Assembly: GCA_944386685.1 (NCBI GenBank)
Contig: CALXCA010000003.1
Location: 37,657-101,656 of the forward strand
Reading direction: 5' to 3'
DNA: 64,000 nt
Source: an uncultured Clostridia bacterium
Lineage (GTDB): Bacteria > Bacillota > Clostridia > TANB77 > CAG-508
Part shown: positions 1 through 64,000 of the stretch, piece by piece
How the letters are laid out: each line of letters opens with the position of its first letter
Numbering within the stretch: the first letter of the stretch is position 1
The notes under the pieces: generated by a model
Database searches by the model: none
The model's input: only the letters and a program-made list of their open reading frames with translations
Told to the model about the DNA's origin: nothing
Program-made: the position numbers and the translations under genes

Positions 1-214
1 TCAATATTCGTTCTTTTTCGACTTCATATTGTTCTCTTTTTTTTCTTATATTACTATCTTTGACTTTATTTTCATTTGAGACATTTTCATTTGAGTTACT
101 TTCATTCGAATTTTTTTCATTTAACAAGTATTTTTCTTCTTTGGTAAATATTTTTCGAAAAAGTTCTTTTATTTTATTTAAAAAATTTTTTATTATATTG
201 TTATTTTCTTTCAT
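1..214 (-). CDS. partial small charged hypothetical protein (runs off left edge)
   Basis: An open frame starts at an ATG at 212-214 (minus strand) and is still open at base 1, so the C-terminus lies outside the window. An AGAAGG ribosome-binding site sits about ten bases upstream. The visible 71 residues begin MKENNNIIKNFLNKIKELFR and are rich in Lys, Asn, Glu and Ser, with an amphipathic basic N-terminal helix and an Asn/Ser/Glu linker; no domain is recognisable. It lies directly downstream of the large helicase gene on the same strand and may be co-transcribed with it. Function unknown. Confidence 0.55.
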   Translation of the reverse strand, partial: MKENNNIIKNFLNKIKELFRKIFTKEEKYLLNEKNSNESNSNENVSNENKVKDSNIRKKREQYEVEKERIL

Positions 215-252
215 TTTTAAAAATTTTCCTTCTCTTACGTAAAATTTTTATT

Positions 253-3200
253 TTACCTAAATTCTGTTAAATCTCTAATATTTTGTAAACCTTGCTCAAG
301 CATTGCTTTTTCCTTTTCTAATTTTTGAATTTTTCCTTTTTTGCCTTTTACATTTTCATATAATTTATCTAATTGTTCTTGTTTTTCTTGTATTTCTTTC
401 ATCGTTTTTTCTATTTCATTCATTAAGTCTTGTTTTATTTGTGGATACATCTCTCCAGCAGCATATAATATATATGTAATTCTATATTTTTCTTCATCAG
501 CATTTTTGTCTTTAAAACTTCGTAAATACTCTTGAGCTGATTTTAAATATTGATTGTTTTTTTCTGTTGATAACATTCCTTGTATATAATTTCTTGCAAA
601 TGTAATATATTCGTGTTCTTGTCCATTTCTCAATTTTCCATTTTCATCTACATGGTATGCATTATATCCATTGTAAAAAAACTCTCCTGTTTCTATATGT
701 TTACCATCTTCATCAAAAAATTCACTGTCATATTTTGTTGTTATTTCTTTACCATATAATCTTTCAGTATTATTACCATCAATATCAAATCCTCTTAAAT
801 CTCTTTTCTTTTTTGTAATAATATGTCTTCCATCTATATTAAATTTTCTTTTATTGTATGTTAATCCTGTTTCCAAATAAGTTCCATCTTGTTTAAACCC
901 ATGTGGGTCATAAATTTGACCATCTTGATCATGATAAAATCCTCTTTTACTAAATCCATGTAAATCATATCCATTAATAGTATATCCTTCTGGATCTACT
1001 ATTTCTTGTGTATCTATATATTTTCCATTTGATTGTAGTTTGCAATAATGTCCTAACCTATTAAATCCTCTTTCATTAACCCTTAAGCCAGTACTTTTTA
1101 ATTTTCCATCTTCTTGTCTTTTATAGTAAATTCCATTTCTGTCAAAGTTATTTTCATCTAATCTACTACCTGTTTTTATATTTATTCCATTTACATCAAA
1201 TCCAAAATTATCATACTTACCATATGGTTTATCTGAATATCTTCCTCCTCGAATTGGATAATAGTTTCCTTCTAAATCAAATCCATATTGGTTTTGTTTT
1301 ATTCTAATTTGCTTTCCACTGACTGTTTTTCTAGTACATAATCCGTCTATTTCAAAACCATTATTGTCAAATTTTCTATCTGTTTTTTCAATTGTACCAT
1401 CTTTTTTCTTTATATACCAATAACCATCTCTATCAAAACCTCTATCATTAATTTTTTGATGTGAATTAACATATTCTCTTCTATTTATAAATGTTCCGCT
1501 TTCACCTTCTTGAGCAGGTCTCCAATAATATCCATCCATATCAAAAAAATTATTATCTACAATCCTTCCTTCATAATAATCTGAATAATAATAGGCATTA
1601 TTAGGGTACCAACGTCCATATCTGCTAAAACCATAATAATTTATTTCACTTTCTGTTTCTATATATGTTCCATCTTTTTGAAGTTTGCAAAATTTACCAT
1701 TTTTATTAAAACCATTATTGTCTACTTTTCGTCCTGTATTAATAAAAGTTCCATCTTCTTGTTGTTCATAAAATATACCATCTTTGTCAAAGTTATATCT
1801 ATCTATCCCATTTTTATTATAGCCATTTATGTTATAACCATAACTATTATAACCTTCTTTATTATATCCTGTTTGAATATTATATCCATCTATATCATAC
1901 ATGTTACCATCTTGATCTTTGAAATAGTTTTTTCTTGTTTCTTTATATGTTAAATCTTGTTTAAATCCTTTAGGATTATATCTTTTTCCAGTATCTAGAT
2001 ATGTTCCATCTACTCTGAAATTATGTTTATCATATATGGTTCCTGTATTTATATTGATTCCATCTCTTCTAAATCCAAAATCATTAATTTCTTGTCCTGG
2101 CTTAAAATTGTATATATCACGTCCATCTGCGTCTATTCCTTCTTCATTCCAGTAAGTTCCTGTTTCTATATTAATATTACCATATTCACTTGGTCCATTT
2201 ATAATAAAACCATCTTTTACTGCACATATAAATCCTTTACCTTTTTTAAATTTTTCAAAAATACCACATTTTCTTAAAACATTAATATCATATTGTAGAA
2301 ATTCACTTCTTCCATTATAAAATACTGTTTTAGCATATTGATATTCTTGTCCTATTGGATAATCCATTGGAAAATCTACTTCTTCTAAAATCAATTTTTT
2401 TATCTCTGGTGTTAAAGTTTCAAATATTTCTCCTAAAGTACTTTCTGGTTTTATACTATCATTATTAATGTCTATGCCATATTCTGATAATACATCTAAT
2501 ATAGAAATAATATTCCTTATTCTTAATTTTGCTCCTGGTTTTCTCTCTTTCTTTATTTCATTGGCTTTCTTAAATAAGTCTAAAAATCTTTTTTGTTCAC
2601 CTACAACCTTAAATACATTATTTCTAGTAATGTTTTTTGCTCCTTCTTTAATAGGTATTTCTGGAATCTCTAAATTCCATAAGTCAATTGTTTTTCCTAA
2701 TTCTAATACTTGTTCTATTTCATATATTTCTGTTTCACTTAAATTATGGTTATTTATTCCTTCAAGATATTTCTCATATTTAGTTTTTATTATTTTTAAT
2801 GTTCTCGCTTTTTTAAATTCTTCAATATCTTCGCTTTCTATGTCTGGAATATATCCGTGAAGATTAACCCAATTTACTATTAATTGTAATCTTTGTAAAT
2901 CAGATGTGGGTGTAGTTCTGTTTGCCTCTCTATCCATATTTTGTTCTAAATAATTGTTATATACATCAAAAATTATAGGTGTCTGATTTTCTTCTATAGG
3001 CTTTTGGGGGTCTACAGAATAAATACATCTTCCAATTTGTTGTAAATACAATATTTTATGTTCAGCACTTATTGGTCTTAACATTATAATTCCATCTATA
3101 CCATCAACATGAACACCTTCATTTAACATATCTATTGCAAATATTAATTTTAAGTGTTCTGATTGTGATGATTCAAAATTTGATATTGCTGTTAAGTTTT

Positions 3201-6009
3201 CGCTTTTTCTTTCTCTATCACTTAGTAAATAGTCTATTTGTGGTTCTGAATCTATATTTTTTAAATTCTCTTTTATTTTTTCTATTTCTGCTTTAACATA
3301 TTCTTCTGAACTCATATCAGTATTGTTTCTTGGTAAAAATACAATATATCTTCCGTGTTTGTTGTTTATATTTTCTTCAAAAATTTTAGACATACCTTCT
3401 AATTGAGATTTTTGTATAATATCTTTCATTTCATCATATATTTTTTTTATTTCCTCTTTTTTTTGAGGATTTGTTTCTTCTTCATACATCTTTCTAATTT
3501 CTTGATATTGTTCACTGTCTTGTAAAGAATAATCAAAAGTAACAACTCTTGGGCTAACAACAATTCCATCTTGCATTGCATCTAATAGATATATTTCAGA
3601 TGCTAAATATCTTTTTTGTTTTAATTCTTCTATTGTATATTCCCCTGTAGCTTCTGCAATTTCTCTTGCCATATTTCTTTTATCTACGTCTCTTACAGGA
3701 GTTGCTGTTATTCCTAATATTTTGGCATTTGGATTTCCTTTTATTAAGTTTCTTATTTTGCCATCCCACTTTGTAGCACCTGTTCTATGTAATTCATCAA
3801 ATATGATCAAATCTGCATCATAACTTTCTAAAAGTTCCTCATCTCTTCTTGTTAGACCTTGATAACAAAACATTTTTAAGTGTGGAAAAGCTTCTTCTAT
3901 ATTTGCATTCTCATCTTCCAATATATTTTTAGCAATATGTCTTTTTAATTGATTTAGAATTTCTGTATTAGGAGCAAAATATAAAATATTTCCATTTTTA
4001 TATTGCATCATTAAAGACATCGCTACAAATGATTTTCCCGCTCCTGTTGGTAAAATTGTAGCAGCATATCTTTTTTGCTGATGAATTTCGTTTACTTTAT
4101 CAAGTGCACTTGCTTGATAATCTCTTAATTTGATTTTTGTTTCTGGTACAATATATGAATTATCTTCAATTCCTAATTGTTTATCCAATCTTGTTGGTAG
4201 TATTCTACAATTTAGATTTGGAACATTCTTTTCTATTATATTTTCTAAATCTTCTGCTTTAGACAATTCAACGAAATCATATTGTTTATATCCATTGTCC
4301 ATCAATAAATTTGTAATATAACCAGATATATTTTCTTGTTCAACTCCAGCATTTACAAAAGCATTGTATAATCTTTTACAATCAGCTTTTTCTATTTGAG
4401 AAATTAACTTTTCTCTTTCTTCTCCTGTCATATCTTTTTGTACAATTGCTGTTTTATAAATTTTAGAAAAGTCTAATCCGTCTATTATAGTTTCTGCAAA
4501 ATATCTATTTAATCTTTCTTCTCTTGTTTGATTTGTGTCAATATCACTATGATTTAAATTTTCAATATATATTTTTTGCTCTAATTCTGCTCCGTTATTA
4601 GATATTATTGTTTCAAGATCTTTTTTTGAAAGACTTTTTACTTTTTCATATATTTTTCTTTGTTCCTCATCTGAAAATTGTTTTCTACCGCCTCTATTCA
4701 TATCAATATTTACAGATTCAGATATTTGTATTCCTCTTCCATTTTTTCTAGTAATTATTTTGTCATTTATTGCAACTGATTTTTGAGCTATTTCATCTAT
4801 GGTTGCGTCTAATTCACTATCATTTATAATTTGTTTTAAAACATTTGCAAACTCTATTGATTTTCTTTGTGCTATACTTAAATTATATACAAATTGCGTA
4901 GCATTTTGAGCTTTTGAATAACTTATACTACCATTTGTTTTATCAAATATTTCTTCAACAGAAAAATTAGTATTGTTTTTCAAATTATTTTCATTTATAA
5001 GCACACTATCATTACTTAAATGTAAATCTATTTCTTCTCTACCATTTGAATAATATAGTTTGTTATCTCTTTCAATTAGTTCGTATCTTTGGTTTGTATA
5101 TTCAATCAATTTGTTTTCTATTTCATTTATTGCTTGCTGTTCAATTCCTTGTTCTTTTGCGACTTGTAACAAAGCAAACATATTAAGGTTAATCTTAGAT
5201 ATTGGTACAAACTCGTCTTTACTTATTTCTCCATAATGAACAAACTCTCTATTGGAAAATTCACTACCTATTGTACTTGTTAATGATGATATATTTATAT
5301 TGTTAAAAATTTCTTTTGGTAACATTCCATATATTTCAAGCAAAGTAAGTTTTCCAATTATTTTGTTGTATTCTAATTGTTGTTCTTCTGAAAAAGCTTG
5401 TCTTTTATTAAATCTTTTAAACATTGATTCTCGTGTTCTAATATTATTTGTAGTTGTATATCTTCCACTTAAACTTGTACTTTTAAATCTATCTACTATT
5501 ATTTTTTTTATATCATTATAATTTTCTTTACTTTCTATTTCTTGTAATAATCTTACAATTTCAGAGTCTTGAGGTATTTGTGATATTCTGTTCTCTAAAA
5601 TTCTATTTAGTTCTGAAATCATATATTGCCCTGCATTATAGATTTGACTATCTTGTTCTTTTGGTACTTTTATCATTAAATATTTTTCACCATATTTTGA
5701 ACCATAGTCTATAGAAACATTAGCATTTGAAGATAATGAAATACAATTAGTTCCTCTATAAAAATTTACACTTTTGGTATGATCCCATATTTCTTTTAAT
5801 GAAATTTCTGTTTCATTTGCATATCTATCATTTTCTGGGTATCTTTGCTTATTTGTAATTACTTTTTGTATCTCTCCATTATTTGAATTTATTCCTTCAC
5901 TTATTTCTCTTTGGTCATCTAAATTTAATGCTCTAAATAAGTAGTAGTTCTCTCCATCTTCTATTATATTAAAATTATTGATTGAAAATACATCCTCATT
6001 CATATTCAT
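253..6009 (-). CDS. giant DEAD/DEAH-family (SF2) helicase with repeat-rich C-terminus
   Basis: A 1918-residue protein. Seen: an N-terminal region of about 640 residues; an SF2 ATPase core with Walker A LPTGAGKS near residue 655, motif II DELH near 737, motif III-like GITATP, and motif VI QQIGRCIY near 990; then from about 1250 to 1790 a long series of roughly 20-residue repeats of the type GFxxDGxxxxTGxxYxxxGF; and a charged coiled-coil end. The first 120 residues (FRAL, then CISLSSNANVSIDYG) faintly resemble ADP-ribosyltransferase-type folds, which is speculation. The core resembles ResIII-type helicases that translocate on DNA or RNA. The aromatic-Gly repeats suggest a beta-solenoid or ligand-binding surface. 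Its target is unknown; a defence or mobile-element role is possible. Two ATGs six bases apart could start it (6009 or 6003); AAGGA is spaced better for 6003. Confidence 0.75.
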   Translation of the reverse strand: MNMNEDVFSINNFNIIEDGENYYLFRALNLDDQREISEGINSNNGEIQKVITNKQRYPENDRYANETEISLKEIWDHTKSVNFYRGTNCISLSSNANVSIDYGSKYGEKYLMIKVPKEQDSQIYNAGQYMISELNRILENRISQIPQDSEIVRLLQEIESKENYNDIKKIIVDRFKSTSLSGRYTTTNNIRTRESMFKRFNKRQAFSEEQQLEYNKIIGKLTLLEIYGMLPKEIFNNINISSLTSTIGSEFSNREFVHYGEISKDEFVPISKINLNMFALLQVAKEQGIEQQAINEIENKLIEYTNQRYELIERDNKLYYSNGREEIDLHLSNDSVLINENNLKNNTNFSVEEIFDKTNGSISYSKAQNATQFVYNLSIAQRKSIEFANVLKQIINDSELDATIDEIAQKSVAINDKIITRKNGRGIQISESVNIDMNRGGRKQFSDEEQRKIYEKVKSLSKKDLETIISNNGAELEQKIYIENLNHSDIDTNQTREERLNRYFAETIIDGLDFSKIYKTAIVQKDMTGEEREKLISQIEKADCKRLYNAFVNAGVEQENISGYITNLLMDNGYKQYDFVELSKAEDLENIIEKNVPNLNCRILPTRLDKQLGIEDNSYIVPETKIKLRDYQASALDKVNEIHQQKRYAATILPTGAGKSFVAMSLMMQYKNGNILYFAPNTEILNQLKRHIAKNILEDENANIEEAFPHLKMFCYQGLTRRDEELLESYDADLIIFDELHRTGATKWDGKIRNLIKGNPNAKILGITATPVRDVDKRNMAREIAEATGEYTIEELKQKRYLASEIYLLDAMQDGIVVSPRVVTFDYSLQDSEQYQEIRKMYEEETNPQKKEEIKKIYDEMKDIIQKSQLEGMSKIFEENINNKHGRYIVFLPRNNTDMSSEEYVKAEIEKIKENLKNIDSEPQIDYLLSDRERKSENLTAISNFESSQSEHLKLIFAIDMLNEGVHVDGIDGIIMLRPISAEHKILYLQQIGRCIYSVDPQKPIEENQTPIIFDVYNNYLEQNMDREANRTTPTSDLQRLQLIVNWVNLHGYIPDIESEDIEEFKKARTLKIIKTKYEKYLEGINNHNLSETEIYEIEQVLELGKTIDLWNLEIPEIPIKEGAKNITRNNVFKVVGEQKRFLDLFKKANEIKKERKPGAKLRIRNIISILDVLSEYGIDINNDSIKPESTLGEIFETLTPEIKKLILEEVDFPMDYPIGQEYQYAKTVFYNGRSEFLQYDINVLRKCGIFEKFKKGKGFICAVKDGFIINGPSEYGNINIETGTYWNEEGIDADGRDIYNFKPGQEINDFGFRRDGININTGTIYDKHNFRVDGTYLDTGKRYNPKGFKQDLTYKETRKNYFKDQDGNMYDIDGYNIQTGYNKEGYNSYGYNINGYNKNGIDRYNFDKDGIFYEQQEDGTFINTGRKVDNNGFNKNGKFCKLQKDGTYIETESEINYYGFSRYGRWYPNNAYYYSDYYEGRIVDNNFFDMDGYYWRPAQEGESGTFINRREYVNSHQKINDRGFDRDGYWYIKKKDGTIEKTDRKFDNNGFEIDGLCTRKTVSGKQIRIKQNQYGFDLEGNYYPIRGGRYSDKPYGKYDNFGFDVNGINIKTGSRLDENNFDRNGIYYKRQEDGKLKSTGLRVNERGFNRLGHYCKLQSNGKYIDTQEIVDPEGYTINGYDLHGFSKRGFYHDQDGQIYDPHGFKQDGTYLETGLTYNKRKFNIDGRHIITKKKRDLRGFDIDGNNTERLYGKEITTKYDSEFFDEDGKHIETGEFFYNGYNAYHVDENGKLRNGQEHEYITFARNYIQGMLSTEKNNQYLKSAQEYLRSFKDKNADEEKYRITYILYAAGEMYPQIKQDLMNEIEKTMKEIQEKQEQLDKLYENVKGKKGKIQKLEKEKAMLEQGLQNIRDLTEFR

Positions 6010-6036
6010 TTGTCCTTAATTATTTATTTTTTTATC

Positions 6037-6065
6037 ATTTTATCATTTTAAAAAATCTTAGTCAA
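6037..6065 (-). promoter_or_regulatory. sigma-A promoter of the giant helicase
   Basis: On the minus strand TTGACT (6060-6065) and TAAAAT (6037-6042) are separated by exactly 17 bases, followed by a roughly 25-base leader to the helicase start. Confidence 0.6.
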
Positions 6066-6149
6066 TATTCGTTACAACTCAACATTATATAAAGTTTTTT
6101 TATTTGTTTTTCTTATATTTAGTATTAAAATTTATAATAATTCATTGAG

Positions 6150-6178
6150 TTGACTTTTTATGTAAAATTTGTTAAAAT
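6150..6178 (+). promoter_or_regulatory. sigma-A promoter of the MYG1-family gene
   Basis: TTGACT (6150-6155), 17 bases, TAAAAT (6173-6178). The leader then contains a small hairpin (GACAATT at 6207-6213 paired with AATTGTC at 6220-6226). The promoter is AT-rich host-like sequence, unlike the G+C-richer gene it drives. Confidence 0.6.
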
Positions 6179-6255
6179 ATAAGTATAATTGCATTGTACA
6201 ATTATAGACAATTCTGTTGAATTGTCAAGATTTGACCGCCGAACATTGAAAAAAA

Positions 6256-7179
6256 ATGGAGGTAAACATTATGTTCCATATCGTGAAAAAAACCATCGAA
6301 GCCAATGCTATTACCCATGGTGGCTTGTTCCACGCCGACGAAACGATGGCGACCGCCATCCTGAATAAGGTTTTTAACAACCTTATTCTCTGCCGGACTT
6401 TCAAAGTTCCGGAAGAAGTTGCCGCACCTGTTATCGTTTATGACATTGGTGGTGGCAAGTATGACCACCATCAGAAAGGAGGCAATGGTTGCCGTGAAAA
6501 CGGCGTGCCGTACTCCAGCGCCGGCTTGATTTGGCGAGACTTCGGGAGACTGATTCCCGAAGTTTCGGAATCTGCCAATCCTGATTTGGTCTGGTCCCTC
6601 ATTGACAGGGACCTCATCCAAGGCATCGATGCCATTGATAATGGCAAGATGCCCAGTGCAGACTATGTCTGCAAGCCGATGTCTATCTCGGCTGCTATCT
6701 CGGGATTCAATCCCACTTGGGATAGCAATGTGAACTCTGACACTGCCTTTATGGAGGCTGTGGAATTTGCCTCTACCATTTTGGACAATGCTCTGGCAAA
6801 TGCCATGAGCAAAGCCAAGGCCGAATCCATTGTGGAGAAGGCTATTGACAGGACTGAAGGCCCTGTCATGGTACTCGAAAGGTTCGCTCCTTGGCAGGAA
6901 TTCATCTTCTCGTCCAAAAACGAGAAGGCGAATGACATTCTGTTCGTTGTCTTCCCCTCTAACCGTGGAGGGTACAACTGGCAGTGTGTGCCTGCATCGT
7001 TGGGCAGTTTTGCCCAGCGTCATCCTGTTCCGCAGGAATGGAGAGGCCTTAATGGGAAGGCTCTTCAGGATGTAACTGGTGTTGCATCCGCAACGTTCTG
7101 CCACAACGCCGGCTTCATCGGCGGGGCAGATACTCTCGAGGATGCGATTCGGCTTGCCGAAATCGCTGCCAACAGCTAA
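6256..7179 (+). CDS. MYG1-family (UPF0160) DHH-like metal-dependent hydrolase
   Basis: A 307-residue protein preceded by a strong TGGAGG site. It shows the MYG1 signature: an early THGGLFHADE metal-binding segment, DIGGGKYDHHQ (the DHH motif) near residue 70, SSAGLIWRDFG, and a C-terminal GFIGGADTLEDAIRLA. Eukaryotic MYG1 is a 3'-5' exonuclease for RNA; bacterial members are poorly characterised. Most striking is composition: the gene is roughly half G+C by eye, with codons such as CTG, GCC and CCG, while every neighbour is extremely AT-rich. It is the only plus-strand gene in this stretch and has its own promoter and terminator. This strongly suggests recent transfer as a self-contained unit; a mis-joined assembly is the alternative. 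Confidence 0.8.
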   Translation: MEVNIMFHIVKKTIEANAITHGGLFHADETMATAILNKVFNNLILCRTFKVPEEVAAPVIVYDIGGGKYDHHQKGGNGCRENGVPYSSAGLIWRDFGRLIPEVSESANPDLVWSLIDRDLIQGIDAIDNGKMPSADYVCKPMSISAAISGFNPTWDSNVNSDTAFMEAVEFASTILDNALANAMSKAKAESIVEKAIDRTEGPVMVLERFAPWQEFIFSSKNEKANDILFVVFPSNRGGYNWQCVPASLGSFAQRHPVPQEWRGLNGKALQDVTGVASATFCHNAGFIGGADTLEDAIRLAEIAANS

Positions 7180-7204
7180 AAAAAGGAGGTCAAAACTAAC
7201 ACAA

Positions 7205-7250
7205 CGAGAAGCTGGAGAAAACAACTGTTTTCCCAGCTTCTCGCTTTTTT
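7205..7250 (+). terminator. intrinsic terminator of the MYG1-family gene
   Basis: CGAGAAGCTGG-A-GAAAAC pairs with GTTTTCCCAGCTTCTCG (7227-7243) around a four-base loop, followed by CTTTTTTG. It ends five bases before the convergent helicase stop. Between the gene stop and the stem lies AAAAAAAGGAGG, a Shine-Dalgarno-like sequence with no reading frame after it. Confidence 0.85.
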
Positions 7251-7254
7251 GTAT

Positions 7255-9558
7255 TTAAATCATTTTCTCAATTTCATTTACAAATTCACTTTTACTATTT
7301 CTATTATTTGGAACAACTAAATAAACCTTGTTTCTTGTTCTTGTTAATGCAACATAGAACAATCTTCTTTCTTCAGCATAAGGTATTTTTTCTGTAATTG
7401 AGTCTAGTTTAAAATATTCAAATATCCAATGTGATGTTCTATTTTTACTAGGAAACACTTTTTCTCTAAGCCCAAAAACAATTACTTGGTCTGCAGTTAA
7501 TCCTTTTGATCTATGCATAGTTAAAGCTTCTATTCTAGCATCTGGTAAGTCTTTACATATTAAAACATCTTCTATTCCTTTTGTAAAAAACTCACTTTTA
7601 GCCAATTTTTCTAAGCATCTATTTGTTCTAGCTAGAATTAATATTTTACAATTAGGATTTTCTTTATAAATTTTATGTACTAGTTCATTTATCTTTTTAT
7701 ATTCTTCCATCCATTCATATTTACACATTTCTATTGGATGATTTAAATGTTTTATAGATTTTATATTTTTAATAGTTTGTTCTTCATTTTTTAATATAAA
7801 TTCACTTGAAATATCTACTAATTCTTGCCCATATCTATATGTTGTTGATAGATACATATCATCTTTTGAATTTAAAAATAATTCACTAAATTTATTAAAT
7901 AATTCCAATCTTGAACCAGCAAATGAGTATATTGATTGCCAGTCATCCCCTACTGATATTAGTTTTGCATCAAAATATTCTACTAATCTTTTTACAAACA
8001 AGAATCTTTGAAAAGTAATGTCTTGGTACTCATCAACAATTATATATTTAAAATTTAATTCTGGAAATCTATTTTTAACTTCTTTAATAATAAATTTATA
8101 TGATAAATTAATCATATCACTGTAATCTATCATATTATTTTTGGTTAAATAATCTTGATAATAATGATAAATTTCTTGTAAATACCCTATAGCTTTAATT
8201 CTATACCTAGCTTCTTCCTGCTTGTTATTTGAAAAATATTTATATTTAAAATTTTCTTTTGCTATTTCTATTTTTCTTTTTTCAAACATATAATCTTCAT
8301 TATCTACTAACATATTTTTAAAAATATCTATATAAGAAATTATTAAATTTGTGAACTTATAAAATTCTGCATTTATATTATTATCTAAAATTCTGTTAAA
8401 AATTTCATTATCACTTCTTGTTGAGAATTGTATTTTCCTTTTTAGCAATTCTTTTTCTAGTGTAGTTATAAAATCTCCATCAGGTGTTTGATAATCAAGG
8501 TTTATAAAATCATAATGATTTGCTTTTTGATAATTTTCTTTTATTTTTCTAATTCTATTGTATCTTCTAACTTCTTGTTTTATAAGTTCATTATTTTCAT
8601 TGTAACAAGATGATAAGCCAAAATATTCAATATATATCTTTTTTCCTTGATATTCTATTGTAAAGTCTGGATTATATGTTGTGTCTTCATTTACTTTTTC
8701 TTCAAATATTTTTTCATAAGTATAATCTATGCCATTTATATAAAGAAAATTGGCTATTCTAACTTCTCCTAAAGATTTTACTTTTTCTCCTCTTATTGTA
8801 TAAAGTGAACTTCTTGAATTAAGTCTATTTATTAAGTATTGATGTATGCCACCTTCTCTTTGATTTTCGATAAAATATTTTCTCCTTTTATAGTCTTGAA
8901 AATATTCTTCAAATGTTTTAAATTTTTCAAAATTTTCTACAAAACCTTTTGCAATATAGTTTTTCTGTTCACATTGTTTAAATAGTTCAATTAATTCTCT
9001 TAATTTTGCCTTATTTGGAAATAAGTCTTTTATATAATTACTTATAATGCTTTTTTGTTCATCTGGTCCAACTACTTTTACAGGAAATGGATAACATTTT
9101 TTTATGAATTTCATTCCTAATGAGTGAAATGTTGAAACAGGTACTCCTAAATCTAATAAATCATTTACTTTTTCATCTAAATCTTCACTGGATTTTTTGG
9201 TAAATGTTAGCATAATAATTTCTTCTGGTTTTACATTTAGTTTATCTACTAAATATTTTACTTTTCCAGCCATAGTTGTACTTTTCCCTGAACCAGCACC
9301 TGCATTTATTAAACAATATTCTTCATCTCTTAAAATTACTCTTCTTTGTTCTTCATCAAGATTTATCTTTTCTCCTACATCTGTAAACATATTGTCAAAA
9401 TAGTCTTTATATTCTATTAATTTTCTTTCTATAAATTCTTCATTTATTTTATTTAATTCTTCTTCATCTATTTCTAGTTTATTTTCTTCACAATATTTTT
9501 TGTATTCATTATATGTTAAATATTTGTCTGCTTTTACTCGTTCTTTTACGTTTTCCAT
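7255..9558 (-). CDS. UvrD/Rep-type (SF1) helicase with embedded PD-(D/E)XK-like nuclease segment
   Basis: About 767 residues. Seen: Walker A NAGAGSGKST near residue 90, motif II IIVDEYQD near 510, VGDDWQSIYSFAGS, TTYR, a late MHRSKGLTADQV and VALTRTRNKVYLV. Between motifs Ia and II is a segment YNPDFTIEYQGKKIYIEYFG near residue 300, which has the PD...(D/E)XK spacing seen in helicase IV-like and defence-associated SF1 helicases. The first Met codon of the frame lies 15 bases upstream, but GGAG falls inside those codons, so the Met at 9558 is the likelier start. Role: ATP-driven DNA unwinding, possibly with cleavage, in repair or defence. It is convergent with the MYG1-family gene and divergent from the Nudix gene. 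Confidence 0.85.
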   Translation of the reverse strand: MENVKERVKADKYLTYNEYKKYCEENKLEIDEEELNKINEEFIERKLIEYKDYFDNMFTDVGEKINLDEEQRRVILRDEEYCLINAGAGSGKSTTMAGKVKYLVDKLNVKPEEIIMLTFTKKSSEDLDEKVNDLLDLGVPVSTFHSLGMKFIKKCYPFPVKVVGPDEQKSIISNYIKDLFPNKAKLRELIELFKQCEQKNYIAKGFVENFEKFKTFEEYFQDYKRRKYFIENQREGGIHQYLINRLNSRSSLYTIRGEKVKSLGEVRIANFLYINGIDYTYEKIFEEKVNEDTTYNPDFTIEYQGKKIYIEYFGLSSCYNENNELIKQEVRRYNRIRKIKENYQKANHYDFINLDYQTPDGDFITTLEKELLKRKIQFSTRSDNEIFNRILDNNINAEFYKFTNLIISYIDIFKNMLVDNEDYMFEKRKIEIAKENFKYKYFSNNKQEEARYRIKAIGYLQEIYHYYQDYLTKNNMIDYSDMINLSYKFIIKEVKNRFPELNFKYIIVDEYQDITFQRFLFVKRLVEYFDAKLISVGDDWQSIYSFAGSRLELFNKFSELFLNSKDDMYLSTTYRYGQELVDISSEFILKNEEQTIKNIKSIKHLNHPIEMCKYEWMEEYKKINELVHKIYKENPNCKILILARTNRCLEKLAKSEFFTKGIEDVLICKDLPDARIEALTMHRSKGLTADQVIVFGLREKVFPSKNRTSHWIFEYFKLDSITEKIPYAEERRLFYVALTRTRNKVYLVVPNNRNSKSEFVNEIEKMI

Positions 9559-9729
9559 TTTAACTCCTAACATTTTTCTTTAAAAAATACGGTATTGACC
9601 GGACTTTTTTATATATAAAACCGGACTATATTAAATTATAAAATATTTTTACTTTTTTATTCTATCATTTCTCATAAAAACTGTAAATTATTTTTTGAAA
9701 ATATTACCTATTTTTTATAGCAAATAACA

Positions 9730-9758
9730 TTGATTTATAAAATAAATTTTTATATAAT
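9730..9758 (+). promoter_or_regulatory. sigma-A promoter of the Nudix-GNAT gene
   Basis: TTGATT (9730-9735), 17 bases, TATAAT (9753-9758); a GGAGG site follows just before the start at 9789. The 9559-9729 stretch upstream holds two direct ACCGGACT copies about 20 bases apart, possible operator half-sites for this divergent promoter region. Confidence 0.7.
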
Positions 9759-9788
9759 TAGGCTATACAAAAAAATTGGAGGTTTTAT

Positions 9789-10823
9789 ATGATAGTAAAA
9801 AAAGCAGGAACTATTTTGCTAAATTTACAAACGAAAAAAATCGGACTAGTTTATAGAGATTCAGAAAAAGACTATACTTTTCCAAAGGGACATCTTGAAT
9901 CTGGAGAAACACTTGAAGAATGTGCAGTTAGAGAAACTGAAGAAGAAACATTACGAGCTAATCATTTATTAATAAACAAAGAAATTTGCATAAATACATA
10001 TACAACTCCATCAGGAGAAAATGTAGAAAATTATATGTATATTGCAATTGATGATGGTCCTACTTCAAAAAATATAGATATAAAAGATCAAGAAAATTTA
10101 AAGTGGATTAGTCCAGATGATGTTGAAAATATCCTTACTTATGATAATTTAAAAGAATTGTGGAACAAAATAAAAAGTCCTATAAAAGACATTTTTGAAA
10201 ATAATGGCAATATTTCTCCCGCAATTTTAACAGATTTAGGAATTTGTCCTACTTGCTATGATAAAGAAAAAGTCCAAGAAATTCGTAATCTTATAAAATC
10301 TATAAATTCAGATTTCGTAAATAATTTAAAAATCAGATTAGCAAAATATACAGACTGTACTGAATTATCTTATTTAAAAAGAGAAATCTGGGAAACTACA
10401 TATAGAGGAGTTTATCCCGATGAGAAAATTGATAATTATAACTATATAAATAATACAGAAAAATTTAAATCTTATATTGATAATCCTAACCAACAATTAT
10501 TTGTTGTTACTGATAATAATGTAATTATAGCTTATATTGAATTTGGCAAACCTTATAGACCTTTTGAAGATTATAAACAAGAAATTGGATTATTTTATAT
10601 TAGAAAAGATTATCAAGGAATTGGTCTTGGTAAAAAGTTATTTGATTTTGCTTATAATAATATAAAAACTACTAATGTTGATAAATTTTTTATTTCTTGT
10701 CATAAATATAATTTAAATGCTCAAAAGTTTTATGAAAAAATGGGTGGCAAACTTGTTAAAATAGACGAAGATTTTGCAAACAATGGACTACCTCAAATTA
10801 AGTTTGAATTTAAAATTAAATAA
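9789..10823 (+). CDS. Nudix hydrolase-GNAT acetyltransferase fusion
   Basis: A 344-residue two-domain protein. Residues 1-130 are a Nudix hydrolase with a full Nudix box (GHLESGETLEECAVRETEEE near residues 35-55), binding Mg2+ to cleave nucleoside diphosphate-linked compounds. A short CPTC segment near residue 155 links to a GNAT N-acetyltransferase at about 180-344, with the acetyl-CoA loop RKDYQGIGLGKKLFDFA near 280 and the usual late NLNAQKFYEKMGG. Substrates of either half cannot be read from sequence. It has its own promoter and terminator and stands alone, opposite in direction to the flanking genes. Confidence 0.85.
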   Translation: MIVKKAGTILLNLQTKKIGLVYRDSEKDYTFPKGHLESGETLEECAVRETEEETLRANHLLINKEICINTYTTPSGENVENYMYIAIDDGPTSKNIDIKDQENLKWISPDDVENILTYDNLKELWNKIKSPIKDIFENNGNISPAILTDLGICPTCYDKEKVQEIRNLIKSINSDFVNNLKIRLAKYTDCTELSYLKREIWETTYRGVYPDEKIDNYNYINNTEKFKSYIDNPNQQLFVVTDNNVIIAYIEFGKPYRPFEDYKQEIGLFYIRKDYQGIGLGKKLFDFAYNNIKTTNVDKFFISCHKYNLNAQKFYEKMGGKLVKIDEDFANNGLPQIKFEFKIK

Positions 10824-10837
10824 TAGAAAATTTTATT

Positions 10838-10943
10838 TTGTTCTCGCCCGATTTGAGTTTTCGACAGTAAGGAGAAAATCTCAAAGGGCTAGCGATTGTA
10901 GCATTTTATATAATAAGAAAGTTATACTTTCCTATTATATAAA
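10838..10943. repeat. dispersed palindromic repeat T, copy 1
   Basis: About 106 bases beginning TTTGTTCTC and containing two hairpins: ATTTGAGTTTTC with GAGAAAATCTCAAA, then TATATAATAAGAAAG with CTTTCCTATTATATA. Close copies lie at 45811-45918 and 58173-58279, sharing the order of hairpins and a CTAGCGATTGTA-like linker. Placed just after the Nudix-GNAT stop. Confidence 0.8.
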
Positions 10944-10949
10944 GCAAGC

Positions 10950-10990
10950 AATAAGAAACGCCTATTTTAAGACGTTTCTTATTGTTTATT
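10950..10990 (+). terminator. terminator between Nudix-GNAT and sortase genes
   Basis: AATAAGAAACG (10950-10960) pairs with CGTTTCTTATT (10973-10983), followed by GTTTATTTATTT. It can serve the plus-strand gene and perhaps the convergent sortase gene. Confidence 0.7.
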
Positions 10991-11018
10991 TATTTACTTA
11001 TTCTCTTCTTTGCAACCT

Positions 11019-11702
11019 TTAAATATCTGCTTTTGCCCAGATGATTAAACGAGCTTTACTATCATCTGTACATGTTGTTAATGAAATTTCTGTTGCACCT
11101 TGTGTATCTCTTGTCATATATTCTGCATCTGTATCAGAAGTTTCATATTTATTATAAATAGTATATGATAATCTTTTTCCTGTTAAATCTGTTATGTAAA
11201 TTTTATCTCCTATATTCAATTTTTTGTTATTTGAGAAAAAGTTACCATTTCTGTAGTTATGTCCTGCAATTGTAGTATTTCCTGGTTGGTTTAATCCTAC
11301 ACCATGTAATATTACAACAGAAGTTTCTAGAGCAGATTTACTATATTCTTCTTCTGCTAGTACAGGGCAGCTTAAACCTGTAGCTGGTATTTCTATTGTT
11401 CCTGCAACTAAATATCCATTAAATCTTTGTTCTTGTGCAGGTGCTGTTTCATTATTATCTGTTGTATCTCCTGTATTTTCTGGTTCAGTAACATCTACAT
11501 CTAAATCTCCTTCTATTACTGGTTGTTCTTCTGTTGGCTCTGTTTCGTTTGGTTTTTGGAATGTATCTACAAAGTTTTCTGCCTCTTTTTTGCTATTAAT
11601 ACTTGATATATATCTAAATCCTAGAAATCCAATAACCCCAACTATTGCAACAATTATAACTACTAAAAGAATTGTTAAAAAAGTACTATATTTACTATTC
11701 AT
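11019..11702 (-). CDS. sortase, TLTTC-type catalytic motif
   Basis: About 227 residues: a short cytoplasmic N-terminus, one membrane helix (residues 8-30), a Pro/Glu/Thr-rich linker (40-95), and a C-terminal sortase beta-barrel. The catalytic residues are visible: His in TIAGHNYRNG near 145, Cys in SLTTCTDD near 210, and Arg in ARLIIWAKA near the end. Sortases cleave LPXTG-type signals and join surface proteins to peptidoglycan or to each other; a candidate substrate with LPHTG ends at 37784. The frame extends 20 codons upstream, but GGAAGG nine bases before the Met at 11702 supports the start used here. Class is uncertain, D- or E-like by motif. Confidence 0.88.
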   Translation of the reverse strand: MNSKYSTFLTILLVVIIVAIVGVIGFLGFRYISSINSKKEAENFVDTFQKPNETEPTEEQPVIEGDLDVDVTEPENTGDTTDNNETAPAQEQRFNGYLVAGTIEIPATGLSCPVLAEEEYSKSALETSVVILHGVGLNQPGNTTIAGHNYRNGNFFSNNKKLNIGDKIYITDLTGKRLSYTIYNKYETSDTDAEYMTRDTQGATEISLTTCTDDSKARLIIWAKADI

Positions 11703-11867
11703 ATTACCATCCCTTCCTTTAATAAATTCAATATTCACATTTATATATCTATTATAGCACACTTTTCAAGAAAAATCTACCTTTTTCTGTAAATTTATAC
11801 GATTTTCCTTTAAAACTAGCATTTGGTCTTGAATTTAAAACTAGAATTTCCATTTGTAATTATCCAT

Positions 11868-12215
11868 TTATACGATTTTATCACCCATTTTTGTTCCTGC
11901 TAGAACATGGAAATGTAAATGTCCTACTTCTTGACCTGCATCTTTACCACAATTTACTATAACTCTATAACCTTTTTCTTTAAATCCTTGTTTTTCTGCA
12001 ATTTCATTTATTACTTTATATATTTTAGAAATAATTTTTTCTTCTCCATCTTGCATTTCTGCTAAAGATTTTATATGTTTTTTTGGAATTACTAAAATGT
12101 GAATTGGTGTTGCTGGGTTTATGTCATTAAAAGCTAATATTTCTTCATCTTCATAAACTTTGCTTGATGGTATTTCTCCTTTTATAATTTTGCAAAATGT
12201 ACAATTTTCATCCAT
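11868..12215 (-). CDS. HIT-family nucleotide hydrolase (Hint type)
   Basis: 115 residues, the normal Hint size. It opens with CTFCKII (Cys pair typical of the zinc-binding N-terminus), continues PATPIHILVIPKKHI, and ends with the histidine triad GHLHFHVLAG. Hint proteins hydrolyse adenosine phosphoramidates and acyl-adenylates, including by-products of tRNA synthetases; here it lies just downstream of an alanyl-tRNA synthetase gene. AAGGAGG precedes the start. No terminator is obvious after it. Confidence 0.92.
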   Translation of the reverse strand: MDENCTFCKIIKGEIPSSKVYEDEEILAFNDINPATPIHILVIPKKHIKSLAEMQDGEEKIISKIYKVINEIAEKQGFKEKGYRVIVNCGKDAGQEVGHLHFHVLAGTKMGDKIV

Positions 12216-12388
12216 AAATATTATCCTCCTTAATTTCTTCTGTGTTTTTCAAATTTTTATAAATAAGCCTAAAAGTCTATTATAATATACTCTATATCTA
12301 ACCCTTTTATTTGTTAAATATCTTATAAATAAATTTTTTAATGTTTTATTAAATATTTTTATTATATAAATACTTTTATTTGTAAAAA

Positions 12389-14146
12389 TTATTCTTCTAA
12401 AATTGCTTTTATTCTTCTTACACCAGAAGAACTTGATTCTTCTTTCTTAATTTTAAAATGTCCTAATTCTGATGTATTATGAACATGAGGTCCTCCACAT
12501 AATTCTAAAGAAAAATCTCCTATTTTATATACAGATACTATGTCTCCATATTTTTCAATGAACATTGCTTCTGCTCCCATTTTTATTGCTTCATCTTTTT
12601 TCATTTCCATATGTTCTACTGGAATTGCATCTTTTATCCATTTGTTGACTAAGTCTTCTGTTTTTTGTTTTTCTTCATCTGTCATTTTTGATGGATGAGA
12701 AAAGTCAAATCTCATTCTCTCTGCAGTAATATTACTTCCTTTTTGATGTACATGTTGACCTAATACTTGTTTTAATGCTGCATTTAAAAGATGTGTTGCT
12801 GTATGATATTTTGTTTCCATTTCTCCTGTTGAAGCTAGTCCGCCTTTAAATTTTTGTTCTGAACCAGCTCTTGATTTTTCTTGATGTTCTTTAAATAATT
12901 TGTTAAATTCTTCTTTATCTATTTTCATTCCATTTTCTTGTGCTAATTCTTCTGTTACTTCTGGTGGAAAACCATAAGTATCATATAATCTGAATACAAT
13001 TTTTCCATCTACTACTTCTTTTCCTTGTTTTCTTATTTCAGCAATTTCTTTTTCAAATTCTTTTTCACCTTTTGTTAATGTTTTTACAAATTTGTCTTTT
13101 TCTTCTAAAATTACATTTTTTATAATTTCTTTTTTATTTTCAAGTTCTGGGTACATTTCTTTAAGGTTTTCCACATTTAATTCTATTAGTGTTGATAATT
13201 CATCTAATGATATTTCTAATTTGTTCATATGTCTTATCATTCTACGAATTAGTCTTCTTAAAATATATCCTCTATCTATGTTGCTTGGTCTTCCTCCATC
13301 AGCAATTATCATCATACTTGAACGTAAATGTTCTGCTATTATTCTTCTACTTGAGATGTTATCCACTTTTTGTAATTCTACTAATTTGTCCATAATATGT
13401 GAGAATAATTCTGTCTCAAATGGTGTTTCTTTACCTTCTAGTATCATTGTCATTCTTTCTATTCCTAAACCTGTATCAACATTTTTTTGTTTTAATTTTG
13501 TATATTTTCCATTCTCATCTTTATAAAATTCCATAAATACATTGTTCCAAATTTCAACATATTTTCCACATCCACATGATGGATTACAATTTGGTGAACA
13601 TTTTGGTTTTCCTGTGTCATAAAACATTTCTGTATCTGGTCCACATGGTCCTGTTTCTCCTGCAATCCACCAGTTGTCATCTTTTCCAAAATAATATATT
13701 CTTTCTTCTGGAATTCCTGCTTTTTTCCAACATTCTGCAGTTACTTCATCTCTTGCACAGTCTTCGTCTCCTGCAAAACATGTTACAGATATTTTTTCTG
13801 CTGGAATTTGTAATTCTTGTGTTAAAAAATCGTAACTCATTTGTATAGATTCTTCTTTAAAATAGTCTCCTAATGACCAGTTTCCTAGCATTTCAAAATA
13901 TGTCAAATGCCTGTTATCTCCAACCTCTTCAATATCATTTGTTCTTACACATTTTTGATAATCTGTAAGTCTTTTTCCTTGTGGGTGTGGCTCTCCTAAT
14001 AAATATGGTACTAGTGGTTGCATTCCTGCAGTTGTAAATAGTACAGATGAGTCATTTTCTGGTATTAATGGTGCTGATGGAATAACTGCATGTCCATGAT
14101 TTTTAAAAAAGTTTAAATATTTTTTTCTAATTTCTATTGCTTTCAT
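12389..14146 (-). CDS. alaS: alanyl-tRNA synthetase, short form lacking C-Ala domain
   Basis: 585 residues. Residues 1-240 form the class II catalytic domain (FTTAGMQPLVPYLLG, CVRTNDIEEVGDNRHLTYFEMLGNWS, GPCGPDTE). A Cys-rich insert (CSPNCNPSCGCG) follows near 185. The tRNA-recognition helices come next, then an editing domain with HTATHLL and CGGPHVHNTSELG zinc ligands. The protein stops soon after SSSGVRRIKAI, at the end of the editing domain; usual bacterial AlaRS runs to about 870 residues with a coiled coil and C-Ala domain. The stop is followed directly by non-coding DNA, with no second ORF that looks like the missing part, so this seems a natural compact form. It charges tRNA-Ala and hydrolyses Ser/Gly-tRNA-Ala. 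No T-box is seen upstream. Confidence 0.93.
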   Translation of the reverse strand: MKAIEIRKKYLNFFKNHGHAVIPSAPLIPENDSSVLFTTAGMQPLVPYLLGEPHPQGKRLTDYQKCVRTNDIEEVGDNRHLTYFEMLGNWSLGDYFKEESIQMSYDFLTQELQIPAEKISVTCFAGDEDCARDEVTAECWKKAGIPEERIYYFGKDDNWWIAGETGPCGPDTEMFYDTGKPKCSPNCNPSCGCGKYVEIWNNVFMEFYKDENGKYTKLKQKNVDTGLGIERMTMILEGKETPFETELFSHIMDKLVELQKVDNISSRRIIAEHLRSSMMIIADGGRPSNIDRGYILRRLIRRMIRHMNKLEISLDELSTLIELNVENLKEMYPELENKKEIIKNVILEEKDKFVKTLTKGEKEFEKEIAEIRKQGKEVVDGKIVFRLYDTYGFPPEVTEELAQENGMKIDKEEFNKLFKEHQEKSRAGSEQKFKGGLASTGEMETKYHTATHLLNAALKQVLGQHVHQKGSNITAERMRFDFSHPSKMTDEEKQKTEDLVNKWIKDAIPVEHMEMKKDEAIKMGAEAMFIEKYGDIVSVYKIGDFSLELCGGPHVHNTSELGHFKIKKEESSSSGVRRIKAILEE

Positions 14147-14302
14147 TTTTCATTTCTCCTTGTACTTAATAAATTATTTCTCATAAATAATAATTTTTGA
14201 TTTTCTCTATATTTTCTTAGATTATTATATTTTAAAAATAAAAAAAAATCAATGTATATATTTTTTCGCTAACATTTAGTAAGAAATTATGCAATAAATT
14301 TC

Positions 14303-15007
14303 TTATTTAACTGTAACTACATTTTTTAAAATACACCAAGTTCCATTACTTTCTGGTATGCTTTTAAAAGTCATTTCTTGTTTGGTAATTGGATGCTCAA
14401 TTGTAAGTTCATATGCCCATAATGCAATTTGTTTTCCTTGTCCTCTTGTTCCATATTTTTGGTCTCCAAAAATACTATGTCCTGCATGTGACAATTGAAC
14501 TCTTATTTGATGATGTCTTCCTGTATGTAAATTTATTTTTAATAAAGATAAGTTTTTTACTTCATTATAAGCTAAAACTTCATAATCTAGTTTTGCTAAT
14601 TTTGCATTTTTCTTTTCTTTTGAAACTACTTTGCTAATATTATTTCTTTCATCTTTATATAAATAATCTTCCAAAGTTCCTTTGTTATTATCAAATTTTC
14701 CATCAACAACTGCTAAATATTTCTTTTTAAAAATTTTTTCTCTTACTTGGTCACTAAGCCTTGTAGCAGATTTTGATGTTTTGGCAAATATCATAACACC
14801 TCCAACAGGTCTATCTAATCTATGTACTAGTCCTAAGTATACATTACCTGGTTTGTTGTATTTTTCTTTAATGTATTGTTTAACTATTGTTAACATATCA
14901 ATATCTTCTGTTTTATCTGCTTGTGATGGAATATTAGGTTGCTTTTCTACTACAATTATTTGATTATCTTCAAATATTACTTTTAAATTTTGCATGTTTA
15001 ATTTCAT
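14303..15007 (-). CDS. RluA-family 23S rRNA/tRNA pseudouridine synthase
   Basis: 234 residues with the RluA signature GLVHRLDRPVGG (catalytic Asp) near residue 65, followed by KKYLAVVDG and the late GRHHQIRVQLSHAGHSIFGDQKYG. The protein lacks an S4 RNA-binding domain, so it is a short RluA-like enzyme rather than RluD. It converts uridines to pseudouridine in rRNA or tRNA; the target base cannot be told. AGGAGG lies only two bases before the first ATG and 14 before the next Met, so the start could be four codons later. It sits tandem with the methyltransferase gene. Confidence 0.9.
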   Translation of the reverse strand: MKLNMQNLKVIFEDNQIIVVEKQPNIPSQADKTEDIDMLTIVKQYIKEKYNKPGNVYLGLVHRLDRPVGGVMIFAKTSKSATRLSDQVREKIFKKKYLAVVDGKFDNNKGTLEDYLYKDERNNISKVVSKEKKNAKLAKLDYEVLAYNEVKNLSLLKINLHTGRHHQIRVQLSHAGHSIFGDQKYGTRGQGKQIALWAYELTIEHPITKQEMTFKSIPESNGTWCILKNVVTVK

Positions 15008-15055
15008 TCCCTCCTAATGCATAAGTCTAGTTAAAAATAGTTGCAATTTTAAATA

Positions 15056-15919
15056 TTAACTTTCCCATCTACCATATATTCCACAAGGTAATACTAATTT
15101 AGAATTTTCCATAGGTAATCCAATTTCTCCTGAACTTGTTTTTCCTTTAAATTTTTTACTTATTGTTAAGTTTAAAATATTTTCTAGTACTTTACTAGAA
15201 ATTCCTGTTGTATATGAATTGATTAGGAAAAATAGTGGATGGTCAGAAAGTACTTTTGTACATAAATCTACCAAATCATATATATTGTTTTCAAATTGCC
15301 AAACTTCTCCATTTGCACCTCTTCCATATGATGGAGGATCCATTATAATTGCATCATATTTATTTTCTCTTCTTATTTCTCTATTAACAAATTTTACAAC
15401 ATCATCAATAATATATCTAACTGGTTTATCCGCTAAACCTGATGAAGTTATATTTTCTTTTGCCCAAGTTACCATACCTTTTGAACTGTCAACATGACAC
15501 ACAGAGGCTCCAGCTGAAGCACATGCAACTGTTGCTCCTCCTGTATATGCAAATAAATTTAATACTTTTATTTCTCTATTTGAATTTTTTATTTTAGAAA
15601 TCATCCAGTCCCAGTTGACAGCTTGTTCTGGAAATAATCCTGTATGTTTAAAGTTCATTGGTTTTATATTAAAAGTTAAATCTTTATATTTTATTTGCCA
15701 TTGTTCTGGCAATTTTTTATGATATTCCCAAGAGCCTCCCCCTGTTTTACTTCTATGATATGTTGCATTTGCTTCTTTCCATTTACTTGGGAAAGTTTTT
15801 TCTTTCCAAATTATTTGTGGATCTGGTCTTGATAAAATTATATTTCCCCATTTTTCTAATTTCTGCCCATCTGCCATGTCTAGTATTTTATAATCTTTCC
15901 ATTCATTTGCTATGTTCAT
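15056..15919 (-). CDS. class I SAM-dependent methyltransferase, rRNA-type
   Basis: About 287 residues. Motif I is LNLFAYTGGATVACASAGA near residue 120, then HVDSSKGMVTWAKEN (SAM ribose-binding acid), and DPPSYGRG, the catalytic motif shared with RlmI-like and related RNA methyltransferases. No PUA domain is visible, so the exact substrate is unknown. The first ATG of the frame is one base after AGGAAGG; the Met at 15919 has normal spacing and is preferred. Together with the adjacent pseudouridine synthase this suggests an RNA-modification pair. Confidence 0.85.
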   Translation of the reverse strand: MNIANEWKDYKILDMADGQKLEKWGNIILSRPDPQIIWKEKTFPSKWKEANATYHRSKTGGGSWEYHKKLPEQWQIKYKDLTFNIKPMNFKHTGLFPEQAVNWDWMISKIKNSNREIKVLNLFAYTGGATVACASAGASVCHVDSSKGMVTWAKENITSSGLADKPVRYIIDDVVKFVNREIRRENKYDAIIMDPPSYGRGANGEVWQFENNIYDLVDLCTKVLSDHPLFFLINSYTTGISSKVLENILNLTISKKFKGKTSSGEIGLPMENSKLVLPCGIYGRWES

Positions 15920-16094
15920 TATTAATCTCATTCCTTCCTATGGCATAAATTGAATTGGAAAAGAATATCTTTCAGACTTTTTCATTCCAATTCTTATATT
16001 TGTAATTTATTTAATAATTTTTATAATTAATTTTTTATTTACCAAGAATAATATTCACTATTATATAGCAATGCTATTAACCATAAGAATTATA

Positions 16095-16958
16095 CTATAT
16101 TTTTCCTGTTTTTTCAAGTTCTTTAAGCTGTTTCTTTGTCTGTTTATATCCTTTCTCATATAAAAGATTTATTTTACTATTATCTAATAAAGAAATTTTG
16201 TTTAAATTTATTAAGATTAAGTTATCAATTCCTTGTCTTTCATATGAAGATAGTTCTCTTCCTTGTAATTCCATTGACCTTGTTGCTACATCTATTAAAT
16301 TTTGACAACATTGTTTTTCATTGTGAATTGTATCAAATGCTATTCCATATATTTCATCTGCTCCTATATTTCTTAATGATTTCCAGGGTAAATTTTCACG
16401 GATTCCCCCATCTACTAATTGTATTTCGTTAAATTTGCATGGAGAAAATACAACAGGAAAACTGCAACTTGCTCTTACTGCCGTACTTATTGGAATATCT
16501 GTTATAATTTTTGTATTGTCTAGCAAATTTCCTCTTGTCTGTAATGATGATGCCATATACACTGTTCCTTTTTGTACATCTACCATTGGAATTAATAAAG
16601 GCATTTTTATTTGATTTATATTAGTTATCTTACTTTCCTTGCAGATGTTTTCTATAATTCTTTCAATTACTTTGCCTGTGTTTAAACCATCTATAATAAT
16701 TTCTCTTTTTAATATTAATCCTAAAATTAATTTTAATATCTGTTTCCATTCTGCATATTTTATTTTTTTACAGTATCTTTGAAACATATTCCACATTTCA
16801 TCACTTGTGTATCCTAATGCATACATTGTTGCTACTATACTTCCAGATGATGCTCCTGATACACAATCAAATTTTATATTTTCTTCTTCAAATGCTTTTA
16901 ATGCTCCTATATGAGCTGCTGCTTTTACTCCTCCTCCTGCCAAACATAATCCTTTCAT
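16095..16958 (-). CDS. patatin-like phospholipase
   Basis: About 287 residues with the complete patatin catalytic set: oxyanion loop CLAGGGVKAAAH at the N-terminus, nucleophile elbow GASSGS near residue 35, and the DGG catalytic Asp motif (VDGGIRENLP) near 185. It is an acyl hydrolase acting on membrane lipids, cytosolic by sequence (no signal peptide). GGAGG occurs inside the first codons of the longer frame, making the Met at 16958 the likely start. No operon partner is clear. Confidence 0.9.
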   Translation of the reverse strand: MKGLCLAGGGVKAAAHIGALKAFEEENIKFDCVSGASSGSIVATMYALGYTSDEMWNMFQRYCKKIKYAEWKQILKLILGLILKREIIIDGLNTGKVIERIIENICKESKITNINQIKMPLLIPMVDVQKGTVYMASSLQTRGNLLDNTKIITDIPISTAVRASCSFPVVFSPCKFNEIQLVDGGIRENLPWKSLRNIGADEIYGIAFDTIHNEKQCCQNLIDVATRSMELQGRELSSYERQGIDNLILINLNKISLLDNSKINLLYEKGYKQTKKQLKELEKTGKI

Positions 16959-17041
16959 AATTTTATTTTCCTCCATATCCTATTATATGTTTTAAATTAT
17001 AAAAGTGATTATTCTTTATTATGTTTTTATTCTTAAGTAAG

Positions 17042-17077
17042 GAGCCTCTAGCTAAGCTAGAGGCTCTTGTTTTTTTA
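17042..17077 (+). terminator. strong hairpin with U-tract, plus orientation
   Basis: GAGCCTCTAGC pairs with GCTAGAGGCTC, followed by TTGTTTTTTT. The U-tract is on the plus strand although no plus-strand gene precedes it; on the minus strand it could still act as the 3' hairpin of the small gene ending at 17105. This leaves room for an unseen plus-strand RNA starting within 16960-17040. Confidence 0.6.
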
Positions 17078-17104
17078 CTTGATTTAGATTAGAATTGTTA
17101 AGCG

Positions 17105-17299
17105 TTACATATAACTATGGTATTCTCCATCTTCGTCAATGAAGCCACTCTGAAGCCAAGGCATGCTTTTGCTGGAAACCTCGCCATATTCAGAAACGTT
17201 ATAACCCCTTTTTTCATAGTATCTCTTTGTACTTTCATATTGTCTCCGCCTAATGATCCTATAATCAAGATCATTATCATCATCAAAATCATGATACAT
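17105..17299 (-). CDS. small acidic/basic hypothetical protein
   Basis: 64 residues beginning MYHDFDDDNDLDYRIIRRRQ and ending EDGEYHSYM, with an acidic head and a basic Tyr/Arg middle. AAAGGAG is eight bases before this Met; longer in-frame starts lie beyond the mapped promoter or lack an RBS. Base composition is less AT-rich than its neighbours. No family recognised. It has its own promoter (17373-17401) and a leader hairpin. Confidence 0.6.
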   Translation of the reverse strand: MYHDFDDDNDLDYRIIRRRQYESTKRYYEKRGYNVSEYGEVSSKSMPWLQSGFIDEDGEYHSYM

Positions 17300-17372
17300 A
17301 AACATTTCTCCTTTTAAGTATTTACTTGTGTAAGGTAATCTGTACATAATGCCTTTTGCATTATGCATTTTT

Positions 17373-17401
17373 TTTATATCACAATTACTGTTACATGTCA
17401 A
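17373..17401 (-). promoter_or_regulatory. sigma-A promoter with leader hairpin for the 64-residue gene
   Basis: TTGACA (17396-17401), 17 bases, TATAAA (17373-17378) on the minus strand. The leader right after it contains TGCATAATGC paired with GCATTATG across a short loop (about 17344-17370). Confidence 0.75.
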
Positions 17402-17494
17402 CTAGAAAACTGTATCTATGCAGAAAAAGTAGTAAATTTGATTTTACCTTTTTTATCTTATATTCTAATTAGTAATATATGGTAATTATTTTTT

Positions 17495-17608
17495 CTACCT
17501 TATACTTAATTTTATTAATTCAAAAATCATAAAAAAATTAACTCCTGATAAAATAAAAAAACTTGCAATTGCAAAAGAAAGCATTTTATGCTTTTTTATA
17601 AATTTCAT
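17495..17608 (-). CDS. small membrane protein (37 residues), unannotated
   Basis: ATG at 17608 with GGGAGG seven bases upstream; it reads MKFIKKHKMLSFAIASFFIL and then about 17 more residues to a TAG. The basic N-terminus followed by a hydrophobic helix and a short second hydrophobic stretch (GVNFFMIFELI) predicts membrane insertion. It could be a small regulatory membrane peptide, a type I toxin-like peptide, or a leader. The surrounding 17300-17840 holds no other gene. Confidence 0.6.
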   Translation of the reverse strand: MKFIKKHKMLSFAIASFFILSGVNFFMIFELIKLSIR

Positions 17609-17841
17609 ATACAAACCTCCCTTTAGTGTAACTTGTCTACACTATTAAATTTCTTGTCCTTAATATGTATATGTTTAAATTTAAAAACTATTCATAAATT
17701 ACTTTCTTTTTTCATCGCAATATATTACATTTTTTGATTATTCATAAATTTAAAATTGATTTAGTTTTTTATTCTATATATTATCATAAATCAATTTTTC
17801 TAAAATGTTTTCTCTTTGTAAAATTAACTAATTTTATATTT

Positions 17842-19635
17842 CTATTTATTTAATTGTTGAATTATACTTTTAGCTAAGTTTTCATTTATACCTCTAATTT
17901 CAGTAAGTTCTTCGATTTTAGCATTCTTAATTTTTTCTATACTTCCAAATTGCTTTAGCAAATCTTTTTTCTTTGTTTCTCCTATTCCTTTTATTTCGTC
18001 TAGAGCTGATTTGGTAATATCTTTATCTCTTAATTTTCTGTGATAAGAAATTGCAGTATCATGAACTTCATCTTGGAATTTTGTTATTAATTTAAATAAA
18101 TTTTCAGATATTTCAAATTCTTCTCTATTTTCATTTATTAATGCTCTTGTTTGATGTTTATCATTTTTTACCATACCAAATACTGGTATATCTAATTGTA
18201 AATCTTTTATTGCTTGCTTTATTGCTCGTATTTGAGTAATTCCTCCATCTGCAAAAATTGCATCTGGTAATTTTCCAAATCCTGATGAATTCTCATTTTC
18301 AATTGAATGTTTTAATCTTCTCGTTACTACTTCTTGCATACATTTAGGGTCATCTTGTGTTAAAACTGTTTTTATTTTGAATCTTCTTGATAAGTTCTTT
18401 TTTATTGTTCCATCTACCATTACACACATTCCCGCTACCATATATTCTCCAGAAATGTTTGAAATATCAAAAGTTTCTATTTTTCGTGGTAATCTATCTA
18501 ATCCTAAAACTTTTTTTATTTCTAATAAAATTTCACTTCTATCTCTTTCTTTGTTTTCAAGTGTTATTTTTGCGTTGTTATCTGCCATTTCTACAAAACG
18601 TAATTTTTCACCCTTTTTTGGAGATTTAATTTCAACTTTTCTCCCTGCTTCTTTACTAAGCCATTCTTCTATTGCATTTTTGTCTTCTATTTCTTCTCTA
18701 ATCATTATTTTATTCGGTAAATTTGTACTATCTATATAATATTGTTTTATAAAACCAGATAAAATTTCTTTATCTTCCATTTCTTTTAAATCTGGGAAAA
18801 AGTAGTGTTCTCTTCCAACCATTTTACTTCCTCTAACGAAAAAGATTTCTACACAAACTTCTATTTCCGATTTTGCTATACCAATTACATCTATATTATT
18901 TTCTGTAATATTAGAAACTTTCTGCTTTTCATTTACTCTTTGTATTGCTAACATTCTATCTCTTATATATGCTGCATTTTCAAACTCCATTTTTCCCGCT
19001 TCTTCTATCATTTGCTTTTCTAAGTCTTTTAATACCTTATCTATTTTACCATCTAAAATATCTATTATTTCGTCAATTTGCTTTCTATAATCTTCTTTAG
19101 AAATATATCCCATACAAGGTCCAGAACATCTATTTATATAATAATTTAAACAAGCTCTTGTTTCTGACCTGAATTTTCTGCATTGACGTATTTTGTATTT
19201 TTGTTTTATAAAATCTAATAATTCTTTTGCAGAACCAGGATTTGCATATGGTCCAAAATATTTTGACCCATCATTTATTATTTTTCTTGTTATTACAACA
19301 TTTGGATAATCTGATTTTACATCTACTTTTATATATGGATATGTTTTATCATCTTTTAATAACACATTAAATCTTGGTCTGTTCTTTTTTATTAAATTAC
19401 ATTCTAATATTAATGCTTCTGCTTCATTATCAACAACAATATATTCAAAGTGGTCTATTAATGATACCATTTTTTTTATTCTTTCTGTTTTGTCTGTTTT
19501 TCTGAAATATGATTTTACTCTTCTTTTTAAATTTATTGCTTTTCCTACATATATTATTTTGTCTTCTGCATCATGCATAATATATACTCCTGGCTTGTCA
19601 GGCAGTAATTTTAATTGTTCTTCTATGTTGAACAT
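17842..19635 (-). CDS. uvrC: excinuclease ABC subunit C
   Basis: About 597 residues. In order: GIY-YIG nuclease (PGVYIMHDAEDKIIYVGKA near 15-35), a Cys cluster (CRKFRS..CLNYYINRCSGPC near 150-170), the UVR domain for UvrB contact (AAYIRDRMLAIQ near 220), the RNase H-like second nuclease (ADGGITQIRAI near 460), and C-terminal helix-hairpin-helix repeats (IKGIGETKKKDLL, IRGINENLA). It makes both incisions in nucleotide excision repair after UvrAB damage recognition. A run of Gs seven bases before the Met at 19635 supports that start over the longer frame. uvrA and uvrB are not in the window. Confidence 0.96.
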   Translation of the reverse strand: MFNIEEQLKLLPDKPGVYIMHDAEDKIIYVGKAINLKRRVKSYFRKTDKTERIKKMVSLIDHFEYIVVDNEAEALILECNLIKKNRPRFNVLLKDDKTYPYIKVDVKSDYPNVVITRKIINDGSKYFGPYANPGSAKELLDFIKQKYKIRQCRKFRSETRACLNYYINRCSGPCMGYISKEDYRKQIDEIIDILDGKIDKVLKDLEKQMIEEAGKMEFENAAYIRDRMLAIQRVNEKQKVSNITENNIDVIGIAKSEIEVCVEIFFVRGSKMVGREHYFFPDLKEMEDKEILSGFIKQYYIDSTNLPNKIMIREEIEDKNAIEEWLSKEAGRKVEIKSPKKGEKLRFVEMADNNAKITLENKERDRSEILLEIKKVLGLDRLPRKIETFDISNISGEYMVAGMCVMVDGTIKKNLSRRFKIKTVLTQDDPKCMQEVVTRRLKHSIENENSSGFGKLPDAIFADGGITQIRAIKQAIKDLQLDIPVFGMVKNDKHQTRALINENREEFEISENLFKLITKFQDEVHDTAISYHRKLRDKDITKSALDEIKGIGETKKKDLLKQFGSIEKIKNAKIEELTEIRGINENLAKSIIQQLNK

Positions 19636-19806
19636 TGCTTTTCCCCCTATTGCAAAGCTTTTTCTTTTTATATTATATAATATTTTTGAGTTCAATTTTA
19701 TCTGGTAATCTCATTTCATGTTTACAGAATCTTTGTCTTTACTTGCTAATAATCTTTCATAGTAAAATGATATTACCTATTTTTTTAATTATTATACATA
19801 CTTTAA

Positions 19807-19835
19807 TTGACATTTTCTATAAATCTGTGTATAAT
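19807..19835 (+). promoter_or_regulatory. perfect consensus promoter for a small RNA
   Basis: TTGACA (19807-19812), exactly 17 bases, TATAAT (19830-19835): a fully consensus sigma-A promoter with no reading frame behind it. The transcript would start near 19842. Confidence 0.85.
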
Positions 19836-19841
19836 ATAGAT

Positions 19842-19936
19842 AGAAAATGAGAAACCATAGTAATATGGTTACCACTTTTGTATAGTAATAACAGCACATT
19901 CCAGGTAAAAAAGTAGAATGTGCTGTTATTTTATTC
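19842..19936 (+). ncRNA. candidate antitoxin small RNA
   Basis: About 95 bases from the consensus promoter to an intrinsic terminator: a 15-bp perfect stem, AATAACAGCACATTC (19887-19901) with its complement at 19916-19930, then a T-rich tail TTATTTTATT. A small 5' hairpin (CCATAGTAATATGG) precedes it. It points toward, and overlaps the 3' end of, the small membrane-peptide gene on the opposite strand. This is the arrangement of convergent type I toxin-antitoxin pairs of Firmicutes such as txpA/RatA. Confidence 0.7.
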
Positions 19937-20044
19937 CTTATCTAATTTTTTATTTACATATTGTATGTATATAAAAGCCAATAAGGTTACGTTTATGACT
20001 AATGATATCATTAAAGCAAATATTATATATAATATAAAACTCAT
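19931..20044 (-). CDS. small hydrophobic peptide, candidate type I toxin
   Basis: 37 residues, beginning MSFILYIIFALMISLVINVT: one long membrane helix with a charged C-terminal tail (NKKLDKE), the usual build of type I toxins that damage or depolarise the membrane. AGGTGG lies just upstream of the ATG at 20044. It has its own promoter at 20125-20153 and a roughly 75-base leader containing GATAACA/TGTTATC, which could fold near the RBS. Its 3' end meets a convergent small RNA whose terminator stem begins at its stop codon. Family not assigned. Confidence 0.7.
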   Translation of the reverse strand: MSFILYIIFALMISLVINVTLLAFIYIQYVNKKLDKE

Positions 20045-20124
20045 AAACACCACCTCACTTTCTGATAACAATGTTATCTAGTAAAGTGGCAACACAACTA
20101 CTTATCTCATTTCCTATGTAAAAT

Positions 20125-20153
20125 AGTATATCATAATAATTCGGAAAAATCAA
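20125..20153 (-). promoter_or_regulatory. sigma-A promoter of the candidate toxin
   Basis: TTGATT (20148-20153), 17 bases, TATACT (20125-20130) on the minus strand. Confidence 0.75.
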
Positions 20154-20182
20154 TATTCAAGAACAGATTTTCGCATTTTATA

Positions 20183-20253
20183 TCAAAAGTTCAGTGAGAA
20201 CTTTTGATATATTAATAATAAGTAAATTTCTCTATGAACTGTAATATTTCTTC
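20183..20253. repeat. dispersed palindrome P, copy 1
   Basis: TATCAAAAGTT pairs with AACTTTTGATA, followed by ATTAATAATAAGTAAATTTCT and GAACTGTAAT. It shares ATTAATA, AATTTCT and CTGTAAT blocks with copies at 20919-20973, 26425-26478 and 47145-47208. Confidence 0.6.
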
Positions 20254-20352
20254 ATTTTTTGTCACATTTTGTTGAGTTTTATCATATTTTTATACTAGTA
20301 ATAGTCTATTAAAAATAATAGGCAGAAAGGAATTATTAGGTTAAATAAAAAT

Positions 20353-20904
20353 ATGTTACACTGTATTTTACTAGCAATATCAGTAAGTATTGATGCTTTA
20401 AGTTTAGGAGTTACATATGGTATTAAACACTCTAGAATAAGAGGAATAAGTAATTTAATTATTTTTACAATAGCACTTCTTTCTACAAGTATTTCAATAT
20501 TTTTAGGTAGTAATATTGCAAAATTATTTTCAACTGATGTTGCTTTAATTTTAGGTTCAAGTCTTCTTATAATTTTAGGATTATATACAATTTATAAAAG
20601 CTTTAAAGAAAATAACAATGATTTTGATTTTGATAATTCTAATTCTATTGAAAAAAAAGAAGCTTTCCTTCTTGCTTTGGCAGTTTCTGCTGATGCAAGT
20701 TGTGTTGGGCTTAGTTGTGGAATTATTGGGCTTGATAGTTTTATATATCCTATACTTACTGCATTTTTCCATATATGTTTTATAAATTGTGGAAATTTTG
20801 TTGCTTATCATATTGCAGAAAAAATTAAAATCTCAAGTAAAATATTATCTATTATCTCAGGAATTATTTTAATTTCTATTGGTATTATTAGATTAATATT
20901 TTAA
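20353..20904 (+). CDS. ytaF: YtaF/MntP-family membrane protein
   Basis: 183 residues with six predicted membrane helices in two related halves: AISVSIDALSLGVTYGI near the start and LALAVSADASCVGLSCGI near residue 110, each with the Asp typical of the MntP (DUF204) fold. An Asn/Asp-rich loop separates the halves. In Bacillus this family includes the sporulation membrane protein YtaF; related MntP proteins export Mn2+. Which role applies here is not decided by sequence. A weak TTGTTG-N16-TATACT promoter lies upstream. Confidence 0.8.
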   Translation: MLHCILLAISVSIDALSLGVTYGIKHSRIRGISNLIIFTIALLSTSISIFLGSNIAKLFSTDVALILGSSLLIILGLYTIYKSFKENNNDFDFDNSNSIEKKEAFLLALAVSADASCVGLSCGIIGLDSFIYPILTAFFHICFINCGNFVAYHIAEKIKISSKILSIISGIILISIGIIRLIF

Positions 20905-20918
20905 TATTCTATATAAAC

Positions 20919-20973
20919 AATTCAGTAAGAAATTTAGTGTATTAATAATTGCATAAATTTCTTGCTGAATTAC
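20919..20973. repeat. dispersed palindrome P, copy 2
   Basis: ATTCAGTAAGAAATTTA pairs with TAAATTTCTTGCTGAAT around ATTAATAATTGCA. It lies 15 bases after ytaF and could act as its 3' hairpin although no U-tract follows. Confidence 0.65.
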
Positions 20974-21004
20974 AAAATTTTATTAATACAAAATTTTTAG
21001 AAAA

Positions 21005-21033
21005 TTGTCATTTTATGAAATCTATGATAGAAT
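21005..21033 (+). promoter_or_regulatory. sigma-A promoter of the LOG-family gene
   Basis: TTGTCA (21005-21010), 17 bases, TAGAAT (21028-21033), followed by a leader ending in GAAAGGA before the ATG at 21101. Confidence 0.65.
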
Positions 21034-21100
21034 ATCCAAGTACAAATTAAAATAAATATTTACAATTGTATAAAAAAATTACAGAAAGGATTGAATTTAA

Positions 21101-21631
21101 ATGAATATATTTGTAGGATGTTCTTCAAGAGATACAGATAATAAAGAATACAATAAATTAGCAGAAGATATTGGTAAATTTATAGTTAATGAAAAGCATA
21201 ATTTTGTTTTTGGAGGATGTGGAACAGGATTAATGGGAAAAATTTATTCTGTTGTTTCTAAAAGTCATGATAGTAAAATTATTGTGACTATTGCAGAAGC
21301 TTATAAAAAACAATTAGAAGATATTTCTTATGATGAGTTTTACATCTCAGATACTGTAAATGAAAGAAAAGATTGTTTTATAAAAAAATCTGATGTTATG
21401 ATTTTTATTCCTGGAGGAATTGGAACTGTTGATGAAATTTTAACAGCAATTGAAACCAAAAGAAGTGGGCAGCATAATTCGCCAATTATTATAATAAATA
21501 TAAATCATTATTTTGATAATTTATTAAATATGTTTGAGCAAATTTATGATGAAAACTTTGCAGATTCAAAAAATAAAGAATTATATAATGTTGTAGATTC
21601 ATTAGATGAAGCTATAAAATATTTAAGTTAA
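21101..21631 (+). CDS. LOG-family nucleotide phosphoribohydrolase-like protein
   Basis: 176 residues of Rossmann type: FVGCSS at the N-terminus, GGCGTGLMG near 40, and the LOG signature NERKD...PGGIGTVDE near 85-110 with the catalytic Arg and Glu. LOG proteins remove ribose 5-phosphate from purine nucleotides (cytokinin precursors in plants); many bacterial members are mis-named lysine decarboxylases. The bacterial substrate here is unknown. It stands alone with its own promoter. Confidence 0.85.
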   Translation: MNIFVGCSSRDTDNKEYNKLAEDIGKFIVNEKHNFVFGGCGTGLMGKIYSVVSKSHDSKIIVTIAEAYKKQLEDISYDEFYISDTVNERKDCFIKKSDVMIFIPGGIGTVDEILTAIETKRSGQHNSPIIIININHYFDNLLNMFEQIYDENFADSKNKELYNVVDSLDEAIKYLS

Positions 21632-21637
21632 CTTTAT

Positions 21638-21866
21638 ATTGGGGTCAGTCCTTTTTTGGTCTGGGGTCGGTCCTAAAATCAAACCCAATATATAAATTGT
21701 TTTGTAATACCGCGTAAGCGACCAAATGAGCGTAGCGAATGCGATTTGGAGCAACCTACTTATTGAAATTCTTTTGTAGGTTGCGACACACAAGGTATAA
21801 AAAACAATTTATATATTGGGTTTGATTTTAGGACCGACCCCAGGCAAAAAAGGGACCGACCCCAAT
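21638..21866. repeat. nested palindromic element M, copy 1 (REP/MITE-like)
   Basis: 229 bases forming one long palindrome: ends GGGGTC(A/G)GTCC with GGACCGACCCC, then arms CCTAAAATCAAACC.. and their complement, then a core with two inner hairpins (CCAAAT/ATTTGG and GCAACCTAC/GTAGGTTGC). The core is identical in copy 2 at 43317. The GGGGTCGGTCC ends resemble sequences mobilised by REP-associated tyrosine transposases; no transposase is in the window. It lies between two convergent gene ends. Confidence 0.85.
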
Positions 21867-21883
21867 GTCATTAACTGCAAAAT

Positions 21884-24800
21884 TTAAGCCTGTTTCAATT
21901 TTATAGAAAGTAATTTAGAAATGCCTTTTTCCTCCATAGTAACACCATAAACACTATCAGCAACTTCCATTGTTCCCTTTCTATGAGTAATAACTAAAAA
22001 TTGAGTATCTTTTGTATATTTTTTTAGATATTCAGCATATCTGTAAACATTAACATCATCAAGTGCTGCTTCAATTTCATCTAAAACACAGAATGGAGCA
22101 GGATTTATTTTTAAAATAGCAAATAATAATGCTATTGCTGTAAATGCCTTTTCTCCACCAGAAAGCAAAGTCATATTTTGCAATTTCTTTCCAGGTGGTT
22201 GAACTGTTATTTCTATTCCACTTTCTAAAATATTATTTTCATCAGTAAGAGTAACTTCTGCTTGTCCTCCACCAAATAACTCTTTAAATACTTCTCCAAA
22301 ATTTTTGTTAATAATTTCAAATTTTTCTTTAAATTGTTGTTTCATAGTTTCAGTCATTTCTGAAATTACTTTTCTTAATTTTGTCATAGATTCTTCTAAA
22401 TCTAATCTTTGTTCACACATAAAGTCATATCTTTGTTTTAAGTTTTTATATTCTTCTATAGAATTAACATTTACACTTCCCAATTCTCTTATATCAGTAC
22501 GTAAAATATTAACTTTCCTTTGACTATTTTGAACATTTTCAGGTTTTGGAAAATCTCCAGCTTGATTTGGAGTCAGTTCATATTCTTCCCACATTTTATT
22601 TATAATTTCTGTAATGTCTTCTTCTATTTTGCTTTTTCTAACTTCTAGTTTTGTTACTTGAGATTTTAAATCTTCTATAATTCTAAATTCTTCTGTTTGT
22701 TCATCTTCTTTTTTAGATAATTTCTGATTTTTCTCAGTCCTATCTTCTTTTAGTTTTTCAATGTTTTCTCCACTATTTGCAACTTGCATTTTTACATCTT
22801 CTATACTTTTTTGTGTATCTTCTATTTGCTTTAGTAATTCAACATTTTCTTTTTCGTCATTTTCAATTTGTAATTTTTTACTTTCTATATTTTTAGTATG
22901 TGTTTCTATTTCTTTATTCAACATTTCTGCCATTTCTTCTATTGAGGCTTCACTTTCATTAAATGATGATACAAATATCTTTAAATTGGTTATATCTTCA
23001 TTTAAATCATCTATGTATTTTTGACTATCTTTGTTTGAACTCGTAAATTCATCAATTACTTCTTGATCTTTTTGATTTTGCTTAGTAATTTCTATAATTT
23101 CTTTTTCTTGTTTTTCTTTTTCTTCTAGTAATTTTGCTTTTGATTTTTCTGAATTGATTTGCTCTTCTTTTTGTTTAGTTATTCTATCTTGTATATTATT
23201 TATATTTTCTTTTATAGATTCTAATTTTTGTTTTTCTGTTGCATATGTAATTTCTATTTCTTGTAATTGTTTTGACAAATTTTCTGTTTCTTCTAATATA
23301 TCTTCTGATGAATTTTCATATTCTTGTTTTTCTTTTTCAATTCTTTCTATTTCATTTTTTATTTTTTCTATTTCTTGTTTTAATTGTTCTATTTCTTTAC
23401 TTCTTCCAAGAATATTCACTGTTTTCTTTGCAATTGAACCACCTGTCATAGAGCCTGATACATTTATAATATCTCCTTCTAAAGTTATTATTCTAAATGT
23501 ATTATTATTTTCTTTTGATAAATTAATTGCATTTTGCATATTGTCTACAATCACTGTTCTTCCAAGTAAGTTTAATATTATTTGCTCATATTTTTTATCA
23601 AAATTAATTAAATCTGAAGCTATTCCTATTACACCTACTTTTTTGCCTTTTATTGCTTCAAGTTTTTTTCCTTTTACAGAACTTATTGGTAAAAATGATG
23701 CTCTTCCTAAATTATTAGCTCTTAAATATTCTATTAATTTTTTTGCATCTTGTTCTGTTTCTGTTACAATATTTTGCAAACTAGCTCCTAATGCCATTTC
23801 TATTGCTATTTCATACTCTTTTGGTACAGATATTAAATTTGCAATAACTCCATACATTCCTTTATTTAATTCTTTATTTTTTTCACAGTCTAATAATAAT
23901 TGTTTTACACTTTTTATATAACCTTCTTTTTCTTTCTCTGTTTCTACTAAAAAATTATGTCTAGAAGTTTTCATCCTTAATTCATTTGTTAAATTATTTA
24001 TTTGTTCATCAAATTGTTTTAATTTTGTAGTAATTTCATCTCTTTGTTTTTCATTATTTTCTAATTCTTTTAAAACTTTGTTTCTGTTATTTTCAATAAT
24101 ATTAAATTCTTTTTCTATATCTTCTTTTTTTATTTTTATTCTATCTATTTCTAATATTTGTGATGATATTTCTTGTTTTAATTGTTTTTGCCTTTTATCA
24201 TAGTTTTCTAAATTTGCCTGTATTTTACTTATTTCTGCTTGTAATTCATATTTTTTGTCTGTATTTACTTCTACTCTTTTTTTGATTTCTTCTATTTCAA
24301 GTTCTTTTGAACTTAATTTTTTTGTTAATTTTGCTAATTCTTCTTCTTTTTCTTTTAGTTCTTTTTCAAAACTTTCTTTATTTTGTTTTAAACTTGTTTT
24401 TCTAGATTCTTTTTGTTCTATATCTTGTTTTAATCCATCAACCTTTTTTTGTAATTCTAATATTTCTGCTTTATTTCTTTCTATAATTTCTTTATTACTT
24501 TGTATTTTATTTTTAGCAACATTTATATTAGAATTATATTGCTCTATTTGTTTTTGACTTTCAAACCCTATATTTTGCATTTGTTCTATTTTGTTTGTTA
24601 TTTCGTCTATTTCTTCTTTTAACTCATCTTTTAATATTTTTATTTTTTCTAGTTTTCCTTCTTCTAAATTTAGATTAGATTTCATTATCTCTTCGTTTTT
24701 TACAATTTCATCTAAATCTTTTTTGTTTTTTTCAATTAAATATAGAAAAAGTCCTACTTCTATATTTTTTAGCTCTTCTTTTAAACTTAGATACTGTTTT

Positions 24801-25435
24801 GCTTTGTCTGATTGTTGTTGTAATGGCTCTAAATTTCCTTCTATTTCTGTAATTATGTCATTAATTCTTAAAACATTTAATTTAGTTTGTTCTAATTTTT
24901 TTTCTGACTCTTCTTTTCTGGTTCTATATTTTACAATTCCTGCAGCTTCTTCAAATATATGTCTTCTATCTTCAGATTTGTTACTTAGTATTTCGTCTAT
25001 TTTTCCTTGTCCTATAATTGAATATCCATCTCTTCCTATTCCTGTGTCCATAAATAATTCAACTACATCTTTTAATCTACATGGAGCCTTATTTATATAA
25101 TATCCTGTTTCTCCGCTTCTGTATATTTTTCTTGTTATTGTAACTTCTGAAAATTCTATTGGAAGTGTTCCATCTGTGTTATCAAATACTAAAGAGGCTT
25201 CTGCAAAGCCTAATGATTTTCTATTTTGTGTTCCTGCAAATATAACATCTTGTGTTTTAGCTCCTCTTAGAGACTTCATACTTTGCTCTCCTAAAATCCA
25301 TTTTATACAGTCTGCTATATTGCTTTTACCAGAACCATTTGGTCCTATTACACTTGTTATTCCTGGCATTAGTTCTATTACTGTTTTGTCTGCAAATGAT
25401 TTAAATCCTTGCATTTCTAATCTTTTTAAATACAT
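21884..25435 (-). CDS. smc: chromosome segregation SMC protein
   Basis: About 1183 residues, standard SMC length. Walker A GPNGSGKSNI near residue 32, Q-loop region, two long Glu/Lys-rich coiled coils (170-490 and 670-1010), a hinge near 500-660 (GVIANLI...ALGASLQNIV, GGSIAKK), the signature LLSGGEKAFTAIALLFAIL near 1090 and Walker B FCVLDEIEAALD. It forms the ATP-driven dimer that compacts and separates chromosomes with ScpA/ScpB, which are not in the window. AAGGTGAG four bases before the Met at 25435 supports that start over an upstream GTG. Confidence 0.97.
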   Translation of the reverse strand: MYLKRLEMQGFKSFADKTVIELMPGITSVIGPNGSGKSNIADCIKWILGEQSMKSLRGAKTQDVIFAGTQNRKSLGFAEASLVFDNTDGTLPIEFSEVTITRKIYRSGETGYYINKAPCRLKDVVELFMDTGIGRDGYSIIGQGKIDEILSNKSEDRRHIFEEAAGIVKYRTRKEESEKKLEQTKLNVLRINDIITEIEGNLEPLQQQSDKAKQYLSLKEELKNIEVGLFLYLIEKNKKDLDEIVKNEEIMKSNLNLEEGKLEKIKILKDELKEEIDEITNKIEQMQNIGFESQKQIEQYNSNINVAKNKIQSNKEIIERNKAEILELQKKVDGLKQDIEQKESRKTSLKQNKESFEKELKEKEEELAKLTKKLSSKELEIEEIKKRVEVNTDKKYELQAEISKIQANLENYDKRQKQLKQEISSQILEIDRIKIKKEDIEKEFNIIENNRNKVLKELENNEKQRDEITTKLKQFDEQINNLTNELRMKTSRHNFLVETEKEKEGYIKSVKQLLLDCEKNKELNKGMYGVIANLISVPKEYEIAIEMALGASLQNIVTETEQDAKKLIEYLRANNLGRASFLPISSVKGKKLEAIKGKKVGVIGIASDLINFDKKYEQIILNLLGRTVIVDNMQNAINLSKENNNTFRIITLEGDIINVSGSMTGGSIAKKTVNILGRSKEIEQLKQEIEKIKNEIERIEKEKQEYENSSEDILEETENLSKQLQEIEITYATEKQKLESIKENINNIQDRITKQKEEQINSEKSKAKLLEEKEKQEKEIIEITKQNQKDQEVIDEFTSSNKDSQKYIDDLNEDITNLKIFVSSFNESEASIEEMAEMLNKEIETHTKNIESKKLQIENDEKENVELLKQIEDTQKSIEDVKMQVANSGENIEKLKEDRTEKNQKLSKKEDEQTEEFRIIEDLKSQVTKLEVRKSKIEEDITEIINKMWEEYELTPNQAGDFPKPENVQNSQRKVNILRTDIRELGSVNVNSIEEYKNLKQRYDFMCEQRLDLEESMTKLRKVISEMTETMKQQFKEKFEIINKNFGEVFKELFGGGQAEVTLTDENNILESGIEITVQPPGKKLQNMTLLSGGEKAFTAIALLFAILKINPAPFCVLDEIEAALDDVNVYRYAEYLKKYTKDTQFLVITHRKGTMEVADSVYGVTMEEKGISKLLSIKLKQA

Positions 25436-25536
25436 GTTTCTCACCTTGTTTTCTATCTGTTTCTTTGAATATATTTATTTTATATGAAAAAGCTAAAAAT
25501 AGCAAGTTTTAATTGCATTTTTAGCTTTTATCAATA

Positions 25537-26314
25537 TTAATCTCTAAATGCTCTAAAGTATTGTTCATATAACTTTTCTTTTTGCTCTTCTGTTAAGTTT
25601 GAATATTGGCTTTGACCAACACTATAAAAAATTCCGGCTAATTCCTGATTTCTTTTCTAAAACTTCTCCTGACTTTGTTTTTGCAACTAAAGGTGTTGTC
25701 CAAGATTCGTTTCCTTGCGAATTTCTTGATATTAATCCTTTTTCTACTAATTGGTCTAATAATTCCTTTCTTTTTGTTTCATCTGTTACTGTCATCCCTG
25801 TATCTAAATCATAATAGTATAATTTTTGAACTCCTAAGTCTTGTAAAGCTTTTAATAAAGTTTCTATTGTTGCTCTACAATATGCACATGTTGGACTACT
25901 AAAATATATAAATGCTTCTTCATCACTATTTATTATATTTACTAGTTCTTCTATATTTACATATACAATTGGATTTGCTTCTGGAATATTTACTGTATTG
26001 TAATTTTCTCCACTTTCTGCAACTTGTGTATTATTTAGTGCTTCATATTCTTGTTTAAACCTTTTAGAGTCTTCTGTTACTGTATATGTAGCTGGTTCTT
26101 TGTCCATTTCTTCTATGCTTGGAATTTCTATATTTGTATTTTGTGAATTTTGATTTTCATTGTTTGTATTTTCTGTGTTCGAATTGCTTATATTTTCTTT
26201 ATTATTTTTTTCTTGGGATATATTCCAAATCATAATTCCTTGTGCAATCGCTAAAACAAATAATATTATTAAAATTATTATTACTATAGTTAAAACTAAT
26301 TTTTTATTTTTCAT
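25537..26314 (-). pseudogene. membrane-anchored thioredoxin-fold protein, C-terminus frameshifted
   Basis: Paralogue of the proteins at 26556 and 32695. It has an N-terminal membrane anchor (residues 5-30), an Asn/Ser/Glu linker, and a thioredoxin-like domain with SPTCAYCRA (CxxC) near residue 140. The open frame ends early after GISRNFL at 25622. In the next frame the missing ending is intact (GQSQYSNLTEEQKEKLYEQY) down to a TAA at 25537, matching GQSKYAELTEEQKQELYNNY of its paralogue. A one-base shift (or net +1) near 25640 explains it. It is likely still a folded thioredoxin domain lacking the last helix. It could also be a sequencing slip. RBS AGGAAAGG is upstream. Confidence 0.8.
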
Positions 26315-26424
26315 AAATTTTACATTCCTTTCCTCTTTTGTAGTAATATTATATCATGTTATTTTATTTTTTTCATCTAAAATAAAATATTTTTATTTTG
26401 AAATTCTTATATTTATGTATTGAG

Positions 26425-26478
26425 TCGAACAATTTATGTAATTATTAATATATCACAATTTCTCACTAAACTGTAATA
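26425..26478. repeat. dispersed palindrome P, copy 3
   Basis: Contains AATTTATGTAATTATTAATATATCA, split here as AATTTATG, ATTATTAATATATCA, and AATTTCTCACTAAACTGTAAT; closely matches copy 4 at 47145 but the left arm is degraded. Confidence 0.55.
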
Positions 26479-26555
26479 CTAAAACACACCAATAATGTTA
26501 AAAATATTTATAACATTTTTGATGTGTTTTTATTTTTGTTATTCTTATATTATTT

Positions 26556-27260
26556 TTAATTTTCACTTAATAGTTCATAATAATTATTATACAATTCTTG
26601 TTTTTGTTCTTCTGTTAATTCTGCATATTTTGATTGTCCCTCCTTATAGCTAATACTTGTTCCTATATTTTTAACTAATACCTCTCCAGCACGAGTTTTA
26701 GCTATTAATGGAATTCTCCAAGATTCGCTACCATCTTCTCTTTTTGTTACAAAACCTTTATCTATTAATTGATTTATTAAGTCTTGTCTAATTGTTTCAT
26801 CTATACCATTCATTCCTGTTTCTAAGTCATAATAATATAATTTTTTAATTCCTAAATCTTTTACTACTTCTAATAATGTTCCAACTGTTGCTCTACAATA
26901 TGGGCAATCTGCACTACTCATGTATATATAAGATTCCTCATCACTATTTATTATGTTTACATAGTCTTCAAGGTCTATATAAACAATTGGATTTTCTTCT
27001 GGTATATTTACTGTATTGTAGTTTTCTCCACCCTCTTCTACTGGTGTATCATTTAAAGCTTCATAATCTTGTTTAAATCTTAATGCATCATCTGTTGCTG
27101 TATATGTTACATTGTTATTGCTTTCTTTTCCATTATTTTTCTTTCCAGAATTATCTTCTCCTTGTGTTAAATTCCATAACATAAATCCTTGTACTGCTAC
27201 TATAATAATTAAAACTATAAAAAGTATTGATAATATAAACATATATTTTTTATTTTTCAT
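26556..27260 (-). CDS. membrane-anchored thioredoxin-fold protein (paralogue 2)
   Basis: 234 residues: basic start, one membrane helix (residues 5-28), short polar linker, and an extracytoplasmic thioredoxin-like domain with active-site SSADCPYCRATVGTLL near residue 130 and the cis-Pro region RIPLIAKTRAG near 190. A CPYC pair is typical of disulfide-handling enzymes. It lies directly downstream of the Ig-domain pilin 1 gene and should be co-transcribed with it when that gene is switched on. Proposed role, an inference: making or correcting disulfides in the Cys-containing C-terminal part of the neighbouring surface protein. RBS AGGAG. The 3' side (26320-26555) holds only repeat P. Confidence 0.82.
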   Translation of the reverse strand: MKNKKYMFILSILFIVLIIIVAVQGFMLWNLTQGEDNSGKKNNGKESNNNVTYTATDDALRFKQDYEALNDTPVEEGGENYNTVNIPEENPIVYIDLEDYVNIINSDEESYIYMSSADCPYCRATVGTLLEVVKDLGIKKLYYYDLETGMNGIDETIRQDLINQLIDKGFVTKREDGSESWRIPLIAKTRAGEVLVKNIGTSISYKEGQSKYAELTEEQKQELYNNYYELLSEN

Positions 27261-27342
27261 TTGAATTTCTCCTATTCTTTATTTTTATTTTACATTTCTG
27301 TAATTTGAGGTTTTTATTTTTTTAGATTATCCTTTATTTTTA

Positions 27343-29160
27343 TTATCTACATGTTATACTCCATGAATATATTTCTACTGAAAAATCTCCATCATCATAC
27401 ATTAATTTTAGCTTTCCTGAACCAAAATTTGTACTTCTTGTTGAAATATTAATCCTGTATGTTGCACTATTTCTATTTACAACTTGTATTCCTCCAACAT
27501 CAACTTGGCTTATTCCTTCTTTAACTAGTCTTAATTTGCTTGTATCAAAATATGATGATAATTTGAAATTTATTGTAGCACTATCACTTCTAAGCTCTTG
27601 ACCAGCATAAACATCGTTACAAACTGTTGTAGTTACATCATCAGCACAGTATATTGTATCACCAATCTCTTCTTCAGCTTCTTCCATACCAGGTGGGCAA
27701 GGAACTAATTCAAAATTAGTCTCAGTATGGCACTCTTCTCTATAAATATCCTCATACCAAGCTTTTACTGAATAAGTGCCACTAGTATTAGAAATTGTTG
27801 GTAAAACAACTACTTTACAAGTTGATTTTATTTTTCCATCTGTATTTTTAGCTGTTATTGTAACTTCTCCTGAACTTATTGAAGTTACTGTACATGTTGT
27901 TTGATTATTTCCACTTGAAGAAACTTTTGCAACTCCTGTATTACTACTTGTCCATATTACATCTTCTGTACATGTTCCATCATCTGGTTTTATATGTGCT
28001 ACAATTGTTGCTGTTTCTCCTGGTTTTATAACAAGTCTATCGGGGTCAACAGATATTGCTGTTATTGTTGTTACTACTACTATTCTACATTCTGCTGTTA
28101 TTCCATTTTCTGTTGTTGCTGTTATTGTTGCATTTCCATTTTTTATTCCTTTTACATATCCTGTTTCATCTACTGTTGCTACACTTGTATCACTACTTAC
28201 CCATGTTACATTTGTTCCTACATTTGCTGTTTCTGGCATAAATGATACTACTTCTAATTGTAATTCTGGTACTTTACTTCTATCTAGTACTGCTGATACT
28301 GCATTTAAGTTCATTCCTGTTGGACTTGTTTGTACTGTTATTGTACTTGTTCCGGCTACTCCGTTTTCTGTTTTTGCTGTTATTGTTACTGTTCCATTTG
28401 ATATTCCTGTTACAAATCCTGCTTCTGTTACTGTTGCTACATTTGTATCACTACTTGTCCATGTTATATTTGTATATACGTTTGCTGTATCTGGTAATAT
28501 TGTTGCTGTTAGTTGTACTGTTCTATTCATTGATGATAAATCTATTACACTACTTGCTGGTTCTACTTTTACTTCTTCTGGTTCTGTTTGTACTGTTACA
28601 TAACATCTGTCTGTTTTGTTCTTGTCTGTTGTTACTGTTACTATTGTATGTCCATTTGCTTTTCCGGTTATTAATCCATCTTCTCCTAGTTCTGCTATAT
28701 TATCATCTGAATTTGACCAGGTTACATTTTCTGATTCTGTTGTATACTGTAGTTTTACACTTTCTCCTACATTTAGTATTAAACTTTCTGGTAATTCTAT
28801 TCCATCTCTGTTTAGTTCTTCTCCCTCATATACCATTCCATTTTCATCTACTGTATACTTATTTCCAGATACTTTAAATTCTACTAGGAATATTCCATGA
28901 TATCCATCATCTATTTCGTAATCCATTACTCCATCTGGGTCTTCTCCTATGTATGAATCCATATAATGTTCTAGATTACCACTTGTTACCTGACCAATAT
29001 CATTATCTGCCACAGATTGTGCAGCTGCCCATTCTACAGTTTCCTTTTCTTCACTTCTATTTTTTTCTGAGTCTGCATTTTCTGCACTATTTATTATTCC
29101 ATTATCTCCTGTTAGAGCTGTAACAGTTATCCCTGCAATTATAAGCATAACAATTACCGT
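27343..29160 (-). pseudogene. Ig-domain prepilin-like surface protein 1, headless (phase OFF)
   Basis: About 600 residues remain. The frame begins inside the prepilin helix (VIVMLIIAGITVTALTGDNG) with no RBS and a stop codon just upstream, because the promoter, RBS and first 18 codons lie inverted at 32483-32535. The body has a pseudopilin-like region, then about four BIG2-type Ig repeats (WTSSDTNVATV..GFVTGISNGTVTITA) and a C-terminal domain with several Cys (EECHTE, YCADDVTTTVCND, SITCR). DNA of the first ~550 bases is almost identical to the intact paralogue ending at 33459, while the C-terminal third differs. It is reversibly silenced rather than dead, in my reading. Confidence 0.85.
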
Positions 29161-29189
29161 AACAATATTACTTTATGACTATTTTTATT

Positions 29190-30824
29190 TTAGCCAACAT
29201 TTTGTATTTTTTTATCTTTTTTACCTTTATTTAAAATATTGAATTTATAATATATAGTTATTTCCTTATTTTCTGAAATTTCAATTTTATTGACTAAAGA
29301 TATAAGTATTGTTCTAGTTATTTCTTTCATATTTATAAAATTTTCAACTAATTCCTTGATATCAACAGATAAATCTTCTTTTTCTTCAGATTTTTTTAAT
29401 TGTTTAATTCTTTCTTCAATTTGTTTTCTGCTATCTATATGTTTTGAATAAATTCTAGAAAAGTCTTCATTTTCAAATAGTCCATTATATTTATCTTCAT
29501 ATAATTTGTCTATTTTTTTATTTATATCTTTAATCTTTTTTTCTAAGATAAGAATTTCATTTTTTAAATTAAATTTATCTTCAATTATCTTTTCTTTTGA
29601 GGCATTGGCAATTTGGGTATATTTTTCCTCATTCAAAAAATCTTTACATCTGCTTTTAATTTGTTCAATAACAAAATTTGTTACTTTTTCTAGATTATTG
29701 CTATGTGGTGTACAAAAATTCAAATGTGTGTTTCTAGCATAAGTATTACATCTTAAATAAAAATTTGTTTTAATATTGTTTTTTTGTGGAACTATACTTA
29801 ATTTCTTTCCACATTCTTTACAATATATTAAACCTTTTAATAACCAATCATAAGTTTTTACTCTTGTTGAAGTTCTGCTTTTTATCATATCTTGTACAAT
29901 ATTAAATGTTTCTTCATCAATTATTGGTGTATGCATACCTTTTACTATTATTCTATCTTCTTTTGGCATTACCATTGTTTTTTTGCTCTTGTAATTAATT
30001 TTTTTAGTGTTTCCATTTGATACCCAACCCAAATAAGTTACATTTTGTAATATTCTTTTTACAGTATTTCTGTTCCATCCAATTCTAGTTTCACTTTTTC
30101 TTGTATGTGTATTTCCTACAATTTCTGATGGAACTAATGCTTTTTCTTTTGTTAGAATTCTACTTATTTCTGTTGGTGTTTTTCCTTTTCTTGCAAACAT
30201 AAAAATTCTTTTTACAATTGGTGCAATGTCTTGGTCAATTATGTAATGATTATAATCTAGTGGATCTTTTTTATATCCATATGTTGGATATATTGTCATA
30301 ACTTTTCCTTCTTTAGCCCTTGTTTTTTTACCGTTTCTTACCTTTCTGGATGTATCACGTAAAAACCATTCATTAAAAAATGATTTAAATTGTACCATTT
30401 CTTCTGATGTTTCAATATGTCCTGTATCTATATCATCTGTTATTGCTATAAATCTTACACCTTTTTCAATGAAAAATTCTTCTAAATAGTAAGATATTTT
30501 ACTAGATAATCTCCCAAATCTTGATAAATCTTTAACTGCTATTAAATTGATTTTCTTATCTTCAATATCTTTTATCATTCTATTAAATGCTGGTCTATCA
30601 AAAGTAGCCCCAGAAACTCCATCATCTGTATAGTCATCATATACTTTTATGTTATTGTCTTTACAAAAGTTTCTTAAAAATATTTTTTGTGTACTTATAC
30701 TTCCACTTTCTTTTTCATCTTCATTTGTTACCATTACTTCGCCATTTCCAAGTTCAATATTTTCATTGGATAATCTTTCATATAATCCTGCTACATATTT
30801 TTCAGGATTTGCTATTGTTATCAT
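29190..30824 (-). CDS. large serine recombinase
   Basis: About 544 residues. N-terminal resolvase domain (YVAGLYERLS with the catalytic Ser, VKDLSRFGR with catalytic Args near 110), recombinase domain (IYPTYGYKKDP near 195), a Cys zinc ribbon (CKECGKKL near 345, then two more Cys), and a long coiled-coil motif near 430-490, the layout of large serine integrases. Its stop is 30 bases from the left crossover site. AGAGAGG five bases before the Met at 30824 decides the start. It is the obvious candidate to flip the segment it lies in. Members of this family usually integrate phages or conjugative elements one way and need a partner protein to reverse; no such partner is recognised, though the nearby 36-residue ORF is a candidate. 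Confidence 0.93.
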   Translation of the reverse strand: MITIANPEKYVAGLYERLSNENIELGNGEVMVTNEDEKESGSISTQKIFLRNFCKDNNIKVYDDYTDDGVSGATFDRPAFNRMIKDIEDKKINLIAVKDLSRFGRLSSKISYYLEEFFIEKGVRFIAITDDIDTGHIETSEEMVQFKSFFNEWFLRDTSRKVRNGKKTRAKEGKVMTIYPTYGYKKDPLDYNHYIIDQDIAPIVKRIFMFARKGKTPTEISRILTKEKALVPSEIVGNTHTRKSETRIGWNRNTVKRILQNVTYLGWVSNGNTKKINYKSKKTMVMPKEDRIIVKGMHTPIIDEETFNIVQDMIKSRTSTRVKTYDWLLKGLIYCKECGKKLSIVPQKNNIKTNFYLRCNTYARNTHLNFCTPHSNNLEKVTNFVIEQIKSRCKDFLNEEKYTQIANASKEKIIEDKFNLKNEILILEKKIKDINKKIDKLYEDKYNGLFENEDFSRIYSKHIDSRKQIEERIKQLKKSEEKEDLSVDIKELVENFINMKEITRTILISLVNKIEISENKEITIYYKFNILNKGKKDKKIQNVG

Positions 30825-30910
30825 TAAAACCTCTCTTTCTAATAACAACAGGTTTCTTCCAATTTTAAATCATTGTAATTTTTACAAATGATTATGTTAG
30901 CTATAACAAA

Positions 30911-30939
30911 ATTATACAGTTTTAGAAAAAATATTGCAA
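30911..30939 (-). promoter_or_regulatory. sigma-A promoter of the recombinase
   Basis: TTGCAA (30934-30939), 17 bases, TATAAT (30911-30916) on the minus strand. The leader to 30824 holds a hairpin (AATCATT with AATGATT) that might modulate translation. Confidence 0.7.
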
Positions 30940-30976
30940 TAATTATTACAAAATTTTGGATTGTTATTTATTCAAG

Positions 30977-31096
30977 TTTTTTATACAATAGGAAATAATA
31001 TGAAACTTTAAGTTTTGCAACTAAAAGTGAAAATAAAATTTATTATTAAAAAATTTTATTTTCAAAAGAAAGTCATACTTTCCTATTGTATAAAAA
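30977..31096. repeat. palindromic repeat U, copy 1
   Basis: 120 bases with ends TTTTATACAATAGGAAA and TTTCCTATTGTATAAAA and an inner AAAATAAAATTT/AAATTTTATTTT pair. Part of it matches 35563-35630 in reverse orientation. It lies between the recombinase promoter and the 36-residue ORF. Confidence 0.7.
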
Positions 31097-31119
31097 TCTA
31101 TAATTGCTATCTTTAAAAC

Positions 31120-31230
31120 TTATTTATTGATTTTTTCAATTAAGTAATTTATAAATGTTTCTTGTAATTTTTCTTGTACTGTTTTTTCGTTTTCATCAAA
31201 GACTTCTTTTATTAAATATTCCTGTTTCAT
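31120..31230 (-). CDS. 36-residue hypothetical protein beside the recombinase
   Basis: Begins MKQEYLIKEVFDENEKTVQE, charged and helical, no membrane segment; ends KINK. AGAAAGG lies about 13 bases upstream of the ATG at 31230. It sits between HEPN and recombinase genes on the same strand inside the invertible segment. Possible roles are recombination directionality factor or regulator, by position only. Other DNA at 31097-31580 shows no further gene. Confidence 0.5.
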   Translation of the reverse strand: MKQEYLIKEVFDENEKTVQEKLQETFINYLIEKINK

Positions 31231-31580
31231 ATAAATCTCAATTCCTTTCTTATAGCTAGCTTGTTTATAAAATAAATTAACCTGCTATTATTTTTATAAA
31301 TAATTTTTTTATATAAAGAAAAAAATACACCTTGTTTTTTAAAGTGTATTTTTAACAGATTTTATCATATGGTAATATTTCTATCTCTTTTGTTTATTCT
31401 ATTTTTACTATTACTATTTTATTTAAAAAATTTTCACCTCCATTTTTGTATTTTTAGCAATTAGCAAAAATAAATTATATACAATTAGTATTATACTTAA
31501 TACTATAAGTTATGTCAATTAAATTTATTAATATATGCAAAAAGAAAAAACATCTCTATATAAAGATGTTTTATATATAA

Positions 31581-31976
31581 TTATTTATTTTTTACATATT
31601 CTTCAACTAATTCTAATAATTCCTCTGCAGTTTGAATTTGTTCAAGAGTATCTTCAGGTTTTGCAATAAATTCATCATCATAATCACTATCTTCTCTAAT
31701 TTTACTAGCTTTTGATATCTTTTTTCCTATAGATTTTGGAAAAATTTCTGTATGTACATAATTTTTATTAAAATAAGCTACTACATCTTTATGTTTTTTA
31801 AAATCAATTGGCTCTAAAGCCAAAATAGACCTAATACTGTGGAATATGGAATAATAAGCTCTATTATTGGAAGATTTATATAAACTTAAATTATATAAGG
31901 CTTTACTTGCTTTTAAATCTTCTTTAGCTTGTTCTAATCTATGGTTTACTAATTCTTTTGAAATTTTTGGACTCAT
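31581..31976 (-). CDS. HEPN-domain protein, HepT-like toxin
   Basis: About 131 residues, all helical, with the HEPN signature NRAYYSIFHS (Arg-x6-His) near residue 40. HEPN toxins are RNases or are held inactive by their MNT partner. Its ATG overlaps the stop of the upstream nucleotidyltransferase gene by four bases (ATGA), with GAAGGAG before it, so the two are translationally coupled. The gene order MNT then HEPN matches known MntA-HepT toxin-antitoxin pairs. Confidence 0.85.
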   Translation of the reverse strand: MSPKISKELVNHRLEQAKEDLKASKALYNLSLYKSSNNRAYYSIFHSIRSILALEPIDFKKHKDVVAYFNKNYVHTEIFPKSIGKKISKASKIREDSDYDDEFIAKPEDTLEQIQTAEELLELVEEYVKNK

Positions 31977-32320
31977 TTTAATATCACTCCTTCTTTTTGT
32001 ACATTCATGTAAAAAGGTAATACTTCTAACCAATAATTAAACTTATCTATATTTTTTATTAAGGGAGATAATGAAATATCAAAATTATTATTCCATTCTA
32101 TTTCATAAGCATAATCCCAAATCTTATTTCTGTATTTAATTATTTCATCATCATTTAAGTCAGTTAATATCATAATATCAATATCAGAATTTTTATTATA
32201 ATCTCCTCTTGCATAAGAACCATAAAGTATAATTTTTTTTAATCTTTTGCCTAAGATTTTCTTTACCCCATTTATAAATTCATCAATTATATTATTTACT
32301 TTAGATGGTATATTTTTCAT
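31973..32320 (-). CDS. MNT-type nucleotidyltransferase, MntA-like antitoxin
   Basis: About 115 residues with the minimal nucleotidyltransferase motif GSYARGDYNKNSDIDIMIL (GS...DxD) near residue 40. In characterised pairs MntA adds AMP groups to the HEPN toxin and so neutralises it. GGAAAG precedes the Met at 32320; the longer frame has no RBS. A TATAAT at 32364-32369 (minus strand) may be its -10 box, back to back with the pilin 1 promoter. Being inside the invertible segment, the pair may also stabilise it. Confidence 0.87.
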   Translation of the reverse strand: MKNIPSKVNNIIDEFINGVKKILGKRLKKIILYGSYARGDYNKNSDIDIMILTDLNDDEIIKYRNKIWDYAYEIEWNNNFDISLSPLIKNIDKFNYWLEVLPFYMNVQKEGVILK

Positions 32321-32410
32321 ATCGGAACACTTTCCTTTCATCTTTAAATAAAACTTTTTATTTATTATAACATATTATTTATTCTTTATCATTGATTTTT
32401 TTAAAATAAT

Positions 32411-32439
32411 TTGATTTTTTGTCAAAAATTTGGTACAAT
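32411..32439 (+). promoter_or_regulatory. invertible sigma-A promoter of pilin 1
   Basis: TTGATT (32411-32416), 17 bases, TACAAT (32434-32439). In the present orientation it points right, away from the pilin 1 body; inversion of 29160-32534 would aim it into pilin 1 and the downstream thioredoxin-like genes. The leader ACAAAGGAGGATG matches that of the intact paralogue. Confidence 0.75.
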
Positions 32440-32482
32440 TTAAGTATATAATTAAATTTTTTTACAAAGGAGGATGATGTTT

Positions 32483-32608
32483 ATGAAGCTTTTTAAGAAA
32501 AACAATGGACTAACTTTAGTTGCACTAATTATCACAATTTTGTTCTCTTATGACGAAAACTTAAAATGTAGTAATAACAATGGTTTCCTCCTATCAACAA
32601 TTTATTAA
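32483..32608 (+). pseudogene. displaced 5' end of pilin 1 (prepilin head)
   Basis: Behind a perfect AAAGGAGG site the frame reads MKLFKKNNGLTLVALIIT, the prepilin leader and first part of its hydrophobic helix, then at the crossover (32534-32535) changes into unrelated ILFSYDENLK... and stops at 32608. The intact paralogue continues LIITVIVMLIIAGITV. In this orientation only a 41-residue peptide could be made. Confidence 0.85.
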
Positions 32609-32638
32609 AAATAAAATTTTAACATATTTAGAAGATGA

Positions 32639-32676
32639 GTTAGGCTGTAAAACTTTATAAAGTTTTACAGCCTAAC
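32639..32676. terminator. 17-bp hairpin after thioredoxin-like gene 3
   Basis: GTTAGGCTGTAAAACTT pairs with AAGTTTTACAGCCTAAC around a four-base loop. It follows the minus-strand gene at 32695 and faces the displaced pilin 1 promoter, so it may also stop antisense transcription in the OFF state. U-tracts on both sides are weak. Confidence 0.6.
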
Positions 32677-32694
32677 TATTAACATTCAAGTTTT

Positions 32695-33390
32695 TTATTT
32701 CTTTAATAACTCATAATAATGGTCATATAATTCTTGTTTTTGTTCATCTGTTAATGGAGAATTTTTAGCTTGTCCTTCATTATAATTTATAGAAGTTCCT
32801 ATTTCTTTTAATGTTGCTTCTCCAGAGTTGGTAATTGCTAATAATGGAATGCTCCAGCTTTCATTTCCTTCTTCATTTAAAGTTAAAAGTTCTTGCTCAG
32901 CTAATTTATTTATTATTTCATTTCTTTTTTCTTCTTCAATAGCATCTTCATTTGCGGTTATGTCATAATAATATAATTTATCTATTCCAACATCTTTTAA
33001 AACTTTTAATAATGTTTCTATAGATGCTCTACAATATGTGCATGTTGGAGCACTTACATATATATATGAATTTTCATTACTATTCATTACATCATATAAT
33101 TCTTCTAATCCAACATATACTATTGGATTATTTTCATCTATATTTACTGTATTATATGTTTCTCCATTACTTTCATCTTTAGTTCCATTTAGTTTTTCAA
33201 ATTCTTGTTTAAATCTTTTAGAATCTTCTGTTGCTGAATAATTTATTGTGTTTTCATTTGTTGTATTTTCATTTTGTGGTTTATTTTTTTCTTGAGTCAA
33301 ATTCCATATTATTCCACTTTGTATTGCAATTAGTATTATTAATACAATTAGTATAATTGCCATTATAAACATATATTTTTTATTTTTCAT
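32695..33390 (-). CDS. membrane-anchored thioredoxin-fold protein (paralogue 3)
   Basis: 231 residues with the same plan as the genes at 25537 and 26556: N-terminal membrane helix (5-28), polar linker, thioredoxin-like domain with SAPTCTYCRASIETLL near residue 125, YYYDI, and WSIPLLAITNSG. The CTYC pair suggests redox activity outside the membrane. It is 68 bases downstream of the intact Ig-domain pilin 2, and its RBS region (AGGAGAAATTCAA) is identical to that of paralogue 2. The repeated pilin-thioredoxin pairing argues for a shared task. Confidence 0.82.
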   Translation of the reverse strand: MKNKKYMFIMAIILIVLIILIAIQSGIIWNLTQEKNKPQNENTTNENTINYSATEDSKRFKQEFEKLNGTKDESNGETYNTVNIDENNPIVYVGLEELYDVMNSNENSYIYVSAPTCTYCRASIETLLKVLKDVGIDKLYYYDITANEDAIEEEKRNEIINKLAEQELLTLNEEGNESWSIPLLAITNSGEATLKEIGTSINYNEGQAKNSPLTDEQKQELYDHYYELLKK

Positions 33391-33458
33391 TTGAATTTCT
33401 CCTATCTTTATAAATGAATAATTTATATTTTAACATATTCTTTTATTTATTTTTTGTT

Positions 33459-35480
33459 TTATTTACAAGATATTGTCCATCTATATACTTCTTGTGATTC
33501 TCCTTCACTTTCATACATTAATATTAATGCTCCTGTACTAAAACTTGTACTATCTGTTGAAATATTTATTCTATATGTTGCATTATTTCTGTCAGATACT
33601 GATATATTTCCTACATTTACACTTCCTATTCCACTCTTTACAAGTCTTAATTTGTTTACATCTACATATGATGATAGTTTAAAACTTATTGTATTACTAT
33701 CACTTACAAGTCTTTGAGCATATTTTGTATCACATTTTCTTTCTGTATCACATACTTCAATAGTTACATATTCACAATCAGAGTTACAAACAGTTCCACA
33801 ATATTCACGTGGTTCTTCTTTTACACAATAGAAAACATCATCATACATTTGAGTTTTCTCATTCCATTCTTTTCTTACATTTTGTTGAACACATCCCATA
33901 ATTGTTGTACAATCATCTCTACATGTAGAATTATCATTAGTACATTCTTTAACCTTTTCATTACGACAGTTTGTTGTTACATTATAACAATCTTGATAAG
34001 AATATCTTTCATAATATGCTTTTACAGAATATTCTTTATTTGTATTTGACATTACAGGTATTACTATTAATGTTGCTGTGTCTTTAATTTTTCCATTTGG
34101 ATTTTTTGCTGTTATTGTTACTACTCCTGCTTTTAAAGATTGTATGTTACATGTTACATTGTTAGCTCCACTTGTTGTTAGTTTTACTACACTTGTATCA
34201 CTAGTTGTCCAAGTTACATCTTCAGTACATGTTCCATCATCTGGTTTTATATATGCAGTTAAATTAATATTATCACCATCATTTAATACTTCTCTATTAG
34301 AACTTAATCTAATATCTGTTATTGTTGTTACTACAACTATTCTACATGTTGCTGTTTTTCCATTTTCTGTGGTTGCTGTTATTGTTGCATTTCCATTTTT
34401 TATTCCTCTTACAAATCCTGTTTCATCTACTGTTGCTACACTTGTATCACTACTTACCCATGTTACATTTGTTCCTACATTTGCTGTTTCTGGCATATAT
34501 GATACTACTTCTAATTGTAATTCTGGTACATGACTTCTATCTAATACTGCTGATACTGCATTTAAGTTTAATCCTGTTGGACTTGTTTGTACTGTTATTG
34601 TACTTGTTCCTGCTACTCCATTTTCTGCTTTAGCTGTTATTGTTACTGTTCCATTTGATATTCCTGTTACAAATCCTGTTTCATTTACTGTTGCTACATT
34701 TGTATCACTACTTGTCCATGTTATATTTGTATATACATTTGCTGTTTCTGGTAATATCTTTGCTGTTAATTGTACTGTTCTGTTCATTGAAGATAAATCT
34801 ATTACACTACTTGCTGGTTCTACTATTACTTCTTCTGGCTCTGTTTGTACTGTTACATAACATCTATCTGTTTTGTTTTTGTCTGTTGTTACAGTTACTA
34901 TCGTATGTCCATTTGCTTTTCCTGTTATTAATCCATCTTCTCCTAATTCTGCTATATTATCATCTGAATTTGACCAGGTTACATTTTCTGATTCTGTTGT
35001 ATACTGTAGTTTTACACTTTCTCCTACATTTAGTATTAAACTTTCTGGTAATTCTATTCCATCTCTGTTTAGTTCTTCTCCCTCATATACCATTCCATTT
35101 TCATCTACTGTATACTTATTTCCAGATACTTTAAATTCTACTAGGAATATTCCATGATATCCATCATCTATTTCGTAATCCATTACTCCATCTGGGTCTT
35201 CTCCTATGTATGAATCCATATAATGTTCTAGATTACCACTTGTTACCTGACCAATATCATTATCTGCCACAGATTGTGCAGCTGCCCATTCTACAGTTTC
35301 CTTTTCTTCACTTCTATTTTTTTCTGAATCTGCATTTTCTGCACTATTTATTATTCCATTATCTCCTGTTAGAGCTGTAACAGTTATTCCTGCAATTATA
35401 AGCATAACAATTACCGTGATAATTAGTGCAACTAAAGTTAATCCATTGTTTTTCTTAAGCTTCTTTTTTAATCTTTTCAT
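33459..35480 (-). CDS. Ig-domain prepilin-like surface protein 2 (intact)
   Basis: 673 residues. Basic leader (MKRLKKKLKKNNG), then a prepilin-type hydrophobic helix LTLVALIITVIVMLIIAGIT; four BIG2-type Ig repeats (about 125-470); then a Cys-rich C-terminal region (CYNVTTNCRN, CTNDNSTCRDDC, CGTVCNSDC, CDTERKCD) and a final beta-rich domain ending RWTISCK. Class III-like signal G-L/TLVAL lacks the usual Glu at position 5 and Phe at position 1, so processing by a prepilin peptidase is uncertain; it may simply be membrane anchored. It carries an intact copy of the recombinase target (near 35410-35425). N-terminal DNA is near identical to pilin 1; the C-terminal domain is not. Confidence 0.87.
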   Translation of the reverse strand: MKRLKKKLKKNNGLTLVALIITVIVMLIIAGITVTALTGDNGIINSAENADSEKNRSEEKETVEWAAAQSVADNDIGQVTSGNLEHYMDSYIGEDPDGVMDYEIDDGYHGIFLVEFKVSGNKYTVDENGMVYEGEELNRDGIELPESLILNVGESVKLQYTTESENVTWSNSDDNIAELGEDGLITGKANGHTIVTVTTDKNKTDRCYVTVQTEPEEVIVEPASSVIDLSSMNRTVQLTAKILPETANVYTNITWTSSDTNVATVNETGFVTGISNGTVTITAKAENGVAGTSTITVQTSPTGLNLNAVSAVLDRSHVPELQLEVVSYMPETANVGTNVTWVSSDTSVATVDETGFVRGIKNGNATITATTENGKTATCRIVVVTTITDIRLSSNREVLNDGDNINLTAYIKPDDGTCTEDVTWTTSDTSVVKLTTSGANNVTCNIQSLKAGVVTITAKNPNGKIKDTATLIVIPVMSNTNKEYSVKAYYERYSYQDCYNVTTNCRNEKVKECTNDNSTCRDDCTTIMGCVQQNVRKEWNEKTQMYDDVFYCVKEEPREYCGTVCNSDCEYVTIEVCDTERKCDTKYAQRLVSDSNTISFKLSSYVDVNKLRLVKSGIGSVNVGNISVSDRNNATYRINISTDSTSFSTGALILMYESEGESQEVYRWTISCK

Positions 35481-35522
35481 AATTACATCCTCCTTTGTAA
35501 AAAATTAAACATATATACTATT

Positions 35523-35552
35523 ATTATACCATAATTGGTATATTTTTGTAAA
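35523..35552 (-). promoter_or_regulatory. sigma-A promoter of pilin 2
   Basis: TTTACA (35547-35552), 18 bases, TATAAT (35523-35528), then a leader ending ACAAAGGAGG that matches the displaced pilin 1 leader. Confidence 0.7.
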
Positions 35553-35562
35553 CTTTTATATT

Positions 35563-35630
35563 TAAAATTTTATTTTCACTTTGAGCCTAAGTAACTTAGA
35601 GTTTCATATTGTTTCCTATACACTAAAAAA
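35563..35630. repeat. palindromic repeat U, copy 2 (partial)
   Basis: AAATTTTATTTTCACTTT ... GTTTCATATTGTTTCCTATA matches the reverse complement of 30984-31046, with changes in the middle. Confidence 0.6.
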
Positions 35631-35664
35631 GCTAAGGCAGAAAACTTTAAAAAGTTTTCTGCCT
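35624..35664 (-). terminator. thrS terminator
   Basis: On the minus strand AGGCAGAAAACTT and AAGTTTTCTGCCT (35635-35647 with 35652-35664) form a 13-bp stem followed by TAGCTTTTTTAG. Confidence 0.8.
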
Positions 35665-35693
35665 CAACTATTGACTTCAACCATATAAAACAA

Positions 35694-37493
35694 CTAAACT
35701 TCTTTTTCTTCTATTTCTTTTTTAATTTTTTCTATAAACTCTTCAATAGACATTTGACCAATATCTCCTAATTTTCTTGAACGAACTGCTACTGCCTTAT
35801 TTTCTTGTTCTTTTGCTCCTAAAACTAACATATATGGTACTTTTTCTAATTGAGCTTTACGAATTTTATATCCTATCTTTTCATTAGAATCATCTAATTC
35901 TACTCTTATTTTTTTAGATTTTAATTTTTGCTTTAATTCTATTGCATAATCCATTTGAGAATCTGTTATTGGTAATATTTTTACCTGTATTGGAGATAAC
36001 CATAATGGAAATGCTCCTTTTGTTTCTTCTATTAGGAATGATATGAATCTGTCTGAAGAACCTAGTATTGCTCTATGAATTACAACTGGTCTATGTTCTT
36101 TATTATCTTCTCCTACATATGTTAAATCAAATCTTTCTGGTAAAGCAAAATCTAATTGACATGTTGGAATTGTTACATCATGGTTTAATGCTGTCTTTAT
36201 TTGTATATCAATCTTTGGTCCATAAAAAGCTGCTTCTCCTTCTGCTTCATAAAAGTCTATTTTCATATCTGTTAAAATAGCTCTTAATTGTGCTTCTGCT
36301 GTTTCCCACATTTCATCATTATCTATATATTTTTGTTTATTGTTTTTATCCCTTAATGATAATCTATATTTAAATGAACTTTCTGCAAAGCCAAAATCTT
36401 TTTGATATACTTCTTTAATTAATTTTAATACATTTCCAACTTCTTCTTTTATTTGATCAGGTCTTACAAATAAGTGTGCATCATTTTGGCACATTTGTCT
36501 TACTCTTTCTAGTCCACATACTGCACCACTATTTTCATATCTAAAGTCATTTGCAAGTTCACCTATTCTTATTGGCAAATCTTTATATGAACGTGTTTTG
36601 TATTTGTAAATTAACATATGGTGTGGACAATTCATTGGTCTTAAAACAATTTCTTCATTGTCTAATTTCATTGCTGGAAACATGTCATCTTTATAATGGT
36701 CCCAATGTCCACTTGTTTTATATAATTGTACATTTGCAAGTGATGGTGTATATACATGGCTATATCCTAATTCTATTTCTTTGTCTTGTATATATCTTTC
36801 TAATAATCTTCTTATTGTTGCTCCATTTGGCAAATACATTGGAAGTCCAGACCCTACTAATTCATGTGTCATAAATAATTCTAAATCTTTTCCAATTTTT
36901 CTATGGTCTCTTTGTTTTGCTTCTTCTAATAATTTTAGATGTTCTTCTAATTGGCTTGCTTTTGGAAATGATATTCCATATATTCTTTGCATAGAATCAT
37001 TTTCTTGGTTTCCTTTCCAATATGCAGATGAAGTATTAAGCAATTTTATTGCTTTTACTTTTCCTGTTCTATTTATGTGTGGTCCTGCACAAAGATCTAT
37101 GAATTCTCCTTGTTTAAAAAAAGATATTGTTTCTCCTTCTGGTAGTTCTTTTATTAGTTGTACTTTATATGGTTCATTTTTTTCTTCCATTAATTTTATT
37201 GCTTCTTCTCTAGATAATACACTTCTTTCTAATACTAAATCTTCTTTTACAATTTTTTTCATTTCTTCTTCTATTTTATTTAAATCTTCTTCTGTAAATG
37301 GTTTTTCCACTCTAAAATCATAATAAAATCCATTTTCTATTGCTGGACCTATTCCTAATTTTACATCTGGGTATAATCTTTTTACTGCTTGTGCTAATAT
37401 ATGTGATGTTGTGTGCCAAAATATTTTCTTAAGTTCTTCATTATTTTCATCTAAATCTTGTATGCTTCCATCTTTTTGAATTGTTCTAATCAT
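35694..37493 (-). CDS. thrS: threonyl-tRNA synthetase, TGS-less
   Basis: 599 residues. Starts almost directly at the editing (SAD) domain (HTTSHILAQAVKRLYP near 28, CAGPHINRTGK near 135), then the class II catalytic core (RPMNCPHHMLIYKYKTRSYKDLPIR, FVRPDQI, TCQLDFALPERF, HRAILGSSDRF) and an anticodon-binding domain. The usual N-terminal TGS domain (about 60 residues) is absent; a GGAGG site right before the Met shows this is the real start. It charges tRNA-Thr and clears Ser-tRNA-Thr. Control is by the T-box leader upstream. Confidence 0.96.
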   Translation of the reverse strand: MIRTIQKDGSIQDLDENNEELKKIFWHTTSHILAQAVKRLYPDVKLGIGPAIENGFYYDFRVEKPFTEEDLNKIEEEMKKIVKEDLVLERSVLSREEAIKLMEEKNEPYKVQLIKELPEGETISFFKQGEFIDLCAGPHINRTGKVKAIKLLNTSSAYWKGNQENDSMQRIYGISFPKASQLEEHLKLLEEAKQRDHRKIGKDLELFMTHELVGSGLPMYLPNGATIRRLLERYIQDKEIELGYSHVYTPSLANVQLYKTSGHWDHYKDDMFPAMKLDNEEIVLRPMNCPHHMLIYKYKTRSYKDLPIRIGELANDFRYENSGAVCGLERVRQMCQNDAHLFVRPDQIKEEVGNVLKLIKEVYQKDFGFAESSFKYRLSLRDKNNKQKYIDNDEMWETAEAQLRAILTDMKIDFYEAEGEAAFYGPKIDIQIKTALNHDVTIPTCQLDFALPERFDLTYVGEDNKEHRPVVIHRAILGSSDRFISFLIEETKGAFPLWLSPIQVKILPITDSQMDYAIELKQKLKSKKIRVELDDSNEKIGYKIRKAQLEKVPYMLVLGAKEQENKAVAVRSRKLGDIGQMSIEEFIEKIKKEIEEKEV

Positions 37494-37526
37494 TTTTTAT
37501 ATCCTCCTTTTTTATTTGAACGAAGC

Positions 37527-37572
37527 TTTTTTATTGAATAGGAAAAATCGCTTTTTCCTATTCAATAAAAAA
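37527..37572. repeat. hairpin repeat V, copy 1, inside the thrS leader
   Basis: TTTTTATTGAATAGGAAAAA pairs with the complementary run at 37551-37570. GAACGAAGC precedes it; a very similar unit (GAGCGAAGCTC then TTGTATAGGAAAAAGCG) is at 63550-63596. It lies between the T-box terminator and the thrS RBS, so it is transcribed whenever thrS is. Confidence 0.7.
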
Positions 37573-37782
37573 ACACTCTTATAGATATATTAATACCTAT
37601 AGGAGTGCTTAAATTACACGGTTCCATCCTAATTTTTACTTAGTTTAGATTATAACGCATCTTTACGTCTAGCTTATTCACTAGAAATTTTAAGAGTTAG
37701 TTTTCGAATATGTTTATTCACAATTAGCTCTCAGCCTTTGGCTAATTTTCTCTGTTGATAACCTTTATTCTACTTTTCTCTT
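37572..37782 (-). ncRNA. T-box riboswitch of thrS
   Basis: The minus-strand leader carries the T-box sequence AGGATGGAACCGTG (37616-37630), which pairs with the acceptor end of uncharged tRNA-Thr in the antiterminator. It is followed by a terminator, CACTCCTATAG paired with CTATAAGAGTG, then TTTTTTT. A long 5' stem I region with AGAG and GAGAGCTAATT elements precedes it. An ACT triplet in CTAACTCTT (about 37690-37700) is a possible Thr specifier. Low charged tRNA-Thr favours read-through into thrS. Confidence 0.9.
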
Positions 37783-37783
37783 A

Positions 37784-38173
37784 TTATTTTATATCATTAT
37801 TCTTTTTAATTACAACATATGAAGTTATTCCTACAACAGCTAAAGCAACAATTGCAATTACTGTTCCTGTTGAGTCTTCTAATCCTGTATGAGGTAATGT
37901 TGTAGTAGTTGTTGTTTTAGGTTTTGTTGTTGTTGTAGTTGTTGTTGGCTTTGTAGTGGTTTGTGTTGTAGGTGTAGTTGTTTGTGTTGTTGTTCCTCCA
38001 CCTGATAAATCTATTATTTCATCTCCAAAATCTGATGAATAATCATCATCTGTTGTACTTGTTGAACCTCCAGTAGTTGTACCTGTTGTAGCATATGCAA
38101 CATTACAAATACATAATACTATTACAAGCATCATTACTATTAACATCATTTGTTTTAAAAATTTTCTATTCAT
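37784..38173 (-). CDS. small LPXTG-anchored Thr-rich surface protein
   Basis: 129 residues. Signal peptide (residues 1-28, MMLIVMMLVIVLCICNVAYA), a Gly/Ser/Asp segment, a poly-Thr stalk (residues 57-93), then LPHTG near 95, a hydrophobic helix and a basic tail: a full sortase sorting signal. The sortase at 11019 could anchor it. The mature part is too short for an enzymatic domain, so it is likely a spacer or coat protein. It is followed directly by the thrS leader with no terminator of its own. Confidence 0.85.
   Translation of the reverse strand: MNRKFLKQMMLIVMMLVIVLCICNVAYATTGTTTGGSTSTTDDDYSSDFGDEIIDLSGGGTTTQTTTPTTQTTTKPTTTTTTTKPKTTTTTTLPHTGLEDSTGTVIAIVALAVVGITSYVVIKKNNDIK
37788..37815 (-). 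promoter_or_regulatory. candidate promoter of the thrS leader
   Basis: TTGTAA (37810-37815), 16 bases, TATAAA (37788-37793), embedded in the last codons of the upstream LPXTG gene. The start would be about 37781. Confidence 0.5.
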
Positions 38174-38292
38174 TTTCCTTACCTCTTTATTTATATTTTT
38201 ATTAACTCATTTATATTTATACCATATTTATTTTTTTTATGCAATACTTTTTTTGAAAATTTTTATGGTAATTTTGTATTTTTTTGTATTTT

Positions 38293-41200
38293 TTATCCAA
38301 ATAAACTTAATTGGTTACTTTGGCTCATACCCTCTAAACATCCAAATTTTCTTAAAAGTTCTGTTACAGAGTCTCCTATTTTTGCACGAATTTTCATGTC
38401 ATCTATTGACATAAATTTTTCTTCTTCTCTTGCTTTCATTATTCCTTCTGCAGCAACATTTCCTAAGCCTGCTATACTGTTTAATGGTGGTCTTATGTAA
38501 TTTCCTTCTACTTGGAATTTTGTAGCATGTGATTTATATAAATCAATTGGTAAAAAACTATATCCTCTTTCATACATTTCTAGTACTAGCTCTAAGTCAT
38601 CATACATGTCTTTATCTTTTTGTGTTGCATTATTTCCCATCATGTCTATTTCTTTTATTTTATTTTTTACTTTTTCTTTTCCATTTATCATTACTTCTGC
38701 ATCAAATGCTTTTGCTCTAATTGTAAAAAATGCTGCATAATAAGCCAATGGTATATGTACTTTAAACCATGCAATTCTAAAGGCATTTGTTACATATGCT
38801 GCAGCATGTGCTTTTGGGAACATGTATTTTATTTTTTCACATGACTTAATATACCAATCTGGTACTCCATGTTCTTTCATAAGTGGTATATATTCATCTT
38901 GCCATTTAGGTTCTTTTCCTTTTGCTACTTTTCCTTTACGTACAGATTCCATTATTTTAAATGCTTTGTCTGATGGAAGTCCTTTTTTTATTAAATAAAT
39001 CATAATATCATCACGACAACATATTGCTTCTTGTAGAGTTACAACTCCTTGTTCTATTAATGTTTGTGCATTTCCAAGCCATACATCAGTTCCATGTGAT
39101 AAACCAGAAATTCTTATTAATTCATCAAATGTTGTTGGATGTGTATCTAAAAGCATCCCTCTTGCAAATTTTGTACCATATTCTGGTATTCCATAAGTTC
39201 CAACTTCTGAATGAATTTGCTCTGGTGTTACTCCTAATGCTTCTGTTGAAGAAAATATTGACATTGTTTCTTTATCATCAAGTGGTATTTCTGTTGGTGC
39301 TATTCCTGTTATATCTTGTAACATACGTATAACTGTTGGATCATCGTGTCCTAGTATATCTAATTTTAATAGGTTTCCATCTATTGAGTGATAATCAAAA
39401 TGTGTTGTAATTATATCTGAATTTGGGTCATCTGCTGGATGTTGTACAGGTGTAAATTCATATATTTCTCTTCCTTTTGGAACTACTATAATTCCTCCTG
39501 GATGTTGTCCTGTTGTTCTTTTTATTCCTTGACATCCTACAGATAGTCTTGCTATTTCTGCTTTATTTATTGGTATATTTCTTTCTTCATAATATTTTTT
39601 TACATATCCATATGCTGTTTGTTCCGCTACAGTACCTACTGTTCCAGCTTTAAATGTTGTTCCTTTTCCAAATATTACTTCTGTATATTTGTGTGCTTTT
39701 GCTTGATACTCTCCAGAGAAATTTAAATCTATATCTGGCTCCTTATCTCCATTAAATCCAAGAAAAGTTTCAAAAGGAATGTCCATTCCGTCTTTTGCCA
39801 TTTTAGTTCCACATTTTGGACAATTTTTGTCTGGTAGGTCAAATCCATTTCCAACACCATAATCTTCGAATTCAGAATATTTACAGTTTGGACATCTATA
39901 ATGTGGCTGTAATGAGTTTACTTCTGTAATACCTGTCATAAAAGCTACAAGTGATGAACCAACTGAACCTCTTGACCCTACTATATATCCATCTTCATTA
40001 GATTTCCATACCAATTTTTGTGCAATAATATACATTACTGAATATCCATTGCTTATAATTGAATTTAATTCTTTGTCTAATCTTGTTTTTACTATTTCTG
40101 GCAAATTTTCTCCATATAATTCATGTGCTTTTGCATATGCAATATTTTTTATATCTTCTTCACATCCTGGAATATGTGGAGGACATTTTTCTGGTGAAAT
40201 TGGGCTTATTCTATCACACATATCTGCTATTTTATTTGTATTTGTTACTACAACTTCATATGCTTTTTCCTCACCTAAATAAGAAAATTCTTTTAGCATT
40301 TCTTCTGTTGTTCTTAAATATAATGGTGCTTGCTCATCTGCATCTTTATATCCTTGACCAGCTTCTAATATTCTTCTATATATTTCATCTTGTGGATCCA
40401 TAAAATGTACATCACATGTTGCTACAACTAGTTTTCCTAACTTTTCTCCTAGTTCTACTATTTTTCTATTTATATCTTTTAAATATTCTCTATCTGGTAC
40501 TTTTCCCTCTCTTACTAGGAATTCATTATTTCCAATTGGTTGTATTTCTAAATAATCATAAAACCTTGCTATATTTTCTATTTCTTCTTCTGTTTTTCCA
40601 AGTTCGATTGCTTGATATAATTCCCCTGCTTCACATGCACTTCCTAAAATTAGTCCTTCTGAATATTTTTTGTATATACTTTTTAATATACGTGGTTTTT
40701 TATAAAAATATTCAAGATGTGATATAGATACTAACTTATATAAATTTTTTAACCCCACATAATTTGTAGCTAATATAATAGCATGATATGGTCTTTGCTT
40801 TTTAAATTCCTCTTTTTGTGATTCTGCATCTTGTCCTATAGTATCTATTTCATCTACTATTTTTACACCTTTATTTTTTAATTTTTGTAACATTACATTA
40901 AATACTTTTACAGTAGTGTCTACATCTGCTAATGCTCTATGTGCCACATCTACTTCTATTCCTAAGCTATCTGCAATTTTCCCTAATTTATATTTTTTTA
41001 GGTCTGGGAATAAATCTTTTGCTAATGGTAATGTATCTATATATGTGTAATTAAATTCATATCCTAGTTGTTTTGCTGTATGTTTTAAAAAACCTACATC
41101 AAAACTTGCGTTATGTGCAACTATAATTGAATCTCCTAAAAATTCTAATACTTTAGGAAATACTTTGTCTATTGTTTCTGCATCTTTTACCATTTCGTCT

Positions 41201-43200
41201 GTAATATTGGTAACTTCTACAACTCTTTGTGGTATTGGCTTTTCTGGATTTACAAAACATTCAAATTCATCTATGACTTCTCCGTTTTTTACTTTCATTA
41301 TTCCTATTTCTGTTATTTTTTCTACAGTAATAGAAATTCCAGTTGTTTCTAAGTCTAATACACAATATGTTGCATCATCAATATTTTGCCCTTTAGCATT
41401 TTTTACAGATCTTTCTTTGTCTGGTACAAGGTATGCTTCTACTCCATAAATTACTTTCATCTCTGGATTATCTCTTCCAAGTAATTTATGTGCTTCAGGA
41501 AATGCTTGTACAACACCATGGTCTGTAATTGCTATTGATTTCATTCCCCAGCTCATTGCTCTTTTTATTAAATCTGTTGCAGATGTCATTGCATCCATTG
41601 CACTCATTTTTGTGTGCATATGTAATTCAACTCTTTTGACTTCTGCATTATCTTGCCTTATAACTTTAGGTAATGGTGTAGATTCTACAATTGTATTTAC
41701 CATTATTGTTAATTCATTTGAGAAACTATCCATTTGTACTTTTCCGGCTATTTTTACAGCTTTTGTTGCACCTAAACGTTTTATTATGTTTTTTGCATTT
41801 TTTCCAGGCAAAAATGCTTTACATGTCATTGTACTTGTTCCATCATATATATCTATACTTAAAATTACTTTTCCTGTTTTTGTCTCTTTATCTTCCATTC
41901 CAAGAATTTCACCATCTATATATACACTGCCTGATTCTGGATTTAAGTCTGTAATTTTAGCAAGTGGCTCACTTATATTCATGGAATTTCCTAAAATTAA
42001 TGGTGAGCTATTATCTTCTTCTGGTAATGGTGGCATTCCTTCATCAGAAATTTCTATAATAATATTTGCTATTAATGTTATATCTCCAGCATATGCATCC
42101 ATTCCAGATTTTCCTGTTACTTTTATTGCTTTTGCTTGTTGAATTCTTTCTGATATTTCATTTCCTTCTGTTATATCTTTTGCAAATGCTTTGCAGTTCA
42201 TTATTCCTGTTCCATCATATATTTCGAAAATTAACATTCCTTTTCCTGTTTTGGTTTCTCTACACTCGCAACTTACTATTCTTCCAGATAATGTTGCTTT
42301 ACTATCATTTGATGTTATATCTTTTATTTTTATGTTATTTTCTTTTGCTTTTGATGGCTTTCCAAATATTATGTTTTGTGGTTCATGTTCTTCTAATCCA
42401 TCTAACATATATCCCATATCTTCTTCTGTTGGCATTACATAATCTGCATCATTATATGCTCCTTCAGGAATTGGTGGCAATCCACTTTCTGGATATGTAA
42501 TCTCAGAGTTTTCGTTTATATGATTATTTGCATTTGGTTCATATTGTTGTATATTTTCTCCATGTTTTTCTGCTATTAATTTTTGGGCTTCTCTTGTTTC
42601 TTTTATCGCTTGTTCTATTACTTTTTGCTTTATTTGTTTTGCTTCTTGTTTTTGCCTTAAAATATCTTCTGCATTTAGCCTTTCTTCTATATTTACTATA
42701 TATTTTTTCCCAAATAAATTATATATAACACTTTCTAATTCTTTATCTAACTTTCTTGCTTTTAAAAATTCTGCTCCTTGTATTTTCATATATACATTTA
42801 TTTTTGTTTCTGTAACTTCTATTTGACTTTTCAATAGTAATAAAGGTTTCATTAAAGGATATTTATGTGCCATTAAACATACTATGTTTTCCCATTCATC
42901 TGCTATTGGCTTTTTTCTTACTCCATCTAAATAGTTTATTTTTATATGGACTTGTTCAAATTGAAATCTTTGTCTTAAAAATTTTTCAAAATACCATATT
43001 TCTTTTATTTCTATATATTCTTTTGATTGTATTTGTATTTCTAATGAGTTTATTTTTTTGAATAAATTCATTTTTACTATTTCTGCATCAGTTATATTAC
43101 TATTAGTTTTATAATCGCTAAATACATCTCCTATTATTCTGCTTTTTTTTATGTTTGTTTCTTTTGTTTTTGTATCTGAATTTGCTTGTGGCTCTGGCAC
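38293..43200 (-). CDS. polC: DNA polymerase III alpha subunit, PolC type
   Basis: 1635 residues, about 200 more than usual PolC. In order: N-terminal domain, two tandem OB-fold segments (near 290-380 and 410-510, each with ETKTGK..IYDGT..CKAF), PHP (LHMHTKMSAMDA near 530), DEDDh exonuclease (CVLDLETTGI near 620, HNASFDVGFL, HRALADVD), and polymerase core (GSRGSVGSSLVAFMTGI, PDIDLNFSGEYQ with catalytic Asps, zinc-binding CPNCKY...CPKCG, FPKAHAAAY). It is the essential replicase of low-GC Gram-positives. Start is GTG with AAGAAGG five bases upstream. The extra OB fold explains the length. Confidence 0.97.
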   Translation of the reverse strand: MPEPQANSDTKTKETNIKKSRIIGDVFSDYKTNSNITDAEIVKMNLFKKINSLEIQIQSKEYIEIKEIWYFEKFLRQRFQFEQVHIKINYLDGVRKKPIADEWENIVCLMAHKYPLMKPLLLLKSQIEVTETKINVYMKIQGAEFLKARKLDKELESVIYNLFGKKYIVNIEERLNAEDILRQKQEAKQIKQKVIEQAIKETREAQKLIAEKHGENIQQYEPNANNHINENSEITYPESGLPPIPEGAYNDADYVMPTEEDMGYMLDGLEEHEPQNIIFGKPSKAKENNIKIKDITSNDSKATLSGRIVSCECRETKTGKGMLIFEIYDGTGIMNCKAFAKDITEGNEISERIQQAKAIKVTGKSGMDAYAGDITLIANIIIEISDEGMPPLPEEDNSSPLILGNSMNISEPLAKITDLNPESGSVYIDGEILGMEDKETKTGKVILSIDIYDGTSTMTCKAFLPGKNAKNIIKRLGATKAVKIAGKVQMDSFSNELTIMVNTIVESTPLPKVIRQDNAEVKRVELHMHTKMSAMDAMTSATDLIKRAMSWGMKSIAITDHGVVQAFPEAHKLLGRDNPEMKVIYGVEAYLVPDKERSVKNAKGQNIDDATYCVLDLETTGISITVEKITEIGIMKVKNGEVIDEFECFVNPEKPIPQRVVEVTNITDEMVKDAETIDKVFPKVLEFLGDSIIVAHNASFDVGFLKHTAKQLGYEFNYTYIDTLPLAKDLFPDLKKYKLGKIADSLGIEVDVAHRALADVDTTVKVFNVMLQKLKNKGVKIVDEIDTIGQDAESQKEEFKKQRPYHAIILATNYVGLKNLYKLVSISHLEYFYKKPRILKSIYKKYSEGLILGSACEAGELYQAIELGKTEEEIENIARFYDYLEIQPIGNNEFLVREGKVPDREYLKDINRKIVELGEKLGKLVVATCDVHFMDPQDEIYRRILEAGQGYKDADEQAPLYLRTTEEMLKEFSYLGEEKAYEVVVTNTNKIADMCDRISPISPEKCPPHIPGCEEDIKNIAYAKAHELYGENLPEIVKTRLDKELNSIISNGYSVMYIIAQKLVWKSNEDGYIVGSRGSVGSSLVAFMTGITEVNSLQPHYRCPNCKYSEFEDYGVGNGFDLPDKNCPKCGTKMAKDGMDIPFETFLGFNGDKEPDIDLNFSGEYQAKAHKYTEVIFGKGTTFKAGTVGTVAEQTAYGYVKKYYEERNIPINKAEIARLSVGCQGIKRTTGQHPGGIIVVPKGREIYEFTPVQHPADDPNSDIITTHFDYHSIDGNLLKLDILGHDDPTVIRMLQDITGIAPTEIPLDDKETMSIFSSTEALGVTPEQIHSEVGTYGIPEYGTKFARGMLLDTHPTTFDELIRISGLSHGTDVWLGNAQTLIEQGVVTLQEAICCRDDIMIYLIKKGLPSDKAFKIMESVRKGKVAKGKEPKWQDEYIPLMKEHGVPDWYIKSCEKIKYMFPKAHAAAYVTNAFRIAWFKVHIPLAYYAAFFTIRAKAFDAEVMINGKEKVKNKIKEIDMMGNNATQKDKDMYDDLELVLEMYERGYSFLPIDLYKSHATKFQVEGNYIRPPLNSIAGLGNVAAEGIMKAREEEKFMSIDDMKIRAKIGDSVTELLRKFGCLEGMSQSNQLSLFG

Positions 43201-43316
43201 TTTTTCACCTTCTTTTTAGTGTTCTTGTTTTTTCTTAAATCTTGTTTTATGCTATCACATTTTTGGTTTTATTTCAATTCAAATATTGAAAATTTTAATA
43301 ATATTTTTTAATACAT

Positions 43317-43519
43317 ATTGGGGTCGGTCCTAAATTAAACCAATATATAAAGTATTTTGCAATACCGTGTAAGCGACCAAATGAGCGTAGCGAATGCGAT
43401 TTGGAGCAACCTACTTATTGAAATTCTTTTGTAGGTTGCGACACACAAGGTATAAAAAATACTTTATATATTGGTTTAATTTAGGACCGACCCCAGAACA
43501 AAAAGGGACCGACCCAAAT
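43317..43519. repeat. nested palindromic element M, copy 2
   Basis: 203 bases: ends GGGGTCGGTCC and GGACCGACCC, arms CCTAAATTAAACCAATATAT with their complement, and the same inner core as copy 1 at 21638 (GCGACCAAATGAGCGTAGCG and onward). Arm bases that differ from copy 1 differ on both sides so pairing is kept. Confidence 0.85.
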
Positions 43520-43526
43520 ATGCAAT

Positions 43527-45032
43527 TTATTCTTCTTTAGCTAAATCTATGCAAAAATAGAATTCAACACCATCTGGTTTATTTTCAACTCCAAAATCAT
43601 TTCCACAATTATTCATAATAGCTTTAACTATTGAAAGACCTATACCGCTTCCTCCATCTTCTCTTTTTCTAGATTCATCAGCTTTAAAAAATCTGTTCCA
43701 AATACGTGTTAAATTTTCTTCTGCAATATTATCTCCAGTATTGAACACTATAACTTTAACCTGGTTTTGTTCTTTTAAAAATGTATTTGTAATTTTTATA
43801 TATTTTTGTCCATAAATTTCTTTTACATTTTTAATTGCATTAGTCAAATAATTTGTAATTATCTGACTAACATAAAAGTCATCTGCATATACATTTATTG
43901 TATCGTCTGTTTCAAATTTTAGATCTATTTTCTTTTCTTCTAGCATTACTTTTGAACTTCTACATATTTCTTTTTCTAATTCTACTAGATTAAAGTTTCT
44001 ATTATTGAATTCTCGTTTTTCATATTCTAATTTTGTAAGTTCTATTAATTGTCTAACCATTTTATCCATTTTTGTTGCTTCATCTAAAATAACTTCTGCA
44101 TAAAATTTTCTGCTTTCTTCATCTGTATTTACATTTTCTAGAAGTCCTTCACTATACCCTTGAATTAAAGCTATAGGTGTTTTTAGTTCATGAGATACAT
44201 CTGATATAAAGCTTTTTCTCATTTCATCTATTTTAGATTTCTTTTCAATGTCTCTCTCTAGTTCTATATTGCTACTTCTTAATTGATTAATCGTTTTTTC
44301 TAATTTTTCTGACATTGTATTTATACTTTTTCCTAATTCATTAATTTCATCATCACCTTTAACAACATATTTTTGGCTAAAATCTAAATTAGACATTTTC
44401 TTTGCAATTGCACTTATTTCTGATATAGGACTACTAAATTGTTTTGATATATATAAAGTTACAATTCCTCCTACTACAATTACTATACATGCAATTGAAT
44501 ATAAAAATCTATTAGAAATTTGTACACTTTCTGTTATTGCTGCAAGTGGTAACCTTATGTATGCTACATAACCATTATCTAACGTTCCTGTTAAAAGCAT
44601 ATAGTTCATTTTTGTTTCTGTATCTAAAATTTTTTTAATTTCTATATTATCATCTTTTTCTAATATGCTTGACTGTTGTGTTCTGTCTATTCCCCAAAAG
44701 CTCATTATTTGTCTAATATTTGATAAAAAATTTTGATTTGACATATATATTACAACATTTTCGTTGTCTTTTACAATAATATCAAAATTATTTTTTATAG
44801 ATATTTTATCTAATTCATCATTTATATTTTCTGCATTCAATTTCCCTGTATAATAAGAATTTATTGTTGAATAAGCAATTTTTAAATTTTTGCTTTTTGT
44901 ATATTGATAATATTTTTCTAATACAAACTTATTTACTATAATTAGGAATAAGACTATTGATATTACTACAAAACATAGAGTTATAAATAATTTTACTCTT
45001 ACTGATTTTGCTTTTTTTGTTAAATTCTCCAC
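43527..45032 (-). CDS. membrane sensor histidine kinase
   Basis: 501 residues: membrane helix (13-38), an extracytoplasmic sensor domain of about 125 residues, second helix (about 173-195), HAMP, then HisKA with phosphorylated His in SFISDVSHELKTPIALIQGY near 285, and an HATPase domain (NYLTNAIKN, RFFKADESRKREDGGSGIGLSIVKAI). It phosphorylates the OmpR-type regulator encoded ten bases upstream. The signal is unknown; the kinase resembles wall- or peptide-responsive kinases of Firmicutes only in general plan. Confidence 0.93.
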   Translation of the reverse strand: MENLTKKAKSVRVKLFITLCFVVISIVLFLIIVNKFVLEKYYQYTKSKNLKIAYSTINSYYTGKLNAENINDELDKISIKNNFDIIVKDNENVVIYMSNQNFLSNIRQIMSFWGIDRTQQSSILEKDDNIEIKKILDTETKMNYMLLTGTLDNGYVAYIRLPLAAITESVQISNRFLYSIACIVIVVGGIVTLYISKQFSSPISEISAIAKKMSNLDFSQKYVVKGDDEINELGKSINTMSEKLEKTINQLRSSNIELERDIEKKSKIDEMRKSFISDVSHELKTPIALIQGYSEGLLENVNTDEESRKFYAEVILDEATKMDKMVRQLIELTKLEYEKREFNNRNFNLVELEKEICRSSKVMLEEKKIDLKFETDDTINVYADDFYVSQIITNYLTNAIKNVKEIYGQKYIKITNTFLKEQNQVKVIVFNTGDNIAEENLTRIWNRFFKADESRKREDGGSGIGLSIVKAIMNNCGNDFGVENKPDGVEFYFCIDLAKEE

Positions 45033-45042
45033 TTAATTTTCC

Positions 45043-45723
45043 TCATTTCTTTATTTCAAATTTATATCCAATTCCTCTTACTGTTTCTATGTATTTTCCT
45101 TTTTTACCTAATTTATGTCTGATTTTTTTTATATGACTATCTATAGTTCTAGAATCTCCATAATAGTCATAATTCCATACATTGTTTAAAATTTTATCTC
45201 TTGATAGTGCAATATTTTCATTATCTAATAAGTATTTTAATAATTCATATTCTCTTAAACTTAAATCTATTGGTTTTCCATCAACTTTTACAGTGCGTCC
45301 CTCTTGGTCGATTACAATGCCATCATAATCTCTTACTTTTTTAGTATCTCCATATACTCTTTTAAGTATGGCTTCTACTCTTGCAACTAAAATTTTTGGA
45401 CTAAATGGCTTAGATATATATTCATCAACTCCAAGTTCAAATCCAAATAATTCATCTTGTTCTTCTCCCCTTGCAGTTAACATTATAACTGGTAGATTTG
45501 ACTCTTGTCTTATTTTTCTTAGAACAGACCAGCCGTCAAGTTTTGGCATCATTACATCTAATAAAATTAGTTTTATTTTATTTCTATTTTCTTCAAATAC
45601 TTCTATTGCTTTTTCTCCATCTTCTGCTTCTAATATTTGATACCCTTTTTGCGATAAAAAATCTTTTAGTAATTTTCTCATTCTAGATTCATCATCTACT
45701 ACTAAAATATATACTCCATCCAT
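45043..45723 (-). CDS. OmpR-family response regulator
   Basis: 226 residues: receiver domain with acidic pocket (VVDDES), phospho-acceptor Asp in LLDVMMPKLDGW near 55, Thr in MLTARGEE and Lys in SKPFSP; then a winged-helix DNA-binding domain (LSLREYELLKYLL, DSRTIDSHIKKIRHKLG, TVRGIGYKF). Partner of the kinase directly downstream. Targets not evident in the window. Confidence 0.95.
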   Translation of the reverse strand: MDGVYILVVDDESRMRKLLKDFLSQKGYQILEAEDGEKAIEVFEENRNKIKLILLDVMMPKLDGWSVLRKIRQESNLPVIMLTARGEEQDELFGFELGVDEYISKPFSPKILVARVEAILKRVYGDTKKVRDYDGIVIDQEGRTVKVDGKPIDLSLREYELLKYLLDNENIALSRDKILNNVWNYDYYGDSRTIDSHIKKIRHKLGKKGKYIETVRGIGYKFEIKK

Positions 45724-45810
45724 TTTTATCTTTCCTTCCTTAATCTTTTTCCGTTTTATTATAATTTATTTCTATGTCTTTTTTGTGAAAATTACATAAT
45801 ATTTTTTTAA

Positions 45811-45918
45811 TTTGTTCTCACCAGATTTGAATTTTAGGACTAAAAGTAAAAAATCTCAAATGGCTAGCGATTGTATCTTTTTATACAATAGGAAAATTAA
45901 AATTTCCTATTGTATAAA
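45811..45918. repeat. dispersed palindromic repeat T, copy 2
   Basis: TTTGTTCTCACCAGATTTGA..., AAATCTCAAATGGCTAGCGAT and TTATACAATAGGAAA with TTTCCTATTGTATAA. Same order of parts as copies at 10838 and 58173. It lies between the response regulator promoter region and the end of the gene at 45950, where its last hairpin may serve as a 3' hairpin. Confidence 0.8.
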
Positions 45919-45949
45919 AAAAGAGATGTTGTAAAAATACAACATTTCT

Positions 45950-46378
45950 TTATACTCTTTTAAATACTCCTCTTATTAAACTTAATAGTTTCTTAAAAAA
46001 GTTTTGCTCTTTATATAAAATTAAATCTGTCTCTTCTTCTTCGTTTTTTTTATTTTTTGCATTTCTTTGTTGAAAGATTGTATTCATATCATATTGTTTA
46101 TTCATTTCTTCTTCTACTCTTTTAATTTCCTCTTTATCTTTTAATTGTAGTTCTTCTCTTTCTTCAGGATCTGCAAAAAAGTCCCTATAAATTAATCCTA
46201 AAATTACAATTGTTTCTTGTTTTAAGTCTCTTTCATCAAATGGTTCTTCCAAATTAAATCTATAATCTCTCGCTCTATTATCTTCTACCATTTTTCTAAA
46301 TTTTGTTGGTATTTTACTTGTTAATTCTATTGGTGTAACTTTTAGAATCTCATATACTTCTGTCAATGCTTCCTGCAT
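45950..46378 (-). CDS. hypothetical protein, overlaps upstream gene
   Basis: About 142 residues (MQEALTEVYEILKVTP...), acidic-basic helical with a long Glu/Lys/Asn segment (100-125) and a basic amphipathic C-terminus (FFKKLLSLIRGVFKRV) that may touch the membrane. TGGAGAG six bases before the Met at 46378 is the best RBS; a GTG eight codons earlier is possible. It overlaps the upstream gene by 29 bases in another frame, so the two are probably coupled. The basic end resembles in style the N-terminus of the partial protein at 1-214. No family recognised. Confidence 0.65.
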   Translation of the reverse strand: MQEALTEVYEILKVTPIELTSKIPTKFRKMVEDNRARDYRFNLEEPFDERDLKQETIVILGLIYRDFFADPEEREELQLKDKEEIKRVEEEMNKQYDMNTIFQQRNAKNKKNEEEETDLILYKEQNFFKKLLSLIRGVFKRV

Positions 46379-47027
46379 ATTTCTCTCCATTTGTTTTTTC
46401 ACATCCTTTCGTCATTTGTTCTAGTTTTTTTGCCATGTTTATTCTATTAGAAAAATCTTCTGGTCTTAAACAATTTTGAAATCTTCTCATCCATTTTTCT
46501 ACATTGTCTTCTGATTTTGTTAAGGAAAAATTTAATTCTAAAAATAATTCTCTTTTATATTCAATTGCTCTTTTTTTGTTGTCGTCATCTAAAATATTCA
46601 TATATTTTTGAGCCATATTTTGACATTCTATTGCTTTAGACAATTTTCCTGTTTTTAATGCTTGTGTTTCTGCATCAACAGCTCCTCTATATGCTTCTAA
46701 GTCCTTATTAAACCCCAAGTTATTATCTTTTGAAATAGATTGTCCTGTTACTTTCGTTGTTTGTCCACTTTTTTCTGAATCTATTACATCATATCTAGCT
46801 GACATTGTTGTTTTTAGTTCTGTTGCTAATTTTTGTAATCCATTTCTTCTTGCAATAGTATCCATATCACTTTCTAGTATTGCTAATGCATTTTTATCTT
46901 CTTGAGATATTCCACCTATTTTTAGATAATTATTTATTTTTAGTCTCTTCATATCTTCTGCAATTTGTTTTACTCTTCTGCATGCTTCTTCTCTATTGGT
47001 TAATTCACTGATATTCTCACGTTCCAT
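46350..47027 (-). CDS. hypothetical helical protein
   Basis: 225 residues, all-helical and highly charged, starting MERENISELTNREEACRRVK; no membrane segment, no recognised domain. Preceded by AAAGGAG. Forms a two-gene unit with the overlapping downstream gene. Possibly a structural or regulatory pair; no function can be assigned. Confidence 0.65.
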   Translation of the reverse strand: MERENISELTNREEACRRVKQIAEDMKRLKINNYLKIGGISQEDKNALAILESDMDTIARRNGLQKLATELKTTMSARYDVIDSEKSGQTTKVTGQSISKDNNLGFNKDLEAYRGAVDAETQALKTGKLSKAIECQNMAQKYMNILDDDNKKRAIEYKRELFLELNFSLTKSEDNVEKWMRRFQNCLRPEDFSNRINMAKKLEQMTKGCEKTNGEKYAGSIDRSI

Positions 47028-47144
47028 AATATGAGTTCTCCTTTGTTTTTATCTATTTCTTATGTTCCGATATTTTTATACAAATTTATTATAGCAAAAC
47101 AATTTTTTTTTGTAAACATTTTTTTACAAATATTTTGAAAATAA

Positions 47145-47208
47145 GTTACAATTCAGCAAAAAATTTATGCAATTATTAATATATCAAAATTTTTCACTGA
47201 ACTGTAAC
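47145..47208. repeat. dispersed palindrome P, copy 4 (most complete)
   Basis: GTTACAATTCAGCAAAAAATT pairs imperfectly with AATTTTTCACTGAACTGTAAC around TATGCAATTATTAATATATC (positions within 47145-47208). Between the start of the 46350 gene and the end of the Rieske gene. Confidence 0.65.
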
Positions 47209-47236
47209 GAAAATAACTTTTTAGAGTTATAATTTT

Positions 47237-48742
47237 CTAAATTTTTGTAATAATATCTAGTCCTTTTATTGCTGGTTCATATAAGTTTTTCCCATTATAA
47301 TCAAATCTGCTTCCATGGCATGGGCAATCCCAAGTTTTATCTGTATTATTCCAACTTAATAAACATCCTAAATGGCTACATACTGGTCTTACTGCATATA
47401 TTTTTCCTGTTGCATCTTTATATACACCTACTAATTCATCATCTTTTTCTATAATTGCTCCATTATCATTTTCAATTTGATCTATCCAAAATGGTTCTAT
47501 TCTAAATTTATCAAATACTAAATTATTAACTGAACTTTGTACCATATTTTTAACTTCCCACCTATTTTTTATTGGTTTTATTCTTTTTGAATTAAAAATA
47601 TCCTCATATTTGTTTTCTTTTCCTAAAATTTTATCTGATACTATATTTGCCGAAACATTTGATAATGTCATTCCCCATTTTTTAAATCCTGTTCCAATAT
47701 ATACATCTTTCATAAATACAGAAAATTCTCCTATATATGGAATTTTATCTAAACTTATACAATCTCTTGTATTCCATTTGTACAATACTTTACAATCAGG
47801 ATAATATTTTTTTGCTATCTCTTCTAATTCTTTATATTTTTCATTTGTTTCTATTGGTTTTCCGGTTTTATGCTCAGCTCCTCCAATTAATAATATTTCT
47901 TTACCATTATATTTTGCAGTTCTAAAGGAATAATATGGATTGTCTGTTCCTATAATCATTCCTTCTGGTAATTTTTTATGTGTTTCTATTGCTATTAAAT
48001 AAGAAGTTGATTGGTACATTTTTGCAAAGTAAAAGCCAGGAAAATTAATTATTGGATAATGTGTTGCTATTACAATTTTTTTTGATGTAATATTACCTTT
48101 ATTTGTATGAACAATATAGTTTTCATGTGTTTTTTCTACTTCAATTGCTGTAGTATTTTCAAAAATTTCGCAATTATTAGAAACTATTGCTTTACACAAT
48201 CCAATCATATATTTTCTAGCATGAAATTGGGCTTGATTTTTAAATTTTATTGCTCCTTTTATTTTAAATGGCATATTTTTTATTTCTGTTACAAATTCCG
48301 CTTCTTTTTCTAAATCATTTACTGCCTTAACTTCTTTTTCTATATTTTGAATTTTGTCTTGCTCTGTTGTATAAACATATGCTTCTTTTTCTTCAAAGTC
48401 ACATTCTATATTTTCTTCTTTTATAATTTTCTTTATATTACTAATTGCTTCTTCACTTGCTTCAAGATATTTTTGAGCAAAATTTTTTCCATAGTCTGTT
48501 ATCAAATGGTCATAAAATAAACCATGTTGACTTGTTATTTTTCCTGTTGTATTTCCACTAACTTTTTCTCCTATTTTATCTTTTTCTATTACTACTACCT
48601 TTTTACCATTTTTGCTTAAATAATATGCTGTTGTTAAACCAAACAGTCCTGCTCCAATAATACATATATCAATTTCTTTATTTTGATTTAATTCATTAAA
48701 TGATATGTCATCTTTTGTTGTTTCTATCCATAATGAACCCAT
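47237..48742 (-). CDS. FAD-dependent oxidoreductase with C-terminal Rieske [2Fe-2S] domain
   Basis: 501 residues. N-terminal DAO-type FAD fold (CIIGAGLFGLTTAYYLSKNG near 30, VVVIEKD), a substrate-binding middle, and a C-terminal Rieske cluster: CSHLGC near 465 and CPCHGSRF near 482, i.e. C-x-H ... C-x2-H, followed by PAIKGL. The combination is known in Firmicutes (YhfW-like) but the substrate is unknown. Cytosolic, soluble. Monocistronic, between repeats P and W. Confidence 0.9.
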   Translation of the reverse strand: MGSLWIETTKDDISFNELNQNKEIDICIIGAGLFGLTTAYYLSKNGKKVVVIEKDKIGEKVSGNTTGKITSQHGLFYDHLITDYGKNFAQKYLEASEEAISNIKKIIKEENIECDFEEKEAYVYTTEQDKIQNIEKEVKAVNDLEKEAEFVTEIKNMPFKIKGAIKFKNQAQFHARKYMIGLCKAIVSNNCEIFENTTAIEVEKTHENYIVHTNKGNITSKKIVIATHYPIINFPGFYFAKMYQSTSYLIAIETHKKLPEGMIIGTDNPYYSFRTAKYNGKEILLIGGAEHKTGKPIETNEKYKELEEIAKKYYPDCKVLYKWNTRDCISLDKIPYIGEFSVFMKDVYIGTGFKKWGMTLSNVSANIVSDKILGKENKYEDIFNSKRIKPIKNRWEVKNMVQSSVNNLVFDKFRIEPFWIDQIENDNGAIIEKDDELVGVYKDATGKIYAVRPVCSHLGCLLSWNNTDKTWDCPCHGSRFDYNGKNLYEPAIKGLDIITKI

Positions 48743-48861
48743 ATTTTTCTCATTCCTTATATATTTTATATTTAGGTTTTTTACAGGTTTTACCTATAAA
48801 CCATTTTTCTATATTTTAACCAAAATTTTCTATTTTATAACTTTAATTAAAATTATACTTA

Positions 48862-48957
48862 TAAATATTGTCTTTTAAATTATTTCGTTAAAAAGATGTT
48901 ATTATAATATCATCGTTTCTTTATTCTATTTTATTTAAGACAATTATTCAGTAACAA
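48862..48957. repeat. palindromic element W, copy 2 (compact)
   Basis: TTGTCTTTTAAATTATTTCG...GATGTTATTATAATATCATC...TTTATTTAAGACAATTATTCA. It matches, arm for arm, the larger element at 52396-52571 but lacks the ~85-base centre of that copy. It lies in the upstream region of the M18 aminopeptidase gene; the rest of 48743-49044 is plain AT-rich DNA with a possible TATACT box near 49011. Confidence 0.7.
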
Positions 48958-49044
48958 TGTTTTTGTATATTTTTAATAAACTTATGGAAAAATAATTTTT
49001 AAAGTGATATACTAAAATAAAAATTAATAGAAAGGATGTTTAAC

Positions 49045-50439
49045 ATGGAAGAAAATTTAAAAGAAAAACTTTTTAACAAAAAAGAATTTGGGTGGAAAAA
49101 TTTAAGTTCAGAAGAAAAAGATGCAATATTTACTTTTTCTAATGGATATATTAATTTTCTAAACAAATCAAAAATAGAAAGAGAAGCTGTTATTTCTTCA
49201 AAAGAAATTGCAGAACAAAATGGATTTAGAGATATTGCTACATTTGAAAGATTAAATCCTGGAGATAAAGTTTATTTTATTAATAGAGCAAAAAGTATGT
49301 ATCTTGCAGTTATTGGAACAGAAAAATTAGAAAATGGTATTAATATTGTAGGCTCACATATAGATTCTCCTAGATTAGATTTAAAACCAAATCCTCTTTA
49401 TGAAGATACTGGTTTAGCATATTTTAAAACACACTATTATGGTGGAATAAAAAAATATCAATGGACTACAATTCCATTAAGTATTCATGGCGTTATTGTT
49501 AAACCAAATGGTGAAAAAATTTGTGTTAATATTGGAGAAGATGAAAATGACCCAATATTTGTTATTACAGATTTATTACCACATCTTGCACAAGACCAAA
49601 TGGAGAAAAAGCTAAAAAATGGTATTGATGGTGAAGATTTAAATTTATTATTAGGCAGTATTCCTTATGATAATAAAGAAGCTGAAAGTGTTAAATTAAA
49701 TATATTAAATATATTAAATCAAAAATATAATATTACAGAAGCAGATTTATTAAGTAGCGAACTTGAAGTTGTACCAGCATTTAAAGCTCGTTCTTTAGGT
49801 TTTGATGGTAGCATGGTTGCTGGTTATGGTCAAGATGATAAAGTTTGTGCATATACTTCTTTATCTGCTATGATGAGTTTACAAAATGTAAAAACAACTG
49901 CAGTTTGCATTTTATCTGATAAAGAAGAAATTGGTAGTATGGGTAATACTGGTATGGAATCTCATATGTTTGATTACTTTATATCAGAATTACTAAATAA
50001 AACTGGTGAAAACAGACCAAATCTTTTAGATAAAGTTTTTTGTTTATCAAAAATGCTTTCTGCAGATGTTGATGCAGGCTTTGATCCTCTTTATGCAAGT
50101 GTTTCTGATAAAACTAATGCAGGATTTTTAGGAAAAGGTATTAGTTTAAATAAATATACAGGTGCTCGAGGCAAATCTGGAGCTTCTGATGCTAATGCAG
50201 AATATGTTGCTTGGGTTAGAAATATTTTAGAAGCACATGATATTCGCTACCAAGTTGCTGAACTTGGAAAAGTTGATGTTGGTGGCGGAGGTACAATTGC
50301 CTATATTTTAGCTAATAAAGGTGTAGATGTTATAGATTGTGGTGTTCCAGTACTTTCTATGCATGCTCCTTATGAAGTTACAAGTAAATATGATATATAT
50401 TCAGCTTATAAAACTTATAAAGCTTTTTGGGAAGCTTAA
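49045..50439 (+). CDS. M18-family aspartyl aminopeptidase
   Basis: About 464 residues. Metal and active-site motifs of M18: GSHIDSPRLD near residue 105, SDKEEIGSMGNTGMESH near 295, SADVDAGFDP near 340, and a late CGVPVLSMHAPYEV with the final His ligand. The family forms large tetrahedral dodecamers that remove N-terminal Asp/Glu or neutral residues with two metals. The frame's first ATG abuts AAAGG with no spacing; the Met at 49045 is spaced correctly. Stands alone on the plus strand with a strong terminator. Confidence 0.93.
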   Translation: MEENLKEKLFNKKEFGWKNLSSEEKDAIFTFSNGYINFLNKSKIEREAVISSKEIAEQNGFRDIATFERLNPGDKVYFINRAKSMYLAVIGTEKLENGINIVGSHIDSPRLDLKPNPLYEDTGLAYFKTHYYGGIKKYQWTTIPLSIHGVIVKPNGEKICVNIGEDENDPIFVITDLLPHLAQDQMEKKLKNGIDGEDLNLLLGSIPYDNKEAESVKLNILNILNQKYNITEADLLSSELEVVPAFKARSLGFDGSMVAGYGQDDKVCAYTSLSAMMSLQNVKTTAVCILSDKEEIGSMGNTGMESHMFDYFISELLNKTGENRPNLLDKVFCLSKMLSADVDAGFDPLYASVSDKTNAGFLGKGISLNKYTGARGKSGASDANAEYVAWVRNILEAHDIRYQVAELGKVDVGGGGTIAYILANKGVDVIDCGVPVLSMHAPYEVTSKYDIYSAYKTYKAFWEA

Positions 50440-50452
50440 GTTTGTTATTATT

Positions 50453-50501
50453 AAATAGGACTGAGATTTTGACAATAGTTGTCAAAATCTCAGTCCTATT
50501 T
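50453..50501. terminator. bidirectional 23-bp terminator
   Basis: AAATAGGACTGAGATTTTGACAA is split across 50453-50475 and pairs perfectly with 50479-50501 around a TAG loop. It lies between the convergent aminopeptidase and aspS ends and can serve both. Confidence 0.85.
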
Positions 50502-50510
50502 GATACTCAA

Positions 50511-52253
50511 TTATTTCTTTATTTCAATATGTACATCATCTAGTTGCTCTTTTGTAACATGTGATGGTGCTCCCATTAATAAGTCTCTTGCTTTTTTGTT
50601 TTTTGGGAATGCTATTACTTCTCTAATGTTTGTAGAGTCTGCTAAAAGCATTATTAATCTATCAATTCCTGGAGCTGCTCCTGCATGTGGAGGTGTTCCA
50701 TATTGAAATGCATTATATAATGCTCCAAATTTGTCTTTCACATCTTCTTCTGTATAACCTGCTATTTCAAATGCTTTAATCATAATTTCTGGGTCATGAT
50801 TTCTTACTGCTCCAGACATTGCTTCATATCCATTGCATACTAAGTCAAATTGATATGCAAGAATATCTAATGGTTCTTTATTTTGTAGTGCTTCTAATCC
50901 TCCTTGTGGCATAGAAAATGGATTATGACTAAAATCTATTGTTCCCTCATCAGATAATTCATACATTGGAAAATCTACTATAAAACAGAATTTGTATACA
51001 TTTTTTTCTATTAGATCTAAACGTTTTCCTAATTCAATTCTAATTAGTCCTGCAATTTTTTGTGCTTTTTTAAATTCATCAGCAATAAATACTATACTAT
51101 CTCCCTGTTTTACTCCAAAATCTTTTTCTAGTTTTTCTTTTGCTTCTTCATTAATAAATTTAGCAATTCCTCCTTGTATGCTTCCATCCTTTTCAAATTT
51201 AGTCCAAGCTAAACCTTTTGCTCCAACTTCTTCTGATGTTGCATATTCTGTCATTTTATCAAAGAATTTTCTTCCTTGTTCTGCTCCATTTGGTATAACA
51301 ATTGCTTTTACAGTTTTATCTTTAAATGCATTAAAATCTGAATTCTCAAAGATTGTTGTTACATCTTGGATAATTAATGGATTTCTTAAATCTGGTTTAT
51401 CTATACCATATTTCTCCATTGCTTCTCTATATGGAATTCTTACAAATGGTCCTTCATCAACTTTCCAGTTTGTGAATTTTTTATATGTATATGGTATAAC
51501 TTCTTCAACTACTTTAAATACATCTTCTTGTGTAGCAAAAGCCATTTCAAAATCTAATTGATAGAATTCTCCTGGTGCTCTATCTGCACGTGGATCTTCA
51601 TCTCTAAAACATGGTGCTATTTGATAATACTTATCAAATCCTCCTACCATTAGTAATTGCTTAAATTGTTGTGGTGCTTGTGGTAAAGCATAAAATTCTC
51701 CTGGATGTAATCTACTTGGTACTAGGAAATCTCTCGCTCCTTCTGGTGATGAATTTGCCAAAATTGGTGTTTGTATTTCTGCAAATCCAAGTTCATCCAT
51801 TTTATCTCTTAATGCTTTTAAAACTTTTGAACGAAGTAAAATTGTATTGTGTAATTTTTCGTTTCTTAAGTCTAAAAATCTGTATTCTAGTCTTAAATCT
51901 TCTCTTACTTCTTGGTCTGTGTTTATTTCAAATGGTAAAACATTTTTACATTTTCCTAATATTTCAAATTTATTTGCTACAACTTCAATATCCCCTGTTG
52001 GCATTTTAGGGTTTTTGTTGCTTCTTTCCACAACTTTACCACATATGTGTATACAGCTTTCTGTTGGAATATTTTTTACTTCTTCTTGCATTTTTTCATC
52101 ATTAATTACTATTTGTGTTATTCCAAATTGGTCTCTTAAGTCTATAAAAATCATTCCACCTAAATTACGTATTTTTTGAATCCAACCAGATAATTCTACT
52201 TCTTGATTTACATTTTCTATTCTTAATTCTCCTAAATTGTGTGTTCTGTACAT
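50511..52253 (-). CDS. aspS: aspartyl-tRNA synthetase, bacterial type
   Basis: About 580 residues: N-terminal OB anticodon-binding domain (MYRTHNLGELR...VELSGWIQKIRNLGG), class II core (DLRLEYRFLDLRN, FAEIQTPILANSSPEGARDFLVPSR, FRDEDPRADRAPGEFYQLDFEMAF), the bacterial GAD insertion (about 280-410), and the C-terminal GIDRLIMLLADSTNIREVIAFPK. It charges tRNA-Asp; discrimination against tRNA-Asn is not predictable here. AGAAAGGG upstream and homology place the start at 52253, although the frame is open 38 codons further. Confidence 0.97.
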   Translation of the reverse strand: MYRTHNLGELRIENVNQEVELSGWIQKIRNLGGMIFIDLRDQFGITQIVINDEKMQEEVKNIPTESCIHICGKVVERSNKNPKMPTGDIEVVANKFEILGKCKNVLPFEINTDQEVREDLRLEYRFLDLRNEKLHNTILLRSKVLKALRDKMDELGFAEIQTPILANSSPEGARDFLVPSRLHPGEFYALPQAPQQFKQLLMVGGFDKYYQIAPCFRDEDPRADRAPGEFYQLDFEMAFATQEDVFKVVEEVIPYTYKKFTNWKVDEGPFVRIPYREAMEKYGIDKPDLRNPLIIQDVTTIFENSDFNAFKDKTVKAIVIPNGAEQGRKFFDKMTEYATSEEVGAKGLAWTKFEKDGSIQGGIAKFINEEAKEKLEKDFGVKQGDSIVFIADEFKKAQKIAGLIRIELGKRLDLIEKNVYKFCFIVDFPMYELSDEGTIDFSHNPFSMPQGGLEALQNKEPLDILAYQFDLVCNGYEAMSGAVRNHDPEIMIKAFEIAGYTEEDVKDKFGALYNAFQYGTPPHAGAAPGIDRLIMLLADSTNIREVIAFPKNKKARDLLMGAPSHVTKEQLDDVHIEIKK

Positions 52254-52395
52254 CTTAAATTTCAACCCTTTCTCTCTTAGTTTAAAGTCTCTTATTATTT
52301 TGAAAGTTTTTTCTCCATATTCTAACTTTTGCACAATTATTTTACTACAAAACAATAAAAATATCAAGTTTTCCTTGATATTTTCGATTTTTAAC

Positions 52396-52571
52396 GTTAC
52401 TAAATAATGGTCTTAAATAATATATAATAAAGAAACGATGCTATTATAATATTTTAAAGCTTCGACGCTTGATTGAAATGAATTCTTTTTGAATGGAATG
52501 AACAGGAGAACTTTAAAATAATAATAGCATCGTTTTTAACAAAACAATTTAAAAGACCATTATCTAGTAAC
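52396..52571. repeat. nested palindromic element W, copy 1
   Basis: 176 bases. Outer arms GTTACTAAATAATGGTCTT and AAGACCATTATCTAGTAAC (with small mismatches); inner arms AAACGATGCTATTATAAT.. and ..AATAATAGCATCGTTT; centre (about 52455-52515) unrelated to copy 2 at 48862. It lies between aspS and the pseudopilin gene. Confidence 0.8.
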
Positions 52572-52590
52572 TTTTTAACAAATAGAGATA

Positions 52591-53100
52591 CTAGTTATTA
52601 TATAAAGTTACTTTTGAATCTTCTCCAACTGTATAAAATGGATCTCCTTTTACTTGTATTCCTTGAGCATAATAAATACGATGGCTTTGCTCATTAATTA
52701 TATATACATCATTAATCCTTTTTGTATCTTCTGTTGTTTTTATATCAAAAAAACCTTTTCCATAGCTTAAAGTAAGTCCTCCTAAATTGTTCAAATTAAC
52801 TATATAATATGAACCATTATCATTTGGTTGCTGTTGTCTCTTAAAATTTGAATTTCCAGCATATAATACAGCCTGACCATTACTTTTTAAAATAGGTAAT
52901 TCATCTTTTTGTAAATAATAAGCTTCTACTTTATTTGTTAAAATTTCTATATCATTTTCTAAATTTTTATATCTTCTTATTTCTATACCATCTTTAGCAT
53001 TATAAACTAAAGTTGATGTTACTACTCCCATAACCAATATTGTAATTGTTAAGGCTAATAATGATATTCCTTTATTACATTTTATTATTTGTATTTTCAT
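52591..53100 (-). CDS. type IV pseudopilin-like protein
   Basis: 169 residues: short leader MKIQIIKCNKG, hydrophobic prepilin-like helix ISLLALTITILVMGVVTSTLV, a helical neck (LENDIEILTNKVEAYYLQ) and a small beta-rich head with a YYIVNLNNLGG segment, close in style to competence/T2S major pseudopilins that lack the Glu5. It belongs to the same broad class as the Ig-domain proteins at 27343 and 33459, but is short. No pilus motor genes are in the window. Confidence 0.7.
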   Translation of the reverse strand: MKIQIIKCNKGISLLALTITILVMGVVTSTLVYNAKDGIEIRRYKNLENDIEILTNKVEAYYLQKDELPILKSNGQAVLYAGNSNFKRQQQPNDNGSYYIVNLNNLGGLTLSYGKGFFDIKTTEDTKRINDVYIINEQSHRIYYAQGIQVKGDPFYTVGEDSKVTLYNN

Positions 53101-53117
53101 TTGTAACCTACTTTCTT

Positions 53118-53889
53118 TTACAAAATTCTTATAATATCATTATAAGTTACTATTAAAGAAATTGCAAGTAAAATAGAAAATCCGATCATCTGAATTTTAG
53201 CTTCTGTTTCTAATTTCATTTGTTTTCTTCTTATTAATTCAATTATTAATATCAAAATTTTTCCACCATCTAATGCTGGTATAGGCAATAAGTTTGTTAT
53301 TCCTAAAGATATTGAAATTACTACCATAAGATATATATAATTTATAATTCCTGTTGTTTCTACTACAATTTCTGATATTCCAACAATTCCTACCATTTGG
53401 TCTGTAGAAAGACCTCCTGTAAATAATATTTTTACACTTTCTAATATTGATAATATAAATTCTCCTGTAGCCTTTCCTCCATAAATTATTCTATTAATAA
53501 AAGTATCTCTTGTTGGATCTACAAATTGTATTCCTACTGTTGATATTAGTATAAAATAAACCAATATACCAAATAAAATATTTATTATTGGACCTGCAAA
53601 TACAATTGCCATTCTCTTCCAAACACTTACTTTTGAAAATGCTCTTTCATCATCAGATTCTTCTTCTTCTCCCTCCATACTACAAAATCCTCCTAATGGA
53701 AAAATTCTTATAGTATATTTAGTTTCTTTTCCTTGTTTTTGCCAAATTATTTTTCCAAATCCGAATTGCAAATTCCTTTACTTTTACTTTGCATAATTTT
53801 GCAATACAAAAATGTCCGCCTTCATGTATAAATATTAAAAAGCCTAGCAAAAAAATAATTTTTATTGCATTTATAATAAAATTAATCAA
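53118..53889 (-). pseudogene. rseP: RseP/M50 site-2 protease, split by a frameshift
   Basis: The N-terminal piece starts at a TTG (53889, GGAGG upstream) and reads ...FLIFIHEGGHFCIAKLCKVKVKEFAI with the zinc motif HEGGH. It then shifts frame around 53763 and the rest continues in another frame as GFGKIIWQKQGKETKYTIRI...PALDGGK (third zinc ligand Asp) to 53118. Removing one base (the C read at 53763 on the minus strand) restores one continuous protein of about 256 residues. RseP is an intramembrane metalloprotease for regulated proteolysis and usually follows cdsA, as here. Real frameshift or read error cannot be told apart. Confidence 0.8.
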
Positions 53890-53901
53890 TTTTGCCTCCT
53901 T

Positions 53902-54744
53902 TTAGATAATTGTTAGAAATACATAAGCAAATGGTGATAAAAACATCAAACTATCTATTCTGTCTAACATTCCTCCATGTCCTGGAATTAAATTACTATA
54001 ATCTTTTACATCAACATATCTTTTTATACTTGATGCAGCAAAATCACCTATCTGTCCTATTATACTTAATATAATTGTCATTATTATAATATATATATAT
54101 GAATAATCTAAAGAATTTATTTCATTTATAGCAAATGTATAAATTAAAGCAACAATAACTGCTCCTATAACTCCTGCAATACAACCTTCTATAGATTTCT
54201 TTGGACTTACTTTACTAAATTTATGTTTTCCATATTTTTTTCCTATAAAATAAGCAAATGTGTCAGAAGCCCAAGCAGAAATAATTGCATACCATATTAA
54301 CAAAACACCATTTTCTAAGCCTCTTATTTTAGCCATAAATCCAATGCAAGATATAATATATATAATTCCAAACAATGTATATGAAATGTCTTTAAAATTG
54401 ATTTTCATGTTAGTTACAACTATTATTGAAAACAATATTAATAATAAAGTTGGGATTATAAGCATTATTAAATTTTCTAATATCGAACTTGGTATTTTTT
54501 CTGGTAAAAAATGTATAAATGCAATTGAAATACAGGCTAAATATCCAAGCCATCTAATTGGTTTACTTTCTTTTGAAATTGCATTAAAATATTCTTGCAT
54601 TGAAATACAGGCTACAATTGCTAAAAAAATATCTACTAAGTATTTATTTCCAAATGTTAATACAATTATAACTAGCGGAAGTCCTAGTATAGCCGAAGTG
54701 ATTCTTTTTATATCTAATTTTTTCTTACTTTTTTCATTTTCCAT
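53902..54744 (-). CDS. cdsA: phosphatidate cytidylyltransferase
   Basis: About 280 residues with seven or eight membrane helices and the CdsA signature near the C-terminus (GQIGDFAASSIKRYVDVKD...PGHGGMLDRIDSL), with SAWASDTFAYFIGKKYGKHKF mid-protein. It makes CDP-diacylglycerol from phosphatidic acid and CTP at the membrane. Start one base after the uppS stop; GGAG nine bases upstream lies in the uppS end. Part of the conserved run frr-uppS-cdsA-rseP. Confidence 0.95.
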   Translation of the reverse strand: MENEKSKKKLDIKRITSAILGLPLVIIVLTFGNKYLVDIFLAIVACISMQEYFNAISKESKPIRWLGYLACISIAFIHFLPEKIPSSILENLIMLIIPTLLLILFSIIVVTNMKINFKDISYTLFGIIYIISCIGFMAKIRGLENGVLLIWYAIISAWASDTFAYFIGKKYGKHKFSKVSPKKSIEGCIAGVIGAVIVALIYTFAINEINSLDYSYIYIIIMTIILSIIGQIGDFAASSIKRYVDVKDYSNLIPGHGGMLDRIDSLMFLSPFAYVFLTII

Positions 54745-54745
54745 C

Positions 54746-55459
54746 TTAATTCGCTCCAAATTTTCTTGTTCTTTTTTGATATTCTATTATTGAGTTATCT
54801 AAATCTTCTTCAGAAAAATCAGGCCAATTCTTATTAATAAATAATAGCTCAGAATATACAGATTGCCAAGGTAAAAATCCACTTAATCTTAATTCTCCAC
54901 TTGTTCTAATTAGCAAATCTGGGTCAGGTTCACCTGCAGTATATAAATTATTAGATATTAACTCCTCATTTATATCTTCTATATTTATTTCTCCATTTTT
55001 AACTTTCTCAGCTATCTTTTTGGTAGCTCTTACAATTTCATCTCTTCCACCATAATTAAGTGCTATATTAAATGTAACACCTGTATTATTTTTTGTTCTT
55101 TCCATACATTCTTTAATGCTTTTTTGCATTCCTTTTGAAAGTGCTGTTATATCTCCTAATATTTTTACCCTTATGTTTTCAGAATCTGCTCTTTTACTAT
55201 AATCGTCTAAATAGTTTTGAAGCAGTAGCATTAATGTTTTGACCTCTTCTTCTGTTCTTTTCCAGTTCTCTGTAGAAAATGCATATACTGTAATATATTC
55301 TAGTCCAATTTTATTAGCATATCTTACTATTTTTTCTAAAGTTTTTGCACCTTCTTTATGTCCAAAGCTTGCTGGTTTACCTTGTGCTTTTGCCCATCTA
55401 CGATTTCCATCCATAATAATGGCAATTGATCTTGGCATATTTTGTTTATTTATTTCCAT
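54746..55459 (-). CDS. uppS: isoprenyl transferase (undecaprenyl diphosphate synthase)
   Basis: 237 residues. Cis-prenyltransferase motifs: IAIIMDGNRRWAK near 13, GHKEGAKTLEKI, VYAFSTENWKR near 70, and PDLLIRTSGELRLSGFLPWQSVYSEL near 190. Builds the C55 lipid carrier for peptidoglycan from isopentenyl and farnesyl diphosphates. 30 bases downstream of frr and coupled to cdsA. Confidence 0.97.
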   Translation of the reverse strand: MEINKQNMPRSIAIIMDGNRRWAKAQGKPASFGHKEGAKTLEKIVRYANKIGLEYITVYAFSTENWKRTEEEVKTLMLLLQNYLDDYSKRADSENIRVKILGDITALSKGMQKSIKECMERTKNNTGVTFNIALNYGGRDEIVRATKKIAEKVKNGEINIEDINEELISNNLYTAGEPDPDLLIRTSGELRLSGFLPWQSVYSELLFINKNWPDFSEEDLDNSIIEYQKRTRKFGAN

Positions 55460-55488
55460 TTTAATTATCCCTTTTTATTATATTTATT

Positions 55489-56037
55489 TTATATATTCAT
55501 TATTTCATTTTCTTTATTTTCTAATATTTTGTCTATTTCTTCTATATTTTTGTCTGTAATTTTTTGAATTTCTGTTTCAGCTGATTTTAGCTCATCTTCT
55601 GTTATTTCACTGTTCTTTTGTTTTGTTTTTGCCTCATCAATTCCATCTCTTCTTATTGCTCTAATAGAAACTTTTGCTTCTTCTGCAATTTTTTTGATTT
55701 CTTTTACTAATTCTTTTCTTCTTTCTTCTGTTAATTCTGGAAAAGCTAATCTTATAACTTTTCCATCATTATTTGGATTTAATCCAATATCAGATGCTAA
55801 AATTGCTTTTTCTATATCTTTTAAAATACTTCCATCCCATGGCTGAATAACAATTAATCTAGCTTCTGGAACAGAAATTCCAGCAACTTGATTTATTGGT
55901 GTTGGTGTTCCATAATAGTCTATTTTTACTTTATTTAATATTGCAGGATTTGCTCTTCCTGCTCTTATTTCTGATAATTTTTCTTTATAAGCTCCTATTG
56001 ATTTTTCCATTTTTTCTTTTAAATTTGTGTAATCCAT
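55489..56037 (-). CDS. frr: ribosome recycling factor
   Basis: 182 residues with typical RRF sequence: LSEIRAGRANPAILNKVKIDYYGTPTPINQVA, IQPWDGSILKDIEKAI, LTEERRKELVKEIKKIAEEAKVSIRAIRRD. With EF-G it splits post-termination ribosomes. GGAGAG upstream; the gap to pyrH (about 160 bases) shows no clear terminator. Confidence 0.98.
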   Translation of the reverse strand: MDYTNLKEKMEKSIGAYKEKLSEIRAGRANPAILNKVKIDYYGTPTPINQVAGISVPEARLIVIQPWDGSILKDIEKAILASDIGLNPNNDGKVIRLAFPELTEERRKELVKEIKKIAEEAKVSIRAIRRDGIDEAKTKQKNSEITEDELKSAETEIQKITDKNIEEIDKILENKENEIMNI

Positions 56038-56196
56038 TATTTTTTCTCTCCTTTTATTTATAAGATATTTTTATTTTTAAATTTTATACTAAACTTCATA
56101 ATAATCCTTATATTAAATTCTAATTTTATTAAATATTGATATTTTTTTATAATTATATGAAAATCTAACCTAATTTATTTTCTAAAATTTATTATT

Positions 56197-56904
56197 TTAT
56201 GATACTATTGTACCTATTTTTTCTCCTCTAACTGCTCTTACAATATTTTCTGGATCTGATATTCCAAATACTAATAATGGAATATTATTATCTCTACACA
56301 TTGCAGTTGCAGTAGAATCCATTACTTTTAAATCTTTATTTAATACATCTAAATATGATATTTCTTCAAATCTTATTGCATCTGGTTGAACTTTTGGATC
56401 TGCAGAATAAACTGCATCTATTGCTTTTCCTAAAAGTATTATATCTGCTTTTATTTCTGTTGCTCTTAAAACTGCTGCTGTGTCTGTTGTAAAATATGGA
56501 TGTCCAGAGCCACATGCAAATATTACTACTCTTCCTTTATTTAAATGTTTTTCTGCTTTTCTTTGAATAAATGGTTCTGCAATTTCTCTCATTTCTATTG
56601 CTGTTTGAACTCTAGAATGTAATCCTCTAACTTCTAAAGCATCTTGAAGTGCTAAAGCATTCATTGCTGTTGCAAGCATTCCCATATAATCTGCTGTTGT
56701 TCTTTCCATTTGAAGTCCATTTCTTCCTCTCCAAAAGTTTCCTCCTCCTACAACAATTGCAATTTGTACTCCCATATCTACAACTTCTTTAATTTTATCA
56801 CAGATTTTACCAACAACTTCTGGATTAACTCCATTTTTTTGGTCACCTGCTAAAGCTTCTCCACTTAATTTTAACAAAACTCTTTTATATTTAGCTTCTG
56901 ACAT
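56197..56904 (-). CDS. pyrH: UMP kinase
   Basis: 235 residues: amino-acid-kinase fold with KLSGEALAG near 12, [10 protein letters not shown] near 50, [24 protein letters not shown], and late [21 protein letters not shown]. Phosphorylates UMP to UDP; hexameric. AAAAGGAGAAG precedes the start. frr and pyrH adjacent is the common bacterial order. 56905-57046 is AT-rich DNA without a recognised gene. Confidence 0.98.
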
Positions 56905-57046
56905 TTTCTTCTCCTTTTCTAAATAATACTAAATTAATTATCTACAAATTATGCTTAACAATTAATAATTTACAATTATTCGTCACTTATTGTATCATAG
57001 ATTTTATAAAAAATAAATAGTTTAAACCAAAAATACAGTGCAATTT

Positions 57047-57081
57047 CAAAAAAAATTGAGGTGTTTAATAACCTCAATTTT
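57047..57081 (-). terminator. terminator of rplJL
   Basis: On the minus strand AAAATTGAGGT (57071-57081) pairs with ACCTCAATTTT (57052-57062), followed by TTTTTGAAATTG. Confidence 0.8.
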
Positions 57082-57089
57082 TAATTTAA

Positions 57090-57449
57090 TTATTGTAATT
57101 CAATTACAGCTCCAACTTCTTCTAATTTAGCTTTTAATTCTTCAGCTTCTGCTTTAGCAACATTTTCTTTTAATGTTTTTGGTGCTCCATCAACTAAATC
57201 TTTAGCTTCTTTTAATCCTAAACCTAAAGCATTTTTAACAGCTGTAATAACTTTTATTTTTTGATCTCCAGCTTCTTTTAATACAACATTGAATGAAGAT
57301 TTTTCTTCAACAGCTGCTGCTCCTCCAGCTACTGGTGCAGCTGCAGCTACAGCTGATACTCCAAATTCTTCTTCAATTGCTTTTACTAATTCTGATAATT
57401 CTACAACAGTCATAGATTTAACTGCTTCTATTATTTCTTCTTTACTCAT
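57090..57449 (-). CDS. rplL: ribosomal protein L7/L12
   Basis: 119 residues: N-terminal dimerisation helices ([27 protein letters not shown]), Ala/Gly hinge (about 35-50), and C-terminal factor-binding domain ([28 protein letters not shown]). Stalk protein that recruits translation factors. GGAGGA RBS; follows rplJ after a 164-base AT-rich gap. Confidence 0.98.
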
Positions 57450-57613
57450 TTTAAAATCCTCCTAAATTTTTTTATTTTTTATTTTGCTTTTTTGCAATTT
57501 ATTTAATTTTATTTTTAATTTTTATTAAATTTATTTTTTGTAGTATTTTATTACTACTTTTTATTCTATTTTATTTAATGATAAACTAAATAAAATAAAT
57601 ATTTTATTATTTT

Positions 57614-58114
57614 TTAAGCATTTTCTTTTTGTTGTTTTACTTGGTCAAGTGCAACTGCAAGTTTTGATATATTTGCAAGTAATGCACCAGCAAGCATTGA
57701 TAATAATGTTTCTTTTGATGGTAATTTTGCTAAAGTTATAATTTCTTCTGCTGTCATAACTTTTCCATCAATAACTCCACCTTTTATTTTATAGAAATCA
57801 TTATCTTTACTGTAATTGTAAATAGCTTTTGCTGTTTCTAAATAATCTTCATTATTCATTACAACTGCTGTTGGACCTTCTAATAAATTGTCTAGTCCTT
57901 CAATTCCAGCTTCTGCTAAAGCTCTTCTTGTTATATTATTTTTTATAACTCTATATTCAGATTTTGAATTTCTAAGTTCTGCTCTTAATTTTGTTACATC
58001 TGAAACATTTATTCCTCTATAGTCTGTTAAAAGTATTATTTTAGCTTCTTTCATTTTTTCTGCTAATTCAGATACTTCTTTTTTCTTTTGGTTTAAGATT
58101 TTTTCACTTGCCAT
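57614..58114 (-). CDS. rplJ: ribosomal protein L10
   Basis: 166 residues: KKEVSELAEKMKEAKIILLTDYRGINVSDVTKLR, LEGPTAVVMNNEDY, and the C-terminal helix region (SKLAVALDQVKQQ) that binds L7/L12 dimers. Together they form the ribosomal stalk base. The leader upstream (58173-58380) holds an attenuator-like structure plus an inserted repeat T. Confidence 0.97.
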   Translation of the reverse strand: MASEKILNQKKKEVSELAEKMKEAKIILLTDYRGINVSDVTKLRAELRNSKSEYRVIKNNITRRALAEAGIEGLDNLLEGPTAVVMNNEDYLETAKAIYNYSKDNDFYKIKGGVIDGKVMTAEEIITLAKLPSKETLLSMLAGALLANISKLAVALDQVKQQKENA

Positions 58115-58172
58115 AATTTCACCTCCTAAAAATATATAGATTCTAATTATTTCTCATGATTTTTGAGTAATA

Positions 58173-58279
58173 TTTGTTCTCTCCCAATTTGAGTTTTCTA
58201 CTGAAAGGAGAAAATCTCAAATATCTAGCTATTGTATTATTTTATACAATGGGAAAGTTATACTTTCCTATTATATAAA
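58173..58279. repeat. dispersed palindromic repeat T, copy 3, inside the rplJ leader
   Basis: TTTGTTCTCTCCCAATTTGAG, GAGAAAATCTCAAATATCTAG and TTATACAATGGGAAAGT with its partner CTTTCCTATTATATAA. Same part order as copies at 10838 and 45811. It sits between the L10-type attenuator and the rplJ start, so it is part of the rplJ mRNA leader. Confidence 0.8.
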
Positions 58280-58380
58280 TAAAATCTCTATGCCAAAAGG
58301 TATAGAGATTGCGTTTATACTTAATCTTATACCTCGGTAGGTCTTATTTGTTGCCTACTTTCTTTGGCATTTATTTATAT
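58270..58380 (-). ncRNA. L10-type (rplJ) leader attenuator
   Basis: On the minus strand AATCTCTATACC and GGCATAGAGATT form a 12-bp stem followed by TTTTATTTAT, an intrinsic terminator. About 70 bases earlier ATGCCAAA can pair with TTTGGCAT inside that stem, giving an alternative fold; GTAGG/CCTAC and GACCTACCGAGGT lie between. Position before rplJL fits the L10 leader, in which L10(L12)4 binding lowers expression. The exact family match was not tested. Confidence 0.7.
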
Positions 58381-58383
58381 ATA

Positions 58384-59067
58384 TTATTTTTGGTTAATAT
58401 AAAGTCCAGGTCCCATTGTTGTTGATATAGATACACTTCTGATATATTGTCCTTTTGCTGCTGATGGTTTTGCTTTTATAATAGCTCCCATTATAGCATC
58501 ATAGTTTTCTGCTAATTTTTCTGCACCAAATGAAACTTTACCAAATCCTAAGTGAATTATATTTGTTTTATCTAATCTATATTCAACTTTACCAGATTTA
58601 ATTTCTTTTATGGCTTTTGTTACATCCATTGTAACTGTTCCTGATTTTGGGTTTGGCATTAATCCTTTTGGTCCTAATACTTTTCCTAATCTACCTACTA
58701 CACCCATCATATCTGGTGTTGCAACAACAACATCATAATCAAACCAGTTTTCATTTTGAATTTTTGGTATTAATTCTTCTGCTCCAACATAATCTGCTCC
58801 AGCTTTTTCTGCTTCTTCAGCTTTTGGTCCTTTTGCAAAAACTAATACTTTTAAAGTTTTTCCTGTACCATTTGGAAGTACTACTGTACCTCTAACTTGT
58901 TGGTCAGCATGTTTTGAATCTACACCTAATTTTACATGTAATTCAACTGTTTGATCAAATTTTGTTTTTGGCATTTTTTCTATAATATCTAATGCTTCTT
59001 TAATATCATATTCTTTGTTTGCTTCTACTAATTTTGCACTTTCTGCATATCTTTTTGACATTTTCAT
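58384..59067 (-). CDS. rplA: ribosomal protein L1
   Basis: 227 residues: [79 protein letters not shown]. Binds 23S rRNA at the L1 stalk and often represses its own operon. AAAGGAGG is six bases before the ATG. Follows rplK by 66 bases. Confidence 0.98.
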
Positions 59068-59132
59068 ATTTTTCCTCCTTTGGTTTTAACGAATATATTT
59101 CACATATTCTCCCACAATATTAATATTATTTA

Positions 59133-59561
59133 TTAATCTACTACAACTACTCCCATAGATCTTGCTGTACCAGCAACCATACTCATTGCTGTTTCTAATG
59201 ATGCAGCATTTAAGTCTGGCATTTTTTGTTCAGCAATTGCTTTTATTTGTTCTTTTGTTATTTTTGCAACTTTTTCTTTATTTGGCTTTCCAGATCCTTT
59301 TTCAATCTTAATTGCCTTTTTTATTAAAACAGCAACTGGTGGAACTTTTGTAATAAATTCAAATGATTTATCTTTATATACAGTTATAACAACTGGTATT
59401 ATAAATCCTGCTTGATTAGCTGTTCTATCATTGAATTCTTTTACAAATTGCATAATGTTTACACCACTACCACCTAAAGCAGGTCCAACTGGTGGAGCTG
59501 GTGTAGCTTTTGCTGCTTCTATTTGTAATTTAATTACATTTGAAATTTCTTTTTCTGCCAT
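59133..59561 (-). CDS. rplK: ribosomal protein L11
   Basis: 142 residues: [35 protein letters not shown], and late [25 protein letters not shown]. Part of the GTPase-associated centre; target site of PrmA methylation and thiopeptides in other bacteria. 17 bases downstream of nusG. Confidence 0.98.
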
Positions 59562-59578
59562 TTTATATTTCGCCTCCT

Positions 59579-60115
59579 TTAATCTACTCTTTCTATTTGA
59601 GAAAAGTCTACATCAACTGGAGTTTCTCTTCCAAACATTGATATTAAAACTTTTGCTCTATGTTTTTCTTTATCTATTGATTGAACAGTTCCTATATAAT
59701 CTTTAAATGCTCCTTGAAGTATTTTTACTGTGTCATTTACTTCATAGTCAACATTTATTGCAGATTCATCAAATCCCATAGCACGAATTTCTTCGTCTGT
59801 TAATGGAATAGGGTCTGTTCCAGAGCCTACAAAACCTGTAACTCCTCTTGTATTTCTAACAATGTACCATGTTTCCTCTGTTACTATCATTTTTATTAAA
59901 ACATATGCTGGAAATACCTTTCTTAAATTGGCTTTTTTCTTTCCATCTTTTATTTCTATTTGTTCTTCCATTGGTACAACAATATCAAAGAAGTAATCTT
60001 CAAGTTCTCTGTTTTTTACTGTTTTTTCAAGGTCAGTTTTAACTTTGTTTTCATAACCAGAATATGTATGTACAACATACCATCTTGGTTTCATATCATA
60101 ATCTTTTTGAGACAT
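59579..60115 (-). CDS. nusG: transcription termination/antitermination factor NusG
   Basis: 178 residues: NGN domain ([42 protein letters not shown]) and C-terminal KOW domain ([27 protein letters not shown]). Binds RNA polymerase and links it to Rho or to ribosomal S10. GGAGG directly upstream; 15 bases from secE. Confidence 0.98.
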
Positions 60116-60129
60116 TATTTGACCTCCTT

Positions 60130-60615
60130 TTATTGCTCTACATTTGTTGCTTCACTTTCAGGACTTGCTTGTTCTGTTGAAGAAGCCTCACTTGTACTTT
60201 CTGTTTCATTAGTTTGTTCATTAGAATTTTCTGTACTTGTTTCATTTGAATTAGAATTTTCTTGATTTGTTGCTTCACTTGTATTTTCTGTGCTTTCTGT
60301 ACTATTTGTGCTCTCTGTGTTTTCTGTACTTTCTGTTCCTGTAGTACTTTCTGTGTTTTCTTCAGCATTAAATTTTTCATCTACTACAGATTGAAGCTTA
60401 CTAATTCCGTATTTATTTCCTAAATCAAATACTACATCTAATGCAAAAACAATAACACCTGTAATTAAAACAATGCTTATTACTGCTGTAGTATTATTTG
60501 CTAATTGTTTTGGTGTTGGCCAAATTACTTTTTTTAATTCTGCCTTAAAATCTTTAAAAAAATGTTTTTTTACTTTCTTATTTTTGTTATCATTTTTATT
60601 TTCATTTTTAGCCAT
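60130..60615 (-). CDS. secE: SecE translocase subunit with long Ser/Thr/Glu tail
   Basis: 161 residues. Residues 1-25 are Lys/Asn-rich, 20-75 hold the conserved SecE part (FFKDFKAELKKVIWPTPKQLANNTTAVISIVLITGVIVFALDVVFD is spread over 22-66) with one membrane helix. The rest, about 75 residues, is low-complexity STES/TENT/NSNE repeats; ordinary SecE stops soon after the helix. The tail should lie on the outer face of the membrane. SecE stabilises SecY in the translocon. Gene order rpmG-secE-nusG is standard. Confidence 0.95.
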   Translation of the reverse strand: MAKNENKNDNKNKKVKKHFFKDFKAELKKVIWPTPKQLANNTTAVISIVLITGVIVFALDVVFDLGNKYGISKLQSVVDEKFNAEENTESTTGTESTENTESTNSTESTENTSEATNQENSNSNETSTENSNEQTNETESTSEASSTEQASPESEATNVEQ

Positions 60616-60644
60616 TTTATATCCTCCTTAAAATAGCTTATAAA

Positions 60645-60809
60645 CTATTTTGTTTCTTTATGTGTAGTACGTTTTTTGCAGAATTTACAATATTTAACTA
60701 ATTCTAGTCTGTCTGTATTATTTCTTTTATTTTTTGATGTCATATAATTTCTATTTTTGCATTCTGTACATTCTAATATAATATTTTCTCTTGGTCCTTT
60801 TGCTGCCAT
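60645..60809 (-). CDS. rpmG: ribosomal protein L33
   Basis: 54 residues, [20 protein letters not shown] and onward, with two Cys pairs (CTEC and CKFC), so the zinc-binding C+ form. GGAGG precedes the ATG at 60809. First gene of the rpmG-secE-nusG-rplK-rplA operon. Confidence 0.97.
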
Positions 60810-60884
60810 TTAAATACACCTCCGACTTTTTAACCTTTTCTTTTTAAAACGATGTGAGCATATGTTAAATACATATGCTTTAGT

Positions 60885-60913
60885 ATTTTACCACTTTTTT
60901 CTAGATATGTCAA
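60885..60913 (-). promoter_or_regulatory. promoter of the rpmG-secE-nusG-rplKA operon
   Basis: TTGACA (60908-60913), 17 bases, TAAAAT (60885-60890) on the minus strand; the leader contains AGCATATG paired with CATATGCT. Confidence 0.85.
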
Positions 60914-60930
60914 TGAATTTTGTTACTTTT

Positions 60931-61584
60931 TTATCTTTTTTTGTTAATTTTTTTATGATTTTTTAATTTTTTTACTTTTTGATTTTGACTAATATGATTT
61001 TTTGCATTTATTTTATGTTTTTTCAAATTTTTTTGAACTGAAAATCCAAATTTTCCAACCTTTTGTCCTAAAGAATAATAATTACCATTTGAATATGCAA
61101 TTAAATTACACTTTGAAATATCAAATGCTCCTTTTTCATCAATATATTTTTCATCTGCATGTATAGCTAAAACTTCTGCAATAAACATATGGTGACTGCC
61201 TAATTCTTTTATTTCTTTAACTTTACATTCAACAGATACAGGGCTTTCTTTAATCATTGGACAATTAACAAATTCGGCTTTTTCTTTTGTTAAGTTCATT
61301 TCTTTAAATTTATCAACTTTTGCTCCAGTTTTTACTCCACACCAATCTGTTGCATATGCTATTTTTTCTGTTGTTAAATTAATAACAAATTCCATATTTT
61401 CTTTAATTAAATTATATGAATATCTTGTAGGTCTAACAGAAATATATACCATTGCAGGATTTGTATTTATTATTCCTGTCCATGCAACTGTAATTATATT
61501 AGACTTCTCTATCGTTCCACATGATACCATTACAGCAGGTAATGGATATAAAAAAGTACCTGATTTCCATGTTACTTTAGACAT
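60931..61584 (-). CDS. flavin reductase-like FMN-binding protein
   Basis: 217 residues: a flavin reductase-type split barrel (GTFLYPLPAVMVSCGTIEKSNIITVAWTGI, PAMVYISVRPTRYSYNLIKE, FVINLT), up to about residue 185, then a Lys/Asn-rich basic tail. Such proteins bind FMN and reduce or store flavin; some act in small-molecule metabolism. The GGGGGAG site lies more than 20 bases upstream of the first ATG, so translation may start at a non-ATG codon or the RBS is unusual. Confidence 0.85.
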   Translation of the reverse strand: MSKVTWKSGTFLYPLPAVMVSCGTIEKSNIITVAWTGIINTNPAMVYISVRPTRYSYNLIKENMEFVINLTTEKIAYATDWCGVKTGAKVDKFKEMNLTKEKAEFVNCPMIKESPVSVECKVKEIKELGSHHMFIAEVLAIHADEKYIDEKGAFDISKCNLIAYSNGNYYSLGQKVGKFGFSVQKNLKKHKINAKNHISQNQKVKKLKNHKKINKKR

Positions 61585-61776
61585 ATTTTTTACTGTTATA
61601 AACAGCTTCTCCCCCTTTAATATAAATTTTATAATACAGTATTATATTATCTTTTTATTAATTTGTAAATAGTTACTGGATAATGGTGCTTTAATTTGCT
61701 TTGTAAAAAAATGGCTATTATGTTAATCTTTTTTTTTATTAAATAACTATAAATAAAATTTATTACACAGTTTATA

Positions 61777-61803
61777 TTGACTTTTTTTAATTTGTGCTAT
61801 AAT
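61777..61803 (+). promoter_or_regulatory. promoter of the HD-domain gene
   Basis: TTGACT (61777-61782) and TATAAT (61798-61803) with a 15-base spacer, plus a TGC directly before the -10 that makes it an extended -10 promoter. Confidence 0.6.
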
Positions 61804-61840
61804 ATTTACCTGACTTTAATTTAAAAGGTGATGACATTTT

Positions 61841-63535
61841 ATGAAATTAGAAGATTTAGATTCAAAAGAACAAATATTCAAAGACTTTTTTGAATGGCTA
61901 TTTGATGATAGTAAAATTACAGCTAAAGAAATTCAATTAGAAAAAGAAGTAGATATCACTTTGGCACCATATTATTTAGATTCGAATATTTATTACCCAA
62001 AACAATTTAAAAACTTTTTTGAAACAAGAGCAATGAAACGTTTGGAAAGAGTTTCTCAAGTATCTTTGGCTATAGATTTAAATCCAAATTTATATCAAAA
62101 TAGATTAGAACACTCTAAAGGTGTTTATTATAGAAAATTAGAAGAAATGGTATATAATTTTCAGGATTATAAATGGAGACAAAAAGTAGAAAAAGAAAAT
62201 CTAAAATTATATTTAATAGCTGAATTAATAAAAATGGCTGGTCATGATATAGGTCATTTTCCTTTTTCACATGCTTTTGAAGAACAAGTATTCCACTGTC
62301 ATGGAATACATGAAGAGGCGGGGAAAAAAATAATGCTTGAAGATCCTGAAATTATAAATGTTTTAAATATAATTTCTCCAGATTTACCTGAAATATTGGA
62401 AGAACTTTATAATATTAAATTTTGGAATTTTTCAGAACATGATGAAAGTAACTATGATGTTGATAGATTAGACTACATACAAAGGGACAATCTTTATTGG
62501 GGAACACCTATAAATTTGCCACATTTAAAATATAAAACAGTAAGTGTAAAAACAGATGAAGCAGGTAAAGTTTTAAAAAACACAGATAACAGTATTTTAG
62601 TCACATCTTCTTCAGATAAAACAATTGATGTATATAGTTATAGTGATTTAAGTAAAATTGAAAAATTGCTTGAATTAAGAGAAGATGGATATAAAAATAA
62701 AATATATATGGTTCCATATTCTCATATAAGAGAATCTAGTATAGGTGTTTTTTTTAATTCATTATTAGAGACTCCATCTAATTGTGGAAATGAATTAATA
62801 AATTATATAAATACAGTAAAAAATACAGATATAAAAAACATTGATTTAAATTTATTGCTTAATTGGGATGATATAAAAGTATATTCTGAAATAATAGACA
62901 TAGCACAAAATCATGAAAATGGAAATATAAGAAAATTAGCAACTTTAGTAATACCAAAACTTAATGGTTTTTTAAATTTTATATATTCGTGTATAAATTT
63001 AAAATCCCCACAAAAACAGTATACAGATAGTGAAAAAGATTTCTTAAGGAAAGTGAAAAAAATTATTTACGGAAATAATGAATTGTCTCAAAATATGAAA
63101 AATCAAAATTTTATAGCAGAAAATACATTATATGTAGAAAATCCTAGTAGTGAATATAATGATGAAATATTACAATATTTTTTAAGTAATCAATTAATAT
63201 TAAAACAAAATTGTAAAATTAAAGCATATAATCCAAATAATCCAATCTATATAAAAAATCTTGATGGAAAAATATATGAATTATCACAACACCCAAAAAG
63301 AAAATTTGATTGGAAAACAAGAATTTCTTATAATAAGAGTTTATATACTTATATACCATACTTAAAATTTAAGGGTGTAAGTGATAAGGAAATAGAATTA
63401 ATAAAAAATAAGTTCCAACAATTAGGTCAAATAGGTCAAAACTTTAATTTTACAGAACACAAATGTGTAGTAAATATGCAACCTTTACAAAATGGACACA
63501 ATTTTTCTAAAGTATTTAAAGAACTAGAATTATAA
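61841..63535 (+). CDS. HD-domain phosphohydrolase (SAMHD1/dGTPase-like)
   Basis: 564 residues. HD superfamily ligands are visible: His in NRLEHSKGVYY near residue 90, HD in KMAGHDIGHFPFSHAFE near 145, and Asp in NYDVDRLDYIQRDN near 205. The order matches SAMHD1/YwfO-type dNTP triphosphohydrolases or regulated nucleotide phosphohydrolases. The C-terminal 300 residues are not recognised. AAAAGGTGA upstream of the ATG. Stands alone on the plus strand. Confidence 0.82.
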   Translation: MKLEDLDSKEQIFKDFFEWLFDDSKITAKEIQLEKEVDITLAPYYLDSNIYYPKQFKNFFETRAMKRLERVSQVSLAIDLNPNLYQNRLEHSKGVYYRKLEEMVYNFQDYKWRQKVEKENLKLYLIAELIKMAGHDIGHFPFSHAFEEQVFHCHGIHEEAGKKIMLEDPEIINVLNIISPDLPEILEELYNIKFWNFSEHDESNYDVDRLDYIQRDNLYWGTPINLPHLKYKTVSVKTDEAGKVLKNTDNSILVTSSSDKTIDVYSYSDLSKIEKLLELREDGYKNKIYMVPYSHIRESSIGVFFNSLLETPSNCGNELINYINTVKNTDIKNIDLNLLLNWDDIKVYSEIIDIAQNHENGNIRKLATLVIPKLNGFLNFIYSCINLKSPQKQYTDSEKDFLRKVKKIIYGNNELSQNMKNQNFIAENTLYVENPSSEYNDEILQYFLSNQLILKQNCKIKAYNPNNPIYIKNLDGKIYELSQHPKRKFDWKTRISYNKSLYTYIPYLKFKGVSDKEIELIKNKFQQLGQIGQNFNFTEHKCVVNMQPLQNGHNFSKVFKELEL

Positions 63536-63564
63536 TGTGCATTCGTTTGAGCGAAGCTCTTTTA

Positions 63565-63718
63565 TTGTATAGGAAAAAGCGATTTATCCTATACAAGAAC
63601 AATAGCGGACTTTTTTGGACATTTTATAAGTTTATAACATTTCAAAGCCCGCGTTATTGTTCGCGCGCCAAATTTTTTATACAATGAGAAAGGTAACTTT
63701 CTTATTGTATAAAAAAAA
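63565..63718. repeat. cluster of palindromes V between HD gene and rRNA operon
   Basis: Three inverted repeats: TTGTATAGGA...TCCTATACAA (63565-63596); GAACAATAGCGG with CCGCGTTATTGTTC (63597 to 63662, G+C-rich compared with surroundings); and TTTATACAATGAGAAAG with CTTTCTTATTGTATAAA (63673-63718). The last could act as a 3' structure for the leftward rRNA operon. 63536-63797 holds no gene. Confidence 0.7.
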
Positions 63719-63797
63719 TCTTATATAAATAATATACAAGATTTAATAATATACAAAAGTTAAATATTCTAGATTTAATATATTAAATAAAAAAAAA

Positions 63798-63912
63798 CTG
63801 GCAACAACCTATCTTCCCAGCAGGGTAACCCGCAAGTATTTTTAGCACATTGGAGCTTGACTTCTGTGTTCGGTATGGGAACAGGTATTTCCTCCATGTT
63901 ATTGTCACCAGA
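63798..63912 (-). rRNA. rrf: 5S ribosomal RNA
   Basis: On the minus strand the sequence runs from TCTGGTGACAATAACATGG through CCCATACCGAACACAGAAG and GCTCCAATG to TTGTTGCCAG; the ends pair (CTGG with CCAG). About 115 bases, standard length. Ends are inferred from pairing. Confidence 0.95.
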
Positions 63913-63983
63913 AAATTATTGTGTTAAAAGCACACTCAAAAATACATAGATGAATATTTATTTTTTAGGATAATTTTTTTATA

Positions 63984-64000
63984 GTTAAGCCCTCGATTTA
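63984..64000 (-). rRNA. rrl: 3' tip of 23S ribosomal RNA (runs off right edge)
   Basis: The minus strand reads TAAATCGAGGGCTTAAC, the conserved last bases of 23S rRNA. The operon therefore reads right to left, 23S then 5S, with a 70-base spacer at 63913-63983. Confidence 0.85.

What the first reader, a model, noticed from the sequence alone, without database searches (positions are those of the whole stretch)
29160..32534. A 3.4-kb serine-recombinase inverton decapitates an Ig-domain pilin gene: a phase-variation switch in the OFF state
Seen: the pilin 1 body (27343-29160, minus) lacks promoter, RBS and first codons; those lie 3.4 kb away at 32411-32535 pointing the other way, at the far end of a segment carrying a serine recombinase. 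Inverting the segment between GT (29159-29160) and AC (32534-32535) recreates CAATTACCGTGATAATTAG, identical to the intact paralogue, and gives a full protein start MKLFKKNNGLTLVALIIT joined to VIVMLIIAGI. Known: invertible promoters controlling surface structures are common in gut bacteria, usually with small tyrosine or Hin-type enzymes. Inferred: here a large serine recombinase moves promoter, RBS and coding start together, making the switch intragenic.
Basis: partly seen in the sequence, partly recalled or inferred. Interest (0 to 1): 0.93.

Follow-up and report, generated by a model that had tools for sequence, protein, structure and literature searches.

The report
Integrase that flips a pilin's head
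In this genome, whose relatives are recorded as uncultured Clostridia, a pilin-like gene is cut in two, its promoter-like stretch and first codons lying 3.4 kb away and facing backwards beside a serine recombinase gene; flipping that stretch, which the recombinase is predicted to do, would rebuild a joined gene whose close match exists in a public protein collection, so this is likely an on/off switch made from a mobile element's integrase.

Summary
The pilin-1 body (27343-29160, minus) has no head; a promoter-like site, RBS and 18 codons lie on the plus strand at 32411-32535, and the two junctions share exactly AC. Inverting 29159-32535 gives an unbroken 622-aa pilin and an attP-like site beside the recombinase stop codon. 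This is serine-integrase anatomy: of 25 recombinase-adjacent sites in the window and relatives, 25 carry AC and 21 run into pilin-like bodies. Elsewhere the same integrase family splits pilin genes in direct orientation; of 8 loci whose orientation could be judged, 3 are inverted, all orthologous. A joined protein with this exact head exists (P0012, 469 of the first 480 residues identical), beside decapitated ones. Body and recombinase evolved under purifying selection. Against: all 3 orthologous genomes are OFF, one has a nonsense codon in the recombinase, one is a decayed relic, and the one attP-pattern hit in 210 genus genomes is not beside a recombinase. P0012's contig could not be read. 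Head inversion by the integrase is well supported; reversibility, hence true phase variation, is inferred. New variant of a known kind.

The parts
27343..29160 (-). Pilin-1 body (Big_2 Ig-like domains) without start codons, RBS or promoter; the joined reading frame resumes at the AC core
   Evidence: decapitated homologues P0001, P0003, P0005, P0010
29159..29160 (.). Crossover dinucleotide GT (AC on the minus strand), body-side hybrid site (attP half P + attB half)
   Evidence: AC at the same place in 25 of 25 recombinase-adjacent sites
29161..29185 (-). P half of attP (AATAGTCATAA motif), directly after the recombinase stop codon
   Evidence: symmetry with P' 12 of 20 against 6.2 expected, P 0.003 for 20 bases, 0.03 for 25, 0.11 for 30
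29190..30824 (-). Large serine recombinase, 544 aa from the ATG with RBS-like GAGAGG (552 aa from TTG 30848)
   Evidence: Resolvase, Recombinase and Zn_ribbon_recom over cut-off; sequence matches to TnpX, SPbeta YokA, TP901-1 and A118 integrases
31123..31230 (-). 36-aa ORF upstream of the recombinase; candidate directionality factor (guess)
   Evidence: 67-94% identical ORF in 22 of 32 relatives' loci (L025-L047, L061-L069); no family match
31490..31518 (-). 12-of-12 sigma-70-like promoter match reading towards the 36-aa ORF and the recombinase
   Evidence: conserved by eye in L025
31581..31979 (-). HEPN-domain gene (no match in L025)
31973..32341 (-). MNT-type nucleotidyltransferase gene next to HEPN (no match in L025)
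32411..32439 (+). Promoter-like match (TTGATT-17-TACAAT, TG before -10) of the pilin head
32483..32535 (+). Pilin-1 head: ATG and 18 codons MKLFKKNNGLTLVALIIT, RBS just upstream; in this orientation it runs on into P' as a 41-aa ORF ending at 32608
32534..32535 (.). Crossover dinucleotide AC, head-side hybrid site
32536..32561 (+). P' half of attP (AATTTTGTTCTCTTATGACGAAAA)
   Evidence: same motif, up to 2 mismatches, in 84 of 210 genus genomes; backward-read control pattern in none listed
32562..32645 (+). Remnant of a mobile element's left end
   Evidence: resemblance by eye to L034, L035, L040, L049 beyond P'
33459..35480 (-). Intact paralogue pilin-2 with the same attB sequence

Best explanation
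The segment 29159-32535 separates a pilin-like gene from its promoter-like site, RBS and first 18 codons, and is likely an invertible switch, predicted to be thrown by the large serine recombinase it encodes, read here in the OFF state. Proposed mechanism: in the ON orientation an attP would lie between the thioredoxin-like gene at 32695-33390 and the recombinase, and an attB inside the pilin gene at the Thr codon of ...TLVALIIT/VIVMLIIAG, facing opposite ways. Recombination at the AC core would invert the 3.4 kb between them (a C. difficile serine recombinase does this unaided), take promoter, RBS and start codons away from the body and leave hybrid sites; going back would need a directionality factor, perhaps the 36-aa ORF beside the recombinase, or leaky reverse activity. 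Shown: both junctions, the AC core, the family's pilin target, the existence of joined and decapitated genes. Inferred: that this enzyme made the inversion, that it can be reversed, and that it controls piliation. Likely origin: the integrase of a mobilizable element that normally inserts into pilin genes.
For: Exact two-base junctions and restored 622-aa frame. AC at 25 of 25 recombinase-adjacent P sites, 21 of 25 with pilin-like bodies by eye (33 loci scanned, 8 without the exact motif). P' fused in frame to a pilin N-terminus at 25 of 31 sites, this locus included (30 loci returned out of the matches in 84 of 210 genomes). Head joined to body in P0012: first 27 residues identical to the predicted join, 469 of the first 480 identical; body identical to decapitated P0001 over about 470 residues; among 37 hits to its N-terminus it alone matches the head end to end at 100%. 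Selection between window and L025: body 53 amino-acid changes against a neutral mean of 108 (least of 2,000 trials 92) and 0 stops against 6.9; recombinase 52 against 135, one stop codon left out; neighbour TrxB-like gene 23 against 48. Recombinase and neighbour ThrS have similar dS (0.54; 0.45), so it has probably been resident since the split. In C. difficile the serine recombinase CD1231 alone inverts DNA between opposed attP and attB in E. coli and needs CD1234 for the reverse (PMC5025042, passages).
Against: All 3 orthologous genomes are OFF: window, L025, and L047, a decayed relic with the head's 5' end still inverted. L025's recombinase has a stop at codon 275, though 544-aa proteins 90-91% identical to ours exist elsewhere (P0126-P0136; species not known). 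The attP pattern at up to 3 mismatches gave 1 hit in 210 genus genomes, on a short contig without a recombinase (G170), and none in viral contigs. P0012 could come from a strain that never had the segment; its contig is out of reach. Homogenisation with pilin-2 over the first 230 to 360 codons could keep part of the body open; from codon 230 on, zero stops has P 0.036 in the neutral trial. attP symmetry is modest and fades with length.
Confidence: 0.66

Rival explanations
1. One-way lock: the integrase inverted the segment once in an ancestor and the locus has been a slowly decaying OFF relic since.
For: 3 of 3 orthologous genomes OFF, stop codon in L025's recombinase, L047 decayed; no attP beside a recombinase in 210 genomes; serine integrases are directional (PMC3783163, start of abstract in the listing).
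Against: Joined gene P0012 with the same head; body open and constrained in window and L025, recombinase constrained; of the three, the body decayed only in L047, where the recombinase decayed too.
Confidence: 0.22
2. Ordinary mobilizable element inserted in the pilin gene in direct orientation, then lost its cargo, and a second unrelated inversion turned the head end round.
For: Direct-orientation cases in this family: L061, L064, L034 with both ends, L040 and L035 with one end and the recombinase; about 100 bp resembling the element's left end lie outside P'.
Against: Needs extra events, while one attP x attB inversion explains both junctions; the same arrangement stands at the orthologous locus of three genomes.
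Confidence: 0.2
3. Silent pilin cassette: the headless body is a donor for gene conversion into pilin-2, as pilS feeds pilE in Neisseria (recalled).
For: Window pilin-1 and pilin-2 DNA is 92-100% alike in 30-codon steps over the first 360 codons; 8 of the 19 proteins read have pilin-2's head on a pilin-1-type tail (P0002, P0004, P0006-P0009, P0011, P0013), and the tails hold a variable Cys-rich loop.
Against: Does not need a recombinase, attP halves or a complete displaced head with its own promoter-like site; may operate beside the switch.
Confidence: 0.2

Closest known systems
skin element of sigK in Clostridioides difficile (CD1231 recombinase, CD1234 directionality factor; PMC5025042, passages)
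   Same: A large serine recombinase splits a host gene inside its coding sequence; the enzyme alone inverts DNA between opposed attP and attB in E. coli
   Different: There the element is excised during sporulation; here a 3.4-kb segment holding the gene's own head is inverted and the target is a pilin-like gene
Moraxella Piv pilin inversion (details recalled; mentioned in PMC11868660, passages, and in reference titles of PMC11208160)
   Same: Pilin switching by DNA inversion
   Different: As recalled, Piv is an IS110-type enzyme, the fixed head stays outside and alternative tails are swapped; here a serine integrase would move the head
Invertible promoters of gut bacteria (PhaseFinder invertons; PMC11892184, passages)
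   Same: A promoter turned towards or away from a surface gene
   Different: Those are located by inverted repeats, and the enzyme links in the passages read are mainly to tyrosine-type recombinases; here the junctions share only 2 bases and coding codons move too
Mobilizable elements with this integrase in relatives (L061, L064, L034)
   Same: Same integrase family, same att half-sites; Mob_Pre relaxase in L061
   Different: Those have their ends in direct orientation; here only recombinase and 36-aa ORF remain of the element and the head is inverted

Membership tests
Large serine recombinase | Resolvase + Recombinase + zinc ribbon domains in a protein of over 450 aa | tested here: met
Large serine recombinase | Two-base crossover core at a fixed place | tested here: met
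   AC in 25 of 25 recombinase-adjacent P sites
Large serine recombinase | Symmetrical attP arms | tested here: inconclusive
   P 0.003, 0.03 and 0.11 for 20, 25 and 30 bases
Large serine recombinase | Recombination activity on these sites | not testable with these tools
   needs an assay
Inverted-repeat inverton | Segment bounded by inverted repeats | tested here: not met
   only AC and chance-level similarity in register
Phase-variable locus | Both orientations found | tested here: inconclusive
   joined protein P0012 found, its DNA unread; 3 of 3 orthologous genomes OFF
Phase-variable locus | Reversible within one strain | not testable with these tools
   no reads
Integrated mobilizable element | Gene halves flank the element in the same orientation | tested here: not met
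   head opposite to body here and in L025; same orientation in L061 and L064
Integrated mobilizable element | Relaxase or other transfer genes between the ends | tested here: not met
   ORFs between the junctions: recombinase, 36-aa ORF, HEPN, MNT; no transfer family matched

The most novel reading that the evidence does not exclude
A mobilizable element's integrase has been domesticated as a latched surface switch: the enzyme alone decapitates the pilin (attP x attB, OFF), a separate factor, perhaps the 36-aa ORF, re-heads it (ON), so switching is directional rather than a coin flip; the kind escapes inverted-repeat inverton searches, and across the genus the same integrase family turns pilin genes on and off by leaving and entering them.
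Probability: 0.33. Interest if true: 0.86.

Novelty: new variant of a known kind. Interest (0 to 1): 0.71.

Why it matters
The inverton searches I read about (PMC11892184, passages) start from inverted repeats; a switch run by a serine integrase has none, so such switches may be common and uncounted. It would also show a step from parasite to regulator: an integrase family whose half-sites lie in pilin genes across a genus, at one locus turned into a resident switch of a surface protein, with built-in direction.

Tried and rejected
Intact attP by pattern in 210 genus genomes: one hit (G170, 2 mismatches), an element left end on a 5,977-base contig without a recombinase match, not taken as an ON state. 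Head and attP patterns in viral contigs: none. Reading P0012's contig: no tool gave it; the recombinase search listed no 84,862-base contig among the best 120 of 161, but it shows one contig length per protein, so this tells nothing. Orientation survey of 20 further P' regions: many contigs end within a few kb; I scanned 13 of the 20 for P sites and recombinase motifs and found no convincing second end; in five stretches of 12-19.5 kb (L131, L136, L140, L141, L144) no recombinase motif turned up, so many of the 84 genomes may hold scars rather than whole elements. 36-aa ORF: no family match. Distant relatives L037-L039 and L042 (66-68%) are arranged otherwise and were not resolved. Papers: nine searches listed no serine-integrase inverton of a pilin that I recognised; two papers on intragenic and gene-altering inversions are not held, so absence from print is not claimed.
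Full report
Observation. The pilin-1 body on the minus strand (27343-29160) begins in mid-gene; its missing promoter-like site, RBS and 18 codons stand on the plus strand at 32411-32535. Left and right junctions share exactly the dinucleotide AC. Inverting 29159-32535 restores a 622-aa frame and a second copy of the paralogue's 19-base sequence (one search was one base off). Besides AC the junctions share little, so the usual inverted repeats are absent.

Enzyme. The gene between encodes a large serine recombinase with the three expected Pfam domains, matching TnpX, SPbeta YokA and the TP901-1 and A118 integrases among solved structures. After inversion the two outer halves would form P-AC-P', an imperfect palindrome (12 of 20 symmetric positions against 6.2 expected; not significant over 30) starting just after the recombinase stop codon: the anatomy of an attP. 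The site rebuilt in the pilin gene would be attB.

Family. Relatives of the enzyme occur in 14 of 97 genus genomes at E below 1e-100, own genome included, and at 24 loci of public genomes, one of them only 27% identical. I scanned 33 loci (window, L025-L047, L061-L069): 25 have the exact P motif after the recombinase, 25 of 25 with AC at the crossover; 21 run into a pilin-like hydrophobic segment by eye, one of them decayed (L047), and 4 do not (L027, L034, L041, L045); 8 loci lack the exact motif (cut contigs, distant relatives, L035); one further motif match in the window at 45162 is unrelated and was dropped. P' occurs, with up to 2 mismatches, in 84 of 210 genus genomes and the backward-read control in none listed; of 31 P' sites in the 30 loci returned, this one included, 25 are fused in frame to a prepilin-like N-terminus. 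Orientation could be judged at 8 loci: direct in L061, L064, L034 (a non-pilin target), L040 and L035 (recombinase and P' on one strand, far end not seen); inverted in window, L025 and, from a remnant, L047. A recombinase 39-40% identical (L071) also stands in a split pilin, direct. L061's element carries a Mob_Pre relaxase and a YhcG-type nuclease. So the enzyme probably comes from mobilizable elements that insert in pilin genes. But five P' stretches of 12-19.5 kb showed no recombinase motif, so many left ends may be scars.

The inverted clade. The three inverted loci lie between thrS and smc: window, L025 (probably the same genome as G152; ThrS 96%, SMC 98% identical) and L047 (probably G051), where recombinase, body and head survive as fragments, the head's 5' end still inverted. 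L025 shows no HEPN or MNT match; its recombinase has a stop at codon 275, but 544-aa proteins 90-91% identical to ours exist in other samples.

Joined state. Among proteins with a pilin-1-type tail (479 hits, 120 listed, 19 read), P0001, P0003, P0005 and P0010 are decapitated at the same point (24, 8, 1 and 1 member sequences), while P0012 (633 aa, 11 members) begins with this locus's head and continues into the body. Its first 27 residues equal the predicted join, 469 of the first 480 are identical, and its body equals P0001 over about 470 residues, differing mainly in a Cys-rich loop. A search with its N-terminus (37 hits) found no other protein matching the head end to end at 100%. P0012 shows that head and body belong together; its contig could not be read, so whether it is a flipped segment or a strain without it is open.

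Selection. Between window and L025 the body shows 53 amino-acid changes against a neutral mean of 108 and no stop against 6.9; from codon 230 on, which is less homogenised with pilin-2, 23 against 47 and no stop against 3.1 (P 0.036); the recombinase 52 against 135 with one stop codon left out; controls pilin-2 21 against 51 and the TrxB-like gene 23 against 48. A headless gene out of use since the split should look worse, so the body was probably expressed for much of that time.

Precedent and direction. The serine recombinase of the C. difficile skin element, acting alone in E. coli, inverts DNA between opposed attP and attB and needs a second protein for the reverse (PMC5025042, passages). 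Serine integrases in general do not recombine attL and attR unaided (PMC3783163), though phiC31 integrase can do some reversal (PMC11784100; both seen as starts of abstracts in the listing). OFF is therefore the expected resting state, which fits 3 of 3 genomes OFF but equally fits a lock. The 36-aa ORF before the recombinase, found at 67-94% identity in 22 of 32 relatives' loci, is a candidate factor, untested. The genome has two strong T2SSE-family ATPase matches on C31, PilB- and PilT-like in my reading, so type IV pili are plausible.

Verdict. Head inversion by a serine integrase: well supported. Reversible phase variation: likely, not shown.

Noticed in passing
P0002, P0004, P0006-P0009, P0011, P0013: Proteins with pilin-2's head on a pilin-1-type tail; P0006 is 99.7% identical to the decapitated bodies P0005 and P0010: deletion or conversion between the paralogues in other strains.
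   Followed up: partly
pilin-1 C-terminal third, window about 27640-27800: Variable Cys-rich loop between otherwise near-identical proteins (P0001 and P0012), suggesting antigenic variation.
   Followed up: partly
genus-wide, loci L099-L128: Element left ends in 84 of 210 genomes, 25 of 31 looked at fused to pilin N-termini, several per genome in some.
   Followed up: partly
L140 578 and 3497: A head fused to P' and, 2.9 kb on, an intact pilin with the same head: a duplicated head after element loss or replacement.
   Followed up: no
31581-32341: HEPN-MNT toxin-antitoxin-like pair inside the segment, without a match in L025: perhaps recent cargo.
   Followed up: partly
30980-31095 and upstream of pilin-2 near 35560-35630: Similar short stretch in both places by eye, with self-complementary arms at the first: perhaps a miniature mobile repeat.
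   Followed up: no
32545-32600 minus strand: RBS-like AGGAGG followed by a 10-codon TTG-started ORF ending in P', present by eye in the elements too.
   Followed up: no
G000 contigs C5, C21, C24: Five further serine recombinases at 27-35% identity, in neighbouring pairs on C5 and C21.
   Followed up: no
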